Shown here piece by piece: positions 1-64,000 of a stretch of 64,000 nucleotides of DNA. The position numbers and the translations under genes are program-made. Source of the DNA: Cryobacterium luteum (GTDB lineage Bacteria > Actinomycetota > Actinomycetes > Actinomycetales > Microbacteriaceae); contig NZ_FOCN01000002.1 in assembly GCF_900110125.1 (NCBI RefSeq), positions 310,001 through 374,000 of the forward strand, given 5' to 3'. Every line of letters begins with the position of its first letter. The first letter of the stretch is position 1. A model generated the notes under the pieces. It had not been told where the DNA came from. It worked only from the letters and a program-made list of their open reading frames with translations, and did no database searches.

Positions 1-10
1 CGCTCAAACG

Positions 11-43
11 AGGGGCTCGCCGGACTATCGGCGGGCCCCTTTT
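11..43 (+). terminator. Rho-independent terminator
   Basis: AGGGGC pairs with GCCCCT and CGCC with GGCG around an 8-nt loop, followed directly by TTTT. It would end transcription of a gene lying before the window. The 199 bases between it and the first gene hold no supported ORF, but contain a 10-bp inverted repeat (CTGCGGAGAT at 75-84, ATCTCCGCAG at 154-163) of unknown role. Confidence 0.85.
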
Positions 44-242
44 GTGTGGGCGGGGCGCTGGCGGGCGTGCAGATCTGCGGAGATTTCGAGCGGATGCCCG
101 GGCGCGCCGCGTGATCACGCGCGTGTTCGCGCGCGCCGGCACACACGCGGGGGATCTCCGCAGTTACGAACGGAGGGTTGTGTGCCGCAAGTGGGCGCGG
201 GCTGGCGGGCAATGTCGGCCCGGAGAGATAGGCTCGCAACGG

Positions 243-1490
243 ATGAACCGCATAACGACCGCCCTGCTCGCCGCTCTCGAGGCACTACTTGTCGTCGCCA
301 TCGGCATCGGCATCGCCATGGTGCCCCTCACCGTGCTCTGGGCCGCCCACTTCGGCCTCTCGGTCGAATGGTTCGTCTTCTGGCGCGCTGCCGCCGATAT
401 CTGGCTGCTCGGCAATGGCGTCGACCTCACGGTGCAACTCGGCCCCGACGTGGCCGCGGCGCTCGGCCTGGCCGGCGCAGACACCCCCTTTCTGATCTCG
501 GTAGTACCGCTCGGGTTCGCGATGCTGTCGGTGCTCATGGGCGTGCACACCGGTCGGCGCGCCGCAGAAACCCCGCACCGCTGGACCGGCGTCGGCGTTG
601 CCGTTGGCACCTATGCCCTTCTCGCCACGCTCGTGACCGTGTCGGCCGTGTCGCAAACCGTCGCGCCCAACCAGCTGCAGGGTGTTCTGCTGCCGGCGCT
701 CATCTATGCCGCCGGAGTTCTGGTGGGAGCGGAACTGGGGCGGCGCAAGACCGCGGGGGCCGTTGACGCTGTGGATCGGGTGAGCCTGCGCATCCGCTCG
801 TGGTACCAGCGGATGCCGCAGACCAGTCGCACCATCATCGAGGCCGCTCTGCGCGGCGGAACAGCGGCCGCCGCCGGGGTGCTGATCGTGTCGGCCGTGG
901 CCGTGGCCGCGCTCATCGCGGTCAACTACGCGACCATCATCGGGCTGTACGAGGCGGTGCAGGCCGGCGTGTTCGGCGGCGCCACCATCACTCTCGCCCA
1001 GCTCGCCCTCATTCCCAACCTGGTCATCTGGGCCGCCGCATGGTTCGTCGGTCCGGGCATCGCGCTCGGCGTGGGAACGAGCGTCTCGCCGATCGGAACC
1101 GTCGTCGGCACCCTGCCCGGCCTGCCCCTGTTCGGTGCGCTGCCGCAGGGCACCCCGGCCTACGGCTTCCTCGGACTGCTCGTTCCGGTGCTGATCGGCT
1201 TCATTGTGGCGGTCGTCACCCGACAGTATTTGGACCGCCCCGGTGTGCCCGAACGCACCACGCTTGAACACGTGCTCACCGGCCTCGGCATGGGAGTGGT
1301 CGCCGGCGCACTGCTCGGCGTGCTCGCCTGGTGGTCGGCCGGAGCCATGGGCCCCGGCCGTCTGGTCGAGGTCGGGCCCGATCCGTTGCTGGTCGGGGCT
1401 CTCGCCGCCGCCGAAATCGGTGTCGCTGCGGCCCTCGGCATGCTGGCCGGCCGGGTGCGACTCCCGTCGGGGCTCTCCGTCAAACGGTAA
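243..1490 (+). CDS. DUF6350 family polytopic membrane protein
   Basis: A 415-aa, very hydrophobic protein with about ten predicted membrane segments separated by short loops; a longer cytoplasmic-looking stretch rich in Arg lies near residues 165-195. It resembles the actinobacterial DUF6350 family, which commonly sits just before purN; its function is unknown. The ATG at 243 is chosen because translation then opens immediately into the first TM helix; the reading frame stays open upstream, but that extension is Arg-rich and not membrane-like. The stop is 9 bases before purN, so the two are probably co-transcribed. Family assignment is from general appearance and position, not from a search. 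Confidence 0.75.
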   Translation: MNRITTALLAALEALLVVAIGIGIAMVPLTVLWAAHFGLSVEWFVFWRAAADIWLLGNGVDLTVQLGPDVAAALGLAGADTPFLISVVPLGFAMLSVLMGVHTGRRAAETPHRWTGVGVAVGTYALLATLVTVSAVSQTVAPNQLQGVLLPALIYAAGVLVGAELGRRKTAGAVDAVDRVSLRIRSWYQRMPQTSRTIIEAALRGGTAAAAGVLIVSAVAVAALIAVNYATIIGLYEAVQAGVFGGATITLAQLALIPNLVIWAAAWFVGPGIALGVGTSVSPIGTVVGTLPGLPLFGALPQGTPAYGFLGLLVPVLIGFIVAVVTRQYLDRPGVPERTTLEHVLTGLGMGVVAGALLGVLAWWSAGAMGPGRLVEVGPDPLLVGALAAAEIGVAAALGMLAGRVRLPSGLSVKR

Positions 1491-1499
1491 GCTCAGTGC

Positions 1500-2093
1500 G
1501 TGCTGTCTATTGTCGTGTTGATCTCCGGCGGAGGATCCAATCTGCGAGCCCTGCTGGAGGCGTCAGAAGACGCCGAGTTTCCGGCCCGAATAGTCGCGAT
1601 CGGCGCCGACCGTGATGCCGACGGGCTCGAGCTCGGGGTGGAATTCGGCATCCCCGCCTTCTCTGTTCCCTTCGCGTCCTTTGCCGACCGCGCCGCGTGG
1701 GGCGACGAACTGCTCGCGCAGATTCAGCAGTGGCAGCCCGACCTGGTCGTACTCAGCGGCATGATGCGCCTGCTGCCGCCACGCGTGGTCGCCGCACTGT
1801 CGCCGAACCTGATCAACACGCACCCGGCCTACCTTCCCGAGTTCCCCGGGGCACACGCCGTGCGGGACGCCCTCGCCGCCGGGGCTGTGCAGACCGGTGC
1901 GAGCATCATCGTGGTCGATAACGGTGTCGACGAGGGCCCCATCCTGGTGCAGGAACGCGTCGCCGTTCTGCCCGATGACACCGAAGCTTCCCTGCAGAAT
2001 CGCATCAAGATCGTCGAACGCCGACTGCTCATCCAGGCCGTGCTCGACATCGCCAACGGACATATGAACCTCAAGGAGAATTCCAACGCATGA
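1500..2093 (+). CDS. purN: Phosphoribosylglycinamide formyltransferase
   Basis: Transfers the formyl group of 10-formyl-THF to GAR, the third step of de novo purine synthesis, in the cytoplasm. The 197-aa length matches the family. The catalytic triad is visible as Asn106 and His108 (in [12 protein letters not shown]) and Asp144 (in [10 protein letters not shown]), the same numbering as E. coli PurN; the N-terminal [11 protein letters not shown] is the phosphate-binding start of the fold. The start is GTG at 1500, nine bases after the DUF6350 stop. Its stop overlaps the purH start (ATGA), so the two are translationally coupled and perform two formyl transfers in the same pathway. Confidence 0.97.
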
Positions 2094-3757
2094 GTGGACA
2101 CACCAACGCGCCCAGCTTGTACCGTGACCGGGACCAGATCCGCATCGAGCGCGCACTCATCTCCGTGAGCGACAAGACCGGCCTGCTCGAACTCGTCGCA
2201 GCGCTGAAAGCGGATAGCGTCGAAATCGTCTCCACCGGATCGACGGCGGCCACCATTCGCGCCGCCGGCTTCGACGTGACCGATGTCTCGACGGTCACCG
2301 GTTTTCCGGAGTCCCTCGACGGTCGTGTCAAGACCCTGCACCCCGGCGTGCACGCCGGCATCCTCGCCGACCTGCGCCTGGAAGCCCACGAAGCGCAGCT
2401 GAGCGAGCTTGGCATCAAGGCCTTCCAGCTCGTCGTGGTCAACCTGTATCCCTTCGTCGAGACGGTCGAGAGCGGCGCCGAGCCGGCCGACGTGATCGAG
2501 CAGATCGACATCGGCGGCCCGGCGCTGGTGCGGGCATCCGCTAAAAACCACGCCAACGTGGCCATCGTCGTCGACCCGGCCAACTACGGCGAGATCATCG
2601 AAGCCGTCACCGCCGGCGGATCGACCCTCACACTGCGCCAGAAGCTCGCCTCGCTCGCGTTCGAGCACACCGCCGACTACGACCTGAGCGTGTCGGCCTG
2701 GTTCACCGAAAACGTCTACGACCAGTGGCAGGACGACACCGAGGCCCTCGGCGAGGCCGACGTGCTGGAACACGAAGACGACGAGGAAGACGACGAGTCG
2801 CCGTTCCCGGAGGGCTTGGGCATCGAGGTCACCCGCGAGGCCATTCTGCGCTACGGCGAGAACTCGCACCAGGCTGCAGCGCTCTACGTGGGTGAGGGCG
2901 GCCGCGGCATCGCCCAGGCCCGGCAGCTGCACGGCAAGGACATGTCGTACAACAACTACGTCGACGCGGATGCCGCGGTGCGCGCCGCCTTCGACTTCAG
3001 CGAACCGGCCGTCGCCATCGTGAAGCACGCCAACCCCTGCGGCATCGCCATCGCCAAGCCCAACGCACCGGATGCCATTGCCTCGGCGCACCTGCGCGCC
3101 CACGCCTGCGACCCGATCTCGGCGTTCGGCGGCGTGATCGCCGCGAACCGCGTTGTCACGTTCAACATGGCCCAAACCATCAGTGAGATCTTCACCGAGG
3201 TGCTCGTGGCCCCCGGCTTCGAGCCGGCCGCGGTGGAACTGCTTACCAAGAAGAAGAACATTCGCCTGCTCGAGCTGCCCGCCGATTACGAACGGTCCTC
3301 GCTCGAACTACACCAGATCTCCGGCGGCCTGCTCGTGCAGGAGACCGACAGCTTCGAAGACTTCAGCTCGGCCGGCTGGACGCTCGTGGCCGGCCCCGAA
3401 GTGGATGCCGCCACTCGCGCCGACCTCGAATTCGCGTGGAAGTCGTGCCGTTCCGTGAAGTCGAACGCTATTCTGCTCGCGCACGCCGGAGCATCTGTTG
3501 GGGTGGGCATGGGCCAGGTCAACCGGGTCGACTCCTGCCACCTCGCCGTGAGCCGCGCCGGCGAACGGGCCGAGGGTTCGGTCGCCGCGTCCGACGCGTT
3601 CTTCCCCTTCGCCGACGGCCTCGAGGTGCTGCTCGAAGCCGGAATCGCCGCTGTCGTACAGCCCGGCGGTTCGGTGCGCGACCCCGAGGTCATCGCCGCG
3701 GCGACCGCGGCCGGTGTGTCGATGTACTTCACCGGAGAGCGCCACTTCTTCCACTAG
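2090..3757 (+). CDS. purH: Bifunctional AICAR formyltransferase / IMP cyclohydrolase
   Basis: Catalyses the last two steps of IMP synthesis. The N-terminal MGS-like cyclohydrolase domain (about residues 20-165) shows [10 protein letters not shown], the STGST loop and HPGVHAGIL; the transformylase domain carries [10 protein letters not shown] and the catalytic KHANPCG motif. At 555 aa it is longer than the usual ~520-530 because of a strongly acidic linker between the domains (near residues 218-240, with EDDEEDDE). It overlaps purN by 4 bases and is followed 10 bases later by a terminator, closing a two- or three-gene operon. Confidence 0.97.
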
Positions 3758-3767
3758 TCCGATCGCG

Positions 3768-3802
3768 AAAAGCACCGTCGATATTCAATCGAGGGTGCTT
3801 TT
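3768..3802 (+). terminator. Rho-independent terminator after purH
   Basis: AAAAGCACC and GGTGCTTTT form a perfect 9-bp stem with U-run on the plus strand; the A-run on the left arm means it could also work on the minus strand. It ends the DUF6350-purN-purH unit. Confidence 0.9.
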
Positions 3803-3892
3803 GCGCACCCGGTTTGGTTATCCTGTTCGAGGCGGTGCCACACACCGGCGTCGCCGCATCCGGCCCACAAGGCCCGAAACAACGGAGTTTCC

Positions 3893-4972
3893 ATGACCCT
3901 CACGCACCCCACCGTCGCTGTCGATTCTCTCGCCCAGACGACGCCGTCCCATGAGAAAGTACTGATCGTCACCGGAGAACGCTCGGGACTCATGATCACG
4001 GTGGCCGTTCACTCCACCCGCCTCGGCCAGGCACTCGGCGGCGCCCGCCTCTGGCAATACGCGAACTGGACCGACGCTGTCGCCGACGCGCTGCGCCTCT
4101 CCGCCGCCATGACCCTCAAGAACGCGGCTGCGGGGCTTCGCCGCGGCGGCGGCAAGTCGGTAATCTACCTGCCGCTTGGCACCGTGCTGACCGATGCGCT
4201 GAAGCGTCTGGCGATGCTCGACCTCGGCGACGCCATCGAAAGCCTGGGCGGCGCCTTCATGACCGCCGAAGACGTCGGCACGAGCGCCGAACTCATGGCC
4301 ATCGTCGCCGAACGCACCAGTCACGTCTGCGGACTGCCCGCCGCAATCGGCGGCGTCGGCGAACCGGCGGAGGCGACCGCGGCCGGCGTGTACGCGAGCA
4401 TCGAATCCACCCTGGAGGCCCTGTTCGGCAGCCGCGACGTACGTGGGCGTCACCTGGTCATCTCGGGCCTCGGCCAGGTCGGCGGACGCCTCTCGACCGC
4501 TCTCGCCGCCGCCGGCGCCACCCTCACCGTCACCGACATCAACCCGGACAAGCGCGCGCTGGCCGACGCGCTCGGCGCAAGCTGGGTATCGGTTGCCGAC
4601 GCGCACCGGGTGCACGCCGATCTGTTCGTGCCGTGCGGCCTCGGCGGGGTGCTGACGAAAGAGGTAATTGCGGAGCTCAACGTGCTCGGCGTCTGCGGCG
4701 CCGCCAACAACCAGCTCGCTTCGCCTGCCGGAGCGACGCTGCTGGACGCGCGGGGCATCCTCTGGGCGCCGGATTTCGTCGTCAACGCCGGCGGTGTTGT
4801 CTATCTCGACCTGGCGAGCGAGCCGAACGCCGACCTCGGCCAGATCTCGGCGCGCGTGGCTGCCATCGGTTCCGTGCTCAGCCAGATCTTCGCGGATGCC
4901 CGCGCGAACGAGATCACGACCCTCGCGGCCGCCGAGCGACTCGCGGCGGCCCGCCTGAACGCCGCCCGATAG
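3893..4972 (+). CDS. Glu/Leu/Phe/Val dehydrogenase family amino-acid dehydrogenase
   Basis: Predicted NAD-dependent oxidative deaminase of a branched-chain or aromatic amino acid (359 aa, the length of leucine/valine dehydrogenases rather than of ~450-aa glutamate dehydrogenases). Lys76 in TLKNAAAG and Lys88 in GGGKSVIY occupy the substrate-binding and catalytic lysine positions, 12 residues apart as in leucine dehydrogenase. The Rossmann motif GLGQVGGRLS follows near residue 193, and VNAGGVVYLD, also conserved, near residue 299. An ACGGAG ribosome site precedes the ATG. It is a single-gene unit between two strong hairpins. The exact substrate (Val, Leu or Phe) cannot be read from sequence. 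Confidence 0.88.
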   Translation: MTLTHPTVAVDSLAQTTPSHEKVLIVTGERSGLMITVAVHSTRLGQALGGARLWQYANWTDAVADALRLSAAMTLKNAAAGLRRGGGKSVIYLPLGTVLTDALKRLAMLDLGDAIESLGGAFMTAEDVGTSAELMAIVAERTSHVCGLPAAIGGVGEPAEATAAGVYASIESTLEALFGSRDVRGRHLVISGLGQVGGRLSTALAAAGATLTVTDINPDKRALADALGASWVSVADAHRVHADLFVPCGLGGVLTKEVIAELNVLGVCGAANNQLASPAGATLLDARGILWAPDFVVNAGGVVYLDLASEPNADLGQISARVAAIGSVLSQIFADARANEITTLAAAERLAAARLNAAR

Positions 4973-5000
4973 CCCGTTCCGGGCCTCTTCGGGTCATGGG

Positions 5001-5060
5001 CGCGCCCCTTCTGGGTGGCCGCTACGCCGGTTACTGTAGCGGCCACGCAAATGGGGCGCG
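5001..5060. terminator. Long bipartite hairpin between convergent genes
   Basis: An 11-bp perfect inner stem (GTGGCCGCTAC / GTAGCGGCCAC) is nested inside an 8-bp outer stem (CGCGCCCC / GGGGCGCG). There is no U-run, but it lies between convergent genes and probably terminates both. Confidence 0.65.
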
Positions 5061-5079
5061 GTCACGGGCGGGGCGAGGT

Positions 5080-5769
5080 CTATTCGCGCAGGTCGGCCGG
5101 GATGGTGGGCTGAACGCGGGCTGCCGCGCGGCGCTCTTTGAGAGTCGTGCTCGCGGCCTTGGTCAGCTCCGTGAGAATCGGAATTCCGGAGAGCAGGATG
5201 ATGCCGATGATGAAGAATTCGGAGTACTTCTCGACGAATGCGATTTGGCCGAGGAAGAATCCGACCAGGGTGAGGCCGACGCCCCAGGCGAAGGCACCGA
5301 TCGCGTTGAAGGTCACGAAGTTGCGATAGCGCATCTTGCCGACGCCGGCGGCGACCGGCACGAAAGCGCGAAAAATGGGCAGGAACCGGGCGAGGATGAT
5401 GGACTTGCCGCCGTGCTTGGCGAAGAAGGCGTTGGTGCGTTCAACGTTCTTCGGGTTGAAGAACCGGTTCTTCTCCCGGGAGAACACGGCCGGGCCGGCT
5501 TTTCGACCGATCACGTAGGCGAGCTGATCGCCGGCGAAGGCGGCGATGAACACGACCAGGCAGGTCACCCAGATCGGCAGCGGAACGACGCCGGTCGCGG
5601 TGAGCAGACCCACCGTGAACAACAGCGAATCGCCGGGCAGGAACGACAGCACGATGAACCCGGTCTCGATAAACACGACCGCGGCGACGCCCAGCAGCAC
5701 AAACGATCCAAACGAGTGGATCAGCCACTCAGAGTCGAGAAAATCGATTCCGAACAGGGTGGGCAGCAT
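5080..5769 (-). CDS. DedA family inner-membrane protein
   Basis: A 229-aa DedA/SNARE-associated (VTT) membrane protein; the family includes undecaprenyl-phosphate and phospholipid flippases and is needed for membrane homeostasis. Seen: the PGDSLLF segment near residue 46, GDQLAYVIGRKAG near residue 80, and the basic/aromatic RFLPIFRAFVPVAAG signature near residue 128, with four to five TM helices. The start is placed at the internal ATG at 5769, just before the hydrophobic N-terminus; the open frame extends 12 codons further to 5805. It is convergent with the dehydrogenase and has no operon partner. Confidence 0.88.
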   Translation of the reverse strand: MLPTLFGIDFLDSEWLIHSFGSFVLLGVAAVVFIETGFIVLSFLPGDSLLFTVGLLTATGVVPLPIWVTCLVVFIAAFAGDQLAYVIGRKAGPAVFSREKNRFFNPKNVERTNAFFAKHGGKSIILARFLPIFRAFVPVAAGVGKMRYRNFVTFNAIGAFAWGVGLTLVGFFLGQIAFVEKYSEFFIIGIILLSGIPILTELTKAASTTLKERRAAARVQPTIPADLRE

Positions 5770-6016
5770 GACGAATCCTTCCAACAGAGCGAGAGCGCGT
5801 GGCATGGCGATGCCGACAGAGGCGCAGAACCCAGACTACGGGACGTAATGCTGGGAAGGGCCGGGACCCGGAGTGGTTCGGCACGCGATGCCGTCGCGAG
5901 CGGGGGCACCCGGCGCAGAAAATACTTGTGTTCTGCCCCCGTTTCGCCATAGTCTGAAAGGCTGCCTGATCCGGGGGGCAATTGATACATATTCTTGAGG
6001 CGCCCAGGAGGCAGAC

Positions 6017-6118
6017 ATGACAAAGACAGCACCGATCACACTCGCACCCCTTGCGAACGACGGAGCACACTTTGGCGCGTTTGCCCCGGTGTCAGTTAGC
6101 CAGACTCGCGTCGCCTAG
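6017..6118 (+). CDS. 33-aa small ORF upstream of ABC exporter (possible leader peptide)
   Basis: An ATG preceded by an ideal AGGAGG (6007-6012, 4-nt spacer) opens a 33-codon frame ending in TAG at 6116. The peptide starts MTKTAPITLAPL, has no TM segment and no Cys, and I do not recognise it. It is the strongest ribosome site in the 550-base gap between dedA and the exporter pair. Between its stop and the exporter start are two hairpins (6226-6258, 6267-6289). In Bacillus the BmrCD heterodimeric exporter is controlled by the short leader ORF bmrB; a similar role is an inference here. It could instead encode an independent small protein. Confidence 0.5.
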   Translation: MTKTAPITLAPLANDGAHFGAFAPVSVSQTRVA

Positions 6119-6225
6119 CCTCGTCGTTCCCCGCACGGCGGCTCGCGCACACCGATCCGCCAGCGCGACCACGGGGTGGGTCTAACTCGCCACCTGTAAA
6201 AACGTGGCCCCGGCACGCACTCTTG

Positions 6226-6289
6226 GGCTGATCGTCCCCGGTATTCGGATCATCAGCCGCACACTTGGTCGCCCGCGTTCTTGGCGACC
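6226..6289 (+). promoter_or_regulatory. Two hairpins in the leader of the ABC exporter operon
   Basis: GGCTGAT/ATCAGCC (6226-6258) and GGTCGCC/GGCGACC (6267-6289, 9-nt loop) are perfect 7-bp stems in the untranslated stretch between the small ORF and the exporter start. Neither has a U-run, so an attenuator is only a possibility. Confidence 0.35.
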
Positions 6290-6351
6290 ACAGACATCCG
6301 CTGCACCACTAGAACCGCGGGCGCAGCCGCAGCACCATCAGGACTGGAACA

Positions 6352-8214
6352 ATGACCCCCACCGCCCCACCGGCCGCGACGCCTCCCCCCGACAGCACGA
6401 CGGCACGCCGCACGACCTTCCGCAGCCTGCAACGGCTCTATCCCTACGCCAAACCGGCCCTGCCGCGCCTGTACCTCGGCATGGTCGCCGCGCTGCTCGC
6501 CGGCCTCGTGGCGCTGGCCATCCCGCAGGTGCTGGCCTGGCTCGTCGACGGACCGCTCAGCGGCGTGGGCGGCGGCGACAGCGCCGCCCAGATCTGGCCG
6601 GCCGTGTGGATCGTGCTCACCCTCGGCGTCGTTGAGGCGATCATGATCGCCCTGCGCCGCTGGTTCGTGCTCACCCCCGGCACCCACATCGAGGCGCGCA
6701 TGCGCAACCACCTCTACGCCCGGTTGCAGGACCTGCCGGTGAGTTTTCATGACCGCTGGCCGAGCGGCCAGCTGCTCTCCCGCGCCGTGAGCGACCTCAA
6801 CCTCATTCGCCGCTGGGTGTCGTTCGGCCTCGTGCTGCTCGTCGTCAACTTTCTCACCATCGTCGTGGGTGTCGTCATTCTGCTCTGGATGCACTGGCTG
6901 CTCGGCGTGATCTTCGTGGTCTGCTCGATTCCCATCTGGATCTACGGCTACGTCTTCGAGGAGAAGTACTCGGTGATCGCCCGGCGCAGCCAGGACCAGG
7001 CTGGCGACCTCGCGACCGCGGTCGAGGAGTCCGTGCACGGGATCCGCGTGCTCAAGGCCTTCGGTCGCGGCTCGTTCGCGCTGAAGAACTTCGCCTCGCA
7101 GGCGGAGAGCCTGCGCGGCACCGAGATCGAGAAGGCGCGGGCCATCGCCGGAATCTGGCTGTGGCTGCTGCTCGTTCCCGACGTTGCCTTCGCGCTCTGC
7201 CTCGTCACCGGCGTCTGGCTCACCAGTCAGGGCGACCTGAGCGTCGGCGAGCTGCTGGCGTTCTTCGCGACGGCGACCGTGCTGCGGTTTCCGGTGGAGT
7301 CGATCGGGTTTCTGCTGTCGATGACCTTCGACGCGCGCACCGCAACCGACCGATTCTTCGACATTCTCGACACCCCGAACGAGATCACCGACCCCGCCCA
7401 CCCGGCCACGCTGACCGCGCCGCTCGGCCGGCTCGCGTTCGACAACGTGCACTTTCGCTACCCGGACTCGCCCGAGCGTTTTCCCGACCTGCTCGACGGC
7501 ATCGACCTCGTGCTCGAACCCGGCGAGACCATGGCGCTCGTCGGCCTCACCGGCTCGGGTAAGTCCACCCTGACGGCCCTGACCACCCGTCTCTATGACG
7601 TGACGGCCGGCGCGGTGACCCTCGACGGTGTCGACGTGCGGGCGCTCAATCGTGAGGAGCTGCGCCGCCACCTGGCGATGGCGTTCGAGGATGCAACGCT
7701 GTTCTCGGCATCCGTTCGCGACAACGTTCTGCTCGGTCGCGCCGATCTGGCCGAAGCCAGCCCCGAAGCGGATGCCGCGCTCGCGCAGGCCCTGCAGATC
7801 GCGCAGGCCGGCTTCGTGCACGACCTGCCGCTCGGCGTCGATACCCTCGTCGGAGAGGAGGGGATGAGTCTGTCCGGCGGTCAGCGGCAGCGTCTCGCGC
7901 TGGCCCGAGCGGTCGCCGCGCGGCCATCCGTTCTCATTTTGGATGACCCGCTGTCGGCGCTCGACGTGAACACCGAATCGCTCGTGGAGAACGCGCTGCG
8001 CGAGGTGCTCGTGCACACCACGGCGCTCATCGTGGCGCACCGCCCGTCAACGGTCATGCTCGCCGACCGGGTGGCGCTGCTCGAAAATGGGCGCATCACC
8101 GCCGTCGGCACGCACTCCGAGCTGCTGCGCACCAGCCCGCACTACACCTTCGTCATCTCCAGCCTGGAAGACGAAGAACGCCGAGAGTCAATCCGAACAG
8201 AGGAAGCACTGTGA
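6352..8214 (+). CDS. ABC exporter half-transporter, degenerate ATPase site (subunit 1)
   Basis: A 620-aa fused membrane-ATPase subunit: six TM helices over about residues 35-330, then the ATPase. Walker [10 protein letters not shown] begins at residue 398, the signature LSGGQ at 507, and the H-loop is IVAHRPSTV. The position after the Walker B aspartate is Asp532 (LILDDP) where the catalytic Glu should be, and the Q-loop Gln is replaced (MAFEDATLF). This is the degenerate-site partner of a heterodimeric type IV exporter, like BmrC or TM287. It overlaps the next gene by GTGA. Likely multidrug or lipid export; substrate unknown. ATG at 6352 follows AGGA. Confidence 0.92.
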
Positions 8215-10016
8215 GCGTCACCGGTGTCGAGGGCGAAGAACGCCACGATTTCACCCAGGCCGAAAGCAAGCAGATTCGGGCGCGCTCGTTGCGGCTGCTC
8301 GGCTCGCTGCTGCTGCCGGTGCGCGGCAAGGTCGTGCTCGCCATGCTCGTGGTCGTCGTCTCGACCGCCGCGCAGGTGGCCGGCCCGGCGCTCATCGCCT
8401 TCGGCATCGACCGCGGCCTGCCCGCCCTGCTCGAACAAGACTGGATGCCGCTCGCCGCGACCGGCGTGATCTACCTCGTCGCCGGGGTGTCGGGTGCGCT
8501 GCTGATCGCCTGGTATACCGTGCTGAGCGCCCGGGTGAGCCAAACCGTGCTGATCGACCTACGCAAGCGGGTGTTCCTGCACACGCAGAAGCTCAGCCTG
8601 GAATTTCACGAGTCGTACACCTCGGGCCGCATCATCTCCCGCCAGACCAGTGACCTCGACGCCATTCGGGAACTGCTCGACTCGGGTATCAACCAGCTCG
8701 TGCAGGGCATTCTCTACATGTCGTTCACCGCTTTGGCCCTCGTGCTGCTCGACGGCACCAGCGGACTCGTGCTGCTCGGCGCCCTGCTGCCGCTCTTCAT
8801 TCTCACCCGCTGGTTCCAGGTGCGGTCGCAAAGCCTGTTCCGGCAGTCGCGGGTCGCATCGGCGAGCCTCATCGTGCGCTTCGTCGAGACCATGACCGGT
8901 ATTCGCGCCGTCAAGGCGTTTCGCACCGAGAAGCACAACGAGAGCGTGTTCGGCGCGCTCGTGGAAAGCTACCGTCGGGTCAACGCCCGCGTGATCCAGC
9001 TGTTCGGGGTGTTCGACCCCGGACTGGTGCTGATCGGCAACGTCACGGTCGCCGTCGTGCTGCTGGTCGGCGGTTTTCGGGTGGCCGACGGTCAGCTCGC
9101 CATCGGCGCGCTGCTCGCAACGCTGCTCTACACCCGCCGATTCTTCGATCCGATGGAGGAGATGGCGATGTTCTACAACTCCTACCAGTCGGCCGCTGCG
9201 GCTCTTGAGAAGATCTCGGGCGTGCTCGAGGAACGCCCGGGCGTGCCCGATCCGGTCGCCCCGGTCGACCTCTGGGAAGCGCGCGGGCGGGTGCGCTTCG
9301 ACAATGTGCAGTTCGCCTATCAGGCCGATCGGGAGATTCTGCCGCACGTCGACCTCGACATTCCGGCCGGGCAGACCATTGCCCTGGTCGGGTCGACCGG
9401 AGCCGGCAAGTCCACCCTCGCCAAGCTCATGAGCCGGTTCTACGACCCGACGGACGGCCGGGTGCGGCTCGACGAGGTGGATCTGCGCGACCTGCACCCC
9501 AAGGACCTGCGCCGGGCGATCGTCATGGTCACCCAGGAGGCCTACCTGTTCAGCGGCTCGGTCGCCGAGAACATCGCGATCGGCAAACCGGATGCCTCGG
9601 CGCACGAGATCCGCGCCGCCGCGGCCGCCGTCGGTGCCCACGACTTCATCGAGAGCCTGCCCAACGGGTACGACACCGATGTGAACAAGCGGGGCGGGCG
9701 GGTGTCGGCGGGGCAACGGCAGCTGATCTCGTTTGCGCGCGCTTTTCTCGCCAACCCGGCCGTGCTCATCCTCGATGAGGCTACGTCGTCGCTGGATATT
9801 CCGAGCGAACGGCTCGTGCAGGAGGCGCTGCAGACGCTGCTCGCCGACCGCACGGCCGTGATCATCGCGCACCGCCTGTCGACCGTCGCGATTGCCGACC
9901 GCGTGCTCGTGATGGAACACGGCCGCATCGTGGAGGACGGCACCCCGAATGAGCTCATCTCCGGAACGGGCCGTTTCGCGACCATGCACGCCGCCTGGCG
10001 CGAGTCACTCGTCTAG
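8211..10016 (+). CDS. ABC exporter half-transporter, catalytic subunit 2
   Basis: A 601-aa partner of the preceding gene: six TM helices (about residues 35-320) and an ATPase with Walker [10 protein letters not shown] at residue 394, canonical Q-loop VTQEAYLF, Walker B LILDEA with catalytic Glu523, and IIAHRLSTV. Its signature is VSAGQ (498-502) instead of LSGGQ. Combined with subunit 1, one composite site (Walker motifs here plus LSGGQ of subunit 1) is fully canonical and the other doubly degenerate. GTG start at 8211 is coupled to the upstream stop. It is the last gene of the operon. Confidence 0.93.
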
Positions 10017-10046
10017 GTCTGGGGCTGGGTCTGGGTCTGGGTCTGG
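10017..10046. repeat. Short tandem GGTCTG repeat
   Basis: Four to five imperfect copies of the hexamer GGTCTG follow directly on the stop codon of the second exporter gene. Such a run can change length by slippage; here it lies outside coding sequence. Confidence 0.6.
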
Positions 10047-10071
10047 CGGGCGGCGCTGGGGTTTTGCCGCA

Positions 10072-10240
10072 GCGCGGGACCTGCGCCGGTGCGCGCGAAC
10101 TCCGGCAGCGGGCATCCGCTTGACTGTGTGGGTCGGCGCGGGAGTCGAGCCGGTGCGCGGGACCTGGGATGTGGCCAGACCTCCCGCGCCACGCGACACG
10201 CTGGACCTGCGCCAATGCAAGCGAGTTGCGACTCCCGCGC
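10072..10240. repeat. Degenerate direct and inverted GC-rich repeats
   Basis: GCGCGGGACCTG occurs at 10072-10083 and again at 10155-10166, and GCGCGGGAGTCG (10136-10147) is repeated inverted as CGACTCCCGCGC (10229-10240). The gap (10047-10273) has no supported ORF. Origin unknown; possibly decayed intergenic repeat units. Confidence 0.4.
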
Positions 10241-10273
10241 AGTGGCGCACGTCCCGCGGCACTGTGAAACGAC

Positions 10274-10624
10274 TTAGGGGACAGGGCCAAGGGGCTCGGA
10301 TGGGCCGGGGGTGACCGGGATCGGGGTGGGCTCTTTGAGCTCCACGAAGATGGTGTGCGTGGCTGTCTCGCCGATGTTCGCCCCGGAATGTTCCTGGGCG
10401 GGGAGCCACCGCGCGACGCCTTCGGGCAGTTCGACGTCGACCGATCGGCCGCCGGTCGCGAGCCGCCGGGTGAAGGCGGTCAGGGTGAACATGACACTGT
10501 CAGGGTGCCGATGGGGCGTGGTCTCATCGCCGGGCCGGTCGAGGTATTCGAGCACCCGCACCCGATCGTTCTCGAAGATCACTCGATAGAACTGCGGGTT
10601 GGTACGGACCGGATCGCTCTGCAT
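10274..10624 (-). CDS. Small cupin-domain protein
   Basis: A 116-aa single-domain protein with a cupin-like pattern: PHRHPDSVMF (near residue 37) supplies two candidate metal-binding His residues, and EHSGANIGETATHTIFVEL near residue 78 supplies a third. It is cytoplasmic, with no signal peptide, and ends in a Pro-rich tail. The ATG at 10624 is the only reasonable start. It is divergent from the DUF4389 gene with which it shares an upstream region. Cupins of this size have varied or unknown roles; no substrate can be inferred. Confidence 0.7.
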   Translation of the reverse strand: MQSDPVRTNPQFYRVIFENDRVRVLEYLDRPGDETTPHRHPDSVMFTLTAFTRRLATGGRSVDVELPEGVARWLPAQEHSGANIGETATHTIFVELKEPTPIPVTPGPSEPLGPVP

Positions 10625-10798
10625 GCCAGCACGGTAGCACCGGGCCGGCCGCCTGCACAGGCGCCGGGCGGGTCCCTCGCTTTAAGACCCCGCGACTTAT
10701 CGGGTCTTTGGTCACTAGTGCGATCGGGGGAGGTGCGGGATGCTGGAGGCGCGCGTGTGGTCCTTCCACATGCACCGCACCAGAAAGGCTGCCAGACG

Positions 10799-12403
10799 AT
10801 GAGCAGTATCACGCCACCCAACCCGACTTCCCCCCACCCGACTCCCCCCAACCAAACCCCGCCCGGTCAAACCCCGCGCTCACGCTCGGGAGCGCGACCC
10901 GGAGCGATCATCATGCTCGTGCTGGGCACGGTGCTGGGCCTGGTCGGCGCCGGCATGCTCACGGGCGGAACGGCGCTCGCCGTTGTGACGGCCTCCCAGC
11001 AGGACGACGGCTACTTCACCTCGCCGGCGGAGACCTTCGCTGTCGATTCCTATGCGATCACCACGCCGAAGCTCGATGTCGGAATGGACTTCGGCGTGCC
11101 GACCGGGGTCGGATTCGACCTCGCCACCGTGCGCCTGCAGGCAACCGCGGTCGACTCCGATCGGGACGTGTTCATCGGCATCGCACCGCGCGCCGACGTC
11201 GACGCGTATCTCGCTGACGTGAACCACAGCGAACTGCGCGAGGTGGAGAGTCGGCCGTTTCGGGACGACTACCTGAACGTTCCCGGAACTCAAACGCCGG
11301 GCGCTCCCACCGACGAGAGTTTTTGGACCGAATCTGCCTCGGGCGCCGGCACGCAGGAGATCATCTGGAAGCCCGCTGCGGGAAACTGGTCTGTTGTCGT
11401 CATGAACGCCGACGCGAGCGAAGGAGTCGCGGTGAACCTTGCCGCCGGTGTGCACACCGACCTGCTCGGTCCGATCGCGGTGGGACTTCTCGTGGGTGGC
11501 GGCATCCTCTTTCTGATCGGTGTCTTACTGGTCGTCGCCGGAGCCATCGGCCTCGGCCGTAACCTCGCCCCGGCGCCGCGCACGCCCGGTATTGCGGTCG
11601 CGTCACCGCAGCCGCCGGCCTTTGGCCGAGTGGATGCGACCGGCCCGGTCACCCCGCCGCTGGCGGCGGCGGTAGCGCCGGCATCCGTTGGGGCGGATGC
11701 GTCATTGAAACCGATCTCGCCGGCAACGCTGACCGGTCATCTCGACCCCGTGCTCTCGCGCGGCCTGTGGCTGATCAAGTGGCTGCTGGCCGTTCCGCAC
11801 TTCGTGCTGCTGGCCTGCCTGTGGTTCGCGTTCCTGGTCACCACGATCGTGGCGGCGTTTGCCATCTTATTCACCGGTCGCTACCCGCGCTCGATCTTTC
11901 ACTTCAATGTGGGAGTGCTTCGCTGGAGCTGGCGGGTGTCCTTCTACGCCTATTCCGCTCTCGGCACCGACCGCTACCCGCCGTTCACGCTCGCGCGCAC
12001 CGACTACCCGGCGGACTTCGACGTCGAGTATCCCGAGCGGCTGTCGCGCGGGCTCGTGCTCGTGAAGAGCTGGCTGCTCGCCATCCCGCACCTCGTGCTG
12101 CTCACGGTGCTCGTCGGCGGCATGTCGACCTGGGCCGACCCGTGGCGCGGCGATGACGGAGCCGGTATCGGCGGAACCGACGAGGTCTCGCTGCTGGGAC
12201 TGCTCGTCGTGGTCGCCGGGGTCATTCTGCTGTTCACCGGCCGGTATCAGCGGCCGCTGTTCAATTTCATCATGGGCGTCAACCGCTGGGTCTTTCGTGT
12301 CATCACCTACACGGCGTTGCTGCGCGACGACTACCCGCCGTTCCGGCTGGACCAGGGCCCGACCGAACCGGCTCCTGAATCGGTTGGAGCGCCCCAGGGC
12401 TGA
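10799..12403 (+). CDS. DUF4389 domain membrane protein with duplicated C-terminal module
   Basis: A 534-aa protein with a Pro-rich cytoplasmic N-terminus (about 35 residues), a TM helix, an extracytoplasmic beta-rich domain (about 70-225), a second TM helix, a linker, and then two DUF4389 modules. The modules carry nearly the same block: FTGRYPRSIFHFNVGVLRW followed by DRYPPFTL, and FTGRYQRPLFNFIMGVNRW followed by DDYPPFRL, about 125 residues apart, which points to an internal duplication. ATG 10799 is chosen because it begins the Pro-rich segment and is preceded by a non-coding gap; the frame is open further upstream through the divergent cupin gene. Function unknown. Confidence 0.78.
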   Translation: MSSITPPNPTSPHPTPPNQTPPGQTPRSRSGARPGAIIMLVLGTVLGLVGAGMLTGGTALAVVTASQQDDGYFTSPAETFAVDSYAITTPKLDVGMDFGVPTGVGFDLATVRLQATAVDSDRDVFIGIAPRADVDAYLADVNHSELREVESRPFRDDYLNVPGTQTPGAPTDESFWTESASGAGTQEIIWKPAAGNWSVVVMNADASEGVAVNLAAGVHTDLLGPIAVGLLVGGGILFLIGVLLVVAGAIGLGRNLAPAPRTPGIAVASPQPPAFGRVDATGPVTPPLAAAVAPASVGADASLKPISPATLTGHLDPVLSRGLWLIKWLLAVPHFVLLACLWFAFLVTTIVAAFAILFTGRYPRSIFHFNVGVLRWSWRVSFYAYSALGTDRYPPFTLARTDYPADFDVEYPERLSRGLVLVKSWLLAIPHLVLLTVLVGGMSTWADPWRGDDGAGIGGTDEVSLLGLLVVVAGVILLFTGRYQRPLFNFIMGVNRWVFRVITYTALLRDDYPPFRLDQGPTEPAPESVGAPQG

Positions 12404-12520
12404 CCCGCCGAGGCCGGTCGAAACGCTGCGTCGGTGCCGGGCCCTTTGGCCCGGCGCCGTCAAGCGGGCGGCGGCGTAGTCACTCTGCGAGGTTCGCGGC
12501 ATCCGTTTGCGTGGACTTCG

Positions 12521-12838
12521 TCAGGCGGGCGGTGACCAGTGGGCGGCGGCGTAGTCGATCCGGTAGGCGGCATCCGTTTGCGTGGCGAGCAACGGCGTAT
12601 TCTCGGCGCGATAGTGCGGCAGCGCCTGGGCCTCATGCCCGCTCGGCGGATGCCCGCCGGCGCGAATGACCCTCCACCAGGCGACGTCGGAACCGTAGCG
12701 GGCCATTACCTGCCCGACGGCGCGGGCCGCGAGGGAACCGAGCTGCGCGGCCACGCCGCCGTAGGTCATCACGCGCCCCGGTGGGATCGATTCGACGACG
12801 CCGAGCACCCGGGACACGAAGTCGTCGGGCTCGTTCAC
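12521..12838 (-). CDS. Alkyltransferase-like DNA repair protein (ATL)
   Basis: A 105-aa MGMT-fold DNA-binding protein. IPPGRVMTYGGVAAQLG is the helix-turn-helix region of O6-alkylguanine transferases, and the active-site PCHRV is replaced by AWWRVIRAGG, so the alkyl-accepting Cys is Trp. ATL proteins of this type flag alkylated bases for nucleotide excision repair rather than removing the alkyl group. The GTG at 12838 gives the family length; the long upstream open frame is the shadow of the GNAT gene. The start lies 9 bases beyond the GNAT stop, so the two are one transcript. Confidence 0.88.
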   Translation of the reverse strand: MNEPDDFVSRVLGVVESIPPGRVMTYGGVAAQLGSLAARAVGQVMARYGSDVAWWRVIRAGGHPPSGHEAQALPHYRAENTPLLATQTDAAYRIDYAAAHWSPPA

Positions 12839-12846
12839 CGGAACGA

Positions 12847-13299
12847 TTAGAGCTTCAGGGAGCCGATGACCTCGCCGTACTGGGTTTCGCCGACATCGAC
12901 GAAACCGAGTCGGTGGAAGAAGGCCTCGGGGCCGTCGGCGCCGGGCTCCCAGATGACGTTGACGTGGTCGAAACCACGGTCGCGGGCTTCGGCGGCCAGC
13001 GCTTCGGCGGCGAACTTGCCGACACCCTGCCCCTGCGTCTCGGCGTTGACGTTGATGCGCCAGATGCAGGCCCGAAACTCTTCGTGTTCGGAGGTGGGGT
13101 CGAAGTTGCCGTGGATGAAACCAGCGACGACGCCGTCGAGAAGTACCACGCGCTGCCACGACGTGGCCGGGTTGATCACCGACGCGGCGACCGAGTACGA
13201 GACCGGTGCGATGAATTGCTCCTGGCCCGGCTTGAGGCTCAGGTTGTTGGCCGCAACGATGTTACGTGCGGATAATTCTTCCAGCGTCAGCTCACCCAT
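12847..13299 (-). CDS. GNAT family N-acetyltransferase (diamine/spermidine-type)
   Basis: A 150-aa acetyl-CoA-dependent transferase. The acetyl-CoA loop is visible as [18 protein letters not shown] (about residue 85), followed by the C-terminal FFHRLGF motif typical of GNATs. The N-terminal [13 protein letters not shown] block resembles spermidine/diamine acetyltransferases such as BltD, so a polyamine or small amine substrate is possible but unproven. It precedes the ATL gene by 8 bases on the same strand and diverges from icd. Confidence 0.82.
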
Positions 13300-13374
13300 G
13301 TCTTCAGGCTAACGTGCGCCCGAGGTCGCCGGTAGTCGAGTACCGCTTCGACACCCGCAATTCACGTGGGAATT

Positions 13375-13392
13375 TATCTCGATGTCAAGACA
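13375..13392. promoter_or_regulatory. Imperfect palindrome upstream of icd
   Basis: TATCTCGATGTCAAGACA is an imperfect 18-bp inverted repeat (core TCTCGA-TG-TCAAGA) about 65 bases before the icd start and about 75 bases before the divergent GNAT start. It could be a regulator site for either gene. Confidence 0.3.
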
Positions 13393-13457
13393 GTTGCGGG
13401 CTTCTAGTAAGCTTGACGATGGTCGTGACGGCCACACTGAGTAAAGAGGAGAAATTT

Positions 13458-14672
13458 TTGTCGAAGATCAAGGTTGAGGGAACAGTTGTCGAGCTCGATG
13501 GCGACGAGATGACCCGCATCATCTGGCACGCCATCAAGGAAACGCTCATTCACCCGTACCTCGATATTGACCTCGAGTACTACGACCTCTCGATTCAGAA
13601 GCGCGACGAAACCAACGACCAGGTCACGATCGACGCCGCCCATGCCATCCAGAAGCACGGCGTCGGCGTGAAGTGCGCGACCATCACGCCCGACGAAGCT
13701 CGGGTGGAAGAGTTCGGCCTCAAGAAGATGTGGCTCTCGCCGAACGGCACCATTCGCAACATCCTCGGCGGCACCATCTTTCGCGAGCCGATCGTCATCT
13801 CCAACATCCCGCGCCTGGTTCCGGGCTGGAACAAGCCGATCATCATCAGCCGCCACGCCTACGGCGACCAGTACAAGGCCACCAACTTTCGGTTCAAGGG
13901 CAAGGGCACGCTCAGCATGACCTTCACCCCGCAGGACGGCAGCGAGCCCTCGACGTTCGAGGTGTTCGAAGCTCCCGGCGACGGCGTGGCCATGGGCATG
14001 TACAACCTCGACTCGTCGATCACCGACTTCGCCCGCGCTACCCTGGCCTACGGCCTCGAGCGTAACGTGCCCGTCTTCCTCTCGACCAAGAACACCATCC
14101 TCAAGGCCTACGACGGTCGGTTCAAGGACATCTTTCAGGACATCTTCGACGCCGAGTTCAAGACCGCCTACGAGGCGGCTGGCCTCAGCTACGAGCACCG
14201 CCTCATCGACGACATGGTCGCTTCGGCCATGAAGTGGGAGGGCGGCTACCTCTGGGCCTGCAAGAACTATGACGGCGACGTTCAGTCCGACACCGTCGCC
14301 CAGGGCTTCGGCTCGCTCGGCCTCATGACCAGCGTGCTCTCCACCCCCGACGGCAAGATTGTCGAAGCTGAGGCCGCCCACGGTACCGTGACGCGTCACT
14401 ATCGCCAGCATCAGCTCGGCAAGCCCACCTCGACCAACCCGATCGCGTCGATCTACGCCTGGACCCGCGGCCTGTCACACCGCGCGAAGCTTGACAACAA
14501 CCCGGCCCTGGCGGAGTTCGCGCTGACCCTCGAAGACGTCGTCATCAAGACCGTGGAAAGCGGCAAGATGACCAAGGACCTCGCGCTGCTGGTCGGCCCC
14601 GACCAGGGCTACCAGACCACCGAAGAGTTCCTCGCCTCGCTCGCCGAGAACTTGCAGACCCGCCTGGCATAA
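13458..14672 (+). CDS. icd: NADP-dependent isocitrate dehydrogenase
   Basis: Oxidatively decarboxylates isocitrate to 2-oxoglutarate in the TCA cycle, making NADPH. At 404 aa it belongs to the eukaryote-like homodimeric subgroup: [18 protein letters not shown] at the N-terminus, [19 protein letters not shown] and [15 protein letters not shown] for substrate, [20 protein letters not shown] for the metal/substrate site, and [18 protein letters not shown] for NADP (the Arg/His pair typical of NADP users). The TTG at 13458 is preferred because AGAGGAG lies 7 bases upstream; an in-frame ATG at 13419 would add 13 residues but lacks a ribosome site. A strong terminator follows 19 bases after the stop. 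Confidence 0.96.
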
Positions 14673-14691
14673 CCCGCACCAGCCGTACCAC

Positions 14692-14723
14692 GAAGGCCCC
14701 GACCGCACCTGGTCGGGGCCTTC
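14692..14723 (+). terminator. Rho-independent terminator after icd
   Basis: GAAGGCCCCGACC pairs with GGTCGGGGCCTTC around a six-base loop, a 13-bp GC-rich stem ending in TTC; it isolates icd from the metal ATPase gene. Confidence 0.85.
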
Positions 14724-14829
14724 GCGCGTTCATGAGCGGATGCCGGTGCGGCTCGGCGTGCACCCGCCCGGGCGAGCCTGCGCTCGAGGCCGACTGGCGA
14801 CCGGGGCGCGCAGGGACCAGACTCAGTCC

Positions 14830-16737
14830 ATGACCCGCATCCCGGCCTTCGCCCTGAGGTATCCCGTTGTTTCAACGACGATCGTCGTCGGGGTGCTCGG
14901 CCTGGCCCTGGTGGCCGTCGATGCGGCATCGATGGTGCGATGGCTGTTCAGCGGTTACGGGCTCGTCGTGGCCCTGATCGAATTCGTCGGGATGCTGCGT
15001 CGGCTGCGCCGCGGCAGCCTGGGCATCGACCTACTCGCGATCATCGCGATCGTGGCGACTGTTCTCGTCGGCGAATACGTGGCGACCCTGCTCATCGTGC
15101 TCATGCTCGCCGGCGGGGCGGCCCTCGAAGACTTCGCCGCCGGACGTGCAGCGCGGGAACTCGACGCGCTGCTGAAACGTGCCCCCCAGATTGCGCATCG
15201 GCTCGACCCCGACTCGGGTGAGGCCACGGATGTGGCCGCCACCGAGGTGCGCGTGGGGGATCTGCTGCTCGTGCGTCCCTCCGAGATCGTGCCCGTCGAC
15301 GGGCAGTTGCACAGTGACAGCGCCGCGTTCGACGAATCCTCGCTCACCGGCGAGAGCCTTCCGGTGGAACGAGCAGTCGGTGACGGGGTGCTCAGCGGTT
15401 CGATCAACGGGCAGGTCGCCGCGACGATCGTCGCGACGGCGACCGCCGCGAACAGCCAGTACCAGCAGATCATCGCCCTGGTGGACGAAGCGTCGAAAAG
15501 CAAAGCCCCGGTGGTGCGCCTCGCCGACCGCTACGCCGTGCCGTTCACCGTCGGCTCGCTCGCCCTCGCCGGCTTGGCCTGGGCGCTCTCCGGCGACCCG
15601 GTGCGGTTCGCCGAGGTGCTCGTGGTGGCGACACCGTGCCCGCTGCTGCTGGCCGCCCCGGTCGCGTTCATGGGCGGAATGAGTCGCGCCGCCCGCAACG
15701 GCATCATCGTGAAGGGCGCGGGCGTGCTCGAAGCGCTGTCCCGGGCCAGGACGGTCGTCTTCGACAAAACCGGAACGCTCACTTACGGTACGCCGGCGAT
15801 CACCGAGGTGCGCCCCGAAGCCGGCTTCACCGCCGACGAACTGCTGACCCTCGCGGCGTCAGCCGAGCAGTATTCCAGTCACGTGCTGGCGGCATCCGTC
15901 ATTGGGGCCGCCCACGAGCGCGGCCTGACGCTGCACACGGCGGACTCGGCGAGCGAGGCCGCGACCTTCGGCGTCGAGGCCCGGTTCGGAGACGGCACGG
16001 TACGGGTCGGTAAGCTCACCTTCATCACCGACGAAGCAGCTGATGCCACGGCCACCCACCTCGCCGGCGGCGAGCTGGCCATGTACGTCGCCGTGGACGG
16101 GCGGTTCGCGGGCAGTATCGTGGCGAGCGATCGGGTGCGCGCCAACGCCCGCCAGAGCGTCGCCGATCTCGCCCGGCTGGGGGTGCGGGAGAATCTCATG
16201 CTCACCGGCGACGCGCGCGCCACCGCCCAGCACGTGGCCGGCCAGGTCGGCATCGTGCACGTGCGGGCAGACTGCCTGCCGAGCGACAAGGTCGAGGCGG
16301 TGCGAGCGCTCACCCGGCGGCCGGTGATCATGGTCGGTGACGGGGTCAACGACGCTCCCGTGCTGGCCGTCGCCGACGTGGGCATCGCAATGGGAGCGAA
16401 GGGGGCGACGGCCGCAAGCGAATCGGCCGACGCGGTCATTCTGCTCGACGATATCTCCCGCGTCGTCAGTGCCGTGCGCATCGGGAAAGACACCGTACGG
16501 GTGGCTCTGCACAGCATTTGGCTCGGCATCATGCTGAGTGTCGTGCTGATGGTCGTGGCCGCATTCGGCCTGATTCCGGCAACCGCGGGGGCGATCAGCC
16601 AGGAGGTCGTGGACCTCGTGACAATTCTGAATGCGCTGCGGGCGATCGGGGGCCGGCGGGACCGGGCGGCGGCACGGCGGGCGCCGGTCTCCGCGCCGCC
16701 GACCCCGGCCGCATCGGCGGCGGCGGTCGCCCCCTGA
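14830..16737 (+). CDS. Heavy-metal P1B-type ATPase without metal-binding domain
   Basis: A 635-aa membrane metal pump. Present: the A-domain DESSLTGESLPVE, the membrane metal-site motif TPC (268-270, in VATPCPLLLA), phosphorylation Asp312 in DKTGTLTYG, and MVGDGVNDAPVLAVADVG. There is no N-terminal HMA or Cys/His-rich domain: the protein starts directly with TM helices. The usual nucleotide-binding HP dipeptide reads HV (SSHVLAASVI). TPC pumps are a poorly characterised P1B group, so the metal (Cu, Zn, Co or other) cannot be assigned. ATG 14830 is chosen ahead of the first hydrophobic helix. No regulator or chaperone lies beside it. Confidence 0.88.
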   Translation: MTRIPAFALRYPVVSTTIVVGVLGLALVAVDAASMVRWLFSGYGLVVALIEFVGMLRRLRRGSLGIDLLAIIAIVATVLVGEYVATLLIVLMLAGGAALEDFAAGRAARELDALLKRAPQIAHRLDPDSGEATDVAATEVRVGDLLLVRPSEIVPVDGQLHSDSAAFDESSLTGESLPVERAVGDGVLSGSINGQVAATIVATATAANSQYQQIIALVDEASKSKAPVVRLADRYAVPFTVGSLALAGLAWALSGDPVRFAEVLVVATPCPLLLAAPVAFMGGMSRAARNGIIVKGAGVLEALSRARTVVFDKTGTLTYGTPAITEVRPEAGFTADELLTLAASAEQYSSHVLAASVIGAAHERGLTLHTADSASEAATFGVEARFGDGTVRVGKLTFITDEAADATATHLAGGELAMYVAVDGRFAGSIVASDRVRANARQSVADLARLGVRENLMLTGDARATAQHVAGQVGIVHVRADCLPSDKVEAVRALTRRPVIMVGDGVNDAPVLAVADVGIAMGAKGATAASESADAVILLDDISRVVSAVRIGKDTVRVALHSIWLGIMLSVVLMVVAAFGLIPATAGAISQEVVDLVTILNALRAIGGRRDRAAARRAPVSAPPTPAASAAAVAP

Positions 16738-16979
16738 CGGTGCGGTAGCCGGGCCGGGAGGTGGGCGCGCGCCGCGGCATCCGTTTTCAGAGTGGATACT
16801 GCCGCGCGCGTTTGCGCGTGACCGCCCGCGGACCACGACGTTGGTACCTGCGGAATGCCCCTATCCGGGGGGCGGCGCGCGCGCTACGGTCACGAGCGGA
16901 CTGTCCCGCGCATCGGGGCAGCGAAGCGTTCCCGTTCAGGAACGAGACCACCTCGCACCCTTATCGGATTGGACACCAC

Positions 16980-19900
16980 GTGAGTTCCTTCTTCAGGCGC
17001 ACGATGTCGGCGCCGGATTCAGCGCTGAACCCGGCGCCGACATCCCGTACGCGCCGCCGCGCCACAATCGCGGCCACCGTCACCCTCGCCCTGGTGGGCG
17101 CTTCTGTACTGGTCGGCGGAACCGTTCCCGCCGGCGCACTGACACCGCAGGCTGCCTCTGCCGCTGCGACCGGCCTGGCCGGCGGTATCAGCGCGCCCGA
17201 CGGCACCCGCATGGACTTCACCGCCGGCCGCTACATCGTGACCCTCAGTGACGAGGCTGTTGCGCTGTATCAGGGCGGAATCAACGGTTTCTCGGCGACG
17301 ATGCCGGGCGCCGGAGCCAAGCTGGACGCCCAAAGCCGCTCGGCCGAGACCTACACGGACTACCTCACCCGGGTGCACCAGGAGGTGGCAGCATCCGTCG
17401 ATGCGACCGTGGGGTATTCTTACACGCTCGCCGTCAACGGGTTCGCCGCGCAGCTGACCGCGAAACAGGCTGCTGCGCTCGCCGTGAAGAAGAATGTGGT
17501 GTCGGTCGTCCCCGACGCCCTCCGCCACGTGACAGCCGAGTCGTCGACCGACTATCTGCGGCTGAGCGGGCCGACCGGACTGTGGTCCAAGTTGGGCGGA
17601 GCGAGCGGGGCGGGAAAGGGCGTGGTGATCGGCGTTCTGGACACCGGTATCGCCCCGGAGAACGCATCTTTTGCCGGCTCCGCTCTTGGCACGACGCCGG
17701 GCGACGAGCCGTGGCTCGATGGTGACACGATCACCATGAACAAGGCCGACGGAACGACCTTCACCGGAACCTGCCAGACCGGAGAACAGTTCAGAGCCGA
17801 TGCCTGCAGCACCAAGGTGATCGGAGCTCGATACTTTCTCGACGGGTTCGGCGCCGACCAGATCGGTGACGCGTCCACCGGGGAATATGTCTCCCCACGC
17901 GACGGTGACGGCCATGGTTCGCACACCGCGAGCACCGCCGGCGGCAACGTCGACGTTGCCGCGAACGTGAACGGCGTCGACTTCGGCGTCATTTCGGGTG
18001 TCGCTCCGGCCGCTAAAATCGCCGCCTACAAGGTGTGTTGGTCCGGCCCCGACAATTCGGTCACGACCGATGACGGCTGCACGGACACCGATATTCTGCG
18101 AGCCATCGACCAGGCCATCTCCGATGGCGTCGACGTGATCAACTACTCGATCGGCGGCGGCCCGGCCCAGACCACGTTCTCACCGACCGACCAGGCCTTC
18201 CTCGGCGCGGCGGCAGCCGGCATCTTCGTGGCCGCTTCGGCCGGCAATGCCGGACCCGAGGAGTCAACTCTCGACAACGCGTCACCGTGGATCACGACGG
18301 TCGCGGCGACGACCATCCCGTCGTATGAGGCGACGGCCACCCTGGGCGACGGCTCGCAGTACGCCGGTGCCTCGATCACGGTCGACCGCACGCCGGGAAC
18401 CACCCCGCTCTCCGATGATCTGGTGCGAGCCGACCTCGTCTCGGTTGACGGCTTCGACCCGGCCGACGCGCTGCTGTGCGCACCGGATTCACTCGACCCG
18501 GCCAAGGTAGCTGGCGGCATCGTCTTTTGCCAGCGCGGTGTCTACGACCGGGTAGCCAAGTCGGCCGAGGTTCTGCGGGCGGGAGGCAGCGGAATGCTGC
18601 TGGTCAACCGCACACCGGCCGACGTCGACACCGACGAACACTCGGTGCCGAGCATCCACCTCGACGCTCCCGCCTTCGACCCGGTCTTCGCCTACGCGGC
18701 AACGGATGGCGCGACGGTCACGTTCACGCCAGACAACACCACCGCCGAGCAGACTCCGGTGCCCCAGGTTGCCGGATTCTCCTCCCGCGGGCCGGTGACC
18801 GCCGACGGCGGCGACCTGCTCAAGCCCGATATCGCCGCCCCGGGTGTCAGTATTTTGGCCGACGGCCCGAATGCGCAAGGCGCCGACCCGACGTTCGAAT
18901 TTCTGTCGGGTACCTCCATGGCCAGCCCGCACATCGCCGGGCTTGCCGCGCTGATTCTGGGCTTCCGGCCGCTCGCGACCCCGTCCGAGATTAAATCGGT
19001 CATGATGACGACCGCGAAAGACACGGTCGACGCCAATGGTGACCGGGTGACCGACCCGTTCGCACAGGGGGCCGGGCAGGTCAATCCCTCGTCCTTCGAC
19101 TATCCGGGACTGGTTTACCAGAGCGGCCCCGTCGACTGGCTGGCCTACCTGCAGGGAATCGGGTTCGATGCCGGCGTGGAGCCGATCGACGCGAGCAACC
19201 TCAACCTGCCGTCGATTCAGATCGGAGCCCTGACCGCGCCTGAGACGATCACCCGCACGGTCACCGCCGTTCGGGAGGGTACCTACACCGCCACCCCGAT
19301 CGAGATTCCCGGCATCGACGCCGTCGTCTCCCCGGCCGAGATGACGTTCGCTGCGGTCGGCGAGCAGCAGAGTTACACGGTGACCTTCACCCGAACGGAT
19401 GCCCCGCTCGACGTCTACGCGACCGGCTCGCTGGACTGGGGCTTCGGCAACGGCGGTTCGGGTGACCCCGGTGACTTCTTCGACGTGGTGCACAGCCCGA
19501 TCGCCGTTCGTCCGGTCACCGTCGTCGCCCCGACCGAGGTGGACGGCGCCGGCGTGGACGGCACGGTCGATGTGACCGTAGCGCCCGGTGGCTCGGATCC
19601 GGTGGCGCTGAACCTCAGCGGCCTCGCCAACGGGGTGCACCAGAACAACGCCGACGACCCGCTCGACCCGCGCACCGGTGCGGGTACGACCGGCGATCAG
19701 TTCGCCTACGAGGTCGAGATCCAGGGAGGCCGGCTGGCCCGGTTCGACCTGGACGCCGTCGATGATTCAACCGACCTCGACCTGTTCGTGTTCCTCCTTG
19801 ACGGCGCCGGTGGTGACCCGGTTGCCGGCTGGCAGTCGGCCACCGGTTCAGCCGACGAGCGCGTCGACCTTTCCGACCCCGAGGCCGGTTTCTATCAGGT

Positions 19901-20696
19901 TGTCGTGGACGTGTTCAACGGTACGACCGCGTTCGACGTGAACACCTTCTCGGTTGCGTCGGGGGAGCCCACGAATGGATTCACGGCGACTCCGCCGGCG
20001 ATTCAGGGGCCGCAGGGCGTTCCGATCACCTACACGCTGAGCTGGGCGGGCCTCCTGCCGAACACGCCGTACCTCGGTGTGGTCGACTACGGCGACAGTG
20101 CCGCGTCGACGATTCTCGCCATCGCCGCGAGCGAAGGCGGCGAAACGGATGCCCCGGTGAACACGGTGGCACCCAGCATCTCCGGCACCCCGGAGATCGG
20201 GTCGCTGCTGACGGCTGATCCCGGCCAGTGGAACACCGATGGCCTCGCCTTCGGCTACCAGTGGCAGAGCGACAGCGTCGACATTTCCGGTGCCACCTCG
20301 GCAAACTTCACGCCGACCAGGGCGCTCGCCGGAACCACGCTGACCGTGGTGGTGACCGCCACGGCAACAGGCGGGCCGAGTGCCACGGCGACGTCGGCTG
20401 GGCTCAGGGTGAAGTACCCCGCGAGGGTAGTGGTGAATCTCAACCATCGGGTCGTTCTCTCCTCCAGCCGGGTCACCGTGTCCGTCACCGTGACCAGCAA
20501 GGGTGAAGTCGGCGACTCGGCCACCGTGACCGTCGACAAGCGCAGCTTCAGGGTGGCGCTCGATGCGAACGGGCACGGCAGTGTGACACTGCCCAAGCTC
20601 GGTCGTGGCCTGTACAAGGTGGTCGGGCACTACGGCGGGAACGACGCGGTCGCGGCCGCGAACAGCGCCGCGCGGGCGCTGCTGATCGTGCGGTAG
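16980..20696 (+). CDS. Large secreted subtilisin-like serine protease (S8)
   Basis: About 1238 aa. A twin-Arg/basic N-terminus and hydrophobic stretch (about 28-50) form a signal peptide; an inhibitor_I9 propeptide (about 83-185) follows; the S8 domain has Asp221 (GVLDTG), His312 (DGHGSHTAS) and Ser646 (SGTSMASPHIAG), with a PA insert between His and Ser. C-terminal to it lie a Fn3-like region, a pre-peptidase-like beta domain, and an Ig-like domain (from about 1060), then a repeat-type Ig-like end. No TM or LPXTG is seen, so it is probably secreted. GTG 16980 is taken as start; ATG 17004 is equally plausible. It is monocistronic, followed by palindromic repeats that can act as terminator. 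Confidence 0.92.
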   Translation: MSSFFRRTMSAPDSALNPAPTSRTRRRATIAATVTLALVGASVLVGGTVPAGALTPQAASAAATGLAGGISAPDGTRMDFTAGRYIVTLSDEAVALYQGGINGFSATMPGAGAKLDAQSRSAETYTDYLTRVHQEVAASVDATVGYSYTLAVNGFAAQLTAKQAAALAVKKNVVSVVPDALRHVTAESSTDYLRLSGPTGLWSKLGGASGAGKGVVIGVLDTGIAPENASFAGSALGTTPGDEPWLDGDTITMNKADGTTFTGTCQTGEQFRADACSTKVIGARYFLDGFGADQIGDASTGEYVSPRDGDGHGSHTASTAGGNVDVAANVNGVDFGVISGVAPAAKIAAYKVCWSGPDNSVTTDDGCTDTDILRAIDQAISDGVDVINYSIGGGPAQTTFSPTDQAFLGAAAAGIFVAASAGNAGPEESTLDNASPWITTVAATTIPSYEATATLGDGSQYAGASITVDRTPGTTPLSDDLVRADLVSVDGFDPADALLCAPDSLDPAKVAGGIVFCQRGVYDRVAKSAEVLRAGGSGMLLVNRTPADVDTDEHSVPSIHLDAPAFDPVFAYAATDGATVTFTPDNTTAEQTPVPQVAGFSSRGPVTADGGDLLKPDIAAPGVSILADGPNAQGADPTFEFLSGTSMASPHIAGLAALILGFRPLATPSEIKSVMMTTAKDTVDANGDRVTDPFAQGAGQVNPSSFDYPGLVYQSGPVDWLAYLQGIGFDAGVEPIDASNLNLPSIQIGALTAPETITRTVTAVREGTYTATPIEIPGIDAVVSPAEMTFAAVGEQQSYTVTFTRTDAPLDVYATGSLDWGFGNGGSGDPGDFFDVVHSPIAVRPVTVVAPTEVDGAGVDGTVDVTVAPGGSDPVALNLSGLANGVHQNNADDPLDPRTGAGTTGDQFAYEVEIQGGRLARFDLDAVDDSTDLDLFVFLLDGAGGDPVAGWQSATGSADERVDLSDPEAGFYQVVVDVFNGTTAFDVNTFSVASGEPTNGFTATPPAIQGPQGVPITYTLSWAGLLPNTPYLGVVDYGDSAASTILAIAASEGGETDAPVNTVAPSISGTPEIGSLLTADPGQWNTDGLAFGYQWQSDSVDISGATSANFTPTRALAGTTLTVVVTATATGGPSATATSAGLRVKYPARVVVNLNHRVVLSSSRVTVSVTVTSKGEVGDSATVTVDKRSFRVALDANGHGSVTLPKLGRGLYKVVGHYGGNDAVAAANSAARALLIVR

Positions 20697-20719
20697 CCCC
20701 GCGCGCTCTGCCTGAACCC

Positions 20720-20805
20720 GGGCCCCGTCTCTCTCGGGACGGGGCCCGGGCCCCGTCCCCGGGCCCAGCTTAGAAACTGGGCCCATGGTCATAAGGTGGG
20801 CCCAG
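20720..20805. repeat. GGGCCC palindromic repeat element, copy 1
   Basis: Three nested hairpins: GGGCCCCGTC/GACGGGGCCC (20720-20747), GGGCCCAG-N8-CTGGGCCC (20761-20784, centre CTTAGAAA) and CTGGGCCCA/TGGGCCCAG (20777-20805). The central 24-mer matches the inverted form of the copy at 24406-24429 at all but one base. It lies just after the protease stop and may also terminate transcription. Confidence 0.75.
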
Positions 20806-20845
20806 GGCGAACCCGGCGCCCAGCGCGGCAGCCTAGGCTGGAGGG

Positions 20846-22093
20846 ATGCGAGTGGCGGGATGGATGCGGGGGCGGCCCCGGGCATCCGCTGTACGCGAAC
20901 TGAGCCCAGCTAGCCCGAAGCCCCGACTGAATCGCGACGTAATCGTGCTCGGCGTCATCGCGTTCTTCGTGATGGTCGGGTTCGGTGTCGTCGTTCCGGT
21001 GTTGCCGGTGTACGTGCAGAGCTTTGGGGTGGGCAACCTCGAGGTCGGGGCGGTCGTCTCGGCGTTCGCCCTCATGCGCTTCGTGTTCAGCCCCGCCTGC
21101 GGACGCCTGATCGACTGGGCCGGGGAACGCACCGTGCTTGCCGTCGGTATCGGCATCGTGGCGCTCTCCAGCGGGCTGGTTGGCGCCGCCGACAGCTACC
21201 TGCACCTGTTGCTGCTGCGCGGCGCGGGCGGCATCGGCTCGGCCATGTTCTCGGTTTCGGCGATGACGCTGCTGCTGCGCACGGCCGAGCCGGGCCGTCG
21301 GGCGCGCGCGATCGGCTTCTACCAGGGCGGGTTTCTGATCGGCGGCATGGCCGGGCCGGCCATCGGCAGCCTGCTCGCCACGATCTCCCTCACCGCTCCG
21401 TTCTTCTTCTATGCCGGCACCCTGACGGTGGCCGGCCTGGTCGGGCTGTTCCTGCTGCGTTCGGGCGGGCGGGGCAGCGCGCTGGCCGGCGCTGACGCAT
21501 CCGCTGTGCGTACGCCGTTTCGCACCGTGCTGCGCGACGAGCGTTTTCGCGCGGCCTGCCTGGCCAACTTCGCCCAGGGCTGGACCTCCCTCGGCGTGCG
21601 CACGACACTCATTCCGCTGTTCGTGGTCGTGGTGCTCGGCGGCACGAGCTCGTGGACCGGCATCGCCCTCGCCGCGGCGGCAGTGGCGCAGGCGCTTGCA
21701 CTGGCGCCGGCCGCCCGGTTCGTCGATACCGTCGGGCGTAAACCGGCCATCATCGGGGCTTTCGCCGTGGCCGGGCTCACCATCGTGGCCATCTCCTTCG
21801 CGCCGAACATTTGGGTGCTCGGCGGCCTGCTCTGCGTCTACGGGGTCGCCGCGGCGTTCATGGGCACCGCTCCGGCCGCCGCGGTGGGCGATGCCGCCGG
21901 TGCCCGCGGGGGCCGCCCGGTGTCGGTGTTCTCGATGTGCGCGGATGCCGGTGCCATCGTCGGTCCGCTGGTGGCCGGCCTGCTCGTCGACACCTTCTCG
22001 TTCTCGGCCGGGTTCGCCGTCGGCGGGGTGTTTCTGCTCGTTGCGGCCGCCTACGCACTGCGGATGCCGTCGGAGCGGCGCGTCGGCGCCTGA
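20846..22093 (+). CDS. MFS transporter (DHA1-like drug/metabolite efflux)
   Basis: A 415-aa protein with 12 predicted TM helices. The loop 2-3 motif reads FSPACGRLIDWAGERTVL (G-x-L-x-D-x-x-G-R/E-R type) and its second-half counterpart is FVDTVGRKPAII; a motif-C-like GFYQGGFLIGGMAGPAIG in helix 5 marks proton-coupled antiporters. GGAGGG touches the ATG at 20846, so GTG 20852, with a 7-base spacing, may be the true start. It stands alone between two repeat regions. Substrate unknown. Confidence 0.85.
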   Translation: MRVAGWMRGRPRASAVRELSPASPKPRLNRDVIVLGVIAFFVMVGFGVVVPVLPVYVQSFGVGNLEVGAVVSAFALMRFVFSPACGRLIDWAGERTVLAVGIGIVALSSGLVGAADSYLHLLLLRGAGGIGSAMFSVSAMTLLLRTAEPGRRARAIGFYQGGFLIGGMAGPAIGSLLATISLTAPFFFYAGTLTVAGLVGLFLLRSGGRGSALAGADASAVRTPFRTVLRDERFRAACLANFAQGWTSLGVRTTLIPLFVVVVLGGTSSWTGIALAAAAVAQALALAPAARFVDTVGRKPAIIGAFAVAGLTIVAISFAPNIWVLGGLLCVYGVAAAFMGTAPAAAVGDAAGARGGRPVSVFSMCADAGAIVGPLVAGLLVDTFSFSAGFAVGGVFLLVAAAYALRMPSERRVGA

Positions 22094-22126
22094 GCCGGGC
22101 CGGCCGCGCAGGTGTGGCCGCGCTCG

Positions 22127-22224
22127 CGTGGCTAATTCAGGAAAGATCGGCGGTGCCCACTGAACTTCCGCATGATGACGGGACCTCGCCGGGCATCTGG
22201 GGCCGATTTCCTGAATTAGCCACG
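22127..22224. repeat. Long intergenic inverted repeat
   Basis: The arms (22127-22151 and 22202-22224) share a perfect 18-bp inverted repeat, CGTGGCTAATTCAGGAAA, extended by ATCGGC/GCCGAT after a two-base offset, around a 50-base centre. No transposase is nearby. It could be a MITE-like or other dispersed element, or a large terminator for the MFS gene; a second copy was not seen in this window. Confidence 0.65.
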
Positions 22225-22267
22225 TGGGAACGCTCTGGCGTGGCAAGAATGGGGAATGAAATCCTAG

Positions 22268-22287
22268 ATACATGCGTTTGCATAAAT
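22268..22287. promoter_or_regulatory. Candidate operator of mhqO/mhqD-like pair
   Basis: ATACATGCGTTTGCATAAAT contains the inverted repeat ATGC-N4-GCAT, 34 bases before the glyoxalase start. The same 12-base core (ATGCGTYTGCAT) occurs at 52295-52306, just before the flavin monooxygenase gene. Spacing and symmetry suit a MarR-like dimeric repressor, but no such gene is in the window. Confidence 0.5.
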
Positions 22288-22320
22288 ATCGAACGATTGA
22301 TTCGCTAAGGAGAAGACCTC

Positions 22321-23328
22321 ATGACCGTGAAGACCAGCGGACTGCACCACGTCACCGCCATTGCGGGCGCCCCGCAACGCAACATCGACTTCTACGTGAC
22401 CGGCCTCGGCTTGCGCCTGGTCAAGAGAACCGTCAATTTCGACGACCCGGGCACCTACCACCTCTACTACGGTGACGATTCCGGCCGCCCAGGCTCGCTC
22501 CTCACCTTCTTTCCGTGGACCGGAATTCGCAGCGGACGCATCGGCGCCGGCCAGTCGACGACCACCGCGTTCTCGGTTCCGGCCGGCAGCCTCGGCTGGT
22601 GGAAGGACCACTTTGCCACAATCGGCGTGGAATCAGCGATCACCGGCCGCTCCTCGCACGAGGAACGCCTCTCGCTGCGCGACCCCGATGGGCTGCAGAT
22701 CGATCTCGTGGCGTCGTCGACGGTGGATCCGCGCAATCCCTGGGATTCCGCATCCGTTCCCGCCGAGTTCGCGGTGCGCGGGCAGCACTCCTCGGTGCTC
22801 TCCGTGCGTGACCCGGCGACGACCGTGCAGGTGCTCACCGCCGATCTCGGCATGCACGTCATCTCCGAAACTGACGGTCGCATTCGCGTCGGTGCCGGCG
22901 ATGGTGCCGCCGGCAACCTCGTGGACGTGCTCGCCGATCCCACCGGCGAACAGGGACTGACCGCCGGCGGCTCGGTGCATCACGTAGCGTTCCGGGTGCC
23001 CGACCGTGCCACCCAGCAAGTCTGGCGTGAGCAGCTCGTTGACCGCGGTTACGGTGTGACGGCCATCCTCGACCGCGACTATTTCACCTCGATCTACTTT
23101 CGTGAACCCGGCGGTGTGCTGTTCGAAATCGCCACCGACACCCCCGGATTCGACATCGACGAGCCGCTGCTCGAACTCGGCCGGTCGCTCAAGCTTCCGC
23201 CGTGGCTCGAGCCCAGCCGCGAGGCCATCGAGAATTCGGTCGTGCCGCTGAGCGTGCCCGCCGAGAACAACCCTGGTTTGGCGGATGCCGCGGCGCCGGT
23301 CGCCGCTGCCGCCTCGGTCACCGAATGA
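22321..23328 (+). CDS. Ring-cleaving dioxygenase of the glyoxalase/VOC superfamily (MhqO-like)
   Basis: A 335-aa two-domain vicinal-oxygen-chelate protein. Domain 1 starts SGLHHVTAIAGAPQRNIDFY and domain 2 carries VHHVAFRVPD near residue 221 and FREPGGVLFEIATDTPGF, giving the two His and the Glu expected of the Fe(II) site. It matches the MhqO/MhqA-type hydroquinone dioxygenases, which act with an MhqD-like hydrolase against quinones. AAGGAGA lies 8 bases before the ATG. The next gene overlaps by ATGA and encodes that hydrolase, which supports the pathway reading. The substrate is inferred from family only. Confidence 0.87.
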   Translation: MTVKTSGLHHVTAIAGAPQRNIDFYVTGLGLRLVKRTVNFDDPGTYHLYYGDDSGRPGSLLTFFPWTGIRSGRIGAGQSTTTAFSVPAGSLGWWKDHFATIGVESAITGRSSHEERLSLRDPDGLQIDLVASSTVDPRNPWDSASVPAEFAVRGQHSSVLSVRDPATTVQVLTADLGMHVISETDGRIRVGAGDGAAGNLVDVLADPTGEQGLTAGGSVHHVAFRVPDRATQQVWREQLVDRGYGVTAILDRDYFTSIYFREPGGVLFEIATDTPGFDIDEPLLELGRSLKLPPWLEPSREAIENSVVPLSVPAENNPGLADAAAPVAAAASVTE

Positions 23329-23966
23329 GCGCCGCGCAGGCCGAATGGCCGCACCTGTTTCGGCCCGGTTCCGTCGACGCGCCCGTGCTGCTCATGCTGC
23401 ACGGAACCGGAGGCGACGAGCAGCAGATCAGCGGACTGGCCGCTGCGCTCGACCCCAGAGCCGCCGTGCTCGCCCCGCGCGGAGGGGTAGTCGAAAACGG
23501 CATGAATCGTTGGTTCCGACGCCTGTCGGAGGGGGTTTTCGATACCGACGACGTGGCTCGCCGGGCCGACGACCTCGCCGGATTCCTGGTCTGGGCGCGT
23601 GAGTACTACGAGTTGGGCGATCGCCCGCTGGTCGCCGTCGGATTCTCAAACGGCGCCAACATCGCCCTCGCCCTGGCGCTGCTGCGCCCCGAGATGGTGC
23701 CACGCGTGATCGCGTTCTCCGGAATGCATCCGCTCGACGGTCTGCCGGTGGGAGGCTCGGGCGCGCGGGTCACGACGAGCGGCCTGGCGGCATCCGTTCT
23801 GCTGCTGCTGAACGGTGACAGTGACCCGATGGCGCCGCTGTCGAGTGTGCACCGGCTCGTCAGCTTGCTCGAAGCGCGCGGTGCGACGGTGGAGCAGGTG
23901 TTGCGGCCCGGTGGGCACGGCATCGCCGACTCCGATGTCGCCGCCGCCCTGAGGTGGTTGGCCTAG
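23325..23966 (+). CDS. Alpha/beta-hydrolase, carboxylesterase/phospholipase type (MhqD-like)
   Basis: A 213-aa serine hydrolase. Visible: oxyanion region LMLHGTGGDEQQ (near residue 23), nucleophile elbow GFSNGA (Ser near 107), Asp in NGDSDPMAP and His in GGHGI at the C-terminus, in the order expected. In Bacillus, mhqO and mhqD are adjacent and both repressed by the MarR protein MhqR; here they are translationally coupled. ATG 23325 is preferred over the upstream open frame, which lies inside the dioxygenase gene. Confidence 0.87.
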   Translation: MSAAQAEWPHLFRPGSVDAPVLLMLHGTGGDEQQISGLAAALDPRAAVLAPRGGVVENGMNRWFRRLSEGVFDTDDVARRADDLAGFLVWAREYYELGDRPLVAVGFSNGANIALALALLRPEMVPRVIAFSGMHPLDGLPVGGSGARVTTSGLAASVLLLLNGDSDPMAPLSSVHRLVSLLEARGATVEQVLRPGGHGIADSDVAAALRWLA

Positions 23967-24319
23967 CGGAGCTCTTTGCGCCCCGAGATGACGCCGCTGA
24001 CCGTGGCGACGACGGCGAAGATCACGGTGATGATGGGAAAGCCAAGGTCCCACCAGGCGATCGCGGCCGAGCCGAAGATGGCGATCTCGATGAAGGCCTT
24101 ACCGAACGCGTCGAGGCGGAAAACGGCCTTCGGCGACCGGAACAGTGCCCAGATCAGAATGGCGAAGGCGGGGGTGGCCAAGCCGACCAGCACGCCGGGC
24201 CAGGGGAGCGGCCAGGCGAGGAAGCCCCAGATTCCAAGGCTGATGAAGGCGAAGAGTTCGAGCACGAACCGGAGCATGTCGTTGGGGCCGATTTTCGGCA
24301 GTTCGCGCGTATCTGTCAC
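23963..24319 (-). CDS. YrdB/DUF2568 family small membrane protein
   Basis: A 118-aa protein with four predicted TM helices and short loops. The start DMLRFVLELFAFISLGIWGF and the charged RSPKAVFRLDAFGK loop between helices resemble the YrdB (DUF2568) family, whose function is unknown. It overlaps the hydrolase stop by 4 bases tail-to-tail. Confidence 0.75.
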   Translation of the reverse strand: MTDTRELPKIGPNDMLRFVLELFAFISLGIWGFLAWPLPWPGVLVGLATPAFAILIWALFRSPKAVFRLDAFGKAFIEIAIFGSAAIAWWDLGFPIITVIFAVVATVSGVISGRKELR

Positions 24320-24381
24320 CCGTCAATCTTAGCGAGGCGTCGCACCCCTGCTTTCCGGGCTGACGTTCCTTGCCGCACTGC

Positions 24382-24454
24382 GGACGGGGCCCAGGCCCGG
24401 GCCCCGGGCCCAGTTTATAAGCTGGGCCCACGGACGGGGCCTGGGCCCCGTCCG
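24382..24454. repeat. GGGCCC palindromic repeat element, copy 2
   Basis: Centred on GGGCCCAG-N8-CTGGGCCC (24406-24429, centre TTTATAAG), flanked by the outer inverted pair GGACGGGGCCCAGG (24382-24395) and CCTGGGCCCCGTCC (24440-24453). Compared with copy 1 the unit is inverted. It lies between the upstream end of the YrdB-like gene and the 3' end of purU, both minus strand. Confidence 0.8.
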
Positions 24455-24455
24455 A

Positions 24456-25316
24456 CTATTTGAAGATGATCGTGCGGGCCCCGTCGAGCAGCACCCGGTT
24501 CTCGGCGAACCACTTCACCGCCTGGGTGAGTGTGCGACTCTCCTCGTCCTGCCCGATCGACACGAGCTCCGCCGGGGTGCGCGAGTGGTCGACCCGCACC
24601 ACGTTCTGCTCAATGATGGGCCCCTCGTCGAGGTTGCTGGTCACGAAGTGCGCCGTCGCCCCGATGAGCTTCACGCCGCGCGCGTGCGCCTGGCGGTAGG
24701 GGTTGGCGCCCTTGAACCCCGGCAGGAACGAATGGTGAATGTTGATCGCTCGCCCGTTCAGTTTCGCGCAGAGTTCGGGCGACAGAATCTGCATATAGCG
24801 GGCGAGCACGACCAATTCAATGTCGAGCTCGTCGACCGCCTCGAGCACGCGGGCCTCGAAGTCGGCCTTGCTGGCGGCATCCGTTATGGGCAGCGATTCG
24901 AACGGCACCCCGTAGAACCCCACGAGGTCGCGCAGCGTGCCGTGGTTGCTCAGCACGAGCGGAATCTCCACCGGAATCTGTCCGCCGCGCTGCCGGAACA
25001 GCAGGTCGTTCACGCAGTGTCCGGCCGACGAGGCGAGCACGAGCGTGCGCAACGGACGCCCGACGACGTCGATGATCGACGCCATCGCGTAGCGCTCGAT
25101 TACTGGCGCGAGCGCGGCCTCGAGCTCGGGCCGGGTGGCGGGCGACTGCACCTGCAGTCGCATGAAGAAGCGTCCGGTGTCGTCGCTGGAGAACTGCTGG
25201 CTCTCCGAGATGTTGCCGTGCGCCTGCACGATCGCACCGCTGACGGCGTGCACGATGCCGGGCTGGTCGGCACAGACCAGCGTGATTACCCAGTGATGCG
25301 GGGTCGAAGAAGTCAT
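24456..25316 (-). CDS. purU: Formyltetrahydrofolate deformylase
   Basis: Hydrolyses 10-formyl-THF to THF and formate, balancing one-carbon pools. 286 aa: an N-terminal ACT domain (about 8-85, WVITLVCADQPGIVHAVSG) and a C-terminal formyltransferase-like domain with Asn192/His194 in INIHHSFLPGFKG and Asp230 in TSNLDEGPI, the same catalytic arrangement as PurN. The ACT domain in PurU senses Met and Gly. Its stop lies next to the repeat element. Upstream, on the other strand, starts an MFS exporter. Confidence 0.95.
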   Translation of the reverse strand: MTSSTPHHWVITLVCADQPGIVHAVSGAIVQAHGNISESQQFSSDDTGRFFMRLQVQSPATRPELEAALAPVIERYAMASIIDVVGRPLRTLVLASSAGHCVNDLLFRQRGGQIPVEIPLVLSNHGTLRDLVGFYGVPFESLPITDAASKADFEARVLEAVDELDIELVVLARYMQILSPELCAKLNGRAINIHHSFLPGFKGANPYRQAHARGVKLIGATAHFVTSNLDEGPIIEQNVVRVDHSRTPAELVSIGQDEESRTLTQAVKWFAENRVLLDGARTIIFK

Positions 25317-25513
25317 TGGCTCAGAATACCCGGCACGAGAGCGGATGCCGCGGTCCTCCCGGTTGCCGCATCACCCTGTTTGGGTAGACTACGTGTTGGT
25401 CGCACTGAACAAGTCGGCCCCGGGCGCGCACGTCGGCGCGTAGTCGTGCGGCTTCGATCTCGGTGTGAATGGTCCCACCGGTCGTCCCCGACTTACCAGC
25501 TTCGAATGCAGCC

Positions 25514-26773
25514 ATGACCAACACCGCCAATATCTTTCTGCCGACCGGGTCTCTCCCGGCCGTGTCCGACGCGAAGAATGGATTCCCGACTCCGTTCCCC
25601 TGGGTCGGGCTGATCACCCTCTCCGCCGCCGTTTTTCTCTCGGTCACGAGCGAAATGCTGCCGACCGGCCTGCTCCCCGAAATGAGCCGCAGCCTGAATG
25701 TGGCGCAGTCCCAGATCGGGCTGCTGGTCTCCTGGTTCGCGTTCACGGTCGTGCTCACGAGCGCGCCGGTGGCCATCTGGACCCGCCGCTTTCCCCGGCA
25801 CGGCCTGATTATCGTCGTGCTGGTCATTTTTGCCGTGAGCAATATTCTCACCGCGATCGCGCCGACCTACGAGCTCGTCGTCGCGGCGCGGGTGCTCGGC
25901 GGCGTCGCGCACGGGCTGTTCTGGTCGGTGGTCGGTGCTTATGCCGGGCATCTCGTGCCGAAAGCCCAGATCGGTCGCGCCGTCTCCATCACGGTCGCCG
26001 GCGGCACGCTCGCCTTCGTCTTCGGGGTGCCGCTCGGCACAGCGGGCGGGCACCTGCTCGGCTGGCGGCTCTCCTTCGTCGTGCTCGCCGGGCTGATGCT
26101 CGTCGGAGCGGTTCTGGTCTGGAAATTTCTGCCACCGGTGGCGCGGTATTCGACCGGCGCACCGGCATCCGCTGCCGCAGCCACGACGCGACCGCCGCGC
26201 GACGCGACAGTGCCGGCGGTCGTTCTGATCTGCATCATCACCGGCATCACCATGATCGGCCACTACAGTTTTTACACCTACATCACGCCCTTTCTGCTCG
26301 ATGGGCTCGGCGTCGACCTGGGTCTTGTCGCCCCGCTGCTCTTCGTCTACGGCGTGGCCGGCGCGGTCGGACTGCTGCTGGTCGGAACGGTTTTCGGCAC
26401 GCGCCCGAGCCTCGGCCTGATTCTGGGCCTGGCCATCAGCGCCCTGAGCGTGACCATCCTGGCGATGTTCACGGCGACCCTACCCATCGCGCTCGCCGCC
26501 TTCGTGCTCTGGGGGATGGCGTTCGGCACGCTCCCCCCGCTCCTGCAGACGCGGATGCTGCACGCCGCGTCACCCCGCATTCGCGACACCGCCTCCGCCT
26601 TCTACACCACCGCGTTCAACGCCGGAATCGGCGGCGGCGCCCTCCTCGGCGCGATGCTGATCGACAGCGTCGGGCTTGAAACGGTGCCGATTGTCTACGT
26701 TGGAGTGCTGGTCGTTGCGCTCGCGCTGGTGCTCGTCACCGACCGTATGACCCGCCGTCGGGCTGCCGCCTGA
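25514..26773 (+). CDS. MFS transporter (DHA1, AraJ/PbuE-like)
   Basis: A 419-aa protein with 12 predicted TM helices. TSEMLPTGLLPEMSRSLNV at the start of the first helix pair and LGGVAHGLFWSVVGAY in helix 4 are typical of the DHA1 arabinose/purine-efflux subgroup. ATG 25514 is used; an in-frame start 15 codons earlier lacks a ribosome site. Placement next to purU hints at, but does not prove, a purine or nucleoside link. Monocistronic. Confidence 0.83.
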   Translation: MTNTANIFLPTGSLPAVSDAKNGFPTPFPWVGLITLSAAVFLSVTSEMLPTGLLPEMSRSLNVAQSQIGLLVSWFAFTVVLTSAPVAIWTRRFPRHGLIIVVLVIFAVSNILTAIAPTYELVVAARVLGGVAHGLFWSVVGAYAGHLVPKAQIGRAVSITVAGGTLAFVFGVPLGTAGGHLLGWRLSFVVLAGLMLVGAVLVWKFLPPVARYSTGAPASAAAATTRPPRDATVPAVVLICIITGITMIGHYSFYTYITPFLLDGLGVDLGLVAPLLFVYGVAGAVGLLLVGTVFGTRPSLGLILGLAISALSVTILAMFTATLPIALAAFVLWGMAFGTLPPLLQTRMLHAASPRIRDTASAFYTTAFNAGIGGGALLGAMLIDSVGLETVPIVYVGVLVVALALVLVTDRMTRRRAAA

Positions 26774-26820
26774 CGGCTACGGTTTTCACTAGACACAGTC
26801 TGTCGGACTGCGCGGTGCGG

Positions 26821-26826
26821 TATAGT
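26821..26826 (+). promoter_or_regulatory. Candidate -10 box of a leaderless sigma-factor transcript
   Basis: TATAGT ends only 4 bases before GTG 26831 and 7 before ATG 26834, so transcription would begin at or next to the start codon. No ribosome site is present. A GACA-N5-TGTC repeat sits at the -30 region (26792-26804). Confidence 0.5.
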
Positions 26827-26833
26827 CCCCGTG

Positions 26834-27385
26834 ATGGACGCGACGGGGGATCAGCGTCTCGTCGCTGCCGCTTCACGTGGTGACGAGCGGGCTTTCGGTG
26901 ACCTTTACGACCTCTACGTCGAGGCGGTGTTCCTTCAAGCCGCTCACGAGCTCGGTAGTGAGGACGACGCTGAAGATGTGACCCAGGAAGTTTTCGCGAT
27001 TGCGTGGCGAAAGCTCCCGAAGATTCGAATGGTGAACGGGTCGATTTTGCCGTGGCTGCTTATGACGTGTCGAAATGTGACCGCCAACAGACTGCGTTCC
27101 GCCAGCCGTCGGCCAGTCACCACGGATTTTGACGATCAAGGACCTAATGTTCTTGAAGCAGAGTTACTCGATGCACGTCTGGACTCGCGAATGCTGATGG
27201 ACCGAGTTGAGGAGGAGGTGGTATCGATGCCGTTTTTGGATCAGCAGGTTTACCACGCCATCATCAGCCAAGGAGCCTCATACGACGAGACGTCTCGCGC
27301 CCTCGATATCTCGATACCTTCGGTGCGCAAACGATTGAATCGAGTGCGTTCGCGGCTGAAAGGCAAGTTGGGCGGCGCACGGTGA
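26834..27385 (+). CDS. ECF-type sigma-70 factor
   Basis: A 183-aa sigma factor with region 2 (about 18-75, including AFGDLYDLYVEAVF and DAEDVTQEVFAIAWRKL) and region 4 (about 125-180, SYDETSRALDISIPSVRKRL as the -35 helix-turn-helix); no regions 1 or 3, as in ECF sigmas. ATG 26834 is taken as start, though GTG 26831 is equally possible on a leaderless mRNA. It overlaps the next ORF by GTGA. It lies upstream of the surface/Pst cluster in the same direction and may direct its transcription. Base composition looks lower in GC than the neighbours. Confidence 0.88.
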   Translation: MDATGDQRLVAAASRGDERAFGDLYDLYVEAVFLQAAHELGSEDDAEDVTQEVFAIAWRKLPKIRMVNGSILPWLLMTCRNVTANRLRSASRRPVTTDFDDQGPNVLEAELLDARLDSRMLMDRVEEEVVSMPFLDQQVYHAIISQGASYDETSRALDISIPSVRKRLNRVRSRLKGKLGGAR

Positions 27386-27612
27386 ACGAGCCGCAGCTAT
27401 CGCCCGAGCGCCGCGCGGCGATGCGCAAGCAGGTGTTGGAATATGTCGACCACCACAAGCGCAGACGCACGCGCCGTGCCCTGGCCGGCATCGGCGTGGT
27501 CGCGACCGTCTCGCTCGGCCTGGCGGTCGTGGTCCTTATCGCTACCCAGGGAAGTACCGGGCGAGTGGGTGTCGTGTTGCACGACGCCCAGCACGCACGC
27601 AGCGCACTCTGA
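27382..27612 (+). CDS. Short single-TM protein, possible truncated anti-sigma factor
   Basis: A 76-aa ORF translationally coupled to the sigma factor (GTGA). It has a basic stretch HHKRRRTRRAL (about 24-34) followed by one TM helix (about 35-55) and only about 20 residues outside. Position and topology suit an anti-sigma factor, but it lacks a recognisable ZAS or other sigma-binding domain and is much shorter than usual, so it may be a remnant or a novel small regulator. Confidence 0.5.
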   Translation: MNEPQLSPERRAAMRKQVLEYVDHHKRRRTRRALAGIGVVATVSLGLAVVVLIATQGSTGRVGVVLHDAQHARSAL

Positions 27613-28069
27613 CGGTGCGGCGCAACACCGACATCGTCACCGGTCGCCGCGACGACGCGCTTGAGTGACGCTCAGCTCCCTGGCAGGCAGGCGTGAATAC
27701 TGCGCCTTGGCCCGCGGTCCAGTCGCGATCCGCAACTCGCATTCCATCCCTATATGTCCGCTGCGAAACAATCGTTACCCCTCCTCCGAAGTGTTCATTA
27801 TGTGTCTGCCAAAGTGCAGTTGACAGTTACCCAAATCTTCGGCGTGAGACAGATTTGGCCATGAGCCTGGCGGCCATACTGGCTAGCGGGGCGTAAACCG
27901 GTCAGTAAAGATCCGTGATTTCGTGCCCCGAGAGCGCCGACCGATCGCGGTCGGCGGGTGCCGAGGGGGAACTGATAATGATCACGCGGAACACGCCGCA
28001 CAGCGCGATTCTGGAGTACAGCCAGATTCCACTGATAGCAGGCCTTCCCCCTCTTCACGGCTTCGACGC
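27613..28069 (+). other. Long 5' region before pstC, no supported gene
   Basis: A 457-base stretch without a convincing ORF. It holds a perfect 8-bp hairpin CGCCGACC/GGTCGGCG (27935-27956) about 115 bases before pstC and a TTGACA (27823-27828) without a matching -10 box. GTTCATT near 27790 recalls half of an actinobacterial PHO box (GTTCACC), but no second half in register is present. The promoter of the cluster probably lies here. Confidence 0.5.
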
Positions 28070-29098
28070 ATGAGCGGCCCCAACATTCTTGAGGCGCTTG
28101 ACGTCTCCGACGGCTCACGTCCCCAAGACGATAGCCCGCGGCAGCTAACCACGGTGCGTGGCCCGTCCGACACTGTTTTCCGCGTCGCGGCGCACGGTGG
28201 TGGCGTGCTGGTGCTGTCGATCATGACGCTCGTCGGGCTCTTCCTCGCGGTCAGGGGCGCGGAAGCGATTGCATCGGCCGGGCCGTCGTTCCTCACCGAG
28301 CAGGACTGGGAACCCAACTCCGGCCGTTTCGGCATTGCCGCTGTACTGTTTGGCACCGTGGCGATTGCGCTGATCGCGATCGTCGTCGCCCTGCCGCTCG
28401 CGGTCGGTACCGCGACGTATATTTCTGAGTACGCCCCGTTGGGGCTGAGGCCGCTGCTGGTGGGTATCGTCGATTTGATGGCCGCAATCCCCTCTGTGGT
28501 TTATGGCCTCTGGGGTATGTTCTGGCTCGAAGGGGCGATCCTGCCGGTCGCCCAATGGATTTCGACCTACTTCGGGTGGATTCCGATCTTCAACGTTCCC
28601 AACTTCAATCCAGGGGACCCCCTCGCGACACCGACGGTGTTCACCGCCAGCGCCTTCCTGGCTGGCTTAGTGGTAGCGATGATGGTCGCCCCGGTAGCCG
28701 CGTCGATCATGCGTGAGGTCTTCGCGCAGGCTCCGATCGGCGAGCGTGAGGGTGCTCTGGCTCTGGGGTCGACCAAGTGGGGGATGATCCGCTCGGTGGT
28801 TTACCCCTTCGGTATGGGCGGCATGATCGGTGGTGCCATGCTCGGCCTCGGTCGGGCGCTCGGGGAGACGATCGCGGTCTACCTTGTCATCTCGCCCGTC
28901 TTCGTCATCCAGCCGCACATTCTGCAGACCGGCAGCAACTCGATCTCCTCACTGATCGCATTGCGCTATGGGGAGGCGTCGCCGTTTGAGCTGTCTGCTC
29001 TGATGGCGGCCGGGCTGGTCTTGTTCCTCATCACGATGCTGGTCAACTTCGGTGCCGGCATCATCATCCAACGTTCCCGTTCCGGCGCGGCAAGCTGA
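28070..29098 (+). CDS. pstC: Pst-type ABC transporter permease
   Basis: A 342-aa inner-membrane permease. Six TM helices form the core, and the cytoplasmic EAA-like loop is visible as EREGALALGSTKWGMIRSVVYPFGMGG with the following GRALGETIAVYLV characteristic of PstC. The family forms the PstCA channel for phosphate energised by PstB. ATG 28070 is chosen as the first start after the non-coding leader; the longer open frame runs back through it without a ribosome site. pstA follows after 9 bases. Confidence 0.9.
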   Translation: MSGPNILEALDVSDGSRPQDDSPRQLTTVRGPSDTVFRVAAHGGGVLVLSIMTLVGLFLAVRGAEAIASAGPSFLTEQDWEPNSGRFGIAAVLFGTVAIALIAIVVALPLAVGTATYISEYAPLGLRPLLVGIVDLMAAIPSVVYGLWGMFWLEGAILPVAQWISTYFGWIPIFNVPNFNPGDPLATPTVFTASAFLAGLVVAMMVAPVAASIMREVFAQAPIGEREGALALGSTKWGMIRSVVYPFGMGGMIGGAMLGLGRALGETIAVYLVISPVFVIQPHILQTGSNSISSLIALRYGEASPFELSALMAAGLVLFLITMLVNFGAGIIIQRSRSGAAS

Positions 29099-29107
29099 GA
29101 GACCCCG

Positions 29108-30388
29108 ATGACAATCACTGATACTCCTCGCGCGCAGCGGCGTGCGCAAAGACCCGGACGCATCACCCGCACGGCGGTCCCGGGCCGTGATGGTCGCAGC
29201 AGCCATCCCACCCGCCCCGAGACGCGGCGAAACCTCGCGCGGATCCGCCGCGACGACGTGTTGCGCGTTGTTGGCGCAGCGGCCGCAGCCGTCGCCGGCA
29301 CCGCCTGGTTGTTTGCTCAGGTTTTTCCCTTCGAGGGACCGCTCACGTTCGTCGTGATCGCCTACCTGCTCTTCGTCGGGTTCTTCGTGGTGCTGATCAG
29401 CTTCGACGACAACCGGGTGACGGTGATTGACCGAGTCGCCGCGGTGGTCATGCATTCCCTCGCGGTGGTTCTGATTTTGGCGCTTGCCGTGGTGATCGTC
29501 TTCACTCTCGGTCGCGGCTCCGAGGCCTTTCTCAATTGGAACTTCTGGGTTCAGGACCTGTCTTTGGCTGGCCCGCTCGACCCGATGACCGTCGGCGGCA
29601 TGGCGCATGCGGCCATTGGCACCCTGATCATGATCTCGATCTCACTCGCTATCGCGATTCCGCTCGGGCTTCTCTGCGCGGTGTTCCTCGCTGAGTTTCC
29701 GAGTCCTTTCGCCCGCATCGTGCGCACCGTGGTTGAGGCGATGACGGCGCTGCCGTCCATCGTGTGCGGCCTCTTTATCTACGCCACCTACATCCTGTTG
29801 TTCGGCTTCGACAAATCGGGATTCGCGGCGAGCCTGGCAATCACGATCATGATCCTGCCGATCATTATCCGCTCGGCCGACGTCGTACTGCGCCTGGTGC
29901 CCGGCACGCTGAAGGAAGCGTCGCTGGCACTGGGCACCAGCCAGTGGCGCACGATCTGGCACGTGGTGCTGCCCACCAGCAAGTCCGGTCTGATGACCGC
30001 GATCATCCTCGGCACTGCCCGCGGCATCGGAGAGACCTCGCCGGTGCTGCTGACCGCCGGCTACACCACCTATTACAACCTCAACCCATTTTCCGGGCCG
30101 ATGGTGTCTTTGCCTTTCGCCACCTTCACGCTGGTGAAGTCGCCCGAGCCTTCGCAGATCGCGCGAGGTTTCGGTGCCGCGGCGGTGTTGATGGTGCTGG
30201 TGTTTGTGTTGTTCCTTGTCGCCCGCATCATCGGCGGAAAGGGAGCAGGCGTGCTCTCTCCCGGGGGGCAGGCGCGAGCTCGCGCCGCTTCGCTGCGCGA
30301 CGCCGTTCGATTCGACCAGCGCGTGCCGACGACACCCGATCGGCTTGACGTTCCAGCAATTCCCGACGACCAGGAGGTCACCCGATGA
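29108..30388 (+). CDS. pstA: Pst-type ABC transporter permease with N-terminal extension
   Basis: A 426-aa permease, longer than the usual ~290-aa PstA. The first 50 residues are basic and Pro/Arg-rich, then two extra TM helices (about 52-95) precede the six-helix core. The EAA loop reads KEASLALGTSQWRTIWHVVLP, followed by GTARGIGETSPVLLTAGYT, a PstA signature. It overlaps the next gene by ATGA. The extra helices could bind another cluster product; this is inference. Confidence 0.9.
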   Translation: MTITDTPRAQRRAQRPGRITRTAVPGRDGRSSHPTRPETRRNLARIRRDDVLRVVGAAAAAVAGTAWLFAQVFPFEGPLTFVVIAYLLFVGFFVVLISFDDNRVTVIDRVAAVVMHSLAVVLILALAVVIVFTLGRGSEAFLNWNFWVQDLSLAGPLDPMTVGGMAHAAIGTLIMISISLAIAIPLGLLCAVFLAEFPSPFARIVRTVVEAMTALPSIVCGLFIYATYILLFGFDKSGFAASLAITIMILPIIIRSADVVLRLVPGTLKEASLALGTSQWRTIWHVVLPTSKSGLMTAIILGTARGIGETSPVLLTAGYTTYYNLNPFSGPMVSLPFATFTLVKSPEPSQIARGFGAAAVLMVLVFVLFLVARIIGGKGAGVLSPGGQARARAASLRDAVRFDQRVPTTPDRLDVPAIPDDQEVTR

Positions 30389-32064
30389 GCCTGCAGAGAA
30401 TCCCACGTTGGGGTGTGGCGCGCGTGACCGTCGCGTTGCTTGGCCTCGCCCTGATCGCCTTTGGCGTCTTTGGAGCCGCCGGTGCTCTACCCGCCTACGC
30501 CGTCGGAACGGTGCATTCGCCGATCGTAGGCTCAGGCTCCACCTGGTCGGCCAATGCGCTGCAGGCGTGGATTCGTAACGTGTGGGCTAACTACCAGTGG
30601 AAGATCACCTACTCCGAGTCCGGCTCGACTCAGGGTCGAAACGATTTCGCGAACGGCACCTCCGACTTCGGCGTCTCGGAGATTCCGTACGCCATCGCCA
30701 ACAGCAATGAGGCGGATATTCGCCCCAGTCGCGAATTCGCGTACATGCCGATCGTCGCCGGCGGCACCGCATTCATGTACAACCTCGAAATTGGTGGTAA
30801 GCGGGTAACCAACCTGCGACTGTCGGGCGATACCATCGCGAAGATCTTCACCGGCGTGATCACTCGTTGGGACGACCCCCAGGTGAAAGTCGACAATCCC
30901 GCCCTCGTACTCCCTTCCATCCCGATCGTTCCGGTGGTGCGTTCTGACGGTTCCGGCGCCACCGCGCAGGTGTCGATCTGGCTTCGACAAGAACATGCGG
31001 GCCTGTGGGATGCGTACTGCCCGAAGGTTGGGCGTCCCCTGGTGAATGATCATTGCGGCGTCACGAGCAACTACCCGGTCATTCCCGGTTCCGGATTCGT
31101 CGCCCGATCCGGATCCAACGGTGTCGCCGGCTACGTGGCACTCCCGCATGCCGTGGGGGCGATCACCTTCGTCGAGTACTCTTACGCCCTGAACTCGGGC
31201 TACCCCGTCGCCAAGGTGCTCAACGGTGCCGGCTACTACACCGAGCCGACCGCTCAGAATGTTGCCGTTGGACTGCTCAGTGCTCAAATCAACGAAGACA
31301 CCGCCTCACCCGAGTACCTCACCCAAGACCTCACCAACGTCTACACATCTGCTGACCCGCGCACGTATTCCCTCTCTTCGTACTCGTACAGCATCCTGCC
31401 TACAGCGCTGGGAGGCAGCTTCACCGAGAACAAGGGCTTGACCCTGGCGGATTTCGGCGCCTATTTTCTTTGTGAGGGCCAGCAGAGCGCCGAAGTGCTC
31501 GGTTACTCGCCGCTGCCGATCAACCTCGTGCAGGCCGGGCAGAAGCAACTGCAGAAGGTGCCGGGCGGTAACCCCGTGATCAAGGGCATCACCGACTGCA
31601 ACAACCCCACTTTCTCGCCGGACGGTTCAAACAAGCTGGCGAACGAGGCACCGTACCCGGCCGATTGCGACAAGCAGGGTCCAACCCAGTGCACCACCGG
31701 TACGGGGGGCGCCAAGGACACGCCCACCGGCGCGGGAGCTGCAACGGGCCCGGGAGCGGCAACTGCCGCCGGCGATGAAACGGGGGCAGGTGGTGGGCCG
31801 GCAGCAGGTGACGGCCAGCAAGCGGCCGGCAGCGAGGGGGTGCTGGATGCGGAGACGGCGCCGGTCATCGTGGCTGCATCCCCGCAGTCCATCCCCGTGG
31901 CAGCGGTAAGCCTGCTGCCGTCATTGGCCATGGCTGGTTTCGGCGGCGGCCTGTTCGCCTTCTCGGCGATACCACCGATCTTGGGCAAACGGGGTCGCAC
32001 GAGCCTGCTGCCCGATCCTACTGACGGTATTACGGACACATCGAGAGGACTGACACGCTCATGA
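30385..32064 (+). CDS. PstS-like substrate-binding protein with C-terminal TM anchor
   Basis: 559 aa. A signal peptide (about 10-38, ending AYA) has no lipobox Cys. The PBP-like domain shows GSGSTWSANALQ (about 50), TYSESGSTQGRNDFANGTSDFG and RSDGSGATAQVS, which correspond to the phosphate-binding loops of PstS; the second Asp of the usual DFGASD is changed (DFGVSE). After about residue 420 comes a Gly/Ala/Thr-rich stalk, then a TM helix (about 510-530) and a basic tail (GKRGR). It is therefore membrane-anchored from the C-terminus, not a lipoprotein. It overlaps the next gene by 4 bases. Confidence 0.83.
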   Translation: MSLQRIPRWGVARVTVALLGLALIAFGVFGAAGALPAYAVGTVHSPIVGSGSTWSANALQAWIRNVWANYQWKITYSESGSTQGRNDFANGTSDFGVSEIPYAIANSNEADIRPSREFAYMPIVAGGTAFMYNLEIGGKRVTNLRLSGDTIAKIFTGVITRWDDPQVKVDNPALVLPSIPIVPVVRSDGSGATAQVSIWLRQEHAGLWDAYCPKVGRPLVNDHCGVTSNYPVIPGSGFVARSGSNGVAGYVALPHAVGAITFVEYSYALNSGYPVAKVLNGAGYYTEPTAQNVAVGLLSAQINEDTASPEYLTQDLTNVYTSADPRTYSLSSYSYSILPTALGGSFTENKGLTLADFGAYFLCEGQQSAEVLGYSPLPINLVQAGQKQLQKVPGGNPVIKGITDCNNPTFSPDGSNKLANEAPYPADCDKQGPTQCTTGTGGAKDTPTGAGAATGPGAATAAGDETGAGGGPAAGDGQQAAGSEGVLDAETAPVIVAASPQSIPVAAVSLLPSLAMAGFGGGLFAFSAIPPILGKRGRTSLLPDPTDGITDTSRGLTRS

Positions 32065-34721
32065 CTACCGCTTCAGCTCAGCACCCTTCGACCCGCAAGC
32101 GCCTCGCGCAGGCGGTGAGCCTCGTCACTGTAGCCCTGCTTGCCGGGGGTGTCATGTCGGTGAACGCAGCATCATCCGCCCAAGCCGTGGAAGATGATTC
32201 GTCCGTGACGGTGAAGTGGGCCGGCGGCAACAGCGCCGATCTACAGCAGTACCAGGTGGACCATGCCGGGCGGCTCAGCGACGCAACGGGCAACGACGCC
32301 GGCTCCGGCCATTGGGACGACTTCAAAAACCTCCAAATCACCGTCTCGCAGACCGCCGGCCTCAGCGACGGCGCCATCACCGTCTCGGCGTCGGGCATGG
32401 CCCCCACCAGGAATCAGAGGTGGGACGGAAGTGCGAGCAACTACCTGCAGCTCATGCAGTGTTGGGGCCCCGACCCGCTTGCCGACGACTTCGCAGAAAC
32501 CTGCCAATACGGCGGCTGGGATCCGGGCACCGGCGGCAACGGCAATACGGATCTTATGCAGACAATGATCGGCGGTGATACGTACAACCGTGGCTGGCGC
32601 GGCGCACAGGGGACGCTTCCGTTTCGTTCGGTCAGCGGTGAGGTGAGCGAACCGTACACGGTGGAATATGCCAATGCTGTGATCAAATACAACGGGCTCG
32701 GGACGTTCTTTAATGCCAACACGTCAAACGAGGTGCCGTTTCTGCCCATCGATACCGACGGTCATGCCAGTACGGCCTTCGGGGTGCAGTCGGCGGCAGC
32801 GGCGCCCCACCTTGGCTGCGGCAACCCGGCATCCGCCGCTGCAGAGCGGTGTTGGCTTGTGGCGGTACCCCGCGGAGTACACTCCGGCGGGATCGAGGGG
32901 AAGCCCGCCACAGATTGCATGTCAGCCGTCTATGGCGGCCTGCCCTACGGCGCCGCAAATGACCAGCAGGTGGGATCGCCGGTTACGCCGTACTGTTCTT
33001 TCTTCGACGACCGGATCGTGATCCCCCTGGACTTCTTGGACCCCTCCGGGTCGTGTCCGGCCGGTGCCGCAGAACGCCGCCTGGTTGGCAGTGACACGGT
33101 TACCCTGGCGATCAGTGCCTGGCAGCCGGCGCTCTGCGCTGCCGACGGTGGTGCCACCTACAGCCTCAGCACGAACTCCGGCAACGTGAACCGCTCGCAG
33201 TTGCTCACCGGTCAGGCCGATATGGCCCTGGTGTCGTCCCCCGTCAGCGCATCCAGTATCGGGCTGACCGATCCTGCCCTCGTTGAGGCGGCCGATGTGC
33301 AGTACGGACCCATCGCCAACACCGGGCTGGTCTTTGGCTTCGTCATCGCTAACGGAACCACCCAGTACACCGACGTGAAGCTGACGCCCCGGCTGCTCGC
33401 CAAACTGCTCACCGCGTCGTACTGGAGGGACAAACCTTTCTTCGAGGGGAAATTTTCTGAGACCCAGTCTCTTTCCAGGGAGCTGTCCGTTGCGCAGGTG
33501 CTGCCAGAGGACCCGGAGTGGGCCGCCCTCGGCAACCCGGTCGAGTTCAGCAACAATAATGGGCAGGCCTTCGTCGTTGTCGGGCCGCAGGGTGACGACG
33601 CGGTGCAAGCGCTCTGGTCGTATATCCAGGCCGATGCCGACGCGCGCGCCTTCCTGGCGGGCGAACCTGACCCCTGGGGCGGAGTCGTGAACCCCTACTT
33701 CCTGCCGGCGGACCACGCCAACGCCGTCGGCGGCGGGCTTCCCTTCAATCTTGCGACCGATCCCATCGACACCTTCCTCAAGGCCGACCAGTCGATCACC
33801 CCGAGTAAAGAAATGGCCGACGATCAATTCAAAGGTAACCAGCTCGACAGTGTTGCCGCGTTCCCGTATTCCACCAGCTTCACCTCGAACGCATCCCGCA
33901 TCTTTAGCATCGACACCAGGGCCACTTACAGTTGGGACCCGTCGAAACCCGTGGGCGCATTGGGTAACGGTGCGTTCGTCCCCGCGCAGCCGGGTTCAGC
34001 GGCAAGTCAGAAGTTCATCATGGGGCCGACCACGGCTGCGTCGGCGGCGCGCTTTAGCCTGGGCACGGCGAGCCTGCCACTGCCCTTAGCCGAACTGACC
34101 AGCGAAAAAACGGTAGCCAGCGCGCGTTCCTTCGCCCGGCCGAGCACCGAATCGATGCAGAGTGCGGCGGCCGGCGCGAGTGTGGACGCTGAAACCGGAT
34201 TCGCCCAGATCGACCCTGCCACCCTCACAGACGGCGCGTATCCGCTCACCCTTGCGGTGAACGCCGCCGCGAACCTGGCGTCGACCTCGTTGGACGCGAC
34301 GGCACGCACCGAGTATGCGAAGTTGCTGCGCTACGCCGCCGCTGACGGCAACACGGTTGGAACCGGGGTGGGGCAGCTGCCGCCGGGCTTTGCGCCCCTC
34401 ACCCAGGCCCAGACGGCCGCGACCCTTCGATTCGCCGATGCTCTGGTTGCGCCCCCGACGCTTCCGACGAACCCGGTGACCGACGTTGCCCTGCCCGCGC
34501 CGGTGGCGGGAACGACGGGTGTGTCCGTCGTGGGCGCGTCGCCGGAGGCTGCCGCACTGACTCAGGTTCAGGTGACGCAGACGCCGGTGCAGCTCACGGC
34601 CGCCAACACCGAGCTCACCTCGTCGGCTGCGCAGGGCGCGCTCGGTATCAGCCTGCTGATCGGTATCGGCGGCCTCGCCGCGGCACCGTTTTTGCTGCGC
34701 AGGAGACGGGCCAGCGTATGA
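32061..34721 (+). CDS. Large surface-anchored substrate-binding-like protein
   Basis: 886 aa. Signal peptide (about 15-43, ending AQA), a Cys-containing N-terminal domain (CW near 133 and CQ near 146), and a middle part that resembles half of a PstS-type binding protein (ADMALVSSPVSASSIGL, then KLTPRLLAKLLTASYWRD, near 380-460). The C-terminus has a TM helix (about 862-880) and a basic tail RRRRASV, without LPXTG. I do not recognise its full domain. It is coupled to the PstS-like gene before it and ends 73 bases before a terminator, closing the first transcriptional block. Confidence 0.75.
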   Translation: MTTASAQHPSTRKRLAQAVSLVTVALLAGGVMSVNAASSAQAVEDDSSVTVKWAGGNSADLQQYQVDHAGRLSDATGNDAGSGHWDDFKNLQITVSQTAGLSDGAITVSASGMAPTRNQRWDGSASNYLQLMQCWGPDPLADDFAETCQYGGWDPGTGGNGNTDLMQTMIGGDTYNRGWRGAQGTLPFRSVSGEVSEPYTVEYANAVIKYNGLGTFFNANTSNEVPFLPIDTDGHASTAFGVQSAAAAPHLGCGNPASAAAERCWLVAVPRGVHSGGIEGKPATDCMSAVYGGLPYGAANDQQVGSPVTPYCSFFDDRIVIPLDFLDPSGSCPAGAAERRLVGSDTVTLAISAWQPALCAADGGATYSLSTNSGNVNRSQLLTGQADMALVSSPVSASSIGLTDPALVEAADVQYGPIANTGLVFGFVIANGTTQYTDVKLTPRLLAKLLTASYWRDKPFFEGKFSETQSLSRELSVAQVLPEDPEWAALGNPVEFSNNNGQAFVVVGPQGDDAVQALWSYIQADADARAFLAGEPDPWGGVVNPYFLPADHANAVGGGLPFNLATDPIDTFLKADQSITPSKEMADDQFKGNQLDSVAAFPYSTSFTSNASRIFSIDTRATYSWDPSKPVGALGNGAFVPAQPGSAASQKFIMGPTTAASAARFSLGTASLPLPLAELTSEKTVASARSFARPSTESMQSAAAGASVDAETGFAQIDPATLTDGAYPLTLAVNAAANLASTSLDATARTEYAKLLRYAAADGNTVGTGVGQLPPGFAPLTQAQTAATLRFADALVAPPTLPTNPVTDVALPAPVAGTTGVSVVGASPEAAALTQVQVTQTPVQLTAANTELTSSAAQGALGISLLIGIGGLAAAPFLLRRRRASV

Positions 34722-34794
34722 CCTCGACCCGAGACGCTATCAGGCGTCTCCCACAGCTACTCGATCCGCTGACGTTTCCCGGCTGAACGAGGAA

Positions 34795-34829
34795 GCCCCT
34801 CACCAGTCTCGCACAAGCAGGTGAGGGGC
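34795..34829 (+). terminator. Strong hairpin between the two halves of the Pst/surface cluster
   Basis: GCCCCTCACC pairs perfectly with GGTGAGGGGC around a 15-base loop; no clear U-run. It probably attenuates read-through from the pstCA block into the following genes. Confidence 0.65.
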
Positions 34830-34884
34830 CGAGCCCATCAGGGCCAATGATACAAGGGGGAACAATATCAGAAGGTATGAGCTA

Positions 34885-36057
34885 ATGCAAATGAAGAAGA
34901 ACTGGCGTCTTGGCGCCATCGCCGCCGCTGCCGCGGTAGCCACCATATTCACAGGCTCGTCCGCAGCCTTTGCGGATCCCAGCGGTGCTCCGACCTACCG
35001 TGCGCTCAGCGGCGTGGGATCGGACACCACTCAAGACCTGAACAACGGTCTCTCCTCGGCCATGCTCTCGGAACAAACCCGTGTCGCAGGTTCGTATAAC
35101 GCGACGAACCCCACTACCGGCGCTATCCACGACCTGATCAACACACGCACCGGCGGGCCGAGCTTTGAACGACCGAACGGTTCGAGTGAGGGTGTCAACG
35201 CGCTGAAGGCCGCGAAGACAGGTACGGCATGGCGCGGTGTCACGCTGAGCGACGCAGACCTCCAGTTTGCCCGCTCGTCCAGTGCCGCATCCCAGTGGGT
35301 ACCTGGTGGAACGTACTCCTACATTCCGCTGGCCCTCGACGCGGTGAGCTTTGCCGTGCACTCGAGCAACACGACGATTCCGCACGACCTTACCCAGGCC
35401 CAGCTGACGGCGATCTACAGTGCTGACAACGGGGCCAACGTGACCATCAACGGAACCAGCTACAAGGTGGGCACTGAGGGAACGGCCGGCGTTCAGATCA
35501 CTCCGTTCATCCCCCAATTGGGATCGGGTACGCGCAGCTTCTGGCAGTCGCAGCTTGCACCGACTGGTTTTGGTTCCGCAGTCGATGACGCCTACACCGG
35601 CGGCGGCGTGCAGGAGCACGACGGTAGCGTGCTGGCCGCGCTCCCGACGACGGCGATAGTGCCGTTCTCGATCGCCCAGTGGGTCGCTCAGAACAACAAG
35701 GCCACCATCGAGTCGCAGTACGCCGGAGTGAGCATCACCGACCGTCGCCATGGCGCAATCCTCGGCACAATCGGTGGAATTGCGCCCACGACCGGCACCG
35801 CGCCGGTCGCGCTCAACACCATGTTCCCGATAGCACGCCCGGTCTTCACCGTCGTCAAGAACGCAGAGCTGGCCACGAACGCGCAGCTTGCCGCCGCCTT
35901 CAGCGGAGCATCCGCTCAGGCATACACGACGAACCGGCCTGGCCCGTCGACCGCGCTCGTCATCACCGACTTCGGGTTCGGCAGCCTGGCGGGCGGCGTC
36001 TCTATTGATGGGGTGACCTATACCGCCGGCGACACCGCGTCGTTCCGCGCTAACTAG
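34885..36057 (+). CDS. Secreted PBP-like (PstS-type) substrate-binding protein
   Basis: 390 aa. A signal peptide (about 1-30, cut after AFA) with basic start MKKNWR; no lipobox. The mature part begins TYRALSGVGSDTTQDLNNGL, which fits the PstS-type first loop (VGSDTT), and has QLGSGTRSFWQSQL as second loop. Unlike the two earlier binding proteins it has no C-terminal TM helix, so it should be secreted or held by other cluster proteins. It is enclosed by two terminators and so may be expressed by itself at high level. Ligand unknown; a phosphate-like anion is possible. Confidence 0.8.
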   Translation: MQMKKNWRLGAIAAAAAVATIFTGSSAAFADPSGAPTYRALSGVGSDTTQDLNNGLSSAMLSEQTRVAGSYNATNPTTGAIHDLINTRTGGPSFERPNGSSEGVNALKAAKTGTAWRGVTLSDADLQFARSSSAASQWVPGGTYSYIPLALDAVSFAVHSSNTTIPHDLTQAQLTAIYSADNGANVTINGTSYKVGTEGTAGVQITPFIPQLGSGTRSFWQSQLAPTGFGSAVDDAYTGGGVQEHDGSVLAALPTTAIVPFSIAQWVAQNNKATIESQYAGVSITDRRHGAILGTIGGIAPTTGTAPVALNTMFPIARPVFTVVKNAELATNAQLAAAFSGASAQAYTTNRPGPSTALVITDFGFGSLAGGVSIDGVTYTAGDTASFRAN

Positions 36058-36074
36058 ATACCCGTAGCACCGGG

Positions 36075-36110
36075 GCTGGGGCGGCCGTTTTCAGCGGCCG
36101 CCCCAGCTTT
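36075..36110 (+). terminator. Rho-independent terminator after the secreted binding protein
   Basis: GCTGGGGCGGCCG pairs perfectly with CGGCCGCCCCAGC (13 bp) around TTTTCAG and is followed by TTT. Confidence 0.88.
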
Positions 36111-36224
36111 GAGCAGTGACGTACGCCATCAATTGTGAAAGACTTTTCCGCCCCGATTTCGAGCGGGATTCATCCGAAACCGCTTTCCCACCGCACAATG
36201 CGTCTACAACCAGAGAGATAAACA

Positions 36225-37604
36225 ATGAAGGCATCCCGAACGGCGGCCGGTCGACAAGCGACCGGCGCGTCAATCGTCATGACAATCGTGCTCGCGCTCC
36301 TCGCGGGCGCGCCGACGGCAGCCCATGGAGCAGACGTGGTCCTCGACCCGACGCTGCAGATCACCGACGCACCCCTCGTTTTCACTCCTGCGAGTCGAAC
36401 GGGCGATTTTTTCGCGTCGAAAACATCTGCGCTTGTGTTAGGCCCGGACGTGATCTCGAACGAATTGGCCAATTGTCCCGTCGGCTACCGAAGCTCGTCA
36501 CGCTCCCTCGTCATCGCTCCCGACGGCACAGTATCGTCAGCTGCGGAGTGGGTACGCACTCCGCCAGGTAATTATTATGGTCTGAACGAGACCGCGGGCG
36601 AGTACATCTACTTGGACGGCATGGCCGCCGTCCGTTGGAACGAGGTCACGTTTCAGACCGGCCTCAACCGGTTCATCGTGACGTGCGATCCCGCGCTTCG
36701 AACCATGACCGACTCGTTCGCTGATTCGAAGTACTTTCTCGTTACCCTTGACGTGAACGTCGCAGCGAAATCGTGGACGGTAGTTGCCAATCCGGTGAAT
36801 GAGGCGAAGCTCACTCCGTCGATCGCTTTCACAAAAACCACCGCCAACGCTGACGGCTCGGTCACTTTGACGTCCACCGTCTCCGCTGGCGCGGGTGTGG
36901 CGACCGACGCCACCGGTGTTGTATCCATCTCCGGCAACTACTCCGGGCTGGCCACACCGGTCAGCGGCGAGGCGGCAGTTTCGGCCGGGGTGGCCACCTG
37001 GAGAACACCGGTGCTTGACGCAGACCGGACATATACCTTCACGGCTGGCTACACGGCGAAGGGCGACACGAAATACACCGACTCCGCCGTCAACGCGACG
37101 ACGACGGTCACCACCGTCGCCGGGCCGACACCGCCGCAGAACACCGCCATCACCGTCACGATCCCGGCGTCTGCTACCGGATTGAAGTTCACGATGACTC
37201 CGGGTGCTGTGGCCCTCAACCAGGCCGCCCTCGACGGCACCTCGTATGTGGCCACCGGATCGCTGGGCCAAGTCACCGTCTCTGACAACCGCCGGGCCCG
37301 CACCGCGTGGACCCTCAGCGGCAACTCGACCAACTTCGTCAACACCGCCGACGCCACGCAGACCATCGCAGCGACCAGCCTCGGCTGGAAGCCGGCCCTG
37401 GTCGGTGCAACCAATGCCGGCACGGCCGGCATCGAGGTCATCGCCGGAGCCTCCGGCGGACTGTCGGCCAGCACCCCCCTCGCCCAGGCTGCGGCCGGCG
37501 TCAGCACCGCGGACACCACCATCAATGCCGGCATCACGCTGAAAGCTCCAGCCGACTCGGCAGCTGGCGTGTACAGCGCAACACTCACTCTCACCCTCAT
37601 CTAG
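36225..37604 (+). CDS. WxL-domain-like secreted surface protein
   Basis: 459 aa. Signal peptide (about 15-37, ending AHG), a unique N-terminal domain to about 195, an Ig-like domain (about 198-295), then a C-terminal domain with the two marks of WxL domains: VTVSDNRRARTAWTLSGN with Trp362-x-Leu, and a final VYSATLTLTLI corresponding to the usual Y-x-A-x-L-x-W-x-L, in which the second Trp is missing. WxL domains bind peptidoglycan in Firmicutes; the next gene encodes a DUF916 protein, their usual partner. ATG 36225 follows AGAGAGAT. Assignment is by motif only. Confidence 0.7.
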   Translation: MKASRTAAGRQATGASIVMTIVLALLAGAPTAAHGADVVLDPTLQITDAPLVFTPASRTGDFFASKTSALVLGPDVISNELANCPVGYRSSSRSLVIAPDGTVSSAAEWVRTPPGNYYGLNETAGEYIYLDGMAAVRWNEVTFQTGLNRFIVTCDPALRTMTDSFADSKYFLVTLDVNVAAKSWTVVANPVNEAKLTPSIAFTKTTANADGSVTLTSTVSAGAGVATDATGVVSISGNYSGLATPVSGEAAVSAGVATWRTPVLDADRTYTFTAGYTAKGDTKYTDSAVNATTTVTTVAGPTPPQNTAITVTIPASATGLKFTMTPGAVALNQAALDGTSYVATGSLGQVTVSDNRRARTAWTLSGNSTNFVNTADATQTIAATSLGWKPALVGATNAGTAGIEVIAGASGGLSASTPLAQAAAGVSTADTTINAGITLKAPADSAAGVYSATLTLTLI

Positions 37605-37618
37605 GCACCACCTGTTTG

Positions 37619-37654
37619 GCCGCATCCCGCTGACTTCGGTGGGCAGGATGCGGC
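37619..37654 (+). terminator. Hairpin between WxL-like and DUF916 genes
   Basis: GCCGCATCC pairs with GGATGCGGC (9 bp, 18-base loop), without U-run. Likely a weak terminator or mRNA-processing element. Confidence 0.5.
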
Positions 37655-37723
37655 ACCGGGGCCGCGCCTGAGCAGTTCACTCCTGACACGTTCACTATTG
37701 ATTTGTGCAAACCGAAAGATTCC

Positions 37724-38878
37724 ATGACTACTCGTGTTTCGGCCCTCGCGCGACTGACGGCGGCCCTCGCCGCAGCCCTGCTTCTAGCTTCTCCCACCGC
37801 GGCGTTCGCCGAGGGGGAGAACGCTGTGACCTGGAGCGTGCAGCCGTCAACGCCGCAGGGACCGGATGATCGCCCCGAGTTCGACTACACCGTCGCCCCG
37901 GGCGCCACCATCAGCGATTGGGTCGCCATCTCCAACTTCTCCTCCCGTCCCGCCACTTTCCGGGTGCACGCGGCAGACGCCACAACCGACTACACCACCG
38001 CCGCATTCACCCTGATCGGTGCTGACCAAGCATCTGTCGACGCGGGAGCGTGGACATCCGTCGACTCCGCCGCGGCGGTCTGTGCTGATACCAACGACGC
38101 GGCCGAAAGAGCCTGCGCGGCAGGTCTGGGCGTGACCATCACCCTCGAGCCCGGCAGTCGCGCCGATGTGCCCTTTACTGTGACTGTGCCCCACGATGCG
38201 ACACCGGGCGATCACGCCGCGGGCATCGTGGCCTCGTTCCAGTCCGAAGCGGTCGATTCCACCGGGTCAGCCGTCAGCGTTGAGCAGCGGGTGGGCACCC
38301 GCATCTATCTGCGGGTCGAGGGTGCCCTGCTTCCCAAGCTAGCACTGACCGGGCTTGTCTCGGGCTATGACGGCTCCTGGAACCCTTTCGGCGGCGGTAC
38401 CGGGCGGATCGGATTCGACGTGGCCAATACTGGCAACATGCGCCTGACGGCCACGCCGGCCGTGCACCTCACCGGCCCCTTCGGCACCGATTTCGGCACC
38501 GTCACCCTCGACCCGGTAACCGATGTGCTGCCCGGCGGCGTTGCCCATGTGGAGGCCCTTTTTGCCGACGTGCCGCCGCTCATGCTGCTGTTCGCCGATA
38601 TCACCCTCGCTGCCGCTCCGGCCTCCGGTGTTGCAGCAGCGCAGGATGCTGCGCCTGCCGTTCTCACGGAGTCCACCGTCGCCTGGGCGGTGCCGTGGTC
38701 TCTGCTCGGGACCATCGCGGTGCTCGGTGGTGGGACCGGGACCTGGTTCTGGTGGCGTCGCCGGTCGCGACAGCTCCTGGGATTTGAGCTTGCGGCTTTC
38801 GCCGAGCAGATCCGTACCGAAGAACGCATCAACCGCGGGGCATCTGCCCCCGAACACGAAAGTGAGACCGCCCGATGA
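37724..38878 (+). CDS. DUF916 (WxL-interacting, peptidoglycan-binding) membrane protein
   Basis: 384 aa. Signal peptide (about 1-30, ending AFA), a DUF916-like domain (VTWSVQPSTPQGPDDRPEFDY to about 165, with the typical ITLEPGSRADVPFTVTVP), a second beta domain with the SGYDGSWNPFGGGTGRIGF stretch, one TM helix (about 325-350), and a charged cytoplasmic tail. In Firmicutes, DUF916/DUF3324 proteins attach WxL proteins to peptidoglycan. ATG 37724 is chosen; an upstream TTG in frame has no ribosome site. It overlaps the next gene by ATGA. Confidence 0.8.
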   Translation: MTTRVSALARLTAALAAALLLASPTAAFAEGENAVTWSVQPSTPQGPDDRPEFDYTVAPGATISDWVAISNFSSRPATFRVHAADATTDYTTAAFTLIGADQASVDAGAWTSVDSAAAVCADTNDAAERACAAGLGVTITLEPGSRADVPFTVTVPHDATPGDHAAGIVASFQSEAVDSTGSAVSVEQRVGTRIYLRVEGALLPKLALTGLVSGYDGSWNPFGGGTGRIGFDVANTGNMRLTATPAVHLTGPFGTDFGTVTLDPVTDVLPGGVAHVEALFADVPPLMLLFADITLAAAPASGVAAAQDAAPAVLTESTVAWAVPWSLLGTIAVLGGGTGTWFWWRRRSRQLLGFELAAFAEQIRTEERINRGASAPEHESETAR

Positions 38879-39699
38879 ACGCTGTTCCCGTAACTTTCAC
38901 CCCGGGCGAAGCTCGCCCGCCGAAACGCCGCAGCGCGGGGCGCCTGGTGGCATCAGCTCTGCTGCTCGGTGCGGTGACGGCGAGTCTTGGGCTTGCGGGC
39001 GGCGGTGCGGTGTTCGCCGCTGACGGTCAGGACACCGACTTCACGGTGACGATCCCCACGCCAACGCCAACGCCCACGCCCACGCCCACGCCTTCGCCCA
39101 CGCCTTCGCCAACGCCTACTCCAACGCCTGACCCGACGGTCGTGCCGGTTGCCACGGTGCCTCGCGCCACTGTGGGTCGCGTGGGCGGCGTGGGCGCCGG
39201 TACCGCTGCCGCCGGCGGCGTAGACGGCGCTGCGGACGAGTGCACTCCGGTCGAGCCGACCGTGCCGACGGTTCCGGCTACGACCGGTGAAAATGCCACC
39301 GTTGACCAAAAAGTCTACGAGCCAGGGCAGAAGGTGACCGCAACAGCCTCTGGGTTTGGCGTCGGAGAGCAGGTGCAACTGGTCATGTTCTCTGAGCCTG
39401 CCCTGGTCGGCAGCTTCACCGCCGACGCGCAGGGTCAGGTGCAGGCGGTTTTTCCCGTGGACGAGGCGGCCCTGCCGGGCACGCATGCGGTGCAGTTCAC
39501 GGGATGGTGCACAAGGATCGCCCTGACCACTGTGTTGGTCGGCTCTGACGCGCTGGTGGCCTCGGCTACTTCGTTTCCGATGTGGGTCTGGGGAGCCGGC
39601 GGCGTTGTCGGCACGGCCGGGCTTGCATTGGCTGGCGGGCACCTGCTTCGTGTGATGCGGGTCCCAGCGCTGCCCTCGGCGACGACGACGAGCGCCTAA
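38875..39699 (+). CDS. Surface protein with Thr-Pro stalk and C-terminal TM anchor
   Basis: 274 aa. Signal peptide (about 20-50), then a Thr-Pro/Ser-Pro repeat of about 30 residues (near 59-85, nucleotides 39058-39130), a Gly/Ala linker, one Ig-like domain (about 142-220, YEPGQKVTATASGFGVGEQ), and a TM helix (about 228-252). The stalk is the kind that spans the cell wall. There is no LPXTG. It overlaps the sortase-like gene by TAATG. The three-base-pair-periodic repeat could change length. Confidence 0.75.
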   Translation: MNAVPVTFTPGEARPPKRRSAGRLVASALLLGAVTASLGLAGGGAVFAADGQDTDFTVTIPTPTPTPTPTPTPSPTPSPTPTPTPDPTVVPVATVPRATVGRVGGVGAGTAAAGGVDGAADECTPVEPTVPTVPATTGENATVDQKVYEPGQKVTATASGFGVGEQVQLVMFSEPALVGSFTADAQGQVQAVFPVDEAALPGTHAVQFTGWCTRIALTTVLVGSDALVASATSFPMWVWGAGGVVGTAGLALAGGHLLRVMRVPALPSATTTSA

Positions 39700-40787
39700 T
39701 GGCGACGTCCACAGCCCTGCCTGCCCCATCGAGCACACCCAACACTATGGGCGTTGCCGCGCCGTCGCGGCCGCCGTCGCGACCGACCGGCATCAACCGT
39801 TTTGCGGTCACCGAGAAGTTCAGTCGCGTGCTTGCGCCGCGCCGCGCCGCGCCTAGCGGTGGCCCGCGGAAGCCGCCCCCCCGAGGCCCGGCGCGGGCAG
39901 GTGGCTCGCGGCTTCCGCCGCCGCCCCGCCAGCTCGCACCGAAGGACACGCGCTGGTGGGCAGGTGCAGCGATTCTCACCGTGTCATTGCTGCTTCTGGG
40001 TTTTGTGAGCCACGTGGCGCTGTTCTCCGTCTTCCAACACCATCGCGCCCAAGACCTCAGCTATCAGCAGCTGCGCACGACACTCGCCAAGGCGGAGACC
40101 CCGGTCGGTCAACTTGATCTGGATGCCGAACTTGTGACCATTGGCACTCCGGTGGCGCTCATCCAGATCGGCGCAACAAAACTTACTGAAGTGGTCGTCG
40201 AGGGGTCGACCGGTGAGGCGCTGCGCGCCGGCGCCGGTCACCGCCGGGATTCGGTGATGCCCGGCCAGGCTGGCACGAGCGTGATCCTCGGACGACAAAC
40301 CGCGTATGGCGGACCGTTCGGATCCTTAAACGAGTTGAAGCCGGGCGACGAGATCGCTGTGACGACCGGACAAGGCGTGCACAGCTACACCGTGTTCGCC
40401 CTCCGCCGGGCGGGCGACCCGATGCCAGCACCACTGGCGCAAGGAAAAGGCCGGTTGGAGTTGATGACCGCCGACGGTCTCGCTCTCTTCCCGTCCGGTG
40501 TGCTGCACATCGACGCCGAGCTCACCTCCCCCGTGCAGACCACCCCGACTAAGGTACTTGCCTACCCGGCGCTCCCCCCGATCGAGCGGGCAATGGGACA
40601 GGACCAAAGCCGCCTGTTCAGCTCCTTCTTCATGTTGGTCATTTTCGCCGCAGCCGGAATCACACTCTGGTGGCTCTGGACTCGCTGGGGCAAATGGCAA
40701 GCCTGGCTGATCGGTGTGCCCATCATGCTCGCCCTCGGCGTCACCACCGCAGACACCATCATGAACGCGCTGCCTAACCTTCTCTGA
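39699..40787 (+). CDS. Sortase-fold protein lacking catalytic residues (pseudosortase)
   Basis: 362 aa. A Pro/Arg-rich cytoplasmic N-terminus (about 90 residues), one TM helix (about 90-112), a class E/F-like sortase domain (about 135-275), and two more TM helices (about 305-355). Alignment by eye: the usual AGHRTTYGAPF reads LGRQTAYGGPF, so His is Arg199; the usual LTLTTC reads LELMTADG, so Cys is Ala258; and no Arg remains in the final strand (VLHIDAEL). Enzyme activity is therefore unlikely; a scaffold or binding role is inferred. ATG 39699 is coupled to the upstream stop. Confidence 0.8.
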   Translation: MATSTALPAPSSTPNTMGVAAPSRPPSRPTGINRFAVTEKFSRVLAPRRAAPSGGPRKPPPRGPARAGGSRLPPPPRQLAPKDTRWWAGAAILTVSLLLLGFVSHVALFSVFQHHRAQDLSYQQLRTTLAKAETPVGQLDLDAELVTIGTPVALIQIGATKLTEVVVEGSTGEALRAGAGHRRDSVMPGQAGTSVILGRQTAYGGPFGSLNELKPGDEIAVTTGQGVHSYTVFALRRAGDPMPAPLAQGKGRLELMTADGLALFPSGVLHIDAELTSPVQTTPTKVLAYPALPPIERAMGQDQSRLFSSFFMLVIFAAAGITLWWLWTRWGKWQAWLIGVPIMLALGVTTADTIMNALPNLL

Positions 40788-40832
40788 TTTTATCGCACCT
40801 GAACTTTCACCTCACGATACTCAAGGACACCA

Positions 40833-41858
40833 ATGACTGCCCAGTCTCCATCTCGGCCCGCTTACCACAACGACCTGACCGACGTACACCTGACGGCTGC
40901 GGATGCTGCAGAGCTGGCCGCCGTGCGCGTACCGCTGCACTCCGAAGATCCCTCGTTGGACCTCACCACGGTACTGGAGTCCGTCGAGAGCGACACGGTG
41001 CTGGGTACGCGGCCGGAGACCTCCCTGAATGCGGATGCAGAAATCATCGATGCCCATGTTCGCTCTGACGCTCCGCGACCGGTCTTATCGGCTCTGGAGG
41101 CGCGGGATGTCTCCGCGTGGTTCGGCACGCACAAGGTGCTTGAACGAGTCTCGCTCACGATGGAGGCCGGCCAGGTGACGGCCTTGATCGGCCCGTCCGG
41201 CTGTGGCAAGAGCACGTTTCTGCGCATTCTCAACCGCATGCACGAACTGGTGCCGCTGGCGTCGTTGGCCGGCGAGGTGGTACTCGACGGAGCCGACATC
41301 TACGACCGCACGCGCAAACTCACCGACGCCCGACGCCACATCGGGATGGTATTTCAAAAGCCCAATCCCTTTCCGGCGATGTCCATCTACGACAATGTGG
41401 TCGCAGGGCTCAAACTCACGGGCATCCGCGCCTCTCGCGACGAGAAAGACGAAGTCGTCGAACGCAGCCTCACCAGCGCTGGACTCTGGCGCGAGGTCAA
41501 GGACCGGCTGCGCCAACCGGGCGGTGGGCTCTCGGGCGGACAGCAGCAGCGGCTCTGCATCGCACGCTCACTCGCGGTAAAACCGAAGGTGCTGCTGATG
41601 GACGAACCCTGCTCGGCGCTCGACCCCACGTCGACGCGCGTGATCGAGGAGACAATGGGCGAGCTGCAAAAGGAGGTCACAATCGTGATCGTCACCCACA
41701 ACATGCAGCAGGCTCAACGGGTCTCGCAGAAGTGTGCATTCTTCCTGGCATCCCAAGGCACGCCGGGCGGAATCGTGGAGCACGGCGATACGGATGCCAT
41801 GTTCTCCGAACCCCAGGACGAGCGCACTTTCGACTACGTGAACGGCCGGTTCGGATAG
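40833..41858 (+). CDS. pstB: Pst-type ABC transporter ATPase with N-terminal extension
   Basis: A 341-aa ATPase that would energise PstC/Pst[10 protein letters not shown] starts at residue 120; Q-loop [10 protein letters not shown], signature LSGGQQQRL and [15 protein letters not shown] follow, with [12 protein letters not shown] as H-loop: all PstB signatures. The usual protein is about 255 aa; here about 80 extra residues (acidic, with several Asp/Glu) precede the ATPase. AAGGA lies 9 bases before the ATG. It is separated from pstCA by more than 10 kb of surface genes, an unusual order. Confidence 0.93.
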
Positions 41859-41941
41859 CTGATGAACGGGAACGCTCCGACGGATCGGCCGCTCATCCTC
41901 GGGGCCTCCACTGTCGAGGCCGCACATGAAAATTCGGGCAG

Positions 41942-43750
41942 ATGACACCCGGCAACGACGCAGAACTGCTCGACGGGCGGTACCGGCTGGGCGAGCTGCT
42001 CGGCGTCGGCGGGTCGGCATCCGTATTCGCTGCGGAAGACCTAACCGCCACCGGCCAGGGCGACCAGACGTGCCTGGTCGCGGTGAAAATGCTGCACCCG
42101 CACCTGTGTCGTGACGCCGCGACTCGGGAGGCCTTTTTTCGGGAAGCGCGCGCCGCGAAACCGCTGAGGCACCCCAACGTTGCCGCCGTGCACGAGTTCG
42201 GGCTGCACGAGGCGGGTGGCGTGACGATGGCGTGGATCGCCCTCGATCTTGTTGACGGGCCTACCATCTCCGACTGGGTCGAGGCCAACGGCCCCCTGCA
42301 CCCCGCGTCGGCGGCGGCCGTGCTCGACGGGGTACTCGCCGCACTCGAAGCCGCGCACGCGCTGGGGATCGTGCACCGGGACGTCACTCCGCAGAACGTG
42401 ATGCTCGACGGCGCTGGCAGAGCGCATCGGGGCGAAGCGCTCACCAGCGCACAGGTGCGGCTGGTCGATTTCGGGCTCGCCGCCGCGACCGGGTACGCCG
42501 CCCTCGGCAGCGACGTGCTGCTCACTGAGCACGAGCCTGCGGCGAGTGGCGACGCCGGCCCCGACGCGGCGGCGACTAGTGAACGGGCACCAACCGGTGT
42601 GGTCGGCAACGTGAATTTCATGTCGCCCGAGCATGCGCAGGGCAAACCCGTGCGCGCTGCCGGTGACCTGTACCAGTGCGGTGCACTGCTGTATTTCATG
42701 CTCACCGGGCAGCCGCCTTACCCACGAGACGTGGCCGCGCTCGTGCTCGAGGCGCACGTCTCAGCACCCCCGCCGGTGCCCTCCGTGCTGGTACCCGCAG
42801 CGCGGGCGCTGGATCGCATTGTGACGCGAGCGATGACGAAAACACCGGCGCGGCGCTACCGCACCGCGGCCGAGTTTCGCACGGTCCTCGCCGATGCCAT
42901 CAGCCGGGACACGAGTCGACTGTCAGCCACGGATGCGACCGCGATCGCTATCGGACCAGACAGCCCGACGGCTGTCACCAAAATGCTGGCTCCGGGTGGG
43001 GCAGGCAATCTCGACTATCTGACTCCTCTGGAACCCGCCGCAGACCACGAGACGACGCAATCGGCGTTCGTCGGAAGCGCCGGCGGTGTCGTCACCATGC
43101 TCAGCATCGCTGCCGTTATGGGGCTCGCGATCTGGGGAACCATCTCCGCAACGGCCGGCCCCGGGATGTCCGAGCCGACATCCCCGGGATACGTGACCAG
43201 CCCGACAGCGACCGCCATACCACCGCACGCGCCGACTGCGACGCCGACCGTGCCTCCGACCGTTCCCCCGACCGCGACGCCGACCGTGCCGGAGCAGGTC
43301 ATGATGCCGACGCTGTTCGGCACCCTCACCGACGCCGAGACCACCCTGCGCGCCGCCGGACTTACCCTGGGCACCATCACCCGCATCGAATCGGCCGAGG
43401 TCGCCGACCGGATTCTCAGCCAGTACCCAACCGCCGGAGAGCCGCTCCCGGCCAGCTCCACCGTTGATGTCACCGTCGCAAGCGGCACGAACACGGTGCC
43501 GCAAGTGGGCGGGATAAGCGCCGCGGCGGCGATCGCGCTGCTGCAATCTGCGGGCTTCGCGGCCACGATGATCCCCGTGGACGGCCCAGTGACGGCGACC
43601 GTTACCGGTACGCAGCCCGGAGCCGGGGCGGTGCTTCGCGTCGGGCTGACCGTGACCCTACTCCTGTCCACCCCAGCTCCCTCGCCTGGCCCGGAGCCGA
43701 CATCGACCGCCCCGCCCGCGGCGCTGCCCGGCCGACAGGAGTCATCATGA
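41942..43750 (+). CDS. Ser/Thr protein kinase with PASTA domains
   Basis: 602 aa. Cytoplasmic kinase domain with glycine loop GVGGSASVF, Lys49 (VAVKML), Asp147 in HRDVTPQN, Asp176 in VDFGLA and MSPEH. The catalytic-loop Lys is Thr149, a variant also seen as Ser in other bacterial kinases. A TM helix (about 380-402) leads to a Thr-Pro linker and two PASTA domains (about 455-580), which bind muropeptides or lipid II. The stop overlaps the transglycosylase start by ATGA, coupling the sensor to a wall enzyme. The start codon is uncertain because no good ribosome site is seen. Confidence 0.88.
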   Translation: MTPGNDAELLDGRYRLGELLGVGGSASVFAAEDLTATGQGDQTCLVAVKMLHPHLCRDAATREAFFREARAAKPLRHPNVAAVHEFGLHEAGGVTMAWIALDLVDGPTISDWVEANGPLHPASAAAVLDGVLAALEAAHALGIVHRDVTPQNVMLDGAGRAHRGEALTSAQVRLVDFGLAAATGYAALGSDVLLTEHEPAASGDAGPDAAATSERAPTGVVGNVNFMSPEHAQGKPVRAAGDLYQCGALLYFMLTGQPPYPRDVAALVLEAHVSAPPPVPSVLVPAARALDRIVTRAMTKTPARRYRTAAEFRTVLADAISRDTSRLSATDATAIAIGPDSPTAVTKMLAPGGAGNLDYLTPLEPAADHETTQSAFVGSAGGVVTMLSIAAVMGLAIWGTISATAGPGMSEPTSPGYVTSPTATAIPPHAPTATPTVPPTVPPTATPTVPEQVMMPTLFGTLTDAETTLRAAGLTLGTITRIESAEVADRILSQYPTAGEPLPASSTVDVTVASGTNTVPQVGGISAAAAIALLQSAGFAATMIPVDGPVTATVTGTQPGAGAVLRVGLTVTLLLSTPAPSPGPEPTSTAPPAALPGRQESS

Positions 43751-44661
43751 ACCTCGATACCACCAGACAGGGCCCCCTGAACGCTGAACCCAGCGGTTTC
43801 CTGGAGCCAAGCGACGACCGGGCATACTGTGCTGGTGTCACACCCGAGCGGCGCAAAAAACGCACAGTTCTCGCGCAGATCGGCATGTTCCTCAGTATCG
43901 GTGTGATCGCCGTCGCAGCGACCGCCGCGATGAACCTTGCGAGCCTGAAGTCTGCGCCGATACAGCCGCCTACGGCCATGGCGGAGGTCGCCCCGCCCCC
44001 GGGCAGCGCCACCGTGAGCGGGCAACCTGCACCGAATACGCAGAACACCCCGGACGCGTCGTTGGGATCGGCCAGTGCGGCGGTGGCGCCCATCGTTGGT
44101 GTCGACCCGGCGTGGGCAGAGAATGTCTCGGCCGTGACCGGTATTCCGCGTCGGGCGCTGACCGCCTATGCCGCCGCTGACCTGACCGTCGATGCCGAAC
44201 AACCCGGCTGCGGAATTGGCTGGAACACTCTCGCCGCGATCGGGGAGATCGAATCAGGGCACGGCAGCCACGGTGGCGCTGTGCTCAGCGACACGGGATA
44301 CCCGACACCCGCGATTCGGGGGATTGCGCTCGACGGCAACGGGGCCGCCGCCATCGCCGACACCGACGGCGGTGCGTGGGACGGCGACACAGTGTGGGAC
44401 CGAGCGGTCGGGCCGATGCAATTCATCCCGGAAACGTGGGCGCGGTGGGGTGCCGACGGCAGTGGGGACGGTGCCGCCGACCCGAACCAGATCGACGACG
44501 CGGCGCTGGCGACCGCCCGATACCTGTGCCACGGCGGCGACATGACCAGCACCGAGACGTGGCGCGCCGCTATATTCTCGTATAACCACGTCGATTCGTA
44601 CGTGAACGATGTGGCCGCTGTGGCCAACCAATACGCGCAGCACCCAGCGAGTGCACGATGA
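43747..44661 (+). CDS. Membrane-anchored lytic transglycosylase (SLT family)
   Basis: 304 aa. Cytoplasmic start, a TM helix (about 42-64), a Pro/Ala linker, and an SLT-type domain (about 118-290) with catalytic Glu near 169 in GEIESGHG, followed by AVGPMQFIPETWARWG and the terminal ARYLCHGG/SYNHVDSYVNDV, typical of actinobacterial transglycosylases that cleave peptidoglycan glycan strands. It ends the cluster; the next operon has its own promoter region. Confidence 0.88.
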   Translation: MNLDTTRQGPLNAEPSGFLEPSDDRAYCAGVTPERRKKRTVLAQIGMFLSIGVIAVAATAAMNLASLKSAPIQPPTAMAEVAPPPGSATVSGQPAPNTQNTPDASLGSASAAVAPIVGVDPAWAENVSAVTGIPRRALTAYAAADLTVDAEQPGCGIGWNTLAAIGEIESGHGSHGGAVLSDTGYPTPAIRGIALDGNGAAAIADTDGGAWDGDTVWDRAVGPMQFIPETWARWGADGSGDGAADPNQIDDAALATARYLCHGGDMTSTETWRAAIFSYNHVDSYVNDVAAVANQYAQHPASAR

Positions 44662-44785
44662 GCCCGCTCAGCTCCAACCCGGTGATGGTCCCATCGAGAG
44701 GCGTTTCGCGGGTCACCATCCAGATACCGCCTGTGGGCGGGTAGGCTAGACCTTTACACCCCGACCTGACAAGCCTGGAGGACGC

Positions 44786-47767
44786 ATGGTTTCATTCCTC
44801 CTCGCATTCATCGCTGTGTCGGTGCTCACGCCGTGGCTCACCCGGTATCTGGGCACCCGCGTCTTCTACCTGATCGCCCTTCTGCCGGCCGGCGCCTTCG
44901 TGTACACGCTCACCCAGACCGCCACGGTCACCGCCGGCGGAGCTGTGACCCAGTCGATCCCTTGGATCCCGCAGCTTGGCATCAGTCTCTCTTTTCGGGT
45001 CGACACCCTGGCCTGGCTTCTCGCCCTCGTCGTGACCGGCATTGGCGCCCTGGTCCTCGTGTATTGCGCCCGCTACTTCACCGACGACGAACCGAGCCTG
45101 GGCCGGTTCGCGGCCCTGCTACTGGCCTTCGCCGGCACCATGTACGGCCTGGTCACCGCCGACGACCTCGTGATCATGTTCATGTTCTGGGAGATCACGA
45201 GTGTGCTCTCCTACCTGCTGATCGGGCATTACACCCACAAACGAGAGAGCCGCGGCGCCGCCCTGCAGGCGCTGATCGTGACGACGTTCGGCGGCCTGGT
45301 CATGCTCGTGGGCGTCGTGATGATCTCCGTCGCCTCCGGCACCACGAGCCTGGCCTACATCGTGGCCAACCCGGTGACCGACGCCATGGGAACCTGGGCG
45401 GTGCTGCTCATTCTGGTGGGCGCGCTGTCGAAGTCGGCGCTCGTGCCCTTCCATTTCTGGCTGCCCGCCGCGATGGCCGCGCCGACCCCGGTCAGTGCCT
45501 ACCTGCATGCCGCAGCCATGGTCAAGGCCGGCATCTACATCGTCGCCCGACTGGCCCCCGGCTACGCCGACAGTGACGGCTGGCTGCCGGTGCTCGTGAC
45601 CCTGGGCGTCTGGACCATGGTCGTCGGCGCCTGGCGGGCGCTGCGCCAGTACGACCTCAAACTGCTGCTCGCCTACGGCACCGTCAGCCAGCTCGGCTTT
45701 CTCATGATCGCGATCGGTTTCAACACCCGCGACACCGCCCTCGCCGGCGCCGCGCTGCTGCTCGCGCACGCCCTCTACAAAGCCACGCTCTTCCTCGTGG
45801 TCGGTGTCATCGATCACCGGGCCGGCACCCGGGACTGGCGGGGGCTCAGCGGCGTCGGCCGCAGCGCTCCGGCACTCGCGGCAATCGCGCTCGTCGCGGT
45901 CGCCTCGATGGCCGGCCTGCCGCCCCTGTTCGGTTTCGTCGCCAAGGAAGCCGTGTTCACCTCGCTACTCGACGCCGGCGTCGGGGGATCCGGCTGGGGC
46001 TACGTCGCCCTGATCGGCACGGCCGTGGGATCGGTGCTCACGGTGGCCTACAGCATCCGCTTCTGTTGGGGAGCTTTTGGAACCCGCAAGCAGCAGCCGA
46101 ACACCGTGCTGCATGCGAGCCCGTGGGACACCCTGCTCGCCCCCGGTGTGCTGACGGTGGTGACGATTGGCCTCGGGCTGTTCGCCTCGGTGCTCGACCC
46201 GCTGCTCGCGCCGTACGCCGACACCGTGCCGGGCACCGGCAGCATCACCGAACCGCCGTACCACCTCGCGCTCTGGCACGGGCTCGAGCCGGCGCTGTAC
46301 CTCAGCGCGGTCGTGCTGCTGCTCGGGGCGCTTCTGTTCCGGGCCCGCCGCGGGGTGTCGAAGCTGCAAGCCAGGGTGCCCGACTACATCGACGCCGGTC
46401 GCGGTTACGGCAAGGCCATTCGCGCCGTCGATCGCGTCGCCGCCCGGGTCACCCACTTCGCCCAGCGGGGCGGCCTGCCGCAGTACCTCGGCACCATTCT
46501 GAGCGTGTTCGTGGTGGCCCTCGGTTTTGCGGCCTTCGTCAACCGCAGCTGGCCCGACTCGATCGTGCTCTGGGATTACCCCGGCCAGGTGCTGATTGCC
46601 CTGATCATGGCCATCTGCGCGGTCATGGCGGCGCGGGTCGGGCAGCGGATGACCGCCGTCATCCTGGCCGGCGTCACCGGTTACGGCCTCGTCGTCCTGT
46701 TCGCCTTTCACGGCGCCCCCGACCTCGCCCTCACCCAAGCGCTCGTCGAATCGATCACCCTGGTGATCTTCGTGCTCGTGCTGCGGCGGCTGCCGGCGAA
46801 CATCGCCCAGCACAACAAGCCGGTGCGCCCTAAACGCCGCCTGCTGATCGGCAGCCTCGTGGGCCTGGTCATGGGCACAATCGGTTTCATCGCGCTTGGT
46901 GCGCGCGACTTCGAAAGCATCGCGGGCGCCCTGCCGCGCCTGTCGGTCGAGAACGGCCACGGCGACAACATCGTCAACGTGATGCTCGTGGACATTCGGG
47001 CCTGGGACACCATGGGCGAAGTGTCGGTGCTCATCGTGGTGGCGACCGGCGTCGCGAGCCTGCTCTTCGTCTCGGGTCGTAACGCGGTCGTGCCGAGGCT
47101 GAAGGAATCCCGCAGCCTGCGCTCGGTCGCCAACCGGCGCCGCGTCGTCGCCGACCCGGAGGTGTCGAGCGAGGGCCACGCCGTCACCCGGCAGGCTTTT
47201 CTGCTCGCCGGGCGCAAGAACGACCCGCGCAGCCGGTCGATTCTCATCGAAGTGCTCGTACGGTTGCTGTTTCACCCGGCCATGATCGTGTCGATCTACC
47301 TGCTCTTCGCCGGCCACAACCTGCCCGGCGGCGGCTTCGCCGGCGGACTGCTCGCCGGCCTGGCCCTCGTGGCCCGCTATCTCGCCGGCGGACGCTACGA
47401 GCTCAGCGAAGCGGCCCCGATCGACCCGGGCAAGATCCTCGGTCTCGGCGTCATCCTCGCCGTCGGCATGGCCGTCGTCTCGCTGTTCTTCGATGGCATC
47501 CCGCTCGAATCGGCCTATTTCACGGCGACCGTGCCCGTGCTCGGCGACCTGTCGTTCGGTACCTCGACCATCTTCGACATCGGCGTCTACCTCGTCGTCA
47601 TCGGCCTGACCTACGACATTCTGCGCAGCCTCGGCAGCGAGATCGACCGGCAGAGCGAGGCCGATGAGATCGGCCCGCAGCCGGAGCCGGTCGAGCCGTC
47701 CACTGACACGGCCGCCGGCCTCAGCATCCGCCCCCTGCACGAGACCCCGAACGGAGGAGCCCAGTGA
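44786..47767 (+). CDS. mrpA: Na+/H+ antiporter subunit A (MrpA with fused MrpB part)
   Basis: 993 aa. The N-terminal two thirds is a complex-I NuoL-like channel (with KSALVPFHFWLPAAM and HAAAMVKAGIYIVARL), the C-terminal part (from about 810) is an MnhB-like domain (GHNLPGGGFAGGLLAGLALVAR). This fused A/B arrangement is common in actinobacteria. It is the first gene of a six-gene operon; TGGAGG lies 4 bases before the ATG. The Mrp complex couples proton import to sodium export for pH and salt tolerance. Confidence 0.95.
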   Translation: MVSFLLAFIAVSVLTPWLTRYLGTRVFYLIALLPAGAFVYTLTQTATVTAGGAVTQSIPWIPQLGISLSFRVDTLAWLLALVVTGIGALVLVYCARYFTDDEPSLGRFAALLLAFAGTMYGLVTADDLVIMFMFWEITSVLSYLLIGHYTHKRESRGAALQALIVTTFGGLVMLVGVVMISVASGTTSLAYIVANPVTDAMGTWAVLLILVGALSKSALVPFHFWLPAAMAAPTPVSAYLHAAAMVKAGIYIVARLAPGYADSDGWLPVLVTLGVWTMVVGAWRALRQYDLKLLLAYGTVSQLGFLMIAIGFNTRDTALAGAALLLAHALYKATLFLVVGVIDHRAGTRDWRGLSGVGRSAPALAAIALVAVASMAGLPPLFGFVAKEAVFTSLLDAGVGGSGWGYVALIGTAVGSVLTVAYSIRFCWGAFGTRKQQPNTVLHASPWDTLLAPGVLTVVTIGLGLFASVLDPLLAPYADTVPGTGSITEPPYHLALWHGLEPALYLSAVVLLLGALLFRARRGVSKLQARVPDYIDAGRGYGKAIRAVDRVAARVTHFAQRGGLPQYLGTILSVFVVALGFAAFVNRSWPDSIVLWDYPGQVLIALIMAICAVMAARVGQRMTAVILAGVTGYGLVVLFAFHGAPDLALTQALVESITLVIFVLVLRRLPANIAQHNKPVRPKRRLLIGSLVGLVMGTIGFIALGARDFESIAGALPRLSVENGHGDNIVNVMLVDIRAWDTMGEVSVLIVVATGVASLLFVSGRNAVVPRLKESRSLRSVANRRRVVADPEVSSEGHAVTRQAFLLAGRKNDPRSRSILIEVLVRLLFHPAMIVSIYLLFAGHNLPGGGFAGGLLAGLALVARYLAGGRYELSEAAPIDPGKILGLGVILAVGMAVVSLFFDGIPLESAYFTATVPVLGDLSFGTSTIFDIGVYLVVIGLTYDILRSLGSEIDRQSEADEIGPQPEPVEPSTDTAAGLSIRPLHETPNGGAQ

Positions 47768-48300
47768 GCGCCTCCCTCACCCTCGTGGTTCTGATGGCCG
47801 TCATGTACGCCGCGGGCGTCTACGTGATGCTCGAACGCAGCCTCACCCGGGTGCTGATCGGCTTTCTGCTCGTCGGCAACGCCACCAACCTGCTCATCTT
47901 CATCATGAGCGGCCGCCCCGGCAGCTCGCCGATCGTGACCGGCACGAGCCTCGACGACATGGTCGACCCCATTCCGCAGGTGCTTATGCTCACCGCGATC
48001 GTGATCAACTTCGGCATCACCGCTCTGCTGCTCGCCCTCATCTACCGGTCCTGGTGGCTGGCCCAGCTCGGCGACGAGGGCGACACCCTCACCGACGAGC
48101 ACGCCGCCGAGAGCGCCGACCAGGCCGACGACGCGTTCCGCTCCTCCTCCGACGACGACGACGCCATCGCCGAATCGCTCGACGAGTTCGAGCGTGGCGA
48201 CGGTGCCACGAGCGACGAAGACACCGCTGCGAGGAAAACGGATGCTGCCGGCCGCGCCGCCGCATCCGCTTCGCCTCGTGACGGGGAGGAGAAGCGATGA
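47764..48300 (+). CDS. mrpC: Na+/H+ antiporter subunit C
   Basis: 178 aa. NuoK-like, with three TM helices (about 5-25, 30-50, 75-98) and the conserved GNATNLLIF. The last 75 residues are an acidic, Ala/Asp-rich tail not normally found in MrpC (~115 aa). It overlaps mrpA and mrpD by ATGA-type junctions. Confidence 0.92.
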   Translation: MSASLTLVVLMAVMYAAGVYVMLERSLTRVLIGFLLVGNATNLLIFIMSGRPGSSPIVTGTSLDDMVDPIPQVLMLTAIVINFGITALLLALIYRSWWLAQLGDEGDTLTDEHAAESADQADDAFRSSSDDDDAIAESLDEFERGDGATSDEDTAARKTDAAGRAAASASPRDGEEKR

Positions 48301-49904
48301 CCGCCCTCGTTCCCCTCATCGTCTGCCTGCCGCTGCTCGGTGCGGCGATCGCCCTGATGCTCGGCCGCCGCCGCCGCCTGCAGGTGCTGGTGAGTGTGCT
48401 GAGCCTCACCGCGGCGACGGTGATGAGCGCCGTGCTGCTCGTGCTGGTCGACCGCTTCGGCCCGGCCGTGGTGCAGGTCGGCAACTGGGAGGCGCCGTGG
48501 GGGATCGTACTCATCGTCGACCGACTCTCGGCGATCATGCTGCTCATCTCGGCGCTCATGCTGCTCGGCGTGCTGTTGTTCGCCGTGGGCCAGGGCATCG
48601 TCGACGGTGATACCGAAACCCCGGTGTCGATCTTTCACCCCACCTATCTCGTGCTGGCGGCCGGGCTGTTCAACGCCTTTGTCGCCGGTGACCTGTTCAC
48701 GATGTATGTCGGTTTCGAGATGCTGCTCGCAGCGAGTTACGTGCTGCTCACCCTCGGTGGCACCGGCGCTCGCATTCGAGTGGGCATCACCTACATCGTC
48801 GTGAGCCTGGTCTCGTCGTTGCTGTTCCTGAGCGCGATCGCCCTCATCTACGGCGCCACCGGCACGGTCACCCTCGCCCTCATCGCCGAGCGGATGCCCG
48901 ACCTCCCCGCCGACATCCAGCTGATCCTCGGGCTGTTGCTGCTGATCGCCTTCGGGGTGAAAGCCGCCGTGTTCCCCATGTCGTTCTGGCTCCCGGACTC
49001 CTACCCGACCGCGCCCGCGCCGGTCACCGCGGTTTTCGCCGGGTTGCTCACCAAGGTCGGTGTGTACGCGATCCTGCGCACCCAGACGCTGTTCTTTCCC
49101 GACAACCAGTTCTCGATGCCACTCATGATCGTGGCGGGGCTGACCCTGCTCGTGGGTATTCTGGGCGCCCTCGCCCAGGCCGACATCAAACGGCTGCTGT
49201 CGTTCACCCTGGTCAGCCACATCGGCTACATGCTGTTCGGCATCGCCATCGGCACCCCGCTTGCCATCGCCGCGACGATCTTCTACGTCGTGCACCACAT
49301 CACCGTGCAGACCACCCTGTTCCTGGCCGCTGGGCTCATTGACCGGGTCGGCGGCACCACCTCGCTGTCGCGCCTCGGCGGGCTGCTGGGGTCGTCGCCG
49401 CTCGTGGCCATTTTGTTCTTCCTCGGTGCGCTGAACCTCGGCGGCATCCCCCCGTTCTCCGGCTTTCTCGGCAAGATCGCCCTGTTCCAGGCCGGCACCA
49501 TCGTTGGCGACCCGATCATCTACGTGCTGATCGGCGTCGGGGCGCTCACGTCGCTGCTGACCCTGTACGCCCTGGCCCGGGCCTGGAACATGGCATTTTG
49601 GCGGCCGAAGAAGCAGGTCAAGAACTACACCTCGTCGATGTCGGCCTCGCTCGTGGAGGACCCGCAAGACGAGGGAATCGTGCTGAAGAAGACGATCTCC
49701 CCGCTCATGGTCGGCGCGACCACGAGCATGCTGGTGCTGACCCTGGGCCTGACCGTGTTCGCCGGGCCCATCTTCGACCTGACCACCCGGGCGGCCGGCA
49801 ACATCAGCTCGCCGTCGACCTACATCGACGCCGTGTTCCCGAACGGCACCGGGTCGATCGCCGACAGCAACCTCGGCACCAACTTCGAAGGTGGTTCGAA
49901 ATGA
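48297..49904 (+). CDS. mrpD: Na+/H+ antiporter subunit D
   Basis: 535 aa. NuoN/M-like proton channel subunit with 14 predicted TM helices; GVKAAVFPMSFWLPDSYPTAPAPV and TVFGG-like GLLTKVGVYAILRTQ carry the conserved Lys residues of the ion path. Start overlaps mrpC; the stop overlaps mrpE. Confidence 0.95.
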   Translation: MTALVPLIVCLPLLGAAIALMLGRRRRLQVLVSVLSLTAATVMSAVLLVLVDRFGPAVVQVGNWEAPWGIVLIVDRLSAIMLLISALMLLGVLLFAVGQGIVDGDTETPVSIFHPTYLVLAAGLFNAFVAGDLFTMYVGFEMLLAASYVLLTLGGTGARIRVGITYIVVSLVSSLLFLSAIALIYGATGTVTLALIAERMPDLPADIQLILGLLLLIAFGVKAAVFPMSFWLPDSYPTAPAPVTAVFAGLLTKVGVYAILRTQTLFFPDNQFSMPLMIVAGLTLLVGILGALAQADIKRLLSFTLVSHIGYMLFGIAIGTPLAIAATIFYVVHHITVQTTLFLAAGLIDRVGGTTSLSRLGGLLGSSPLVAILFFLGALNLGGIPPFSGFLGKIALFQAGTIVGDPIIYVLIGVGALTSLLTLYALARAWNMAFWRPKKQVKNYTSSMSASLVEDPQDEGIVLKKTISPLMVGATTSMLVLTLGLTVFAGPIFDLTTRAAGNISSPSTYIDAVFPNGTGSIADSNLGTNFEGGSK

Positions 49905-50494
49905 CCACGCCCCACGAGCGCCTTGAAGCGGTCGGCAACCAGATCCCGCCGCTGATCGCCCTGATCGTGCTGTGGATGCTGCTCTGGGGCGAATTCTCCT
50001 GGCTCAACCTGCTGGTCGGGCTTGTCGTGGGCCTGGTCGTGACCGTGGCGTTCTATCTGGTGCCGGTGCAGCTGAGCGGGCGGGTGCATCCGCTGCACAC
50101 CGTGGTGTTCTTCGTGCGACTCATTTTGGATATCGTGCGGGCGTCGATCGACGTGTCCTGGCTCGCGGTGAAGCCCCGACTGGTCACCTCGAACGCCATT
50201 CTGGAGATTCGGCTGCGCTCTCGCAGCGACCTGATTCTCACCTGGACCGCCGTGGCCACCTCGATTGTGCCCGGCTCGATCGTGGTCGACATCGACCGGG
50301 AATCGTCTGTTTTGTACCTGCACGTGCTCAATATGCACAGCGCCGGCGACATCGAGAGTTTTCGACGCCGGGTGCTCGATACCGAGCGGCGCATCGTGCG
50401 CGGGTTCGGCTCACGCGAAGACGTCGAGCGGATGCGCGGGGTGCTGCCCGCACATCGGCGCACAGCCCGCTTGATGAGAAAGGGACAGTCATGA
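49901..50494 (+). CDS. mrpE: Na+/H+ antiporter subunit E
   Basis: 197 aa. Two N-terminal TM helices (about 18-58), the conserved LILDIVRASIDVSWLAVKP, and the TSIVPGSIVVDID/YLHVLNM block of MrpE. The ATG at 49901 overlaps the mrpD stop. Confidence 0.93.
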   Translation: MTTPHERLEAVGNQIPPLIALIVLWMLLWGEFSWLNLLVGLVVGLVVTVAFYLVPVQLSGRVHPLHTVVFFVRLILDIVRASIDVSWLAVKPRLVTSNAILEIRLRSRSDLILTWTAVATSIVPGSIVVDIDRESSVLYLHVLNMHSAGDIESFRRRVLDTERRIVRGFGSREDVERMRGVLPAHRRTARLMRKGQS

Positions 50495-50760
50495 TGTTGC
50501 AGATTGTGGCCGTGGTCGCCTCGGTCATGTTCGGGATCGGTGCGCTGCTCTCGGTGTACCGCATCGTCGTCGGACCGAGTGTGCTCGACCGGGTCATCGC
50601 CTCGGACGTGCTCGTCGCGACGATCATCTGCGCTCTCGCCGCCGAGATGGCCCTGAACCGGCATACCGACACCCTGCCCGTGTTGCTCGTTCTGGCCCTG
50701 TTCGCGGTGCTCGGATCGCTCAGCGTCGCCCGCTTTCTGCCCGCTCGGGACAGCGCGTGA
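50491..50760 (+). CDS. mrpF: Na+/H+ antiporter subunit F
   Basis: 89 aa with three TM helices and the family motif YRIVVGPSVLDRVIASDVL with its conserved Asp. The ATG at 50491 overlaps the mrpE stop; a second ATG follows at 50494. Confidence 0.93.
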   Translation: MMLQIVAVVASVMFGIGALLSVYRIVVGPSVLDRVIASDVLVATIICALAAEMALNRHTDTLPVLLVLALFAVLGSLSVARFLPARDSA

Positions 50761-51101
50761 GCGGGGTGCTGCACGATGTGCTCACGGCCATTCTCGTGCT
50801 GGCCGGGGCCGCCATGTGTCTCGCCGCCGGAATCGGGCTCATCCGCTTTCCTGACGTATTATCTCGCCTGCACGCCGCGACCAAGCCGCAGATCTTCGGT
50901 CTCATGGCCGTGACAGCGGACGTCGCGATCAACAATTTCTCGGTCGGCACCGTCACGCTGGTGGTCGCCATCGTGGTTTTTCAGGCGCTGACCGCGCCGA
51001 TGGCCGCCCACCTCGTGGGCCGAGCCGCCTATGAGACCGAGCACCTGCGGCCCGATCTGCTCATCGTCGACGAGCTCAAGGGCCGCCGCGCCGAGCAATG
51101 A
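50757..51101 (+). CDS. mrpG: Na+/H+ antiporter subunit G
   Basis: 114 aa, three TM helices with AAGIGLIRFPDVLSRLHAATKP, the MrpG hallmark. GTG 50757 overlaps the mrpF stop. It ends the operon, only five bases from the convergent flavin monooxygenase gene. Confidence 0.93.
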   Translation: MSGVLHDVLTAILVLAGAAMCLAAGIGLIRFPDVLSRLHAATKPQIFGLMAVTADVAINNFSVGTVTLVVAIVVFQALTAPMAAHLVGRAAYETEHLRPDLLIVDELKGRRAEQ

Positions 51102-51106
51102 GCCGG

Positions 51107-52276
51107 CTACTGAACCCGGCGGAAGGAGGCGTCGGGTTGGGTCGGCGCGATGGCCGCGGCGGTGTCGAGGTCGTCGTGCAGCACAGCGGCGGCGGCCGCC
51201 GGAGCATGCGCGGCGAGGCGGAGGGACTCGTGAGTGGGGGCATCCGGTGTGTCGGCCGGGCGGTTCTTCGCGAATTCCCGGCGCAGCACGGGCACAACCT
51301 GTTCGCCCAGAATGTCGAGCTGCTCGAGCACGGTCTTCAGGGGCAGGCCGGCGTGGTCCATCAGCCAGAGCTGGCGCTGGTAGTCGCCGACGTAGTCGCG
51401 AAACCCGAGGGTACGGTCGATGACTTCCTGCGGGCTGCCCACGGTGAGCGGGGTCTGCGCGGTGAAGTCTTCCAGGCTCGGGCCGTTGCCGTAGACCGGG
51501 GCGTTGTCGAAGTAGGGGCGGAAGTCGCGTTTGGCGTCCTGCGAGTTCTTGCTCATGAACACCTGGCCGCCGAGTCCCACGATGGCCTGGGCGGCGGTGC
51601 CGTGGCCGTAGTGTTCGAACCGCTCGCGGTAGAACTGCACCATCTTCGCGGTGTGCGAGGCGGGCCAGAAGATGTGGTTCGAGAAGAATCCGTCACCGTA
51701 GTACGCGGCCTGTTCGGCGATTGCGGGGCTTCGGATGCTGCCGTGCCAGACGAAGGGCGGCACGCCGTCGAGCGGCCGGGGGGTGGACTGGAACCCCTGC
51801 AGCGGAGTGCGGAACTGGCCCTCCCAATCGACGACCTCTTCGCGCCAGAGCCGGCGCAGCAGGGCATAGTTCTCGAGCGCGAGCGGGATGCCCTCGCGGA
51901 TATCCTTGCCGAACCACGGATAGACCGGACCGGTGTTGCCGCGGCCCAGCGTGAGGTCCACCCGGCCGTCGGCGAGGTGCTGCAGCATTGCGTAGTCCTC
52001 GGCGATTTTCACCGGATCGTTCGTGGTGATCAGCGTCGTGGCGGTGGAGAGAGTAATGCGGGAGGTCTGCGCGGCGATATATCCGAGCATGGTGGTCGGC
52101 GAGGACGGCACGAACGGCGGGTTGTGGTGCTCACCGGTGGCGAAAACGTCGAGTCCCACTTCTTCGACCTTCTGCGCGATGGCGACCATGGCCTTGATTC
52201 GGGCGTTCTCGGTCGGGGTGTTACCCGTGGTGGGATCGGTGGTCCTGTCTCCGACCGTGAAGATTCCGAACTGCAT
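51107..52276 (-). CDS. LLM-class flavin-dependent monooxygenase (CE1758-like)
   Basis: 389 aa, luciferase-like TIM barrel that uses reduced FMN. It begins MQFGIFTVGDRTTDPTTG, has FATGEHHNPPFVPSSPT and LGRGNTGPVYPWFGKD, typical of the CE1758 group. ATG 52276 is chosen because GGAGG lies 5 bases upstream. The last ~50 residues are an Ala/Pro-rich extension. In other actinobacteria the FMN reductase is often adjacent; here none is. The operator-like palindrome at 52291-52310 lies just upstream and is shared with the mhq-like pair. Confidence 0.88.
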   Translation of the reverse strand: MQFGIFTVGDRTTDPTTGNTPTENARIKAMVAIAQKVEEVGLDVFATGEHHNPPFVPSSPTTMLGYIAAQTSRITLSTATTLITTNDPVKIAEDYAMLQHLADGRVDLTLGRGNTGPVYPWFGKDIREGIPLALENYALLRRLWREEVVDWEGQFRTPLQGFQSTPRPLDGVPPFVWHGSIRSPAIAEQAAYYGDGFFSNHIFWPASHTAKMVQFYRERFEHYGHGTAAQAIVGLGGQVFMSKNSQDAKRDFRPYFDNAPVYGNGPSLEDFTAQTPLTVGSPQEVIDRTLGFRDYVGDYQRQLWLMDHAGLPLKTVLEQLDILGEQVVPVLRREFAKNRPADTPDAPTHESLRLAAHAPAAAAAVLHDDLDTAAAIAPTQPDASFRRVQ

Positions 52277-52290
52277 CTCAGCCTCCAAAA

Positions 52291-52310
52291 TTCAATGCGT
52301 CTGCATGTAT
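52291..52310. promoter_or_regulatory. Candidate operator of the flavin monooxygenase
   Basis: TTCAATGCGTCTGCATGTAT carries ATGC-N4-GCAT, sharing the ATGCGTYTGCAT core with the site at 22272-22283. It starts 15 bases upstream of the monooxygenase start codon. Confidence 0.5.
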
Positions 52311-52468
52311 ATTTAGCCTAACGGACGACCTGCTGCGTCTATTCCCGGCCATGCGCGGTTCGTGGCACGTGTTTGAGAGGATGGCACGCGTTGCAACCAG
52401 TGCCAACCTCTCATCCGAGTGCCGCGAGGTGAGCGGATGCCGCGATCGCGGCCGGCGGCATCCGCTGA

Positions 52469-52474
52469 TATGCT
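52469..52474 (+). promoter_or_regulatory. Candidate -10 box before the ZTP riboswitch
   Basis: TATGCT lies 6 bases before the first paired base region of the riboswitch; no convincing -35 box is visible at 17-base spacing. Confidence 0.4.
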
Positions 52475-52558
52475 GAACAAGTCGCAACTGGCGTAGCACG
52501 AAGATGGGTCACCATCGGGGAGCGACTGACACGGTTAGTGGCCGCACGCCTGGGCCGC
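52475..52558 (+). ncRNA. ZTP (pfl) riboswitch ahead of glyA
   Basis: The pfl motif is seen in order: P1 stem GTCGC (52481-52485) with GCGAC (52522-52526), the conserved ACTGGCG, a small hairpin GATGG/CCATC, CGGGGAGCG (conserved loop after the hairpin), and the distal ACGCCTGGGC block (52546-52555). This RNA senses the purine intermediate ZMP/ZTP, which accumulates when 10-formyl-THF is short, and turns on one-carbon genes. Its position, directly before glyA and with folD next, is the expected target. The glyA ribosome site (AAGGAG, 52572-52577) follows without a clear terminator, so control could be at translation. Confidence 0.9.
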
Positions 52559-52583
52559 AACATCCATATATAAGGAGAACTCC

Positions 52584-53876
52584 GTGCCTGATTCCGCCAC
52601 CGTCCTGAAGTCGACTTTCAACGAACCACTCTCGGTCGTTGACCCCGAGATCGCCGCCGTGCTCGAGCAGGAGCTCGGCCGCCAGCGCGACTACCTCGAA
52701 ATGATCGCGAGCGAGAACTTCGTTCCGCGCGCCGTGTTGCAATCGCAGGGTTCCGTGCTCACCAACAAGTACGCCGAAGGCTACCCGGGGCGCCGCTATT
52801 ACGGCGGCTGCGAGTATGTCGACGTGGCCGAGCAGCTCGCCATCGACCGGGCCAAGTCGCTCTTCGGCGCCGCCTACGCGAACGTGCAGCCGCACTCCGG
52901 CGCCACCGCGAATGCCGCGGTGCTCTCGGCCATCGCCACGCCCGGCGACACCATCCTCGGCCTCGAACTGGCCCACGGCGGCCACCTCACCCACGGCATG
53001 AAACTCAACTTCTCGGGCAAGCTGTACAACCCGGTCGCCTACGGCGTCGACCCGGAGACCTTCCGCGTCGACATGGACGTCGTGCGCGACAAGGCCCTCG
53101 AGAGCAAGCCGAAGGTCATCATCGCCGGCTGGTCTGCCTACCCGCGCCACCTCGACTTCGAGGCCTTCCGCGCCATCGCCGATGAGGTCGGCGCGTTGCT
53201 CTGGGTGGACATGGCCCACTTCGCCGGACTCGTCGCCGCCGGCCTGCACCCCTCGCCGGTGCCGTACGCCGACGTCGTGTCGAGCACCGTGCACAAGACC
53301 CTGGCCGGCCCGCGCTCCGGCTTCATCCTGTCGCGCGACATGGCCCTGGCCAAGAAGCTCAACAGCAACGTGTTCCCCGGCCAGCAGGGCGGACCGCTCA
53401 TGCACGTGATCGCCGCGAAGGCCACCGCGTTCAAGCTCGCCGCGACGGCAGAGTTCAAGGAACGGCAGGAGCGCACCCTGCGCGGTGCCAGCATCCTCGC
53501 CGACCGCCTCACCGCCGACGACTCGCGTGCCCACGGCATCGACGTGCTCACCGGCGGCACCGACGTGCACCTCGTGCTCGCCGACCTGCGCCACTCCGAG
53601 ATCAACGGCCAGCAGGCCGAGGACGCCCTGCACGAGGTGGGCATCACCGTGAACCGCAACTCCGTTCCGTTCGACCCGCGCCCGCCGATGGTCACCTCCG
53701 GCCTGCGCATCGGCACGCCGGCCCTCGCCACCCGCGGATTCGGCGACGCCGAGTTCACCGAGGTCGCCGACGTCATCGCCGAGGCCCTCAAGCCCGGCGC
53801 CGACCGTGCCGCGCTCCGCACCCGTGTCGGCGCGCTCACCCAGGCATTTCCCCTGTACGACGGGCTGCAGCAGTAA
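52584..53876 (+). CDS. glyA: Serine hydroxymethyltransferase
   Basis: Converts serine and THF to glycine and 5,10-methylene-THF; PLP-dependent, cytoplasmic. 430 aa with [37 protein letters not shown], and PLP Lys238 in [14 protein letters not shown] 52584 is preceded by AAGGAG with a six-base spacing. A hairpin follows the stop; folD, 238 bases later, is the next gene. Confidence 0.97.
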
Positions 53877-53885
53877 CTTTCTCGA

Positions 53886-53926
53886 AAACGGATGCCGCCA
53901 GCCGGCCGGGCCGGCGGCATCCGTTT
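53886..53926 (+). terminator. Hairpin terminator after glyA
   Basis: AAACGGATGCCGCC pairs with GGCGGCATCCGTTT (14 bp) around a GC-rich 13-base loop, ending in TTT. Confidence 0.82.
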
Positions 53927-53981
53927 ACGCGTGGCTGCGCGCGTGCGGTTGCAGCGCACGGTTCCCTGTCTGCGCACTTGA

Positions 53982-54048
53982 CCGGGCCCGGGCCCGGCAA
54001 CTGGGCCCAGGTTACAACCTGGGCCTGCTTTCTGGGCCCGGGCCCGGA
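53982..54048. repeat. GGGCCC palindromic repeat element, copy 3
   Basis: Central GGGCCCAG-N8-CTGGGCC (54003-54025, centre GTTACAAC) is itself a near-perfect palindrome, flanked on both sides by CCGGGCCCGGGCCCGG (53982-53997 and 54033-54048). Lies in the glyA-folD gap. Confidence 0.8.
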
Positions 54049-54114
54049 AAACAGGAACAGGACGACGGCACCGAAGTACAGCACAGAACCGAAAGACAAC
54101 AGTAGGGAACCACG

Positions 54115-54999
54115 ATGACGGCAATCACACTCGACGGGGTCAAGACCGCGTCTGACATCAAGACCGAGCTGCGGGACCGCATCGCCGCCCTGCGCTCCCA
54201 CGGCGTGGTACCCGGCCTGGCCACCCTGCTCGTGGGCAACGACCCCGGATCCGAGACCTATGTTGCGGGCAAGCACCGCGACTGCGCCGAGGTTGGTATC
54301 GAATCGCTGCGCATCGACCTGCCCGGTTCGGCGACCAGCGCCGACGTGCGCGCCGCCATCAGCGACCTCAATAACAGCCGTGAGGTGACCGGCTACATCA
54401 TCCAGCTGCCGCTGCCGGTCGGTCACAACGAGAACGCCATGCTCGAGCTCATCGACCCGTCGAAGGACGCCGACGGTCTGCACCCGACGAACCTCGGCCG
54501 CCTCGTGCTCGGCATTGAGGGCGAACTGCGGTCACCGCTGCCGTGTACCCCGGCCGGAATCGTCGAGCTGCTGCGCCGCTACTCTGTGCCGATCGTCGGC
54601 AAGAAGGTCGTCGTCGTGGGCCGTGGCCTCACCGTGGGGCGCCCGCTCGGCCTGCTGTTCACCCGCAAGGGCCTCGACGCGACGGTCACTCTGACCCACT
54701 CGCGCACGGTCGACCTCGCCGGCGAGGTGCGCCGCGCCGACATCGTGGTGGCCGCCGTCGGTGTGCCGCACCTCATCCAGGCCGACTGGATCAAGCCGGG
54801 CGCCGCCGTGCTCGACGTGGGAATCACCCGCGTGCACAACGAGGAGACCGGCAAGGGCCGTCTGATCGGCGACGTGCACCCTGACGTCGCCGCAGTCGCC
54901 GGGCACCTCTCACCGAACCCCCGCGGTGTCGGCCCGATGACCCGCGCCATGCTGCTCTCGAACGTGGTCAAGGCCGCCGAGCAGACCCTGCTGGCCTAG
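54115..54999 (+). CDS. folD: Methylene-THF dehydrogenase / methenyl-THF cyclohydrolase
   Basis: Bifunctional enzyme making 10-formyl-THF for purines. 294 aa; [12 protein letters not shown] provides Tyr49 and catalytic Lys53, IIQLPLP and KDADGLHP bind folate, [12 protein letters not shown] is the NADP loop (the usual GRS reads GRG), and PRGVGPMT closes the active site. It is downstream of the ZTP riboswitch and glyA but behind a hairpin and a repeat, so it may be only partly controlled by the riboswitch. GGAACC lies 4 bases before the ATG. Confidence 0.96.
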
Positions 55000-55051
55000 C
55001 GGGTAAATTTCGAACGGCGCCGGAGCTGCCCGGCCGACCGACTCAGGCGAG

Positions 55052-56254
55052 TCAGCTGAGTCGTGACAGTTCGGCTGCGGCTGCGGTTGCGATATGCCGG
55101 GCGATCTCGAGGGCACTCGTGGCGGCCGGAGATGGCGCATTGAGCACATGGATCTGGCGCGGTGCCTGCTGGATGATGAAGTCGTCGGCGAGTGACCCGT
55201 TCGGTCGGATGGCCTGTGCTCGCACTCCGGCACCGGCCCGCACGATATCGTCGCGGGTGATTTGCGGCACCAGGCGGGCCAAGCTGGCGGCGAACAACTG
55301 TTTCGAGAAAGATCGGGCGATCTCCTGGGCTCCGGTGCGCACGTTGCGCCGGGCCAGGTGTAGAAAGCCGCGGTAGGTCACCGCGTCGCGGGTGTCGCGC
55401 AGATTCATTTGGCCCCAGGCGTAGCCCTCGCGAGCCAGGGCAAGTACGGCGTTGGGCCCGGCGTGCACGGAGCCGTCGATCATCCGAGTCAAGTGAACGC
55501 CCAAAAACGGCAGTGCGGGATCGGGAACGGGGTAAATCAGCCCGTTCACGAGGTGGCGCCGCGGTTCGCGAAGCTCGTAGTATTCCCCGCGAAACGGGAT
55601 GATGCGCACGGTGGGTGTCAGCCCGGCAAGCAGCGCGATGCGGTCGCTGTGCAGACCTGCGCAATTGATCAACAGGTCTGCTCGCACGACTCCAGCAAAA
55701 TGCTGCACGGTGACGTTCTGAGCGGTGACCGCAATGTCGGTGAGACGGGTGTTGAGCAGCAACTCGGCACCGTTGGCCTGCGCCAGTCGCGCGAGAGCAT
55801 TTGCGACGGCAACGTAATCAATGATGCCGGTACCTTCGATGCGCAAAGCTGCGACGGCACGAACGTGGGGCTCGTAGTCGAGCGCTTCTGCCGCCGTGAT
55901 GAGGCGCGCCACGGCGCCGTTGGCCAATGCCCGCTCGTGCAGGGCGTGCAACCGCGGCAGATCGCTTTCGGTGACGGCGACGATGAGTTTACCTGTTCGC
56001 CGGTGCGCGATGCCATTGTCGGCGGCGAACTGCAGCATCGACCTGTTTCCGGCCTGGCACATGCGCGCTTTCATCGAGCCCGGCACATAGTACGGGCCGG
56101 CATGCACGACGCCGGAGTTGTGACCGGTCTGATGGGCCGCCCAGCGCGCTTCCTTCTCGACGAGCGTGATTTGGGCTCCCCGTCTGGCCAGTCGTTCCGC
56201 AACGGCCAGACCGACGATACCTCCACCGACAATCACAACGCGACGGTTGAACAT
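55052..56254 (-). CDS. lhgO: L-2-hydroxyglutarate oxidase
   Basis: 400 aa, FAD-dependent oxidation of L-2-hydroxyglutarate to 2-oxoglutarate at the membrane, feeding electrons to quinone. VVIVGGGIVGLAVAERLA is the FAD Rossmann motif, and GHNSGVVHAGPYYVPGSMKA is the LhgO/DAO family signature; INCAGLHSDRIA and FRGEYYEL follow as in LhgO. ATG 56254 with AAGAGG upstream gives family length; the longer open frame is non-coding. It diverges from the polysaccharide cluster with no obvious pathway link. Confidence 0.87.
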   Translation of the reverse strand: MFNRRVVIVGGGIVGLAVAERLARRGAQITLVEKEARWAAHQTGHNSGVVHAGPYYVPGSMKARMCQAGNRSMLQFAADNGIAHRRTGKLIVAVTESDLPRLHALHERALANGAVARLITAAEALDYEPHVRAVAALRIEGTGIIDYVAVANALARLAQANGAELLLNTRLTDIAVTAQNVTVQHFAGVVRADLLINCAGLHSDRIALLAGLTPTVRIIPFRGEYYELREPRRHLVNGLIYPVPDPALPFLGVHLTRMIDGSVHAGPNAVLALAREGYAWGQMNLRDTRDAVTYRGFLHLARRNVRTGAQEIARSFSKQLFAASLARLVPQITRDDIVRAGAGVRAQAIRPNGSLADDFIIQQAPRQIHVLNAPSPAATSALEIARHIATAAAAELSRLS

Positions 56255-56573
56255 ATCTGCCTCTTTCGCGCGTCGGGCCGCGCAGTCGGGAGACCCCCCA
56301 GGGGCCGATCCGCAGGTGAGCGGATCATCGGCTGAAACTGACGAACAGCCGAGTGTGGCATGTTCCACGGAACTTCGACGCGCCCCCGTTCGGGGGTAGG
56401 CGGTCACGCGGTGCAGTATGCCAAGGTTCAGTCGTGAGTAAAGTTCGACTTGTTGCAGAATGCACGCAATGGTTGCCCATTCATCACAGTCATGAGGTTG
56501 TTCCCGCGTAACGAAGCGACGGGGCCGCTGCTCCAACTTCCCCGCACACAACTCGACAAGGTGGGCAGTTATC
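56255..56573. other. Divergent intergenic region before the polysaccharide cluster
   Basis: No supported ORF in 319 bases. It holds the 12-bp palindrome GTTCCACGGAAC (56362-56373) and a hairpin CCCCC-GTTC-GGGGG (56383-56396). Promoters for lhgO and for the polysaccharide operon should lie here. Confidence 0.5.
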
Positions 56574-57638
56574 ATCGCAAAGCTACGAATCGCCGTCATC
56601 GGCGCCGGATACTGGGGTCCGAATCTGGCCCGAAATTTTGATGCCGGCCCGGACTGGGAGCTGGTCGCCGTCTGCGACCGAGATCGGGCGAGAGCACAGC
56701 TCGTAGCGGATCGACATGGCGGCGTGCGGGTCGTCACCGCGCTCGATGATCTCTTGACCGCCGAGGATATCGACGCGGTGGCGATTGCCACGCCGGCCGC
56801 CACCCATCATCAGATCGCGTGTGCCGCCCTCGCGGCCGGCAAGCACGTCATGGTGGAAAAGCCGCTCGCTGACACCGCTGAACGCGGCGAAGACATGGTG
56901 CGAATGGCCGCCGCCGCGGGACTGGTTCTCATGGCCGACCACACGTACTGTTACACACCCGCGGTGCTGAAAATGAGGGAACTCGTTCGCGAAGGCGCTC
57001 TCGGAGACATCCTCTTCATCGACTCCGTTCGGGTGAACCTGGGGCTGATCCAGCCCGACGTCGATGTGTTCTGGGACCTCGCCCCGCACGACTTGTCGAT
57101 CATGGACTTCGTTCTTCCCGGCGGGCTGCGGCCGCTATCGGTGACCGCGCACGGGGCGGATCCGCTCGGGGCCGGCAAATCCTGCGTCGGCTATCTGGTT
57201 CTTCCGCTCGAGGGTGGTGCGATCGCGCACGTGCACGTCAACTGGTTGAGCCCGACGAAGATTCGCCAGATGATTATCGGCGGCACGAGACGCACCCTGA
57301 TCTGGGACGACCTGAATCCGCAACAGCGCATCAGCGTCTACGATCGCGGTGTCGACCTGAACCTGCAAGCCCTGCACGACGAAAATCGAGCCTCTTCGAC
57401 GGTCTCCTACCGCCTCGGTGATACCTGGTCTCCCGCGCTGCCGGAACGCGAAGCGCTCGGGGCGATGGCCGCCGAGTTCGCTGCGTCCATCCGGGAAAAG
57501 CGTGCGCCGATCACCGACGGGGAGGCCGGGTTGCGGGTGCTCGCGGTGCTTGAGGCGGCCAGTCGCAGCCTGGCCAGCTCGGCCGCCGCAGAATCCGTAG
57601 CTCCCTGGGAACGGGAATTGATTGGAGAAGCACTGTGA
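56574..57638 (+). CDS. Gfo/Idh/MocA family sugar dehydrogenase, no standard start codon
   Basis: 354 aa if translation begins at ATC 56574. NAD-binding motif LRIAVIGAGYWGPNLARNF is essential to the family and lies before the first ATG/GTG/TTG in frame (GTG 56724), so the real start must be upstream. The reading frame is open back to the TGA at 56493 with no ATG, GTG or TTG. AAGGTGG (56558-56564) sits 7-10 bases before ATC ATC GCA AAG, so an AUC start (or an ATG-to-ATC change) is likely. EKPLADT shows the dehydrogenase's conserved Lys. Probably a nucleotide-sugar 3-dehydrogenase (WlbA/WbpB-type) acting with the following aminotransferase. Confidence 0.82.
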   Translation: MAKLRIAVIGAGYWGPNLARNFDAGPDWELVAVCDRDRARAQLVADRHGGVRVVTALDDLLTAEDIDAVAIATPAATHHQIACAALAAGKHVMVEKPLADTAERGEDMVRMAAAAGLVLMADHTYCYTPAVLKMRELVREGALGDILFIDSVRVNLGLIQPDVDVFWDLAPHDLSIMDFVLPGGLRPLSVTAHGADPLGAGKSCVGYLVLPLEGGAIAHVHVNWLSPTKIRQMIIGGTRRTLIWDDLNPQQRISVYDRGVDLNLQALHDENRASSTVSYRLGDTWSPALPEREALGAMAAEFAASIREKRAPITDGEAGLRVLAVLEAASRSLASSAAAESVAPWERELIGEAL

Positions 57639-58630
57639 CCGAGTTGACCGGGGCAAATGTGCTCGTGACCGGGGGAGCCGGCACAATCGGCTCAGCTATC
57701 GTCGATCAACTGCTGCTCACTGAGGTAGCGCACATCGACGTACTCGACAACCTCGTTCGTGGACGAGCGGCGAACCTCGCCGGCGCACTCGCCTCCGGGC
57801 GGGTCACACTGATCGAGGGGGATCTGCGGGACCGAGCACTCGTGCAGCAGGTGACGGCGGGGAAACGCCTGGTCTTTCACGAAGCTGCTATTCGTATCAC
57901 CCAGTGCGCCGAGGAGCCGCGACTCGCCCTGGAAGTGCTCGTGGATGGAACGTTCAACGTGTTGGAGGCTGCGGCGGCGTGCGGCGTGGAAAAAGTCGTC
58001 GCCGCGTCCAGCGCGTCCGTCTATGGGCTTGCCGATCAGTTCCCCACCCCGGAACTGCACCACCACCAACACAATGACACCTTCTACGGTGCTGCCAAAT
58101 CATTCAATGAAGGCATGCTGCGCAGCTTCAAAGCCATGAACGGGCTCAACTACGTGGGTTTGCGCTATTTCAACGTGTACGGTCCGCGCATGGACGTGCA
58201 CGGTGTGTATACGGAGGTGCTCGTGCGCTGGATGGAACGGATCCAAGACGGCCGCTCGCCCTTGGTATTCGGAGATGGCGCCCAGACCATGGACTTCATC
58301 TTCACGGCGGATATCGCCCGCGCCAACCTTCTCGCCGCGACGAGCGGTATCGGTGGAGGCGTCTATAACATTGCCAGCGGAACGGAAACCAGCCTGCTGG
58401 AACTGGCTCGCGAGCTGCTCAGAACCATGGGGTCTGACCAGGCGGTAGAGCACGGACCGGAACGGGCAGTCAACGGCGTGTCTCGACGGCTGGCTGATGT
58501 CTCTGCCGCCCGCGCCGACTTCGGCTTTGCAGCTGAAGTCGAGCTCGCGCAGGGGCTGCGCGAGCTCGTTGACTGGTGGACACCGTTGCGGGAAGAAATC
58601 GCGGCGAGCCGCACCCTGGTGCGATCATGA
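57635..58630 (+). CDS. NAD-dependent nucleotide-sugar epimerase/dehydratase
   Basis: 331 aa extended SDR. Rossmann motif NVLVTGGAGTIGSAIVD at residue 8, catalytic YGAAK (YxxxK), and FNVYGPRMDVHG for the nucleotide sugar. Resembles UDP-GlcNAc/UDP-Glc 4-epimerase-like enzymes of surface polysaccharide synthesis. GTG 57635 overlaps the upstream stop (GTGA). The next gene overlaps in the same way. Confidence 0.88.
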   Translation: MTELTGANVLVTGGAGTIGSAIVDQLLLTEVAHIDVLDNLVRGRAANLAGALASGRVTLIEGDLRDRALVQQVTAGKRLVFHEAAIRITQCAEEPRLALEVLVDGTFNVLEAAAACGVEKVVAASSASVYGLADQFPTPELHHHQHNDTFYGAAKSFNEGMLRSFKAMNGLNYVGLRYFNVYGPRMDVHGVYTEVLVRWMERIQDGRSPLVFGDGAQTMDFIFTADIARANLLAATSGIGGGVYNIASGTETSLLELARELLRTMGSDQAVEHGPERAVNGVSRRLADVSAARADFGFAAEVELAQGLRELVDWWTPLREEIAASRTLVRS

Positions 58631-59781
58631 GCCGCATCAACGTCATGAAACCCTGGTTGGGCGCCGACGAGGTACTCGCCGTGACCGAGGTCATCGAATC
58701 GGGGTGGGTGGCGCAGGGTCCGCGGGTGGCCCGCTTTGAGACCGAGTTCGCCGCCCACATGCAGGTCGACTTCGCCGTCGCAACTTCAAGCTGCACGAGC
58801 GCGCTGCACCTGGCCCTCATCGTCGCCGGAATCGGTGCAGGCGATGAGGTCATCGTTCCGTCGTTCTCCTTCATCGCCACCGCGAACGCGCCAACCTATG
58901 TCGGGGCCCGACCGGTCTTCGCAGATGTGGACCTGACGACCGGAAACGTGACGGCCCAGACCGTCGCGGCGGTCGTCTCCGCCCAGACCAGGGCTGTCAT
59001 CATCGTTGACCAGGGCGGTGTGCCGGTTGATCTTCTTTCCCTACGGGAACTGTGCGACCGGCAAGGCATCGTGATCATCGAAGACGCCGCGTGCGGCGCC
59101 GGATCCACCTATCACGGGCGTTCCGTCGGTGCGGGCGCCGATATCGCCGCGTGGTCGTTCCACCCCCGCAAACTGCTGACTACCGGCGAAGGCGGAATGC
59201 TCACCACGAACAACCGGGATTGGGCGGTCCGTGCGCGTCAGCTGCGAGAACACGCGATGAGCGTATCGGCGAGCGACCGGCAGGGGAGCCTGCTGGCGGC
59301 GCCGGAAGTCTATGCAGAGGTCGGTTATAACTATCGGATGACGGACCTGCAGGCGGCTGTGGGAATCGTGCAGCTCGGAAAACTCCCCGAGATTGTGCGT
59401 CGCCGCCGTGAACTCGCCGAACGGTACGCGGGCGTCATCGACGGTATCCCTGGGCTGCGCGCTGTCGCCGATCCGGAGTGGGGAACAGGCAACTTCCAGT
59501 CCTTCTGGATCGACGTTCAGCCGGATTTCGCCTTGGACCGGGAGGGCGTTCTTGCCGCGCTGGCAGACGCAGAGGTCTCTGCGCGGCGGGGCATTATGGC
59601 AGCGCACCGGCAGCCGGCGTACCGCGACCGCTGCGACGGCGCCGTGCTGCCGGTGACCGAGTACCTGACCGATCACACGCTGATTCTTCCGCTGTATCAC
59701 GACCTGACGCTGGCGGATCAAGACCGGGTGCTCGACACACTCGTGGTTGCAGCATCCGTTCAGAAATGTGGCGCAGCATGA
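58627..59781 (+). CDS. DegT/DnrJ/EryC1/StrS aminotransferase
   Basis: 384 aa, PLP-dependent sugar aminotransferase. SRINVMKPWLGADEV and WVAQGPRVARFE start; IIEDAACGAGS with Asp/Ala contacts to PLP; SFHPRKLLTTGEGG with PLP Lys182. Together with the 3-dehydrogenase and the acetyltransferase it forms a predicted route to an N-acetylated aminosugar. ATG 58627 overlaps the upstream stop. Confidence 0.92.
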   Translation: MSRINVMKPWLGADEVLAVTEVIESGWVAQGPRVARFETEFAAHMQVDFAVATSSCTSALHLALIVAGIGAGDEVIVPSFSFIATANAPTYVGARPVFADVDLTTGNVTAQTVAAVVSAQTRAVIIVDQGGVPVDLLSLRELCDRQGIVIIEDAACGAGSTYHGRSVGAGADIAAWSFHPRKLLTTGEGGMLTTNNRDWAVRARQLREHAMSVSASDRQGSLLAAPEVYAEVGYNYRMTDLQAAVGIVQLGKLPEIVRRRRELAERYAGVIDGIPGLRAVADPEWGTGNFQSFWIDVQPDFALDREGVLAALADAEVSARRGIMAAHRQPAYRDRCDGAVLPVTEYLTDHTLILPLYHDLTLADQDRVLDTLVVAASVQKCGAA

Positions 59782-59793
59782 GCGTGATGTGGC

Positions 59794-60474
59794 ATGACTG
59801 AGCTGCTGCTGATCGGGGCCAGCGGCCTGGCGCGTGAGGTTCTGAGCGTGCTGCACGAAAACGGCGACGCGCGTTCCGTGGCTATCGTCGACGACCAGGC
59901 GGCGCTCACGGGTACCTCGCTCGACGGCGCGCTCGTCGTTGGCGGCTTGACCCATGTTGCGCGTCATCCCACGGCCCAGCTGTTGGTGTGCGTCGGAAAT
60001 GGCGCGGCCCGCGCCGCCCTCGTCGAACGACTGACCGGCCAGGGAATCACGCCGGATCGATATGCGACACTCGTTCACCCCGCGGCGGTGGTACCCACCT
60101 CCTGTCGGGTCGGTACGGGCAGTATTCTGCTGGCCTGCGTCGTACTCACCGCGGACGTTCACCTCGGCAACCATGTCGTGATCATGCCCAACGTCACGCT
60201 CACGCACGGAAATCGTGTGGAATCGTTTGCGACGCTGTGCGCCGGCGTGGCCGTTGGTGGTGACGCGCACATCGGCGTCGGCGCCTACATCGGCATGAAC
60301 GCCAGCATCAGGGAACGAACCAGGATCGGTGCAGCCGCCGTGATCGGCATGGGGGCGGCAGTGCTGGCAGACGTGCCCTCCGCACAAACCTGGGTGGGCG
60401 TGCCGGCACAACGGATGCTCGCGACCGCGCGGCCGAATCGTTCGGGAGCCGGGGCACGGGGACCGCGTGGCTGA
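59794..60474 (+). CDS. NeuD/PglD-family sugar O/N-acetyltransferase
   Basis: 226 aa. An N-terminal Rossmann-like domain (MTELLLIGASGLAREVL, about 1-85) precedes a left-handed beta-helix of hexapeptide repeats (about 90-205, e.g. VHLGNHVVIMPNVTLTHG). Such proteins acetylate aminosugars in sialic-acid or bacillosamine-type pathways. It starts 12 bases after the aminotransferase and overlaps the flippase start. Confidence 0.87.
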   Translation: MTELLLIGASGLAREVLSVLHENGDARSVAIVDDQAALTGTSLDGALVVGGLTHVARHPTAQLLVCVGNGAARAALVERLTGQGITPDRYATLVHPAAVVPTSCRVGTGSILLACVVLTADVHLGNHVVIMPNVTLTHGNRVESFATLCAGVAVGGDAHIGVGAYIGMNASIRERTRIGAAAVIGMGAAVLADVPSAQTWVGVPAQRMLATARPNRSGAGARGPRG

Positions 60475-61978
60475 CGAGGGGCCGGACGACCGGCAGCGAC
60501 GCCCGCTCAGTCACGGGGTCAGCTGGAGCTTCGTGAACACCCTCGTGACAAAGATCGCCGGCATGATCATCACCATCTTCGTGGTGCGCATTGTCTCGCC
60601 GTACGACTTCGGTGTCTTCGCGGTGGCGCTGGTCGTCTACGTCATCGTTTCCGCGTTGTGCGAACTCGGATTGTCGTCTTGTATTGCGCGGCGTGACGTG
60701 GAATTGGCAGACGCCGCGTCGGTCGTGACGGCTTTATCCATGTTGAGCTCCTTCACCCTGGCGACGGCGATGTTCTTCGCCTCCGCCCCGATCGCGGCCG
60801 CCCTCGGAGCTCCCGAAGCCCAGACGGCCATTCAGATTCTGGCTATACCCATCCTGCTCAGTTCGTTCACGGCGGTGTCATCGGCAATTCTGGTGCGGGA
60901 CTACCGGCAGGGGCGCCTCTTCGCTGCGACCGCAATTGCGTTCATCCCCTCCAATGCCGTGCTGATCATCCTCGCCCTGCACGGCGACGGCGCGCTGGCC
61001 TTCGCATGGTCCCGTGTGGTCGGAGTGGTCATCGCGGGTGCGGTGGTGATCTCCGGAACCCGCCCCTGGTACGCGCCGCGATGGAACAGCGTGCAGGCTG
61101 CCAGGGTGCTCAAATTCGGACTTCCTCTCGCCGGCGCAAACTTTTTGAACTACATGTTGCTGAATGCGGACGCTGCCTTTATCGCGGCTCTGGCCGGACC
61201 CGCTCTTCTCGGTATCTACACCCTGGCCTTCAGTATCGCGTCCTGGTCGACGTCAATTCTCGGCGGGACGATCAATAGTGTTGCCATGCCCGCGTTCTCG
61301 GCCTTGCGCCGGGATCCTGAGCAGTTGAGCGCGGCATTGCTGCGGTGGTCGCGGATGCTGGCCCTGGCGGCACTTCCGGTCAGCGCCCTCACCGTGGCGC
61401 TGTCGGCTGAGATCGTCGAAGTGCTCTACGGGGCGAAGTGGTCTGCCGCGGCACCCGTCCTGGCGATCCTGGCGGTGTACGGGGGAATCTTTGTCGTGAC
61501 CCTGCTGCTGTCGAATCTCTTGGTCGGGATCGGCCGGACCGGTCGAGTTTTCCTGATTCAGGCGGTGTGGCTGCTGGCCCTGCTGCCGGCGATCGCGGCC
61601 GGTGTTGCCGTGCTGGGCGTTCTGGGGGCTGCGATAGCGCACGTCGTGGTGATTGTCGTGGTCGTCATCCCCATGTATCTCTGGGCGTTGAAACCCGTGC
61701 TGGATTCCGTGCCTTTGGTTCTGGGCAGGGCCGTGGGTGCGCCCGTGCTGGCCGCAAGCCTCGCGGCCGGAACAGCATATTTGGCTGTGGCCTCGCTCGA
61801 GGGACACCTGCTTCGATTGGTCGTGGGCGGAACTCTTGGGCTGGCGGTCTATCTGGTGGCCGCCCTGCCGATGATGCGGAGTTACCTGCCGGCCGGCGTT
61901 CTGGCTCGCCTCTCGCTCTATCTCGCCTTTCACGGCTGGGTCCTGCGGGGTTTACAGGGAAAATGGGCCAAATCGTGA
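60467..61978 (+). CDS. Polysaccharide flippase (Wzx/MATE-like oligosaccharidyl-lipid exporter)
   Basis: 503 aa with 12-14 predicted TM helices and the family start HGVSWSFVNTLVTKIAGMII, ISPYDFGVFA-like VRIVSPYDFGVFA and RDYRQGRLF. It would flip lipid-linked sugar repeat units across the membrane. GTG 60467 overlaps the acetyltransferase stop region; the next gene starts at its stop (GTGA). Confidence 0.88.
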   Translation: MADEGPDDRQRRPLSHGVSWSFVNTLVTKIAGMIITIFVVRIVSPYDFGVFAVALVVYVIVSALCELGLSSCIARRDVELADAASVVTALSMLSSFTLATAMFFASAPIAAALGAPEAQTAIQILAIPILLSSFTAVSSAILVRDYRQGRLFAATAIAFIPSNAVLIILALHGDGALAFAWSRVVGVVIAGAVVISGTRPWYAPRWNSVQAARVLKFGLPLAGANFLNYMLLNADAAFIAALAGPALLGIYTLAFSIASWSTSILGGTINSVAMPAFSALRRDPEQLSAALLRWSRMLALAALPVSALTVALSAEIVEVLYGAKWSAAAPVLAILAVYGGIFVVTLLLSNLLVGIGRTGRVFLIQAVWLLALLPAIAAGVAVLGVLGAAIAHVVVIVVVVIPMYLWALKPVLDSVPLVLGRAVGAPVLAASLAAGTAYLAVASLEGHLLRLVVGGTLGLAVYLVAALPMMRSYLPAGVLARLSLYLAFHGWVLRGLQGKWAKS

Positions 61979-64000
61979 ACGGGATGCCAGTATTCCGACC
62001 GGAGTCAGCGGGGGTGGCTCGCCCGCGATTGGCCTTTTTTCGCTGGACACGCGCCGGATTGCCCGCTTTTCTGCAAGCGCACGTGCAGGAGCAACGCCGC
62101 AGCCTCGAGCAATTCTTCGACGTGGTCGTCATCGACGCGGACTGTGACTATGACGACGTGTGCACGCGTCTTCGCCCGGACCTGTGCCTCTTTGAATCCG
62201 GCGTTTACGCGGGAAATCGCGTGATCAGCAACACCTCAACCCATCCGGGAATACCAAAACTAGGCTTTCTCCACGCCGACGCCTTTGACTCCTCCCGCGC
62301 GGCTTTCGTCGCGGATATGGCGCGCTGGGATGTGCACTGGTTCGTCACGACGTCCATGGCGATGGCTGAGTACACGCCCGAAATCGCCGGGCGACTGTTC
62401 GTCTGGCCCAACGCCATCGACCCGGCTGTGTTCCGTGACTACGGTTTGACCAAGAACGTTCCCGTGCTGCTCACCGGAAGCCAGGCAAGCCACTATCCCT
62501 GGCGGAATGCCGTCAGTCGCGCCCTCGTTCCCGAATTCATAACCGTGAATATGCCCCACTTCGGGTGGAATTCGGAGTCGGCTACCGGGCGCATGCTTAT
62601 CGGTGAGGGGTATTCTCGCCTGCTCAACGCGAGCAGTTTTGCTCCGACCTGCGGAACGATCGCCCAGGATGTCGTGCGGAAACACCTGGAGATTCCGGCT
62701 TCCATGACGTGTCTGGTCACGGAACGAACAGCATCCATTGAGGCGTTCGGCTTCGCGGACATGGTGAATTGCGTCTTCGCGACTGAAGACGATGTTGTCG
62801 ACAAGCTCAGCTACCTGCTAAACAACCCCGAGGAGCTGGACCGAATCACGCGAGCAGGGCATCAACTGGTGCATGAGCACCACACCCTGGCCCATCGCAG
62901 CCAAATCAGGCAGTGGTTCGAACTCGTTCAACGTCACGGCACGCAGATAGCGATCACCCAGCAGTGGCCGAACGGCGAGCTGAGCCTCGCCACCCGGCCT
63001 CTGCCGCCCCAGCCGGCGAGCCGCCCCGGTCGGGACCGGCAGCTGATCGAGAGCGGGTGGAGCGCGCTGCAGCGTGCGGACTACCCGGCGGCACAGCGTG
63101 ATTTTGTGCGCTGCCTGAACTATTTCTTCATTCCGGAAGGCGCCATCGGCCTCATCTACACGTCTCTTCTGCAAGGCGACCGGGCGGCCGCGCACGACTG
63201 GCTCTCCCGGTTGCAGATTGCGGTGCTGTCCCACCACCGGTCGGAAGAACCCGACCCCGTGCACTGGGCGTTTGAAATTCGGGTTGCCCTGTGTCGTGGC
63301 GACGTCCACTCCGCGACCATTGCCGCCCTGATGTACCCGGCCATGCTGCATCCGGAATTGGACCGCATGCGTGCCGTCGTGGCGACACTGACCGGCCACG
63401 ACCCCGGGATGGGGCCCGAGGTCGTGGGGCAAAGGCGGCCTTCGATCAGTCCGCTACCCTCGCTCGGGCTGGCCGAGTGGCACCAACATCTGCTGGTCAT
63501 GCTTCAAGCCTGCGGCCAGCCTGATCTGGCCGTTCGGCTGGGGCCGTCAGAGCACGCACGTGCGAACCGGTCGCTGCCCACCGGGCGGATGGTTCTGGCT
63601 ACCCGGCGCGCCCACCATCAGGTTGCTGTGCGTATGACGCGTCTGAGAAGCGGGAGCACTCTCGCTCCGGCGGAACGATGGTTGCGCGCTCGGCTGTCTC
63701 CATACCGGCAGCGGATGACCGGCACCGGCTGGTCCCGATACCTGCACGGTTTCGTGCAGGGCGAACCGGCGACCCGCGCAGTCATACTTCTCGGCAGCGA
63801 TTCCTGGAGCCGGTCCAGTCGCGCCGTACAGCGCGGCCTGCTCAGCAATCCCGCCATCACCGAGGTTTCCGTGCTCGACACGCCGCAGCGGATGCCTGCC
63901 GACATCGTTGGTCAGCAAAACGCGTGTCTGATCTTTGTCGCGCAGAGCGCCATCGCCCTGATCGACGACATCAGCCTGCTGCACACGGCGACAACGGTGA
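61975..64000 (+). CDS. Glycosyltransferase-like protein, incomplete at window end
   Basis: Open from GTG 61975 (or ATG 61984) to the end of the window, at least 675 codons. The first part (about 15-330) resembles CgeB/GT4-type glycosyltransferases: PDLCLFESGVYAG, PGIPKLGFLHADAFDSSR, LFVWPNAIDPAVF, SQASHYPWRNAV, and a C-terminal-domain TERTASIEAFGFADMVN corresponding to the donor-site E-x7-E region. A helical, possibly TPR-like region follows (about 350-540), and a further domain begins near 560. It overlaps the flippase stop. Function in the polysaccharide cluster is likely; the 3' end is not visible. Confidence 0.75.
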   Translation, partial: MNGMPVFRPESAGVARPRLAFFRWTRAGLPAFLQAHVQEQRRSLEQFFDVVVIDADCDYDDVCTRLRPDLCLFESGVYAGNRVISNTSTHPGIPKLGFLHADAFDSSRAAFVADMARWDVHWFVTTSMAMAEYTPEIAGRLFVWPNAIDPAVFRDYGLTKNVPVLLTGSQASHYPWRNAVSRALVPEFITVNMPHFGWNSESATGRMLIGEGYSRLLNASSFAPTCGTIAQDVVRKHLEIPASMTCLVTERTASIEAFGFADMVNCVFATEDDVVDKLSYLLNNPEELDRITRAGHQLVHEHHTLAHRSQIRQWFELVQRHGTQIAITQQWPNGELSLATRPLPPQPASRPGRDRQLIESGWSALQRADYPAAQRDFVRCLNYFFIPEGAIGLIYTSLLQGDRAAAHDWLSRLQIAVLSHHRSEEPDPVHWAFEIRVALCRGDVHSATIAALMYPAMLHPELDRMRAVVATLTGHDPGMGPEVVGQRRPSISPLPSLGLAEWHQHLLVMLQACGQPDLAVRLGPSEHARANRSLPTGRMVLATRRAHHQVAVRMTRLRSGSTLAPAERWLRARLSPYRQRMTGTGWSRYLHGFVQGEPATRAVILLGSDSWSRSSRAVQRGLLSNPAITEVSVLDTPQRMPADIVGQQNACLIFVAQSAIALIDDISLLHTATTV

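Follow-up and report, generated by a model that had tools for sequence, protein, structure and literature searches.

The window analysed here, a 64,000-nucleotide stretch of the Cryobacterium luteum genome, contains an accessory pst-type operon whose genes all lie on one strand, in the order PstC, PstA, PstS559, PBP886, PBP390, S459, WxLIP391, Pro274, pSrt and PstB, and either overlap or are separated by gaps of fewer than 200 bases. The genes are as follows (TM, transmembrane segment; pSrt, pseudosortase).

27923-29098, plus strand: ORF of the PstC permease (TIGR02138, 240.2 bits, cut-off 196.45, residues 84-384); the true start is probably further in
29108-30388, plus strand: PstA permease (TIGR00974, 211.5 bits, over the cut-off)
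30385-32064, plus strand: PstS559, a PstS-like binding protein with a C-terminal TM (PF12849, E 6.9e-35, over the cut-off; hydropathy)
32061-34721, plus strand: PBP886, a large secreted protein with a C-terminal TM and a PstS-like region (hhalign, hydropathy)
34885-36057, plus strand: PBP390, a secreted PstS-like protein (PF12849, 32.8 bits, over the cut-off in the genome search)
36225-37604, plus strand: S459, a secreted protein with a weak WxL-like C-terminal domain (orthologue matches)
37703-38878, plus strand: WxLIP391, a DUF916-type WxL-interacting protein (PF06030, 32.6 bits, cut-off 27.3)
38875-39699, plus strand: Pro274, a Thr-Pro-rich surface protein
39699-40787, plus strand: pSrt, 362 aa, with a Pro/Arg-rich N-tail (1-76), TM1 (about 91-109), a sortase domain (about 146-278), TM2 (about 306-324) and TM3 (about 337-355)
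40833-41858, plus strand: PstB ATPase (TIGR00972, 345.0 bits, cut-off 343.2)

Operon neighbours of the sortase-like gene

A Pst set is present at the locus, with PstC, PstA and PstB over their NCBIfam cut-offs and PstS559 over that of PF12849, and we infer from sequence that the cargo of the operon importer is phosphate. PstS559 scored 171.8 bits against TIGR00975, below the cut-off. The PF12849 match of PBP390 was listed by the genome search and not by hmmscan; this protein scored 28.6 bits against ptsS_2, below the cut-off, and its orthologue in locus L012 matches PF12849 with 30.0 bits, over the cut-off. PBP886 gave no Pfam match, and hhalign aligned it to the PstS559 profile with a probability of 93.4 and an E value of 2.5e-7. 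Since the AF2 model of PBP886 was of low confidence (pLDDT 43, pTM 0.34) and was not used, its likeness to PstS is taken from hhalign alone. The operon resembles the PstSCAB phosphate importer in having PstS-like, PstC, PstA and PstB components, and differs from it in having three PstS-like proteins, two of them with a C-terminal TM, together with pSrt and the surface proteins. A Pho-box scan of the window gave 35 loose matches where 33 were expected by chance, that is, no signal above chance. Contig C30 of this genome has a second PstB match and a second PstS match in one place, and contig C50 encodes one intact class E sortase.

The hydropathy scan detected a C-terminal TM in PstS559 and PBP886 and none in PBP390 and S459. 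WxLIP391 and Pro274 end in a hydrophobic, Trp-rich segment followed by basic residues, which was recognised by eye only and falls under the scan threshold. The sequence-only reading of this DNA had described the surface proteins as lacking LPXTG-like motifs and as held by C-terminal TM anchors. The first part stands, as neither LPXTG-like nor LAxTG-type ends were seen in the operon neighbours in the window, and the second holds for PstS559 and PBP886 but not for PBP390 and S459. LAxTG-type ends were observed in surface proteins of some divergent pSrt operons, at L046:9768-10637, L050:6645-7769, L115:9493-11427, L116:10861-12618 and L119:7743-9194.

S459 itself has no Pfam match, and two of five orthologues match PF13731 below the cut-off (E 0.0074 and 0.014). 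At positions 36225-38878 of the window, a DUF916 WxL-interacting protein lies beside a WxL-like secreted protein in an actinobacterial pst operon. According to PMC10599100, WxL proteins occur almost entirely in Lactobacillales and Bacillales, where the WxL/WxLIP clusters likewise pair a DUF916 protein with a WxL-like one; the pair described here differs from those clusters in its weakly matched WxL domain and in that it belongs, together with a pseudosortase, to a pst-type operon of an actinobacterium. In genome G343 (L202:6990-10644), an intact class E-like sortase adjoins a WxLIP/S459-like pair, with no pst genes in the fetched stretch. Downstream of pstB, at 41942-44661, the window encodes a PASTA-domain Ser/Thr kinase and a protein resembling SLT-type lytic transglycosylases, one or both of which recur after pstB in several relatives.

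Fold and catalytic positions of pSrt

Sortases are enzymes that attach proteins to bacterial cell walls. The ATG start codon of pSrt shares its first base with the last base of the Pro274 stop codon, and the product matches PF04203 with 54.5 bits (cut-off 26.6, E 1.3e-14) in a Pfam profile search. This match spans only positions 1-83 of the 125 positions of the profile, so that the part bearing Cys and Arg lies outside it. NCBIfam ranks class E sortase (NF033747) first, with 66.4 bits; since the cut-off is 160, class E is not called. The AF2 model of residues 77-362 (pLDDT 82, pTM 0.77) shows a barrel preceded by one long N-terminal helix and followed by two C-terminal helices, and the solved structures matching it were all sortases among the 50 entries listed. 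The top structural match among those listed was a Clostridium perfringens sortase of class D (4D70, Z 18.3), which was compared by structure alone and differs in that its entry title names it a transpeptidase. Class E SrtE (5GO5) matched with Z 18.0 and an rmsd of 2.3 over 129 residues, and with a Foldseek E value of 4.9e-10. Taken together, the profile score, the model and the all-sortase structural matches make the sortase fold secure, as the sequence-only reading had it. With class E sortases (SrtE, 5GO5/5CUW; NF033747) pSrt shares the barrel, the N-terminal TM and the G-x-GH...PG..G and YG.PF motifs; in contrast to them, it has no His, Cys or Arg at the catalytic positions, has Arg in place of the Tyr of GHY, carries two C-terminal TMs and lies in a pst operon. 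The catalytic positions fall at the following codons.

40293-40295: Arg199, at the place of the catalytic His (alignments)
40470-40475: Ala258-Asp259, at the catalytic Cys position (with a one-residue uncertainty in the register)
40497-40502: Gly267-Val268, at the place of the catalytic Arg (MAFFT column, or ungapped count by eye)

Several alignments agree on Arg199 at the His position, which bears out the replacement that had been claimed. The Cys position corresponds to Ala258, again the residue claimed, when the alignment is anchored on the preceding strand, and to Asp259 in the MAFFT column. Ala258 is favoured, because a Ser directly follows the conserved Thr in three divergent members whose alignment to the true-sortase profile covers the Cys site. 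The MAFFT reading, with an Arg-Asp pair replacing His-Cys, was dropped because of this Ser and because some members have R, S, T or G at position 259. The sortase domain of the window protein contains no Cys at all. The active-site Arg falls on Val268 in the MAFFT column and on Gly267 in the ungapped count, and its claimed loss is confirmed.

A further substitution concerns substrate reading. In SrtE1, Tyr229 of the beta3/beta4 loop has been proposed to recognise the Ala of LAXTG (PMC5148588). In the alignment this Tyr lies 22 residues from His251, a spacing that places the corresponding position of pSrt at Arg182, and the replacement of this Tyr indicates that class E substrate reading was probably lost as well.

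Relatives with and without pst neighbours

The surroundings could be read for 78 sortase-domain proteins, 50 with PstA-, PstB- or PstS-type genes and 28 without. The score limits for pst neighbours were set after the scores were seen, and the 'PstA' matches of one scan of the surroundings include PstC; two loci (L009 and L016) were assigned as pst-linked by hand, their pstB being cut by the contig end, and some fetched stretches are short (L184, 5.4 kb; L188, L199, L200). The 28 unlinked proteins are those drawn in by the pSrt profile and not a random sample.

All 50 pst-linked proteins were found to lack His (Arg in 49, Lys in one) as well as Cys, their sortase domains being free of cysteine altogether, and 49 also lack the active-site Arg. 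Among the 48 pattern-matched rows of this set, the Cys site is Ala in 38, Ser in 5, Gly in 3 and Thr in 2. The three residues are all kept in 28 of 28 sortases with no pst genes in the fetched stretch. The class E Tyr position shows a similar division: it is R in 38, Q in 4, L in 3, S in 2, E in 2 and V in 1 of the pst-linked proteins, and Tyr in 22 of the 28 unlinked ones. The sequence-only reading had named, as findings that would speak against it, homologues with intact triads in the same context or, in a structure-based alignment, another His/Cys in the active site; by the sequence comparisons made here, it passed on both counts. No intact triad was found among the 50, in stretches read starting from pSrt or from PBP886, and no intact sortase occurred in the 43 pSrt stretches scanned. 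A wider set, drawn at 79 bits or more by a cut chosen after the scores were seen, comprises 83 rows from 82 proteins matched by the profile. The covered part of the sortase domain was likewise devoid of Cys in 83 of 83 rows; the His site was R in 77 rows and K in 4, and the other 2 rows do not reach it. Two of 23 low-scoring rows (L020 and L021) also have R in the His column; in these an insertion shifts the column, and their segments contain the His.

That the substitutions would be conserved beside pstB and DUF916 was borne out for the loss of His and Cys (50 of 50), while the tie to DUF916 proved weaker: WxLIP was detected, at 200 bits or more, in 32 of the 50 pst-linked stretches, and the notion that it always lies beside pSrt was rejected on this count. 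Among the 18 stretches without it, 14 keep PstS559, PBP886, PstA and PstB, and four, which are short or cut, have PstB only.

The pst-linked proteins fall on one side of a single branch, with one change on the tree (SH-aLRT 81). The tree was built by a quick method from 136 columns, a number that the program flags as low, the active-site columns being excluded; of its 75 inner branches 30 are open, and L176 sits on a long branch. Support for a single clade of dead sortases is modest. The first branch of this clade is L180 (L180:9317-10657, genome G425), a pst-linked protein with His replaced by Arg, Cys by Ser and the Arg kept, which is likely to represent an evolutionary intermediate by its sequence. 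Seven intact sortases (L173, L174, L175, L177, L179, L184 and L186) resemble pSrt in their two C-terminal TMs and, unlike it, have His, Cys and Arg and no pst genes in the stretch fetched (only 5.4 kb for L184). In each of two genomes, G757 and G439, a dead copy linked to pst genes coexists with an intact one that is free of them, the pattern expected if a duplicated or transferred gene later diverged.

The C-terminus of pSrt, ALPNLL, directly follows TM3 (window 40767-40784). An LP is present in the last eight residues of 48 of the 50 pst-linked proteins, and also at the C-terminus of the seven intact three-TM sortases. It is conceivable from the sequence that this motif serves as a built-in pseudo-substrate.

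In a scan of named genomes, 23 loci were found, comprising 17 orthologues and six more distant sortases (L020-L025). The 17 orthologues, 58-99% identical to pSrt, have the same substitutions and come from Cryobacterium, Promicromonospora, Myceligenerans, Microbacterium, Microbacteriaceae, Cellulomonas, Aeromicrobium and Bifidobacteriaceae MAGs; identity is 58-73% outside the two Cryobacterium ones. The rows of the counts are not independent, L003 being 99% identical to the window protein, and as proteins were taken from stop to stop some rows have extra residues ahead of the true start. Comparison of the sortase domain with L004 gave a dN of 0.021 and a dS of 0.328, and dN so far below dS indicates that the gene is under purifying selection; the N-tail is the part least conserved in this comparison. 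The residues most conserved among the 50 pst-linked proteins are R199 (49), Q225 (47), R236 (47), R183 (46), R252 (46) and D272 (46). A pSrt-specific conserved set, consisting of R183, D184, R199, Q225, R236, D240, R252, G260 and D272, suggests a rebuilt polar site rather than decay. In the genus of the window, pSrt was detected at 250 bits or more in 8 of 25 genomes, a patchy distribution which implies that it is dispensable for most. In a phylum sample of 396 genomes it was also found outside the class (G508, G597, G439, G635, G425 and G757).

PBP886, searched on its own, was present in 53 of 394 genomes of the class. The pSrt profile at E 1e-20 matched 58 of the 394, of which five (75-78 bits) carry His and are ordinary sortases; the remaining 53 were kept by score, G397 by score alone and G087 and G097 by the C-terminal part. 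The two proteins occur together in 49 genomes, PBP886 alone in four, pSrt alone in four and neither in 337. Each of the four contigs with PBP886 alone breaks off no later than the position expected for pSrt, and no intact sortase was seen on them.

A proposed docking role and its alternatives

By its sequence, pSrt is a conserved pseudosortase that belongs to an accessory operon of Pst type, in which three proteins are PstS-like. Since a sortase fold has been combined with loss of the catalytic residues and, in many actinobacteria, a fixed place in the operon, the protein is probably a holder and not an enzyme. We regard it as somewhat more likely than not that pSrt is a pseudoenzyme, derived from a class E-like sortase and kept as a membrane-tethered docking subunit of the pst operon, which is the most economical reading, and the binding scaffold proposed earlier is plausible. 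The ancestor, with a single TM ahead of the sortase domain and two behind it, would have entered an accessory pst operon, probably once, would have lost His and Cys and then Arg and the substrate-reading Tyr, and would have been retained for a non-catalytic job. Its barrel would sit just outside the membrane beside PstC-PstA and hold, without cutting, the anchored PstS-like proteins PstS559 and PBP886, together with the WxLIP/Pro274 wall platform in operons that have it. Such docking would keep the binding proteins close to the permease and the wall. Since WxLIP is missing from part of the operons, the wall platform is not essential, and since PstS559 and PBP886 are kept in 14 of the stretches without it, the PstS-like proteins are the more likely partners. 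That pSrt binds operon partners through some surface is what we infer from these data. More tentatively, the old groove, now lined by the conserved Arg/Asp set, may hold the tails of the PstS-like proteins and so link the ABC importer to a wall-bound platform; an accessory role in the transporter that bypasses the sortase groove fits the same data.

A role of this latter kind would make pSrt a structural or regulatory subunit of PstC-PstA-PstB, with the barrel only a sensing or plug domain that holds nothing. The three TMs and the long Arg/Pro-rich cytosolic tail are consistent with such a subunit, as are the position of the gene, which adjoins pstB or, in other gene orders, PstS/PBP886, and its retention where WxLIP is absent. 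However, conserved polar residues are found in the extracellular domain (the part that this analysis covered), and the cytosolic tail is the least conserved part against L004, and we consider this reading unlikely.

It is improbable that pSrt is still an enzyme with a relocated catalytic set, based on Thr257 or on R183, D184, R199, R236, D240, R252 and D272. These positions are strongly conserved, and residue 257 is Thr or Ser in all 50 proteins, but none of the 50 has a Cys in the domain, and the intact sortases conserve Thr257 to a similar degree (Thr in 23 of 28, Ser in 2), just ahead of their Cys. The Cys site itself, being Ala, Ser, Gly or Thr in the 48 matched rows, is not kept as a nucleophile.

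A decoy or regulator of an active housekeeping class E sortase, which would bind the substrates of that enzyme or lipid II, appears quite improbable. At least two PF04203 matches, dead and intact counted together, were present in 45 of 46 pSrt genomes among the matches listed, and the LAxTG-type ends of five proteins in divergent clusters would also suit a decoy. Against this, the gene is tied to pst genes and the stretches scanned are free of intact sortases, G296 has a single PF04203 match among the matches listed, dead or intact alike, and in the window the class E Tyr is replaced and LAxTG-type ends are missing from the operon. The loss of the triad might also point to a decaying gene kept by chance, but this is already contradicted by the ratio of dN to dS, by 58-73% identity to orthologues outside the two Cryobacterium ones and by the C-terminal LP in 48 of 50 proteins, and it can be set aside as highly improbable.

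We return to the docking subunit and to what it would mean. A literature search on pseudosortases and on inactive or pst-linked sortases, with subscription papers mostly outside its reach, returned no description of such a family. Pseudoenzymes are already known; a conserved family of sortase pseudoenzymes tied to an importer seems new. We know of no other sortase family with a purely structural role, and if the docking reading is true, pSrt would be the first, in a Gram-positive importer of a new architecture that retains several binding proteins in the wall space. Sortases serve as labelling tools and as drug targets, and a sortase fold in Pfam is usually taken to denote an enzyme. Judged from the residues at the catalytic positions, part of the actinobacterial sortase matches would be non-enzymes, and they could be spotted by a rule that combines pst neighbours, GR in place of GH and the absence of Cys. 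Living intermediates, in which the Arg is kept and Cys has become Ser, would allow the change from enzyme to binding protein to be studied. The finding suggests, in addition, that a form of the Pst importer is associated with the wall and has several binding proteins.
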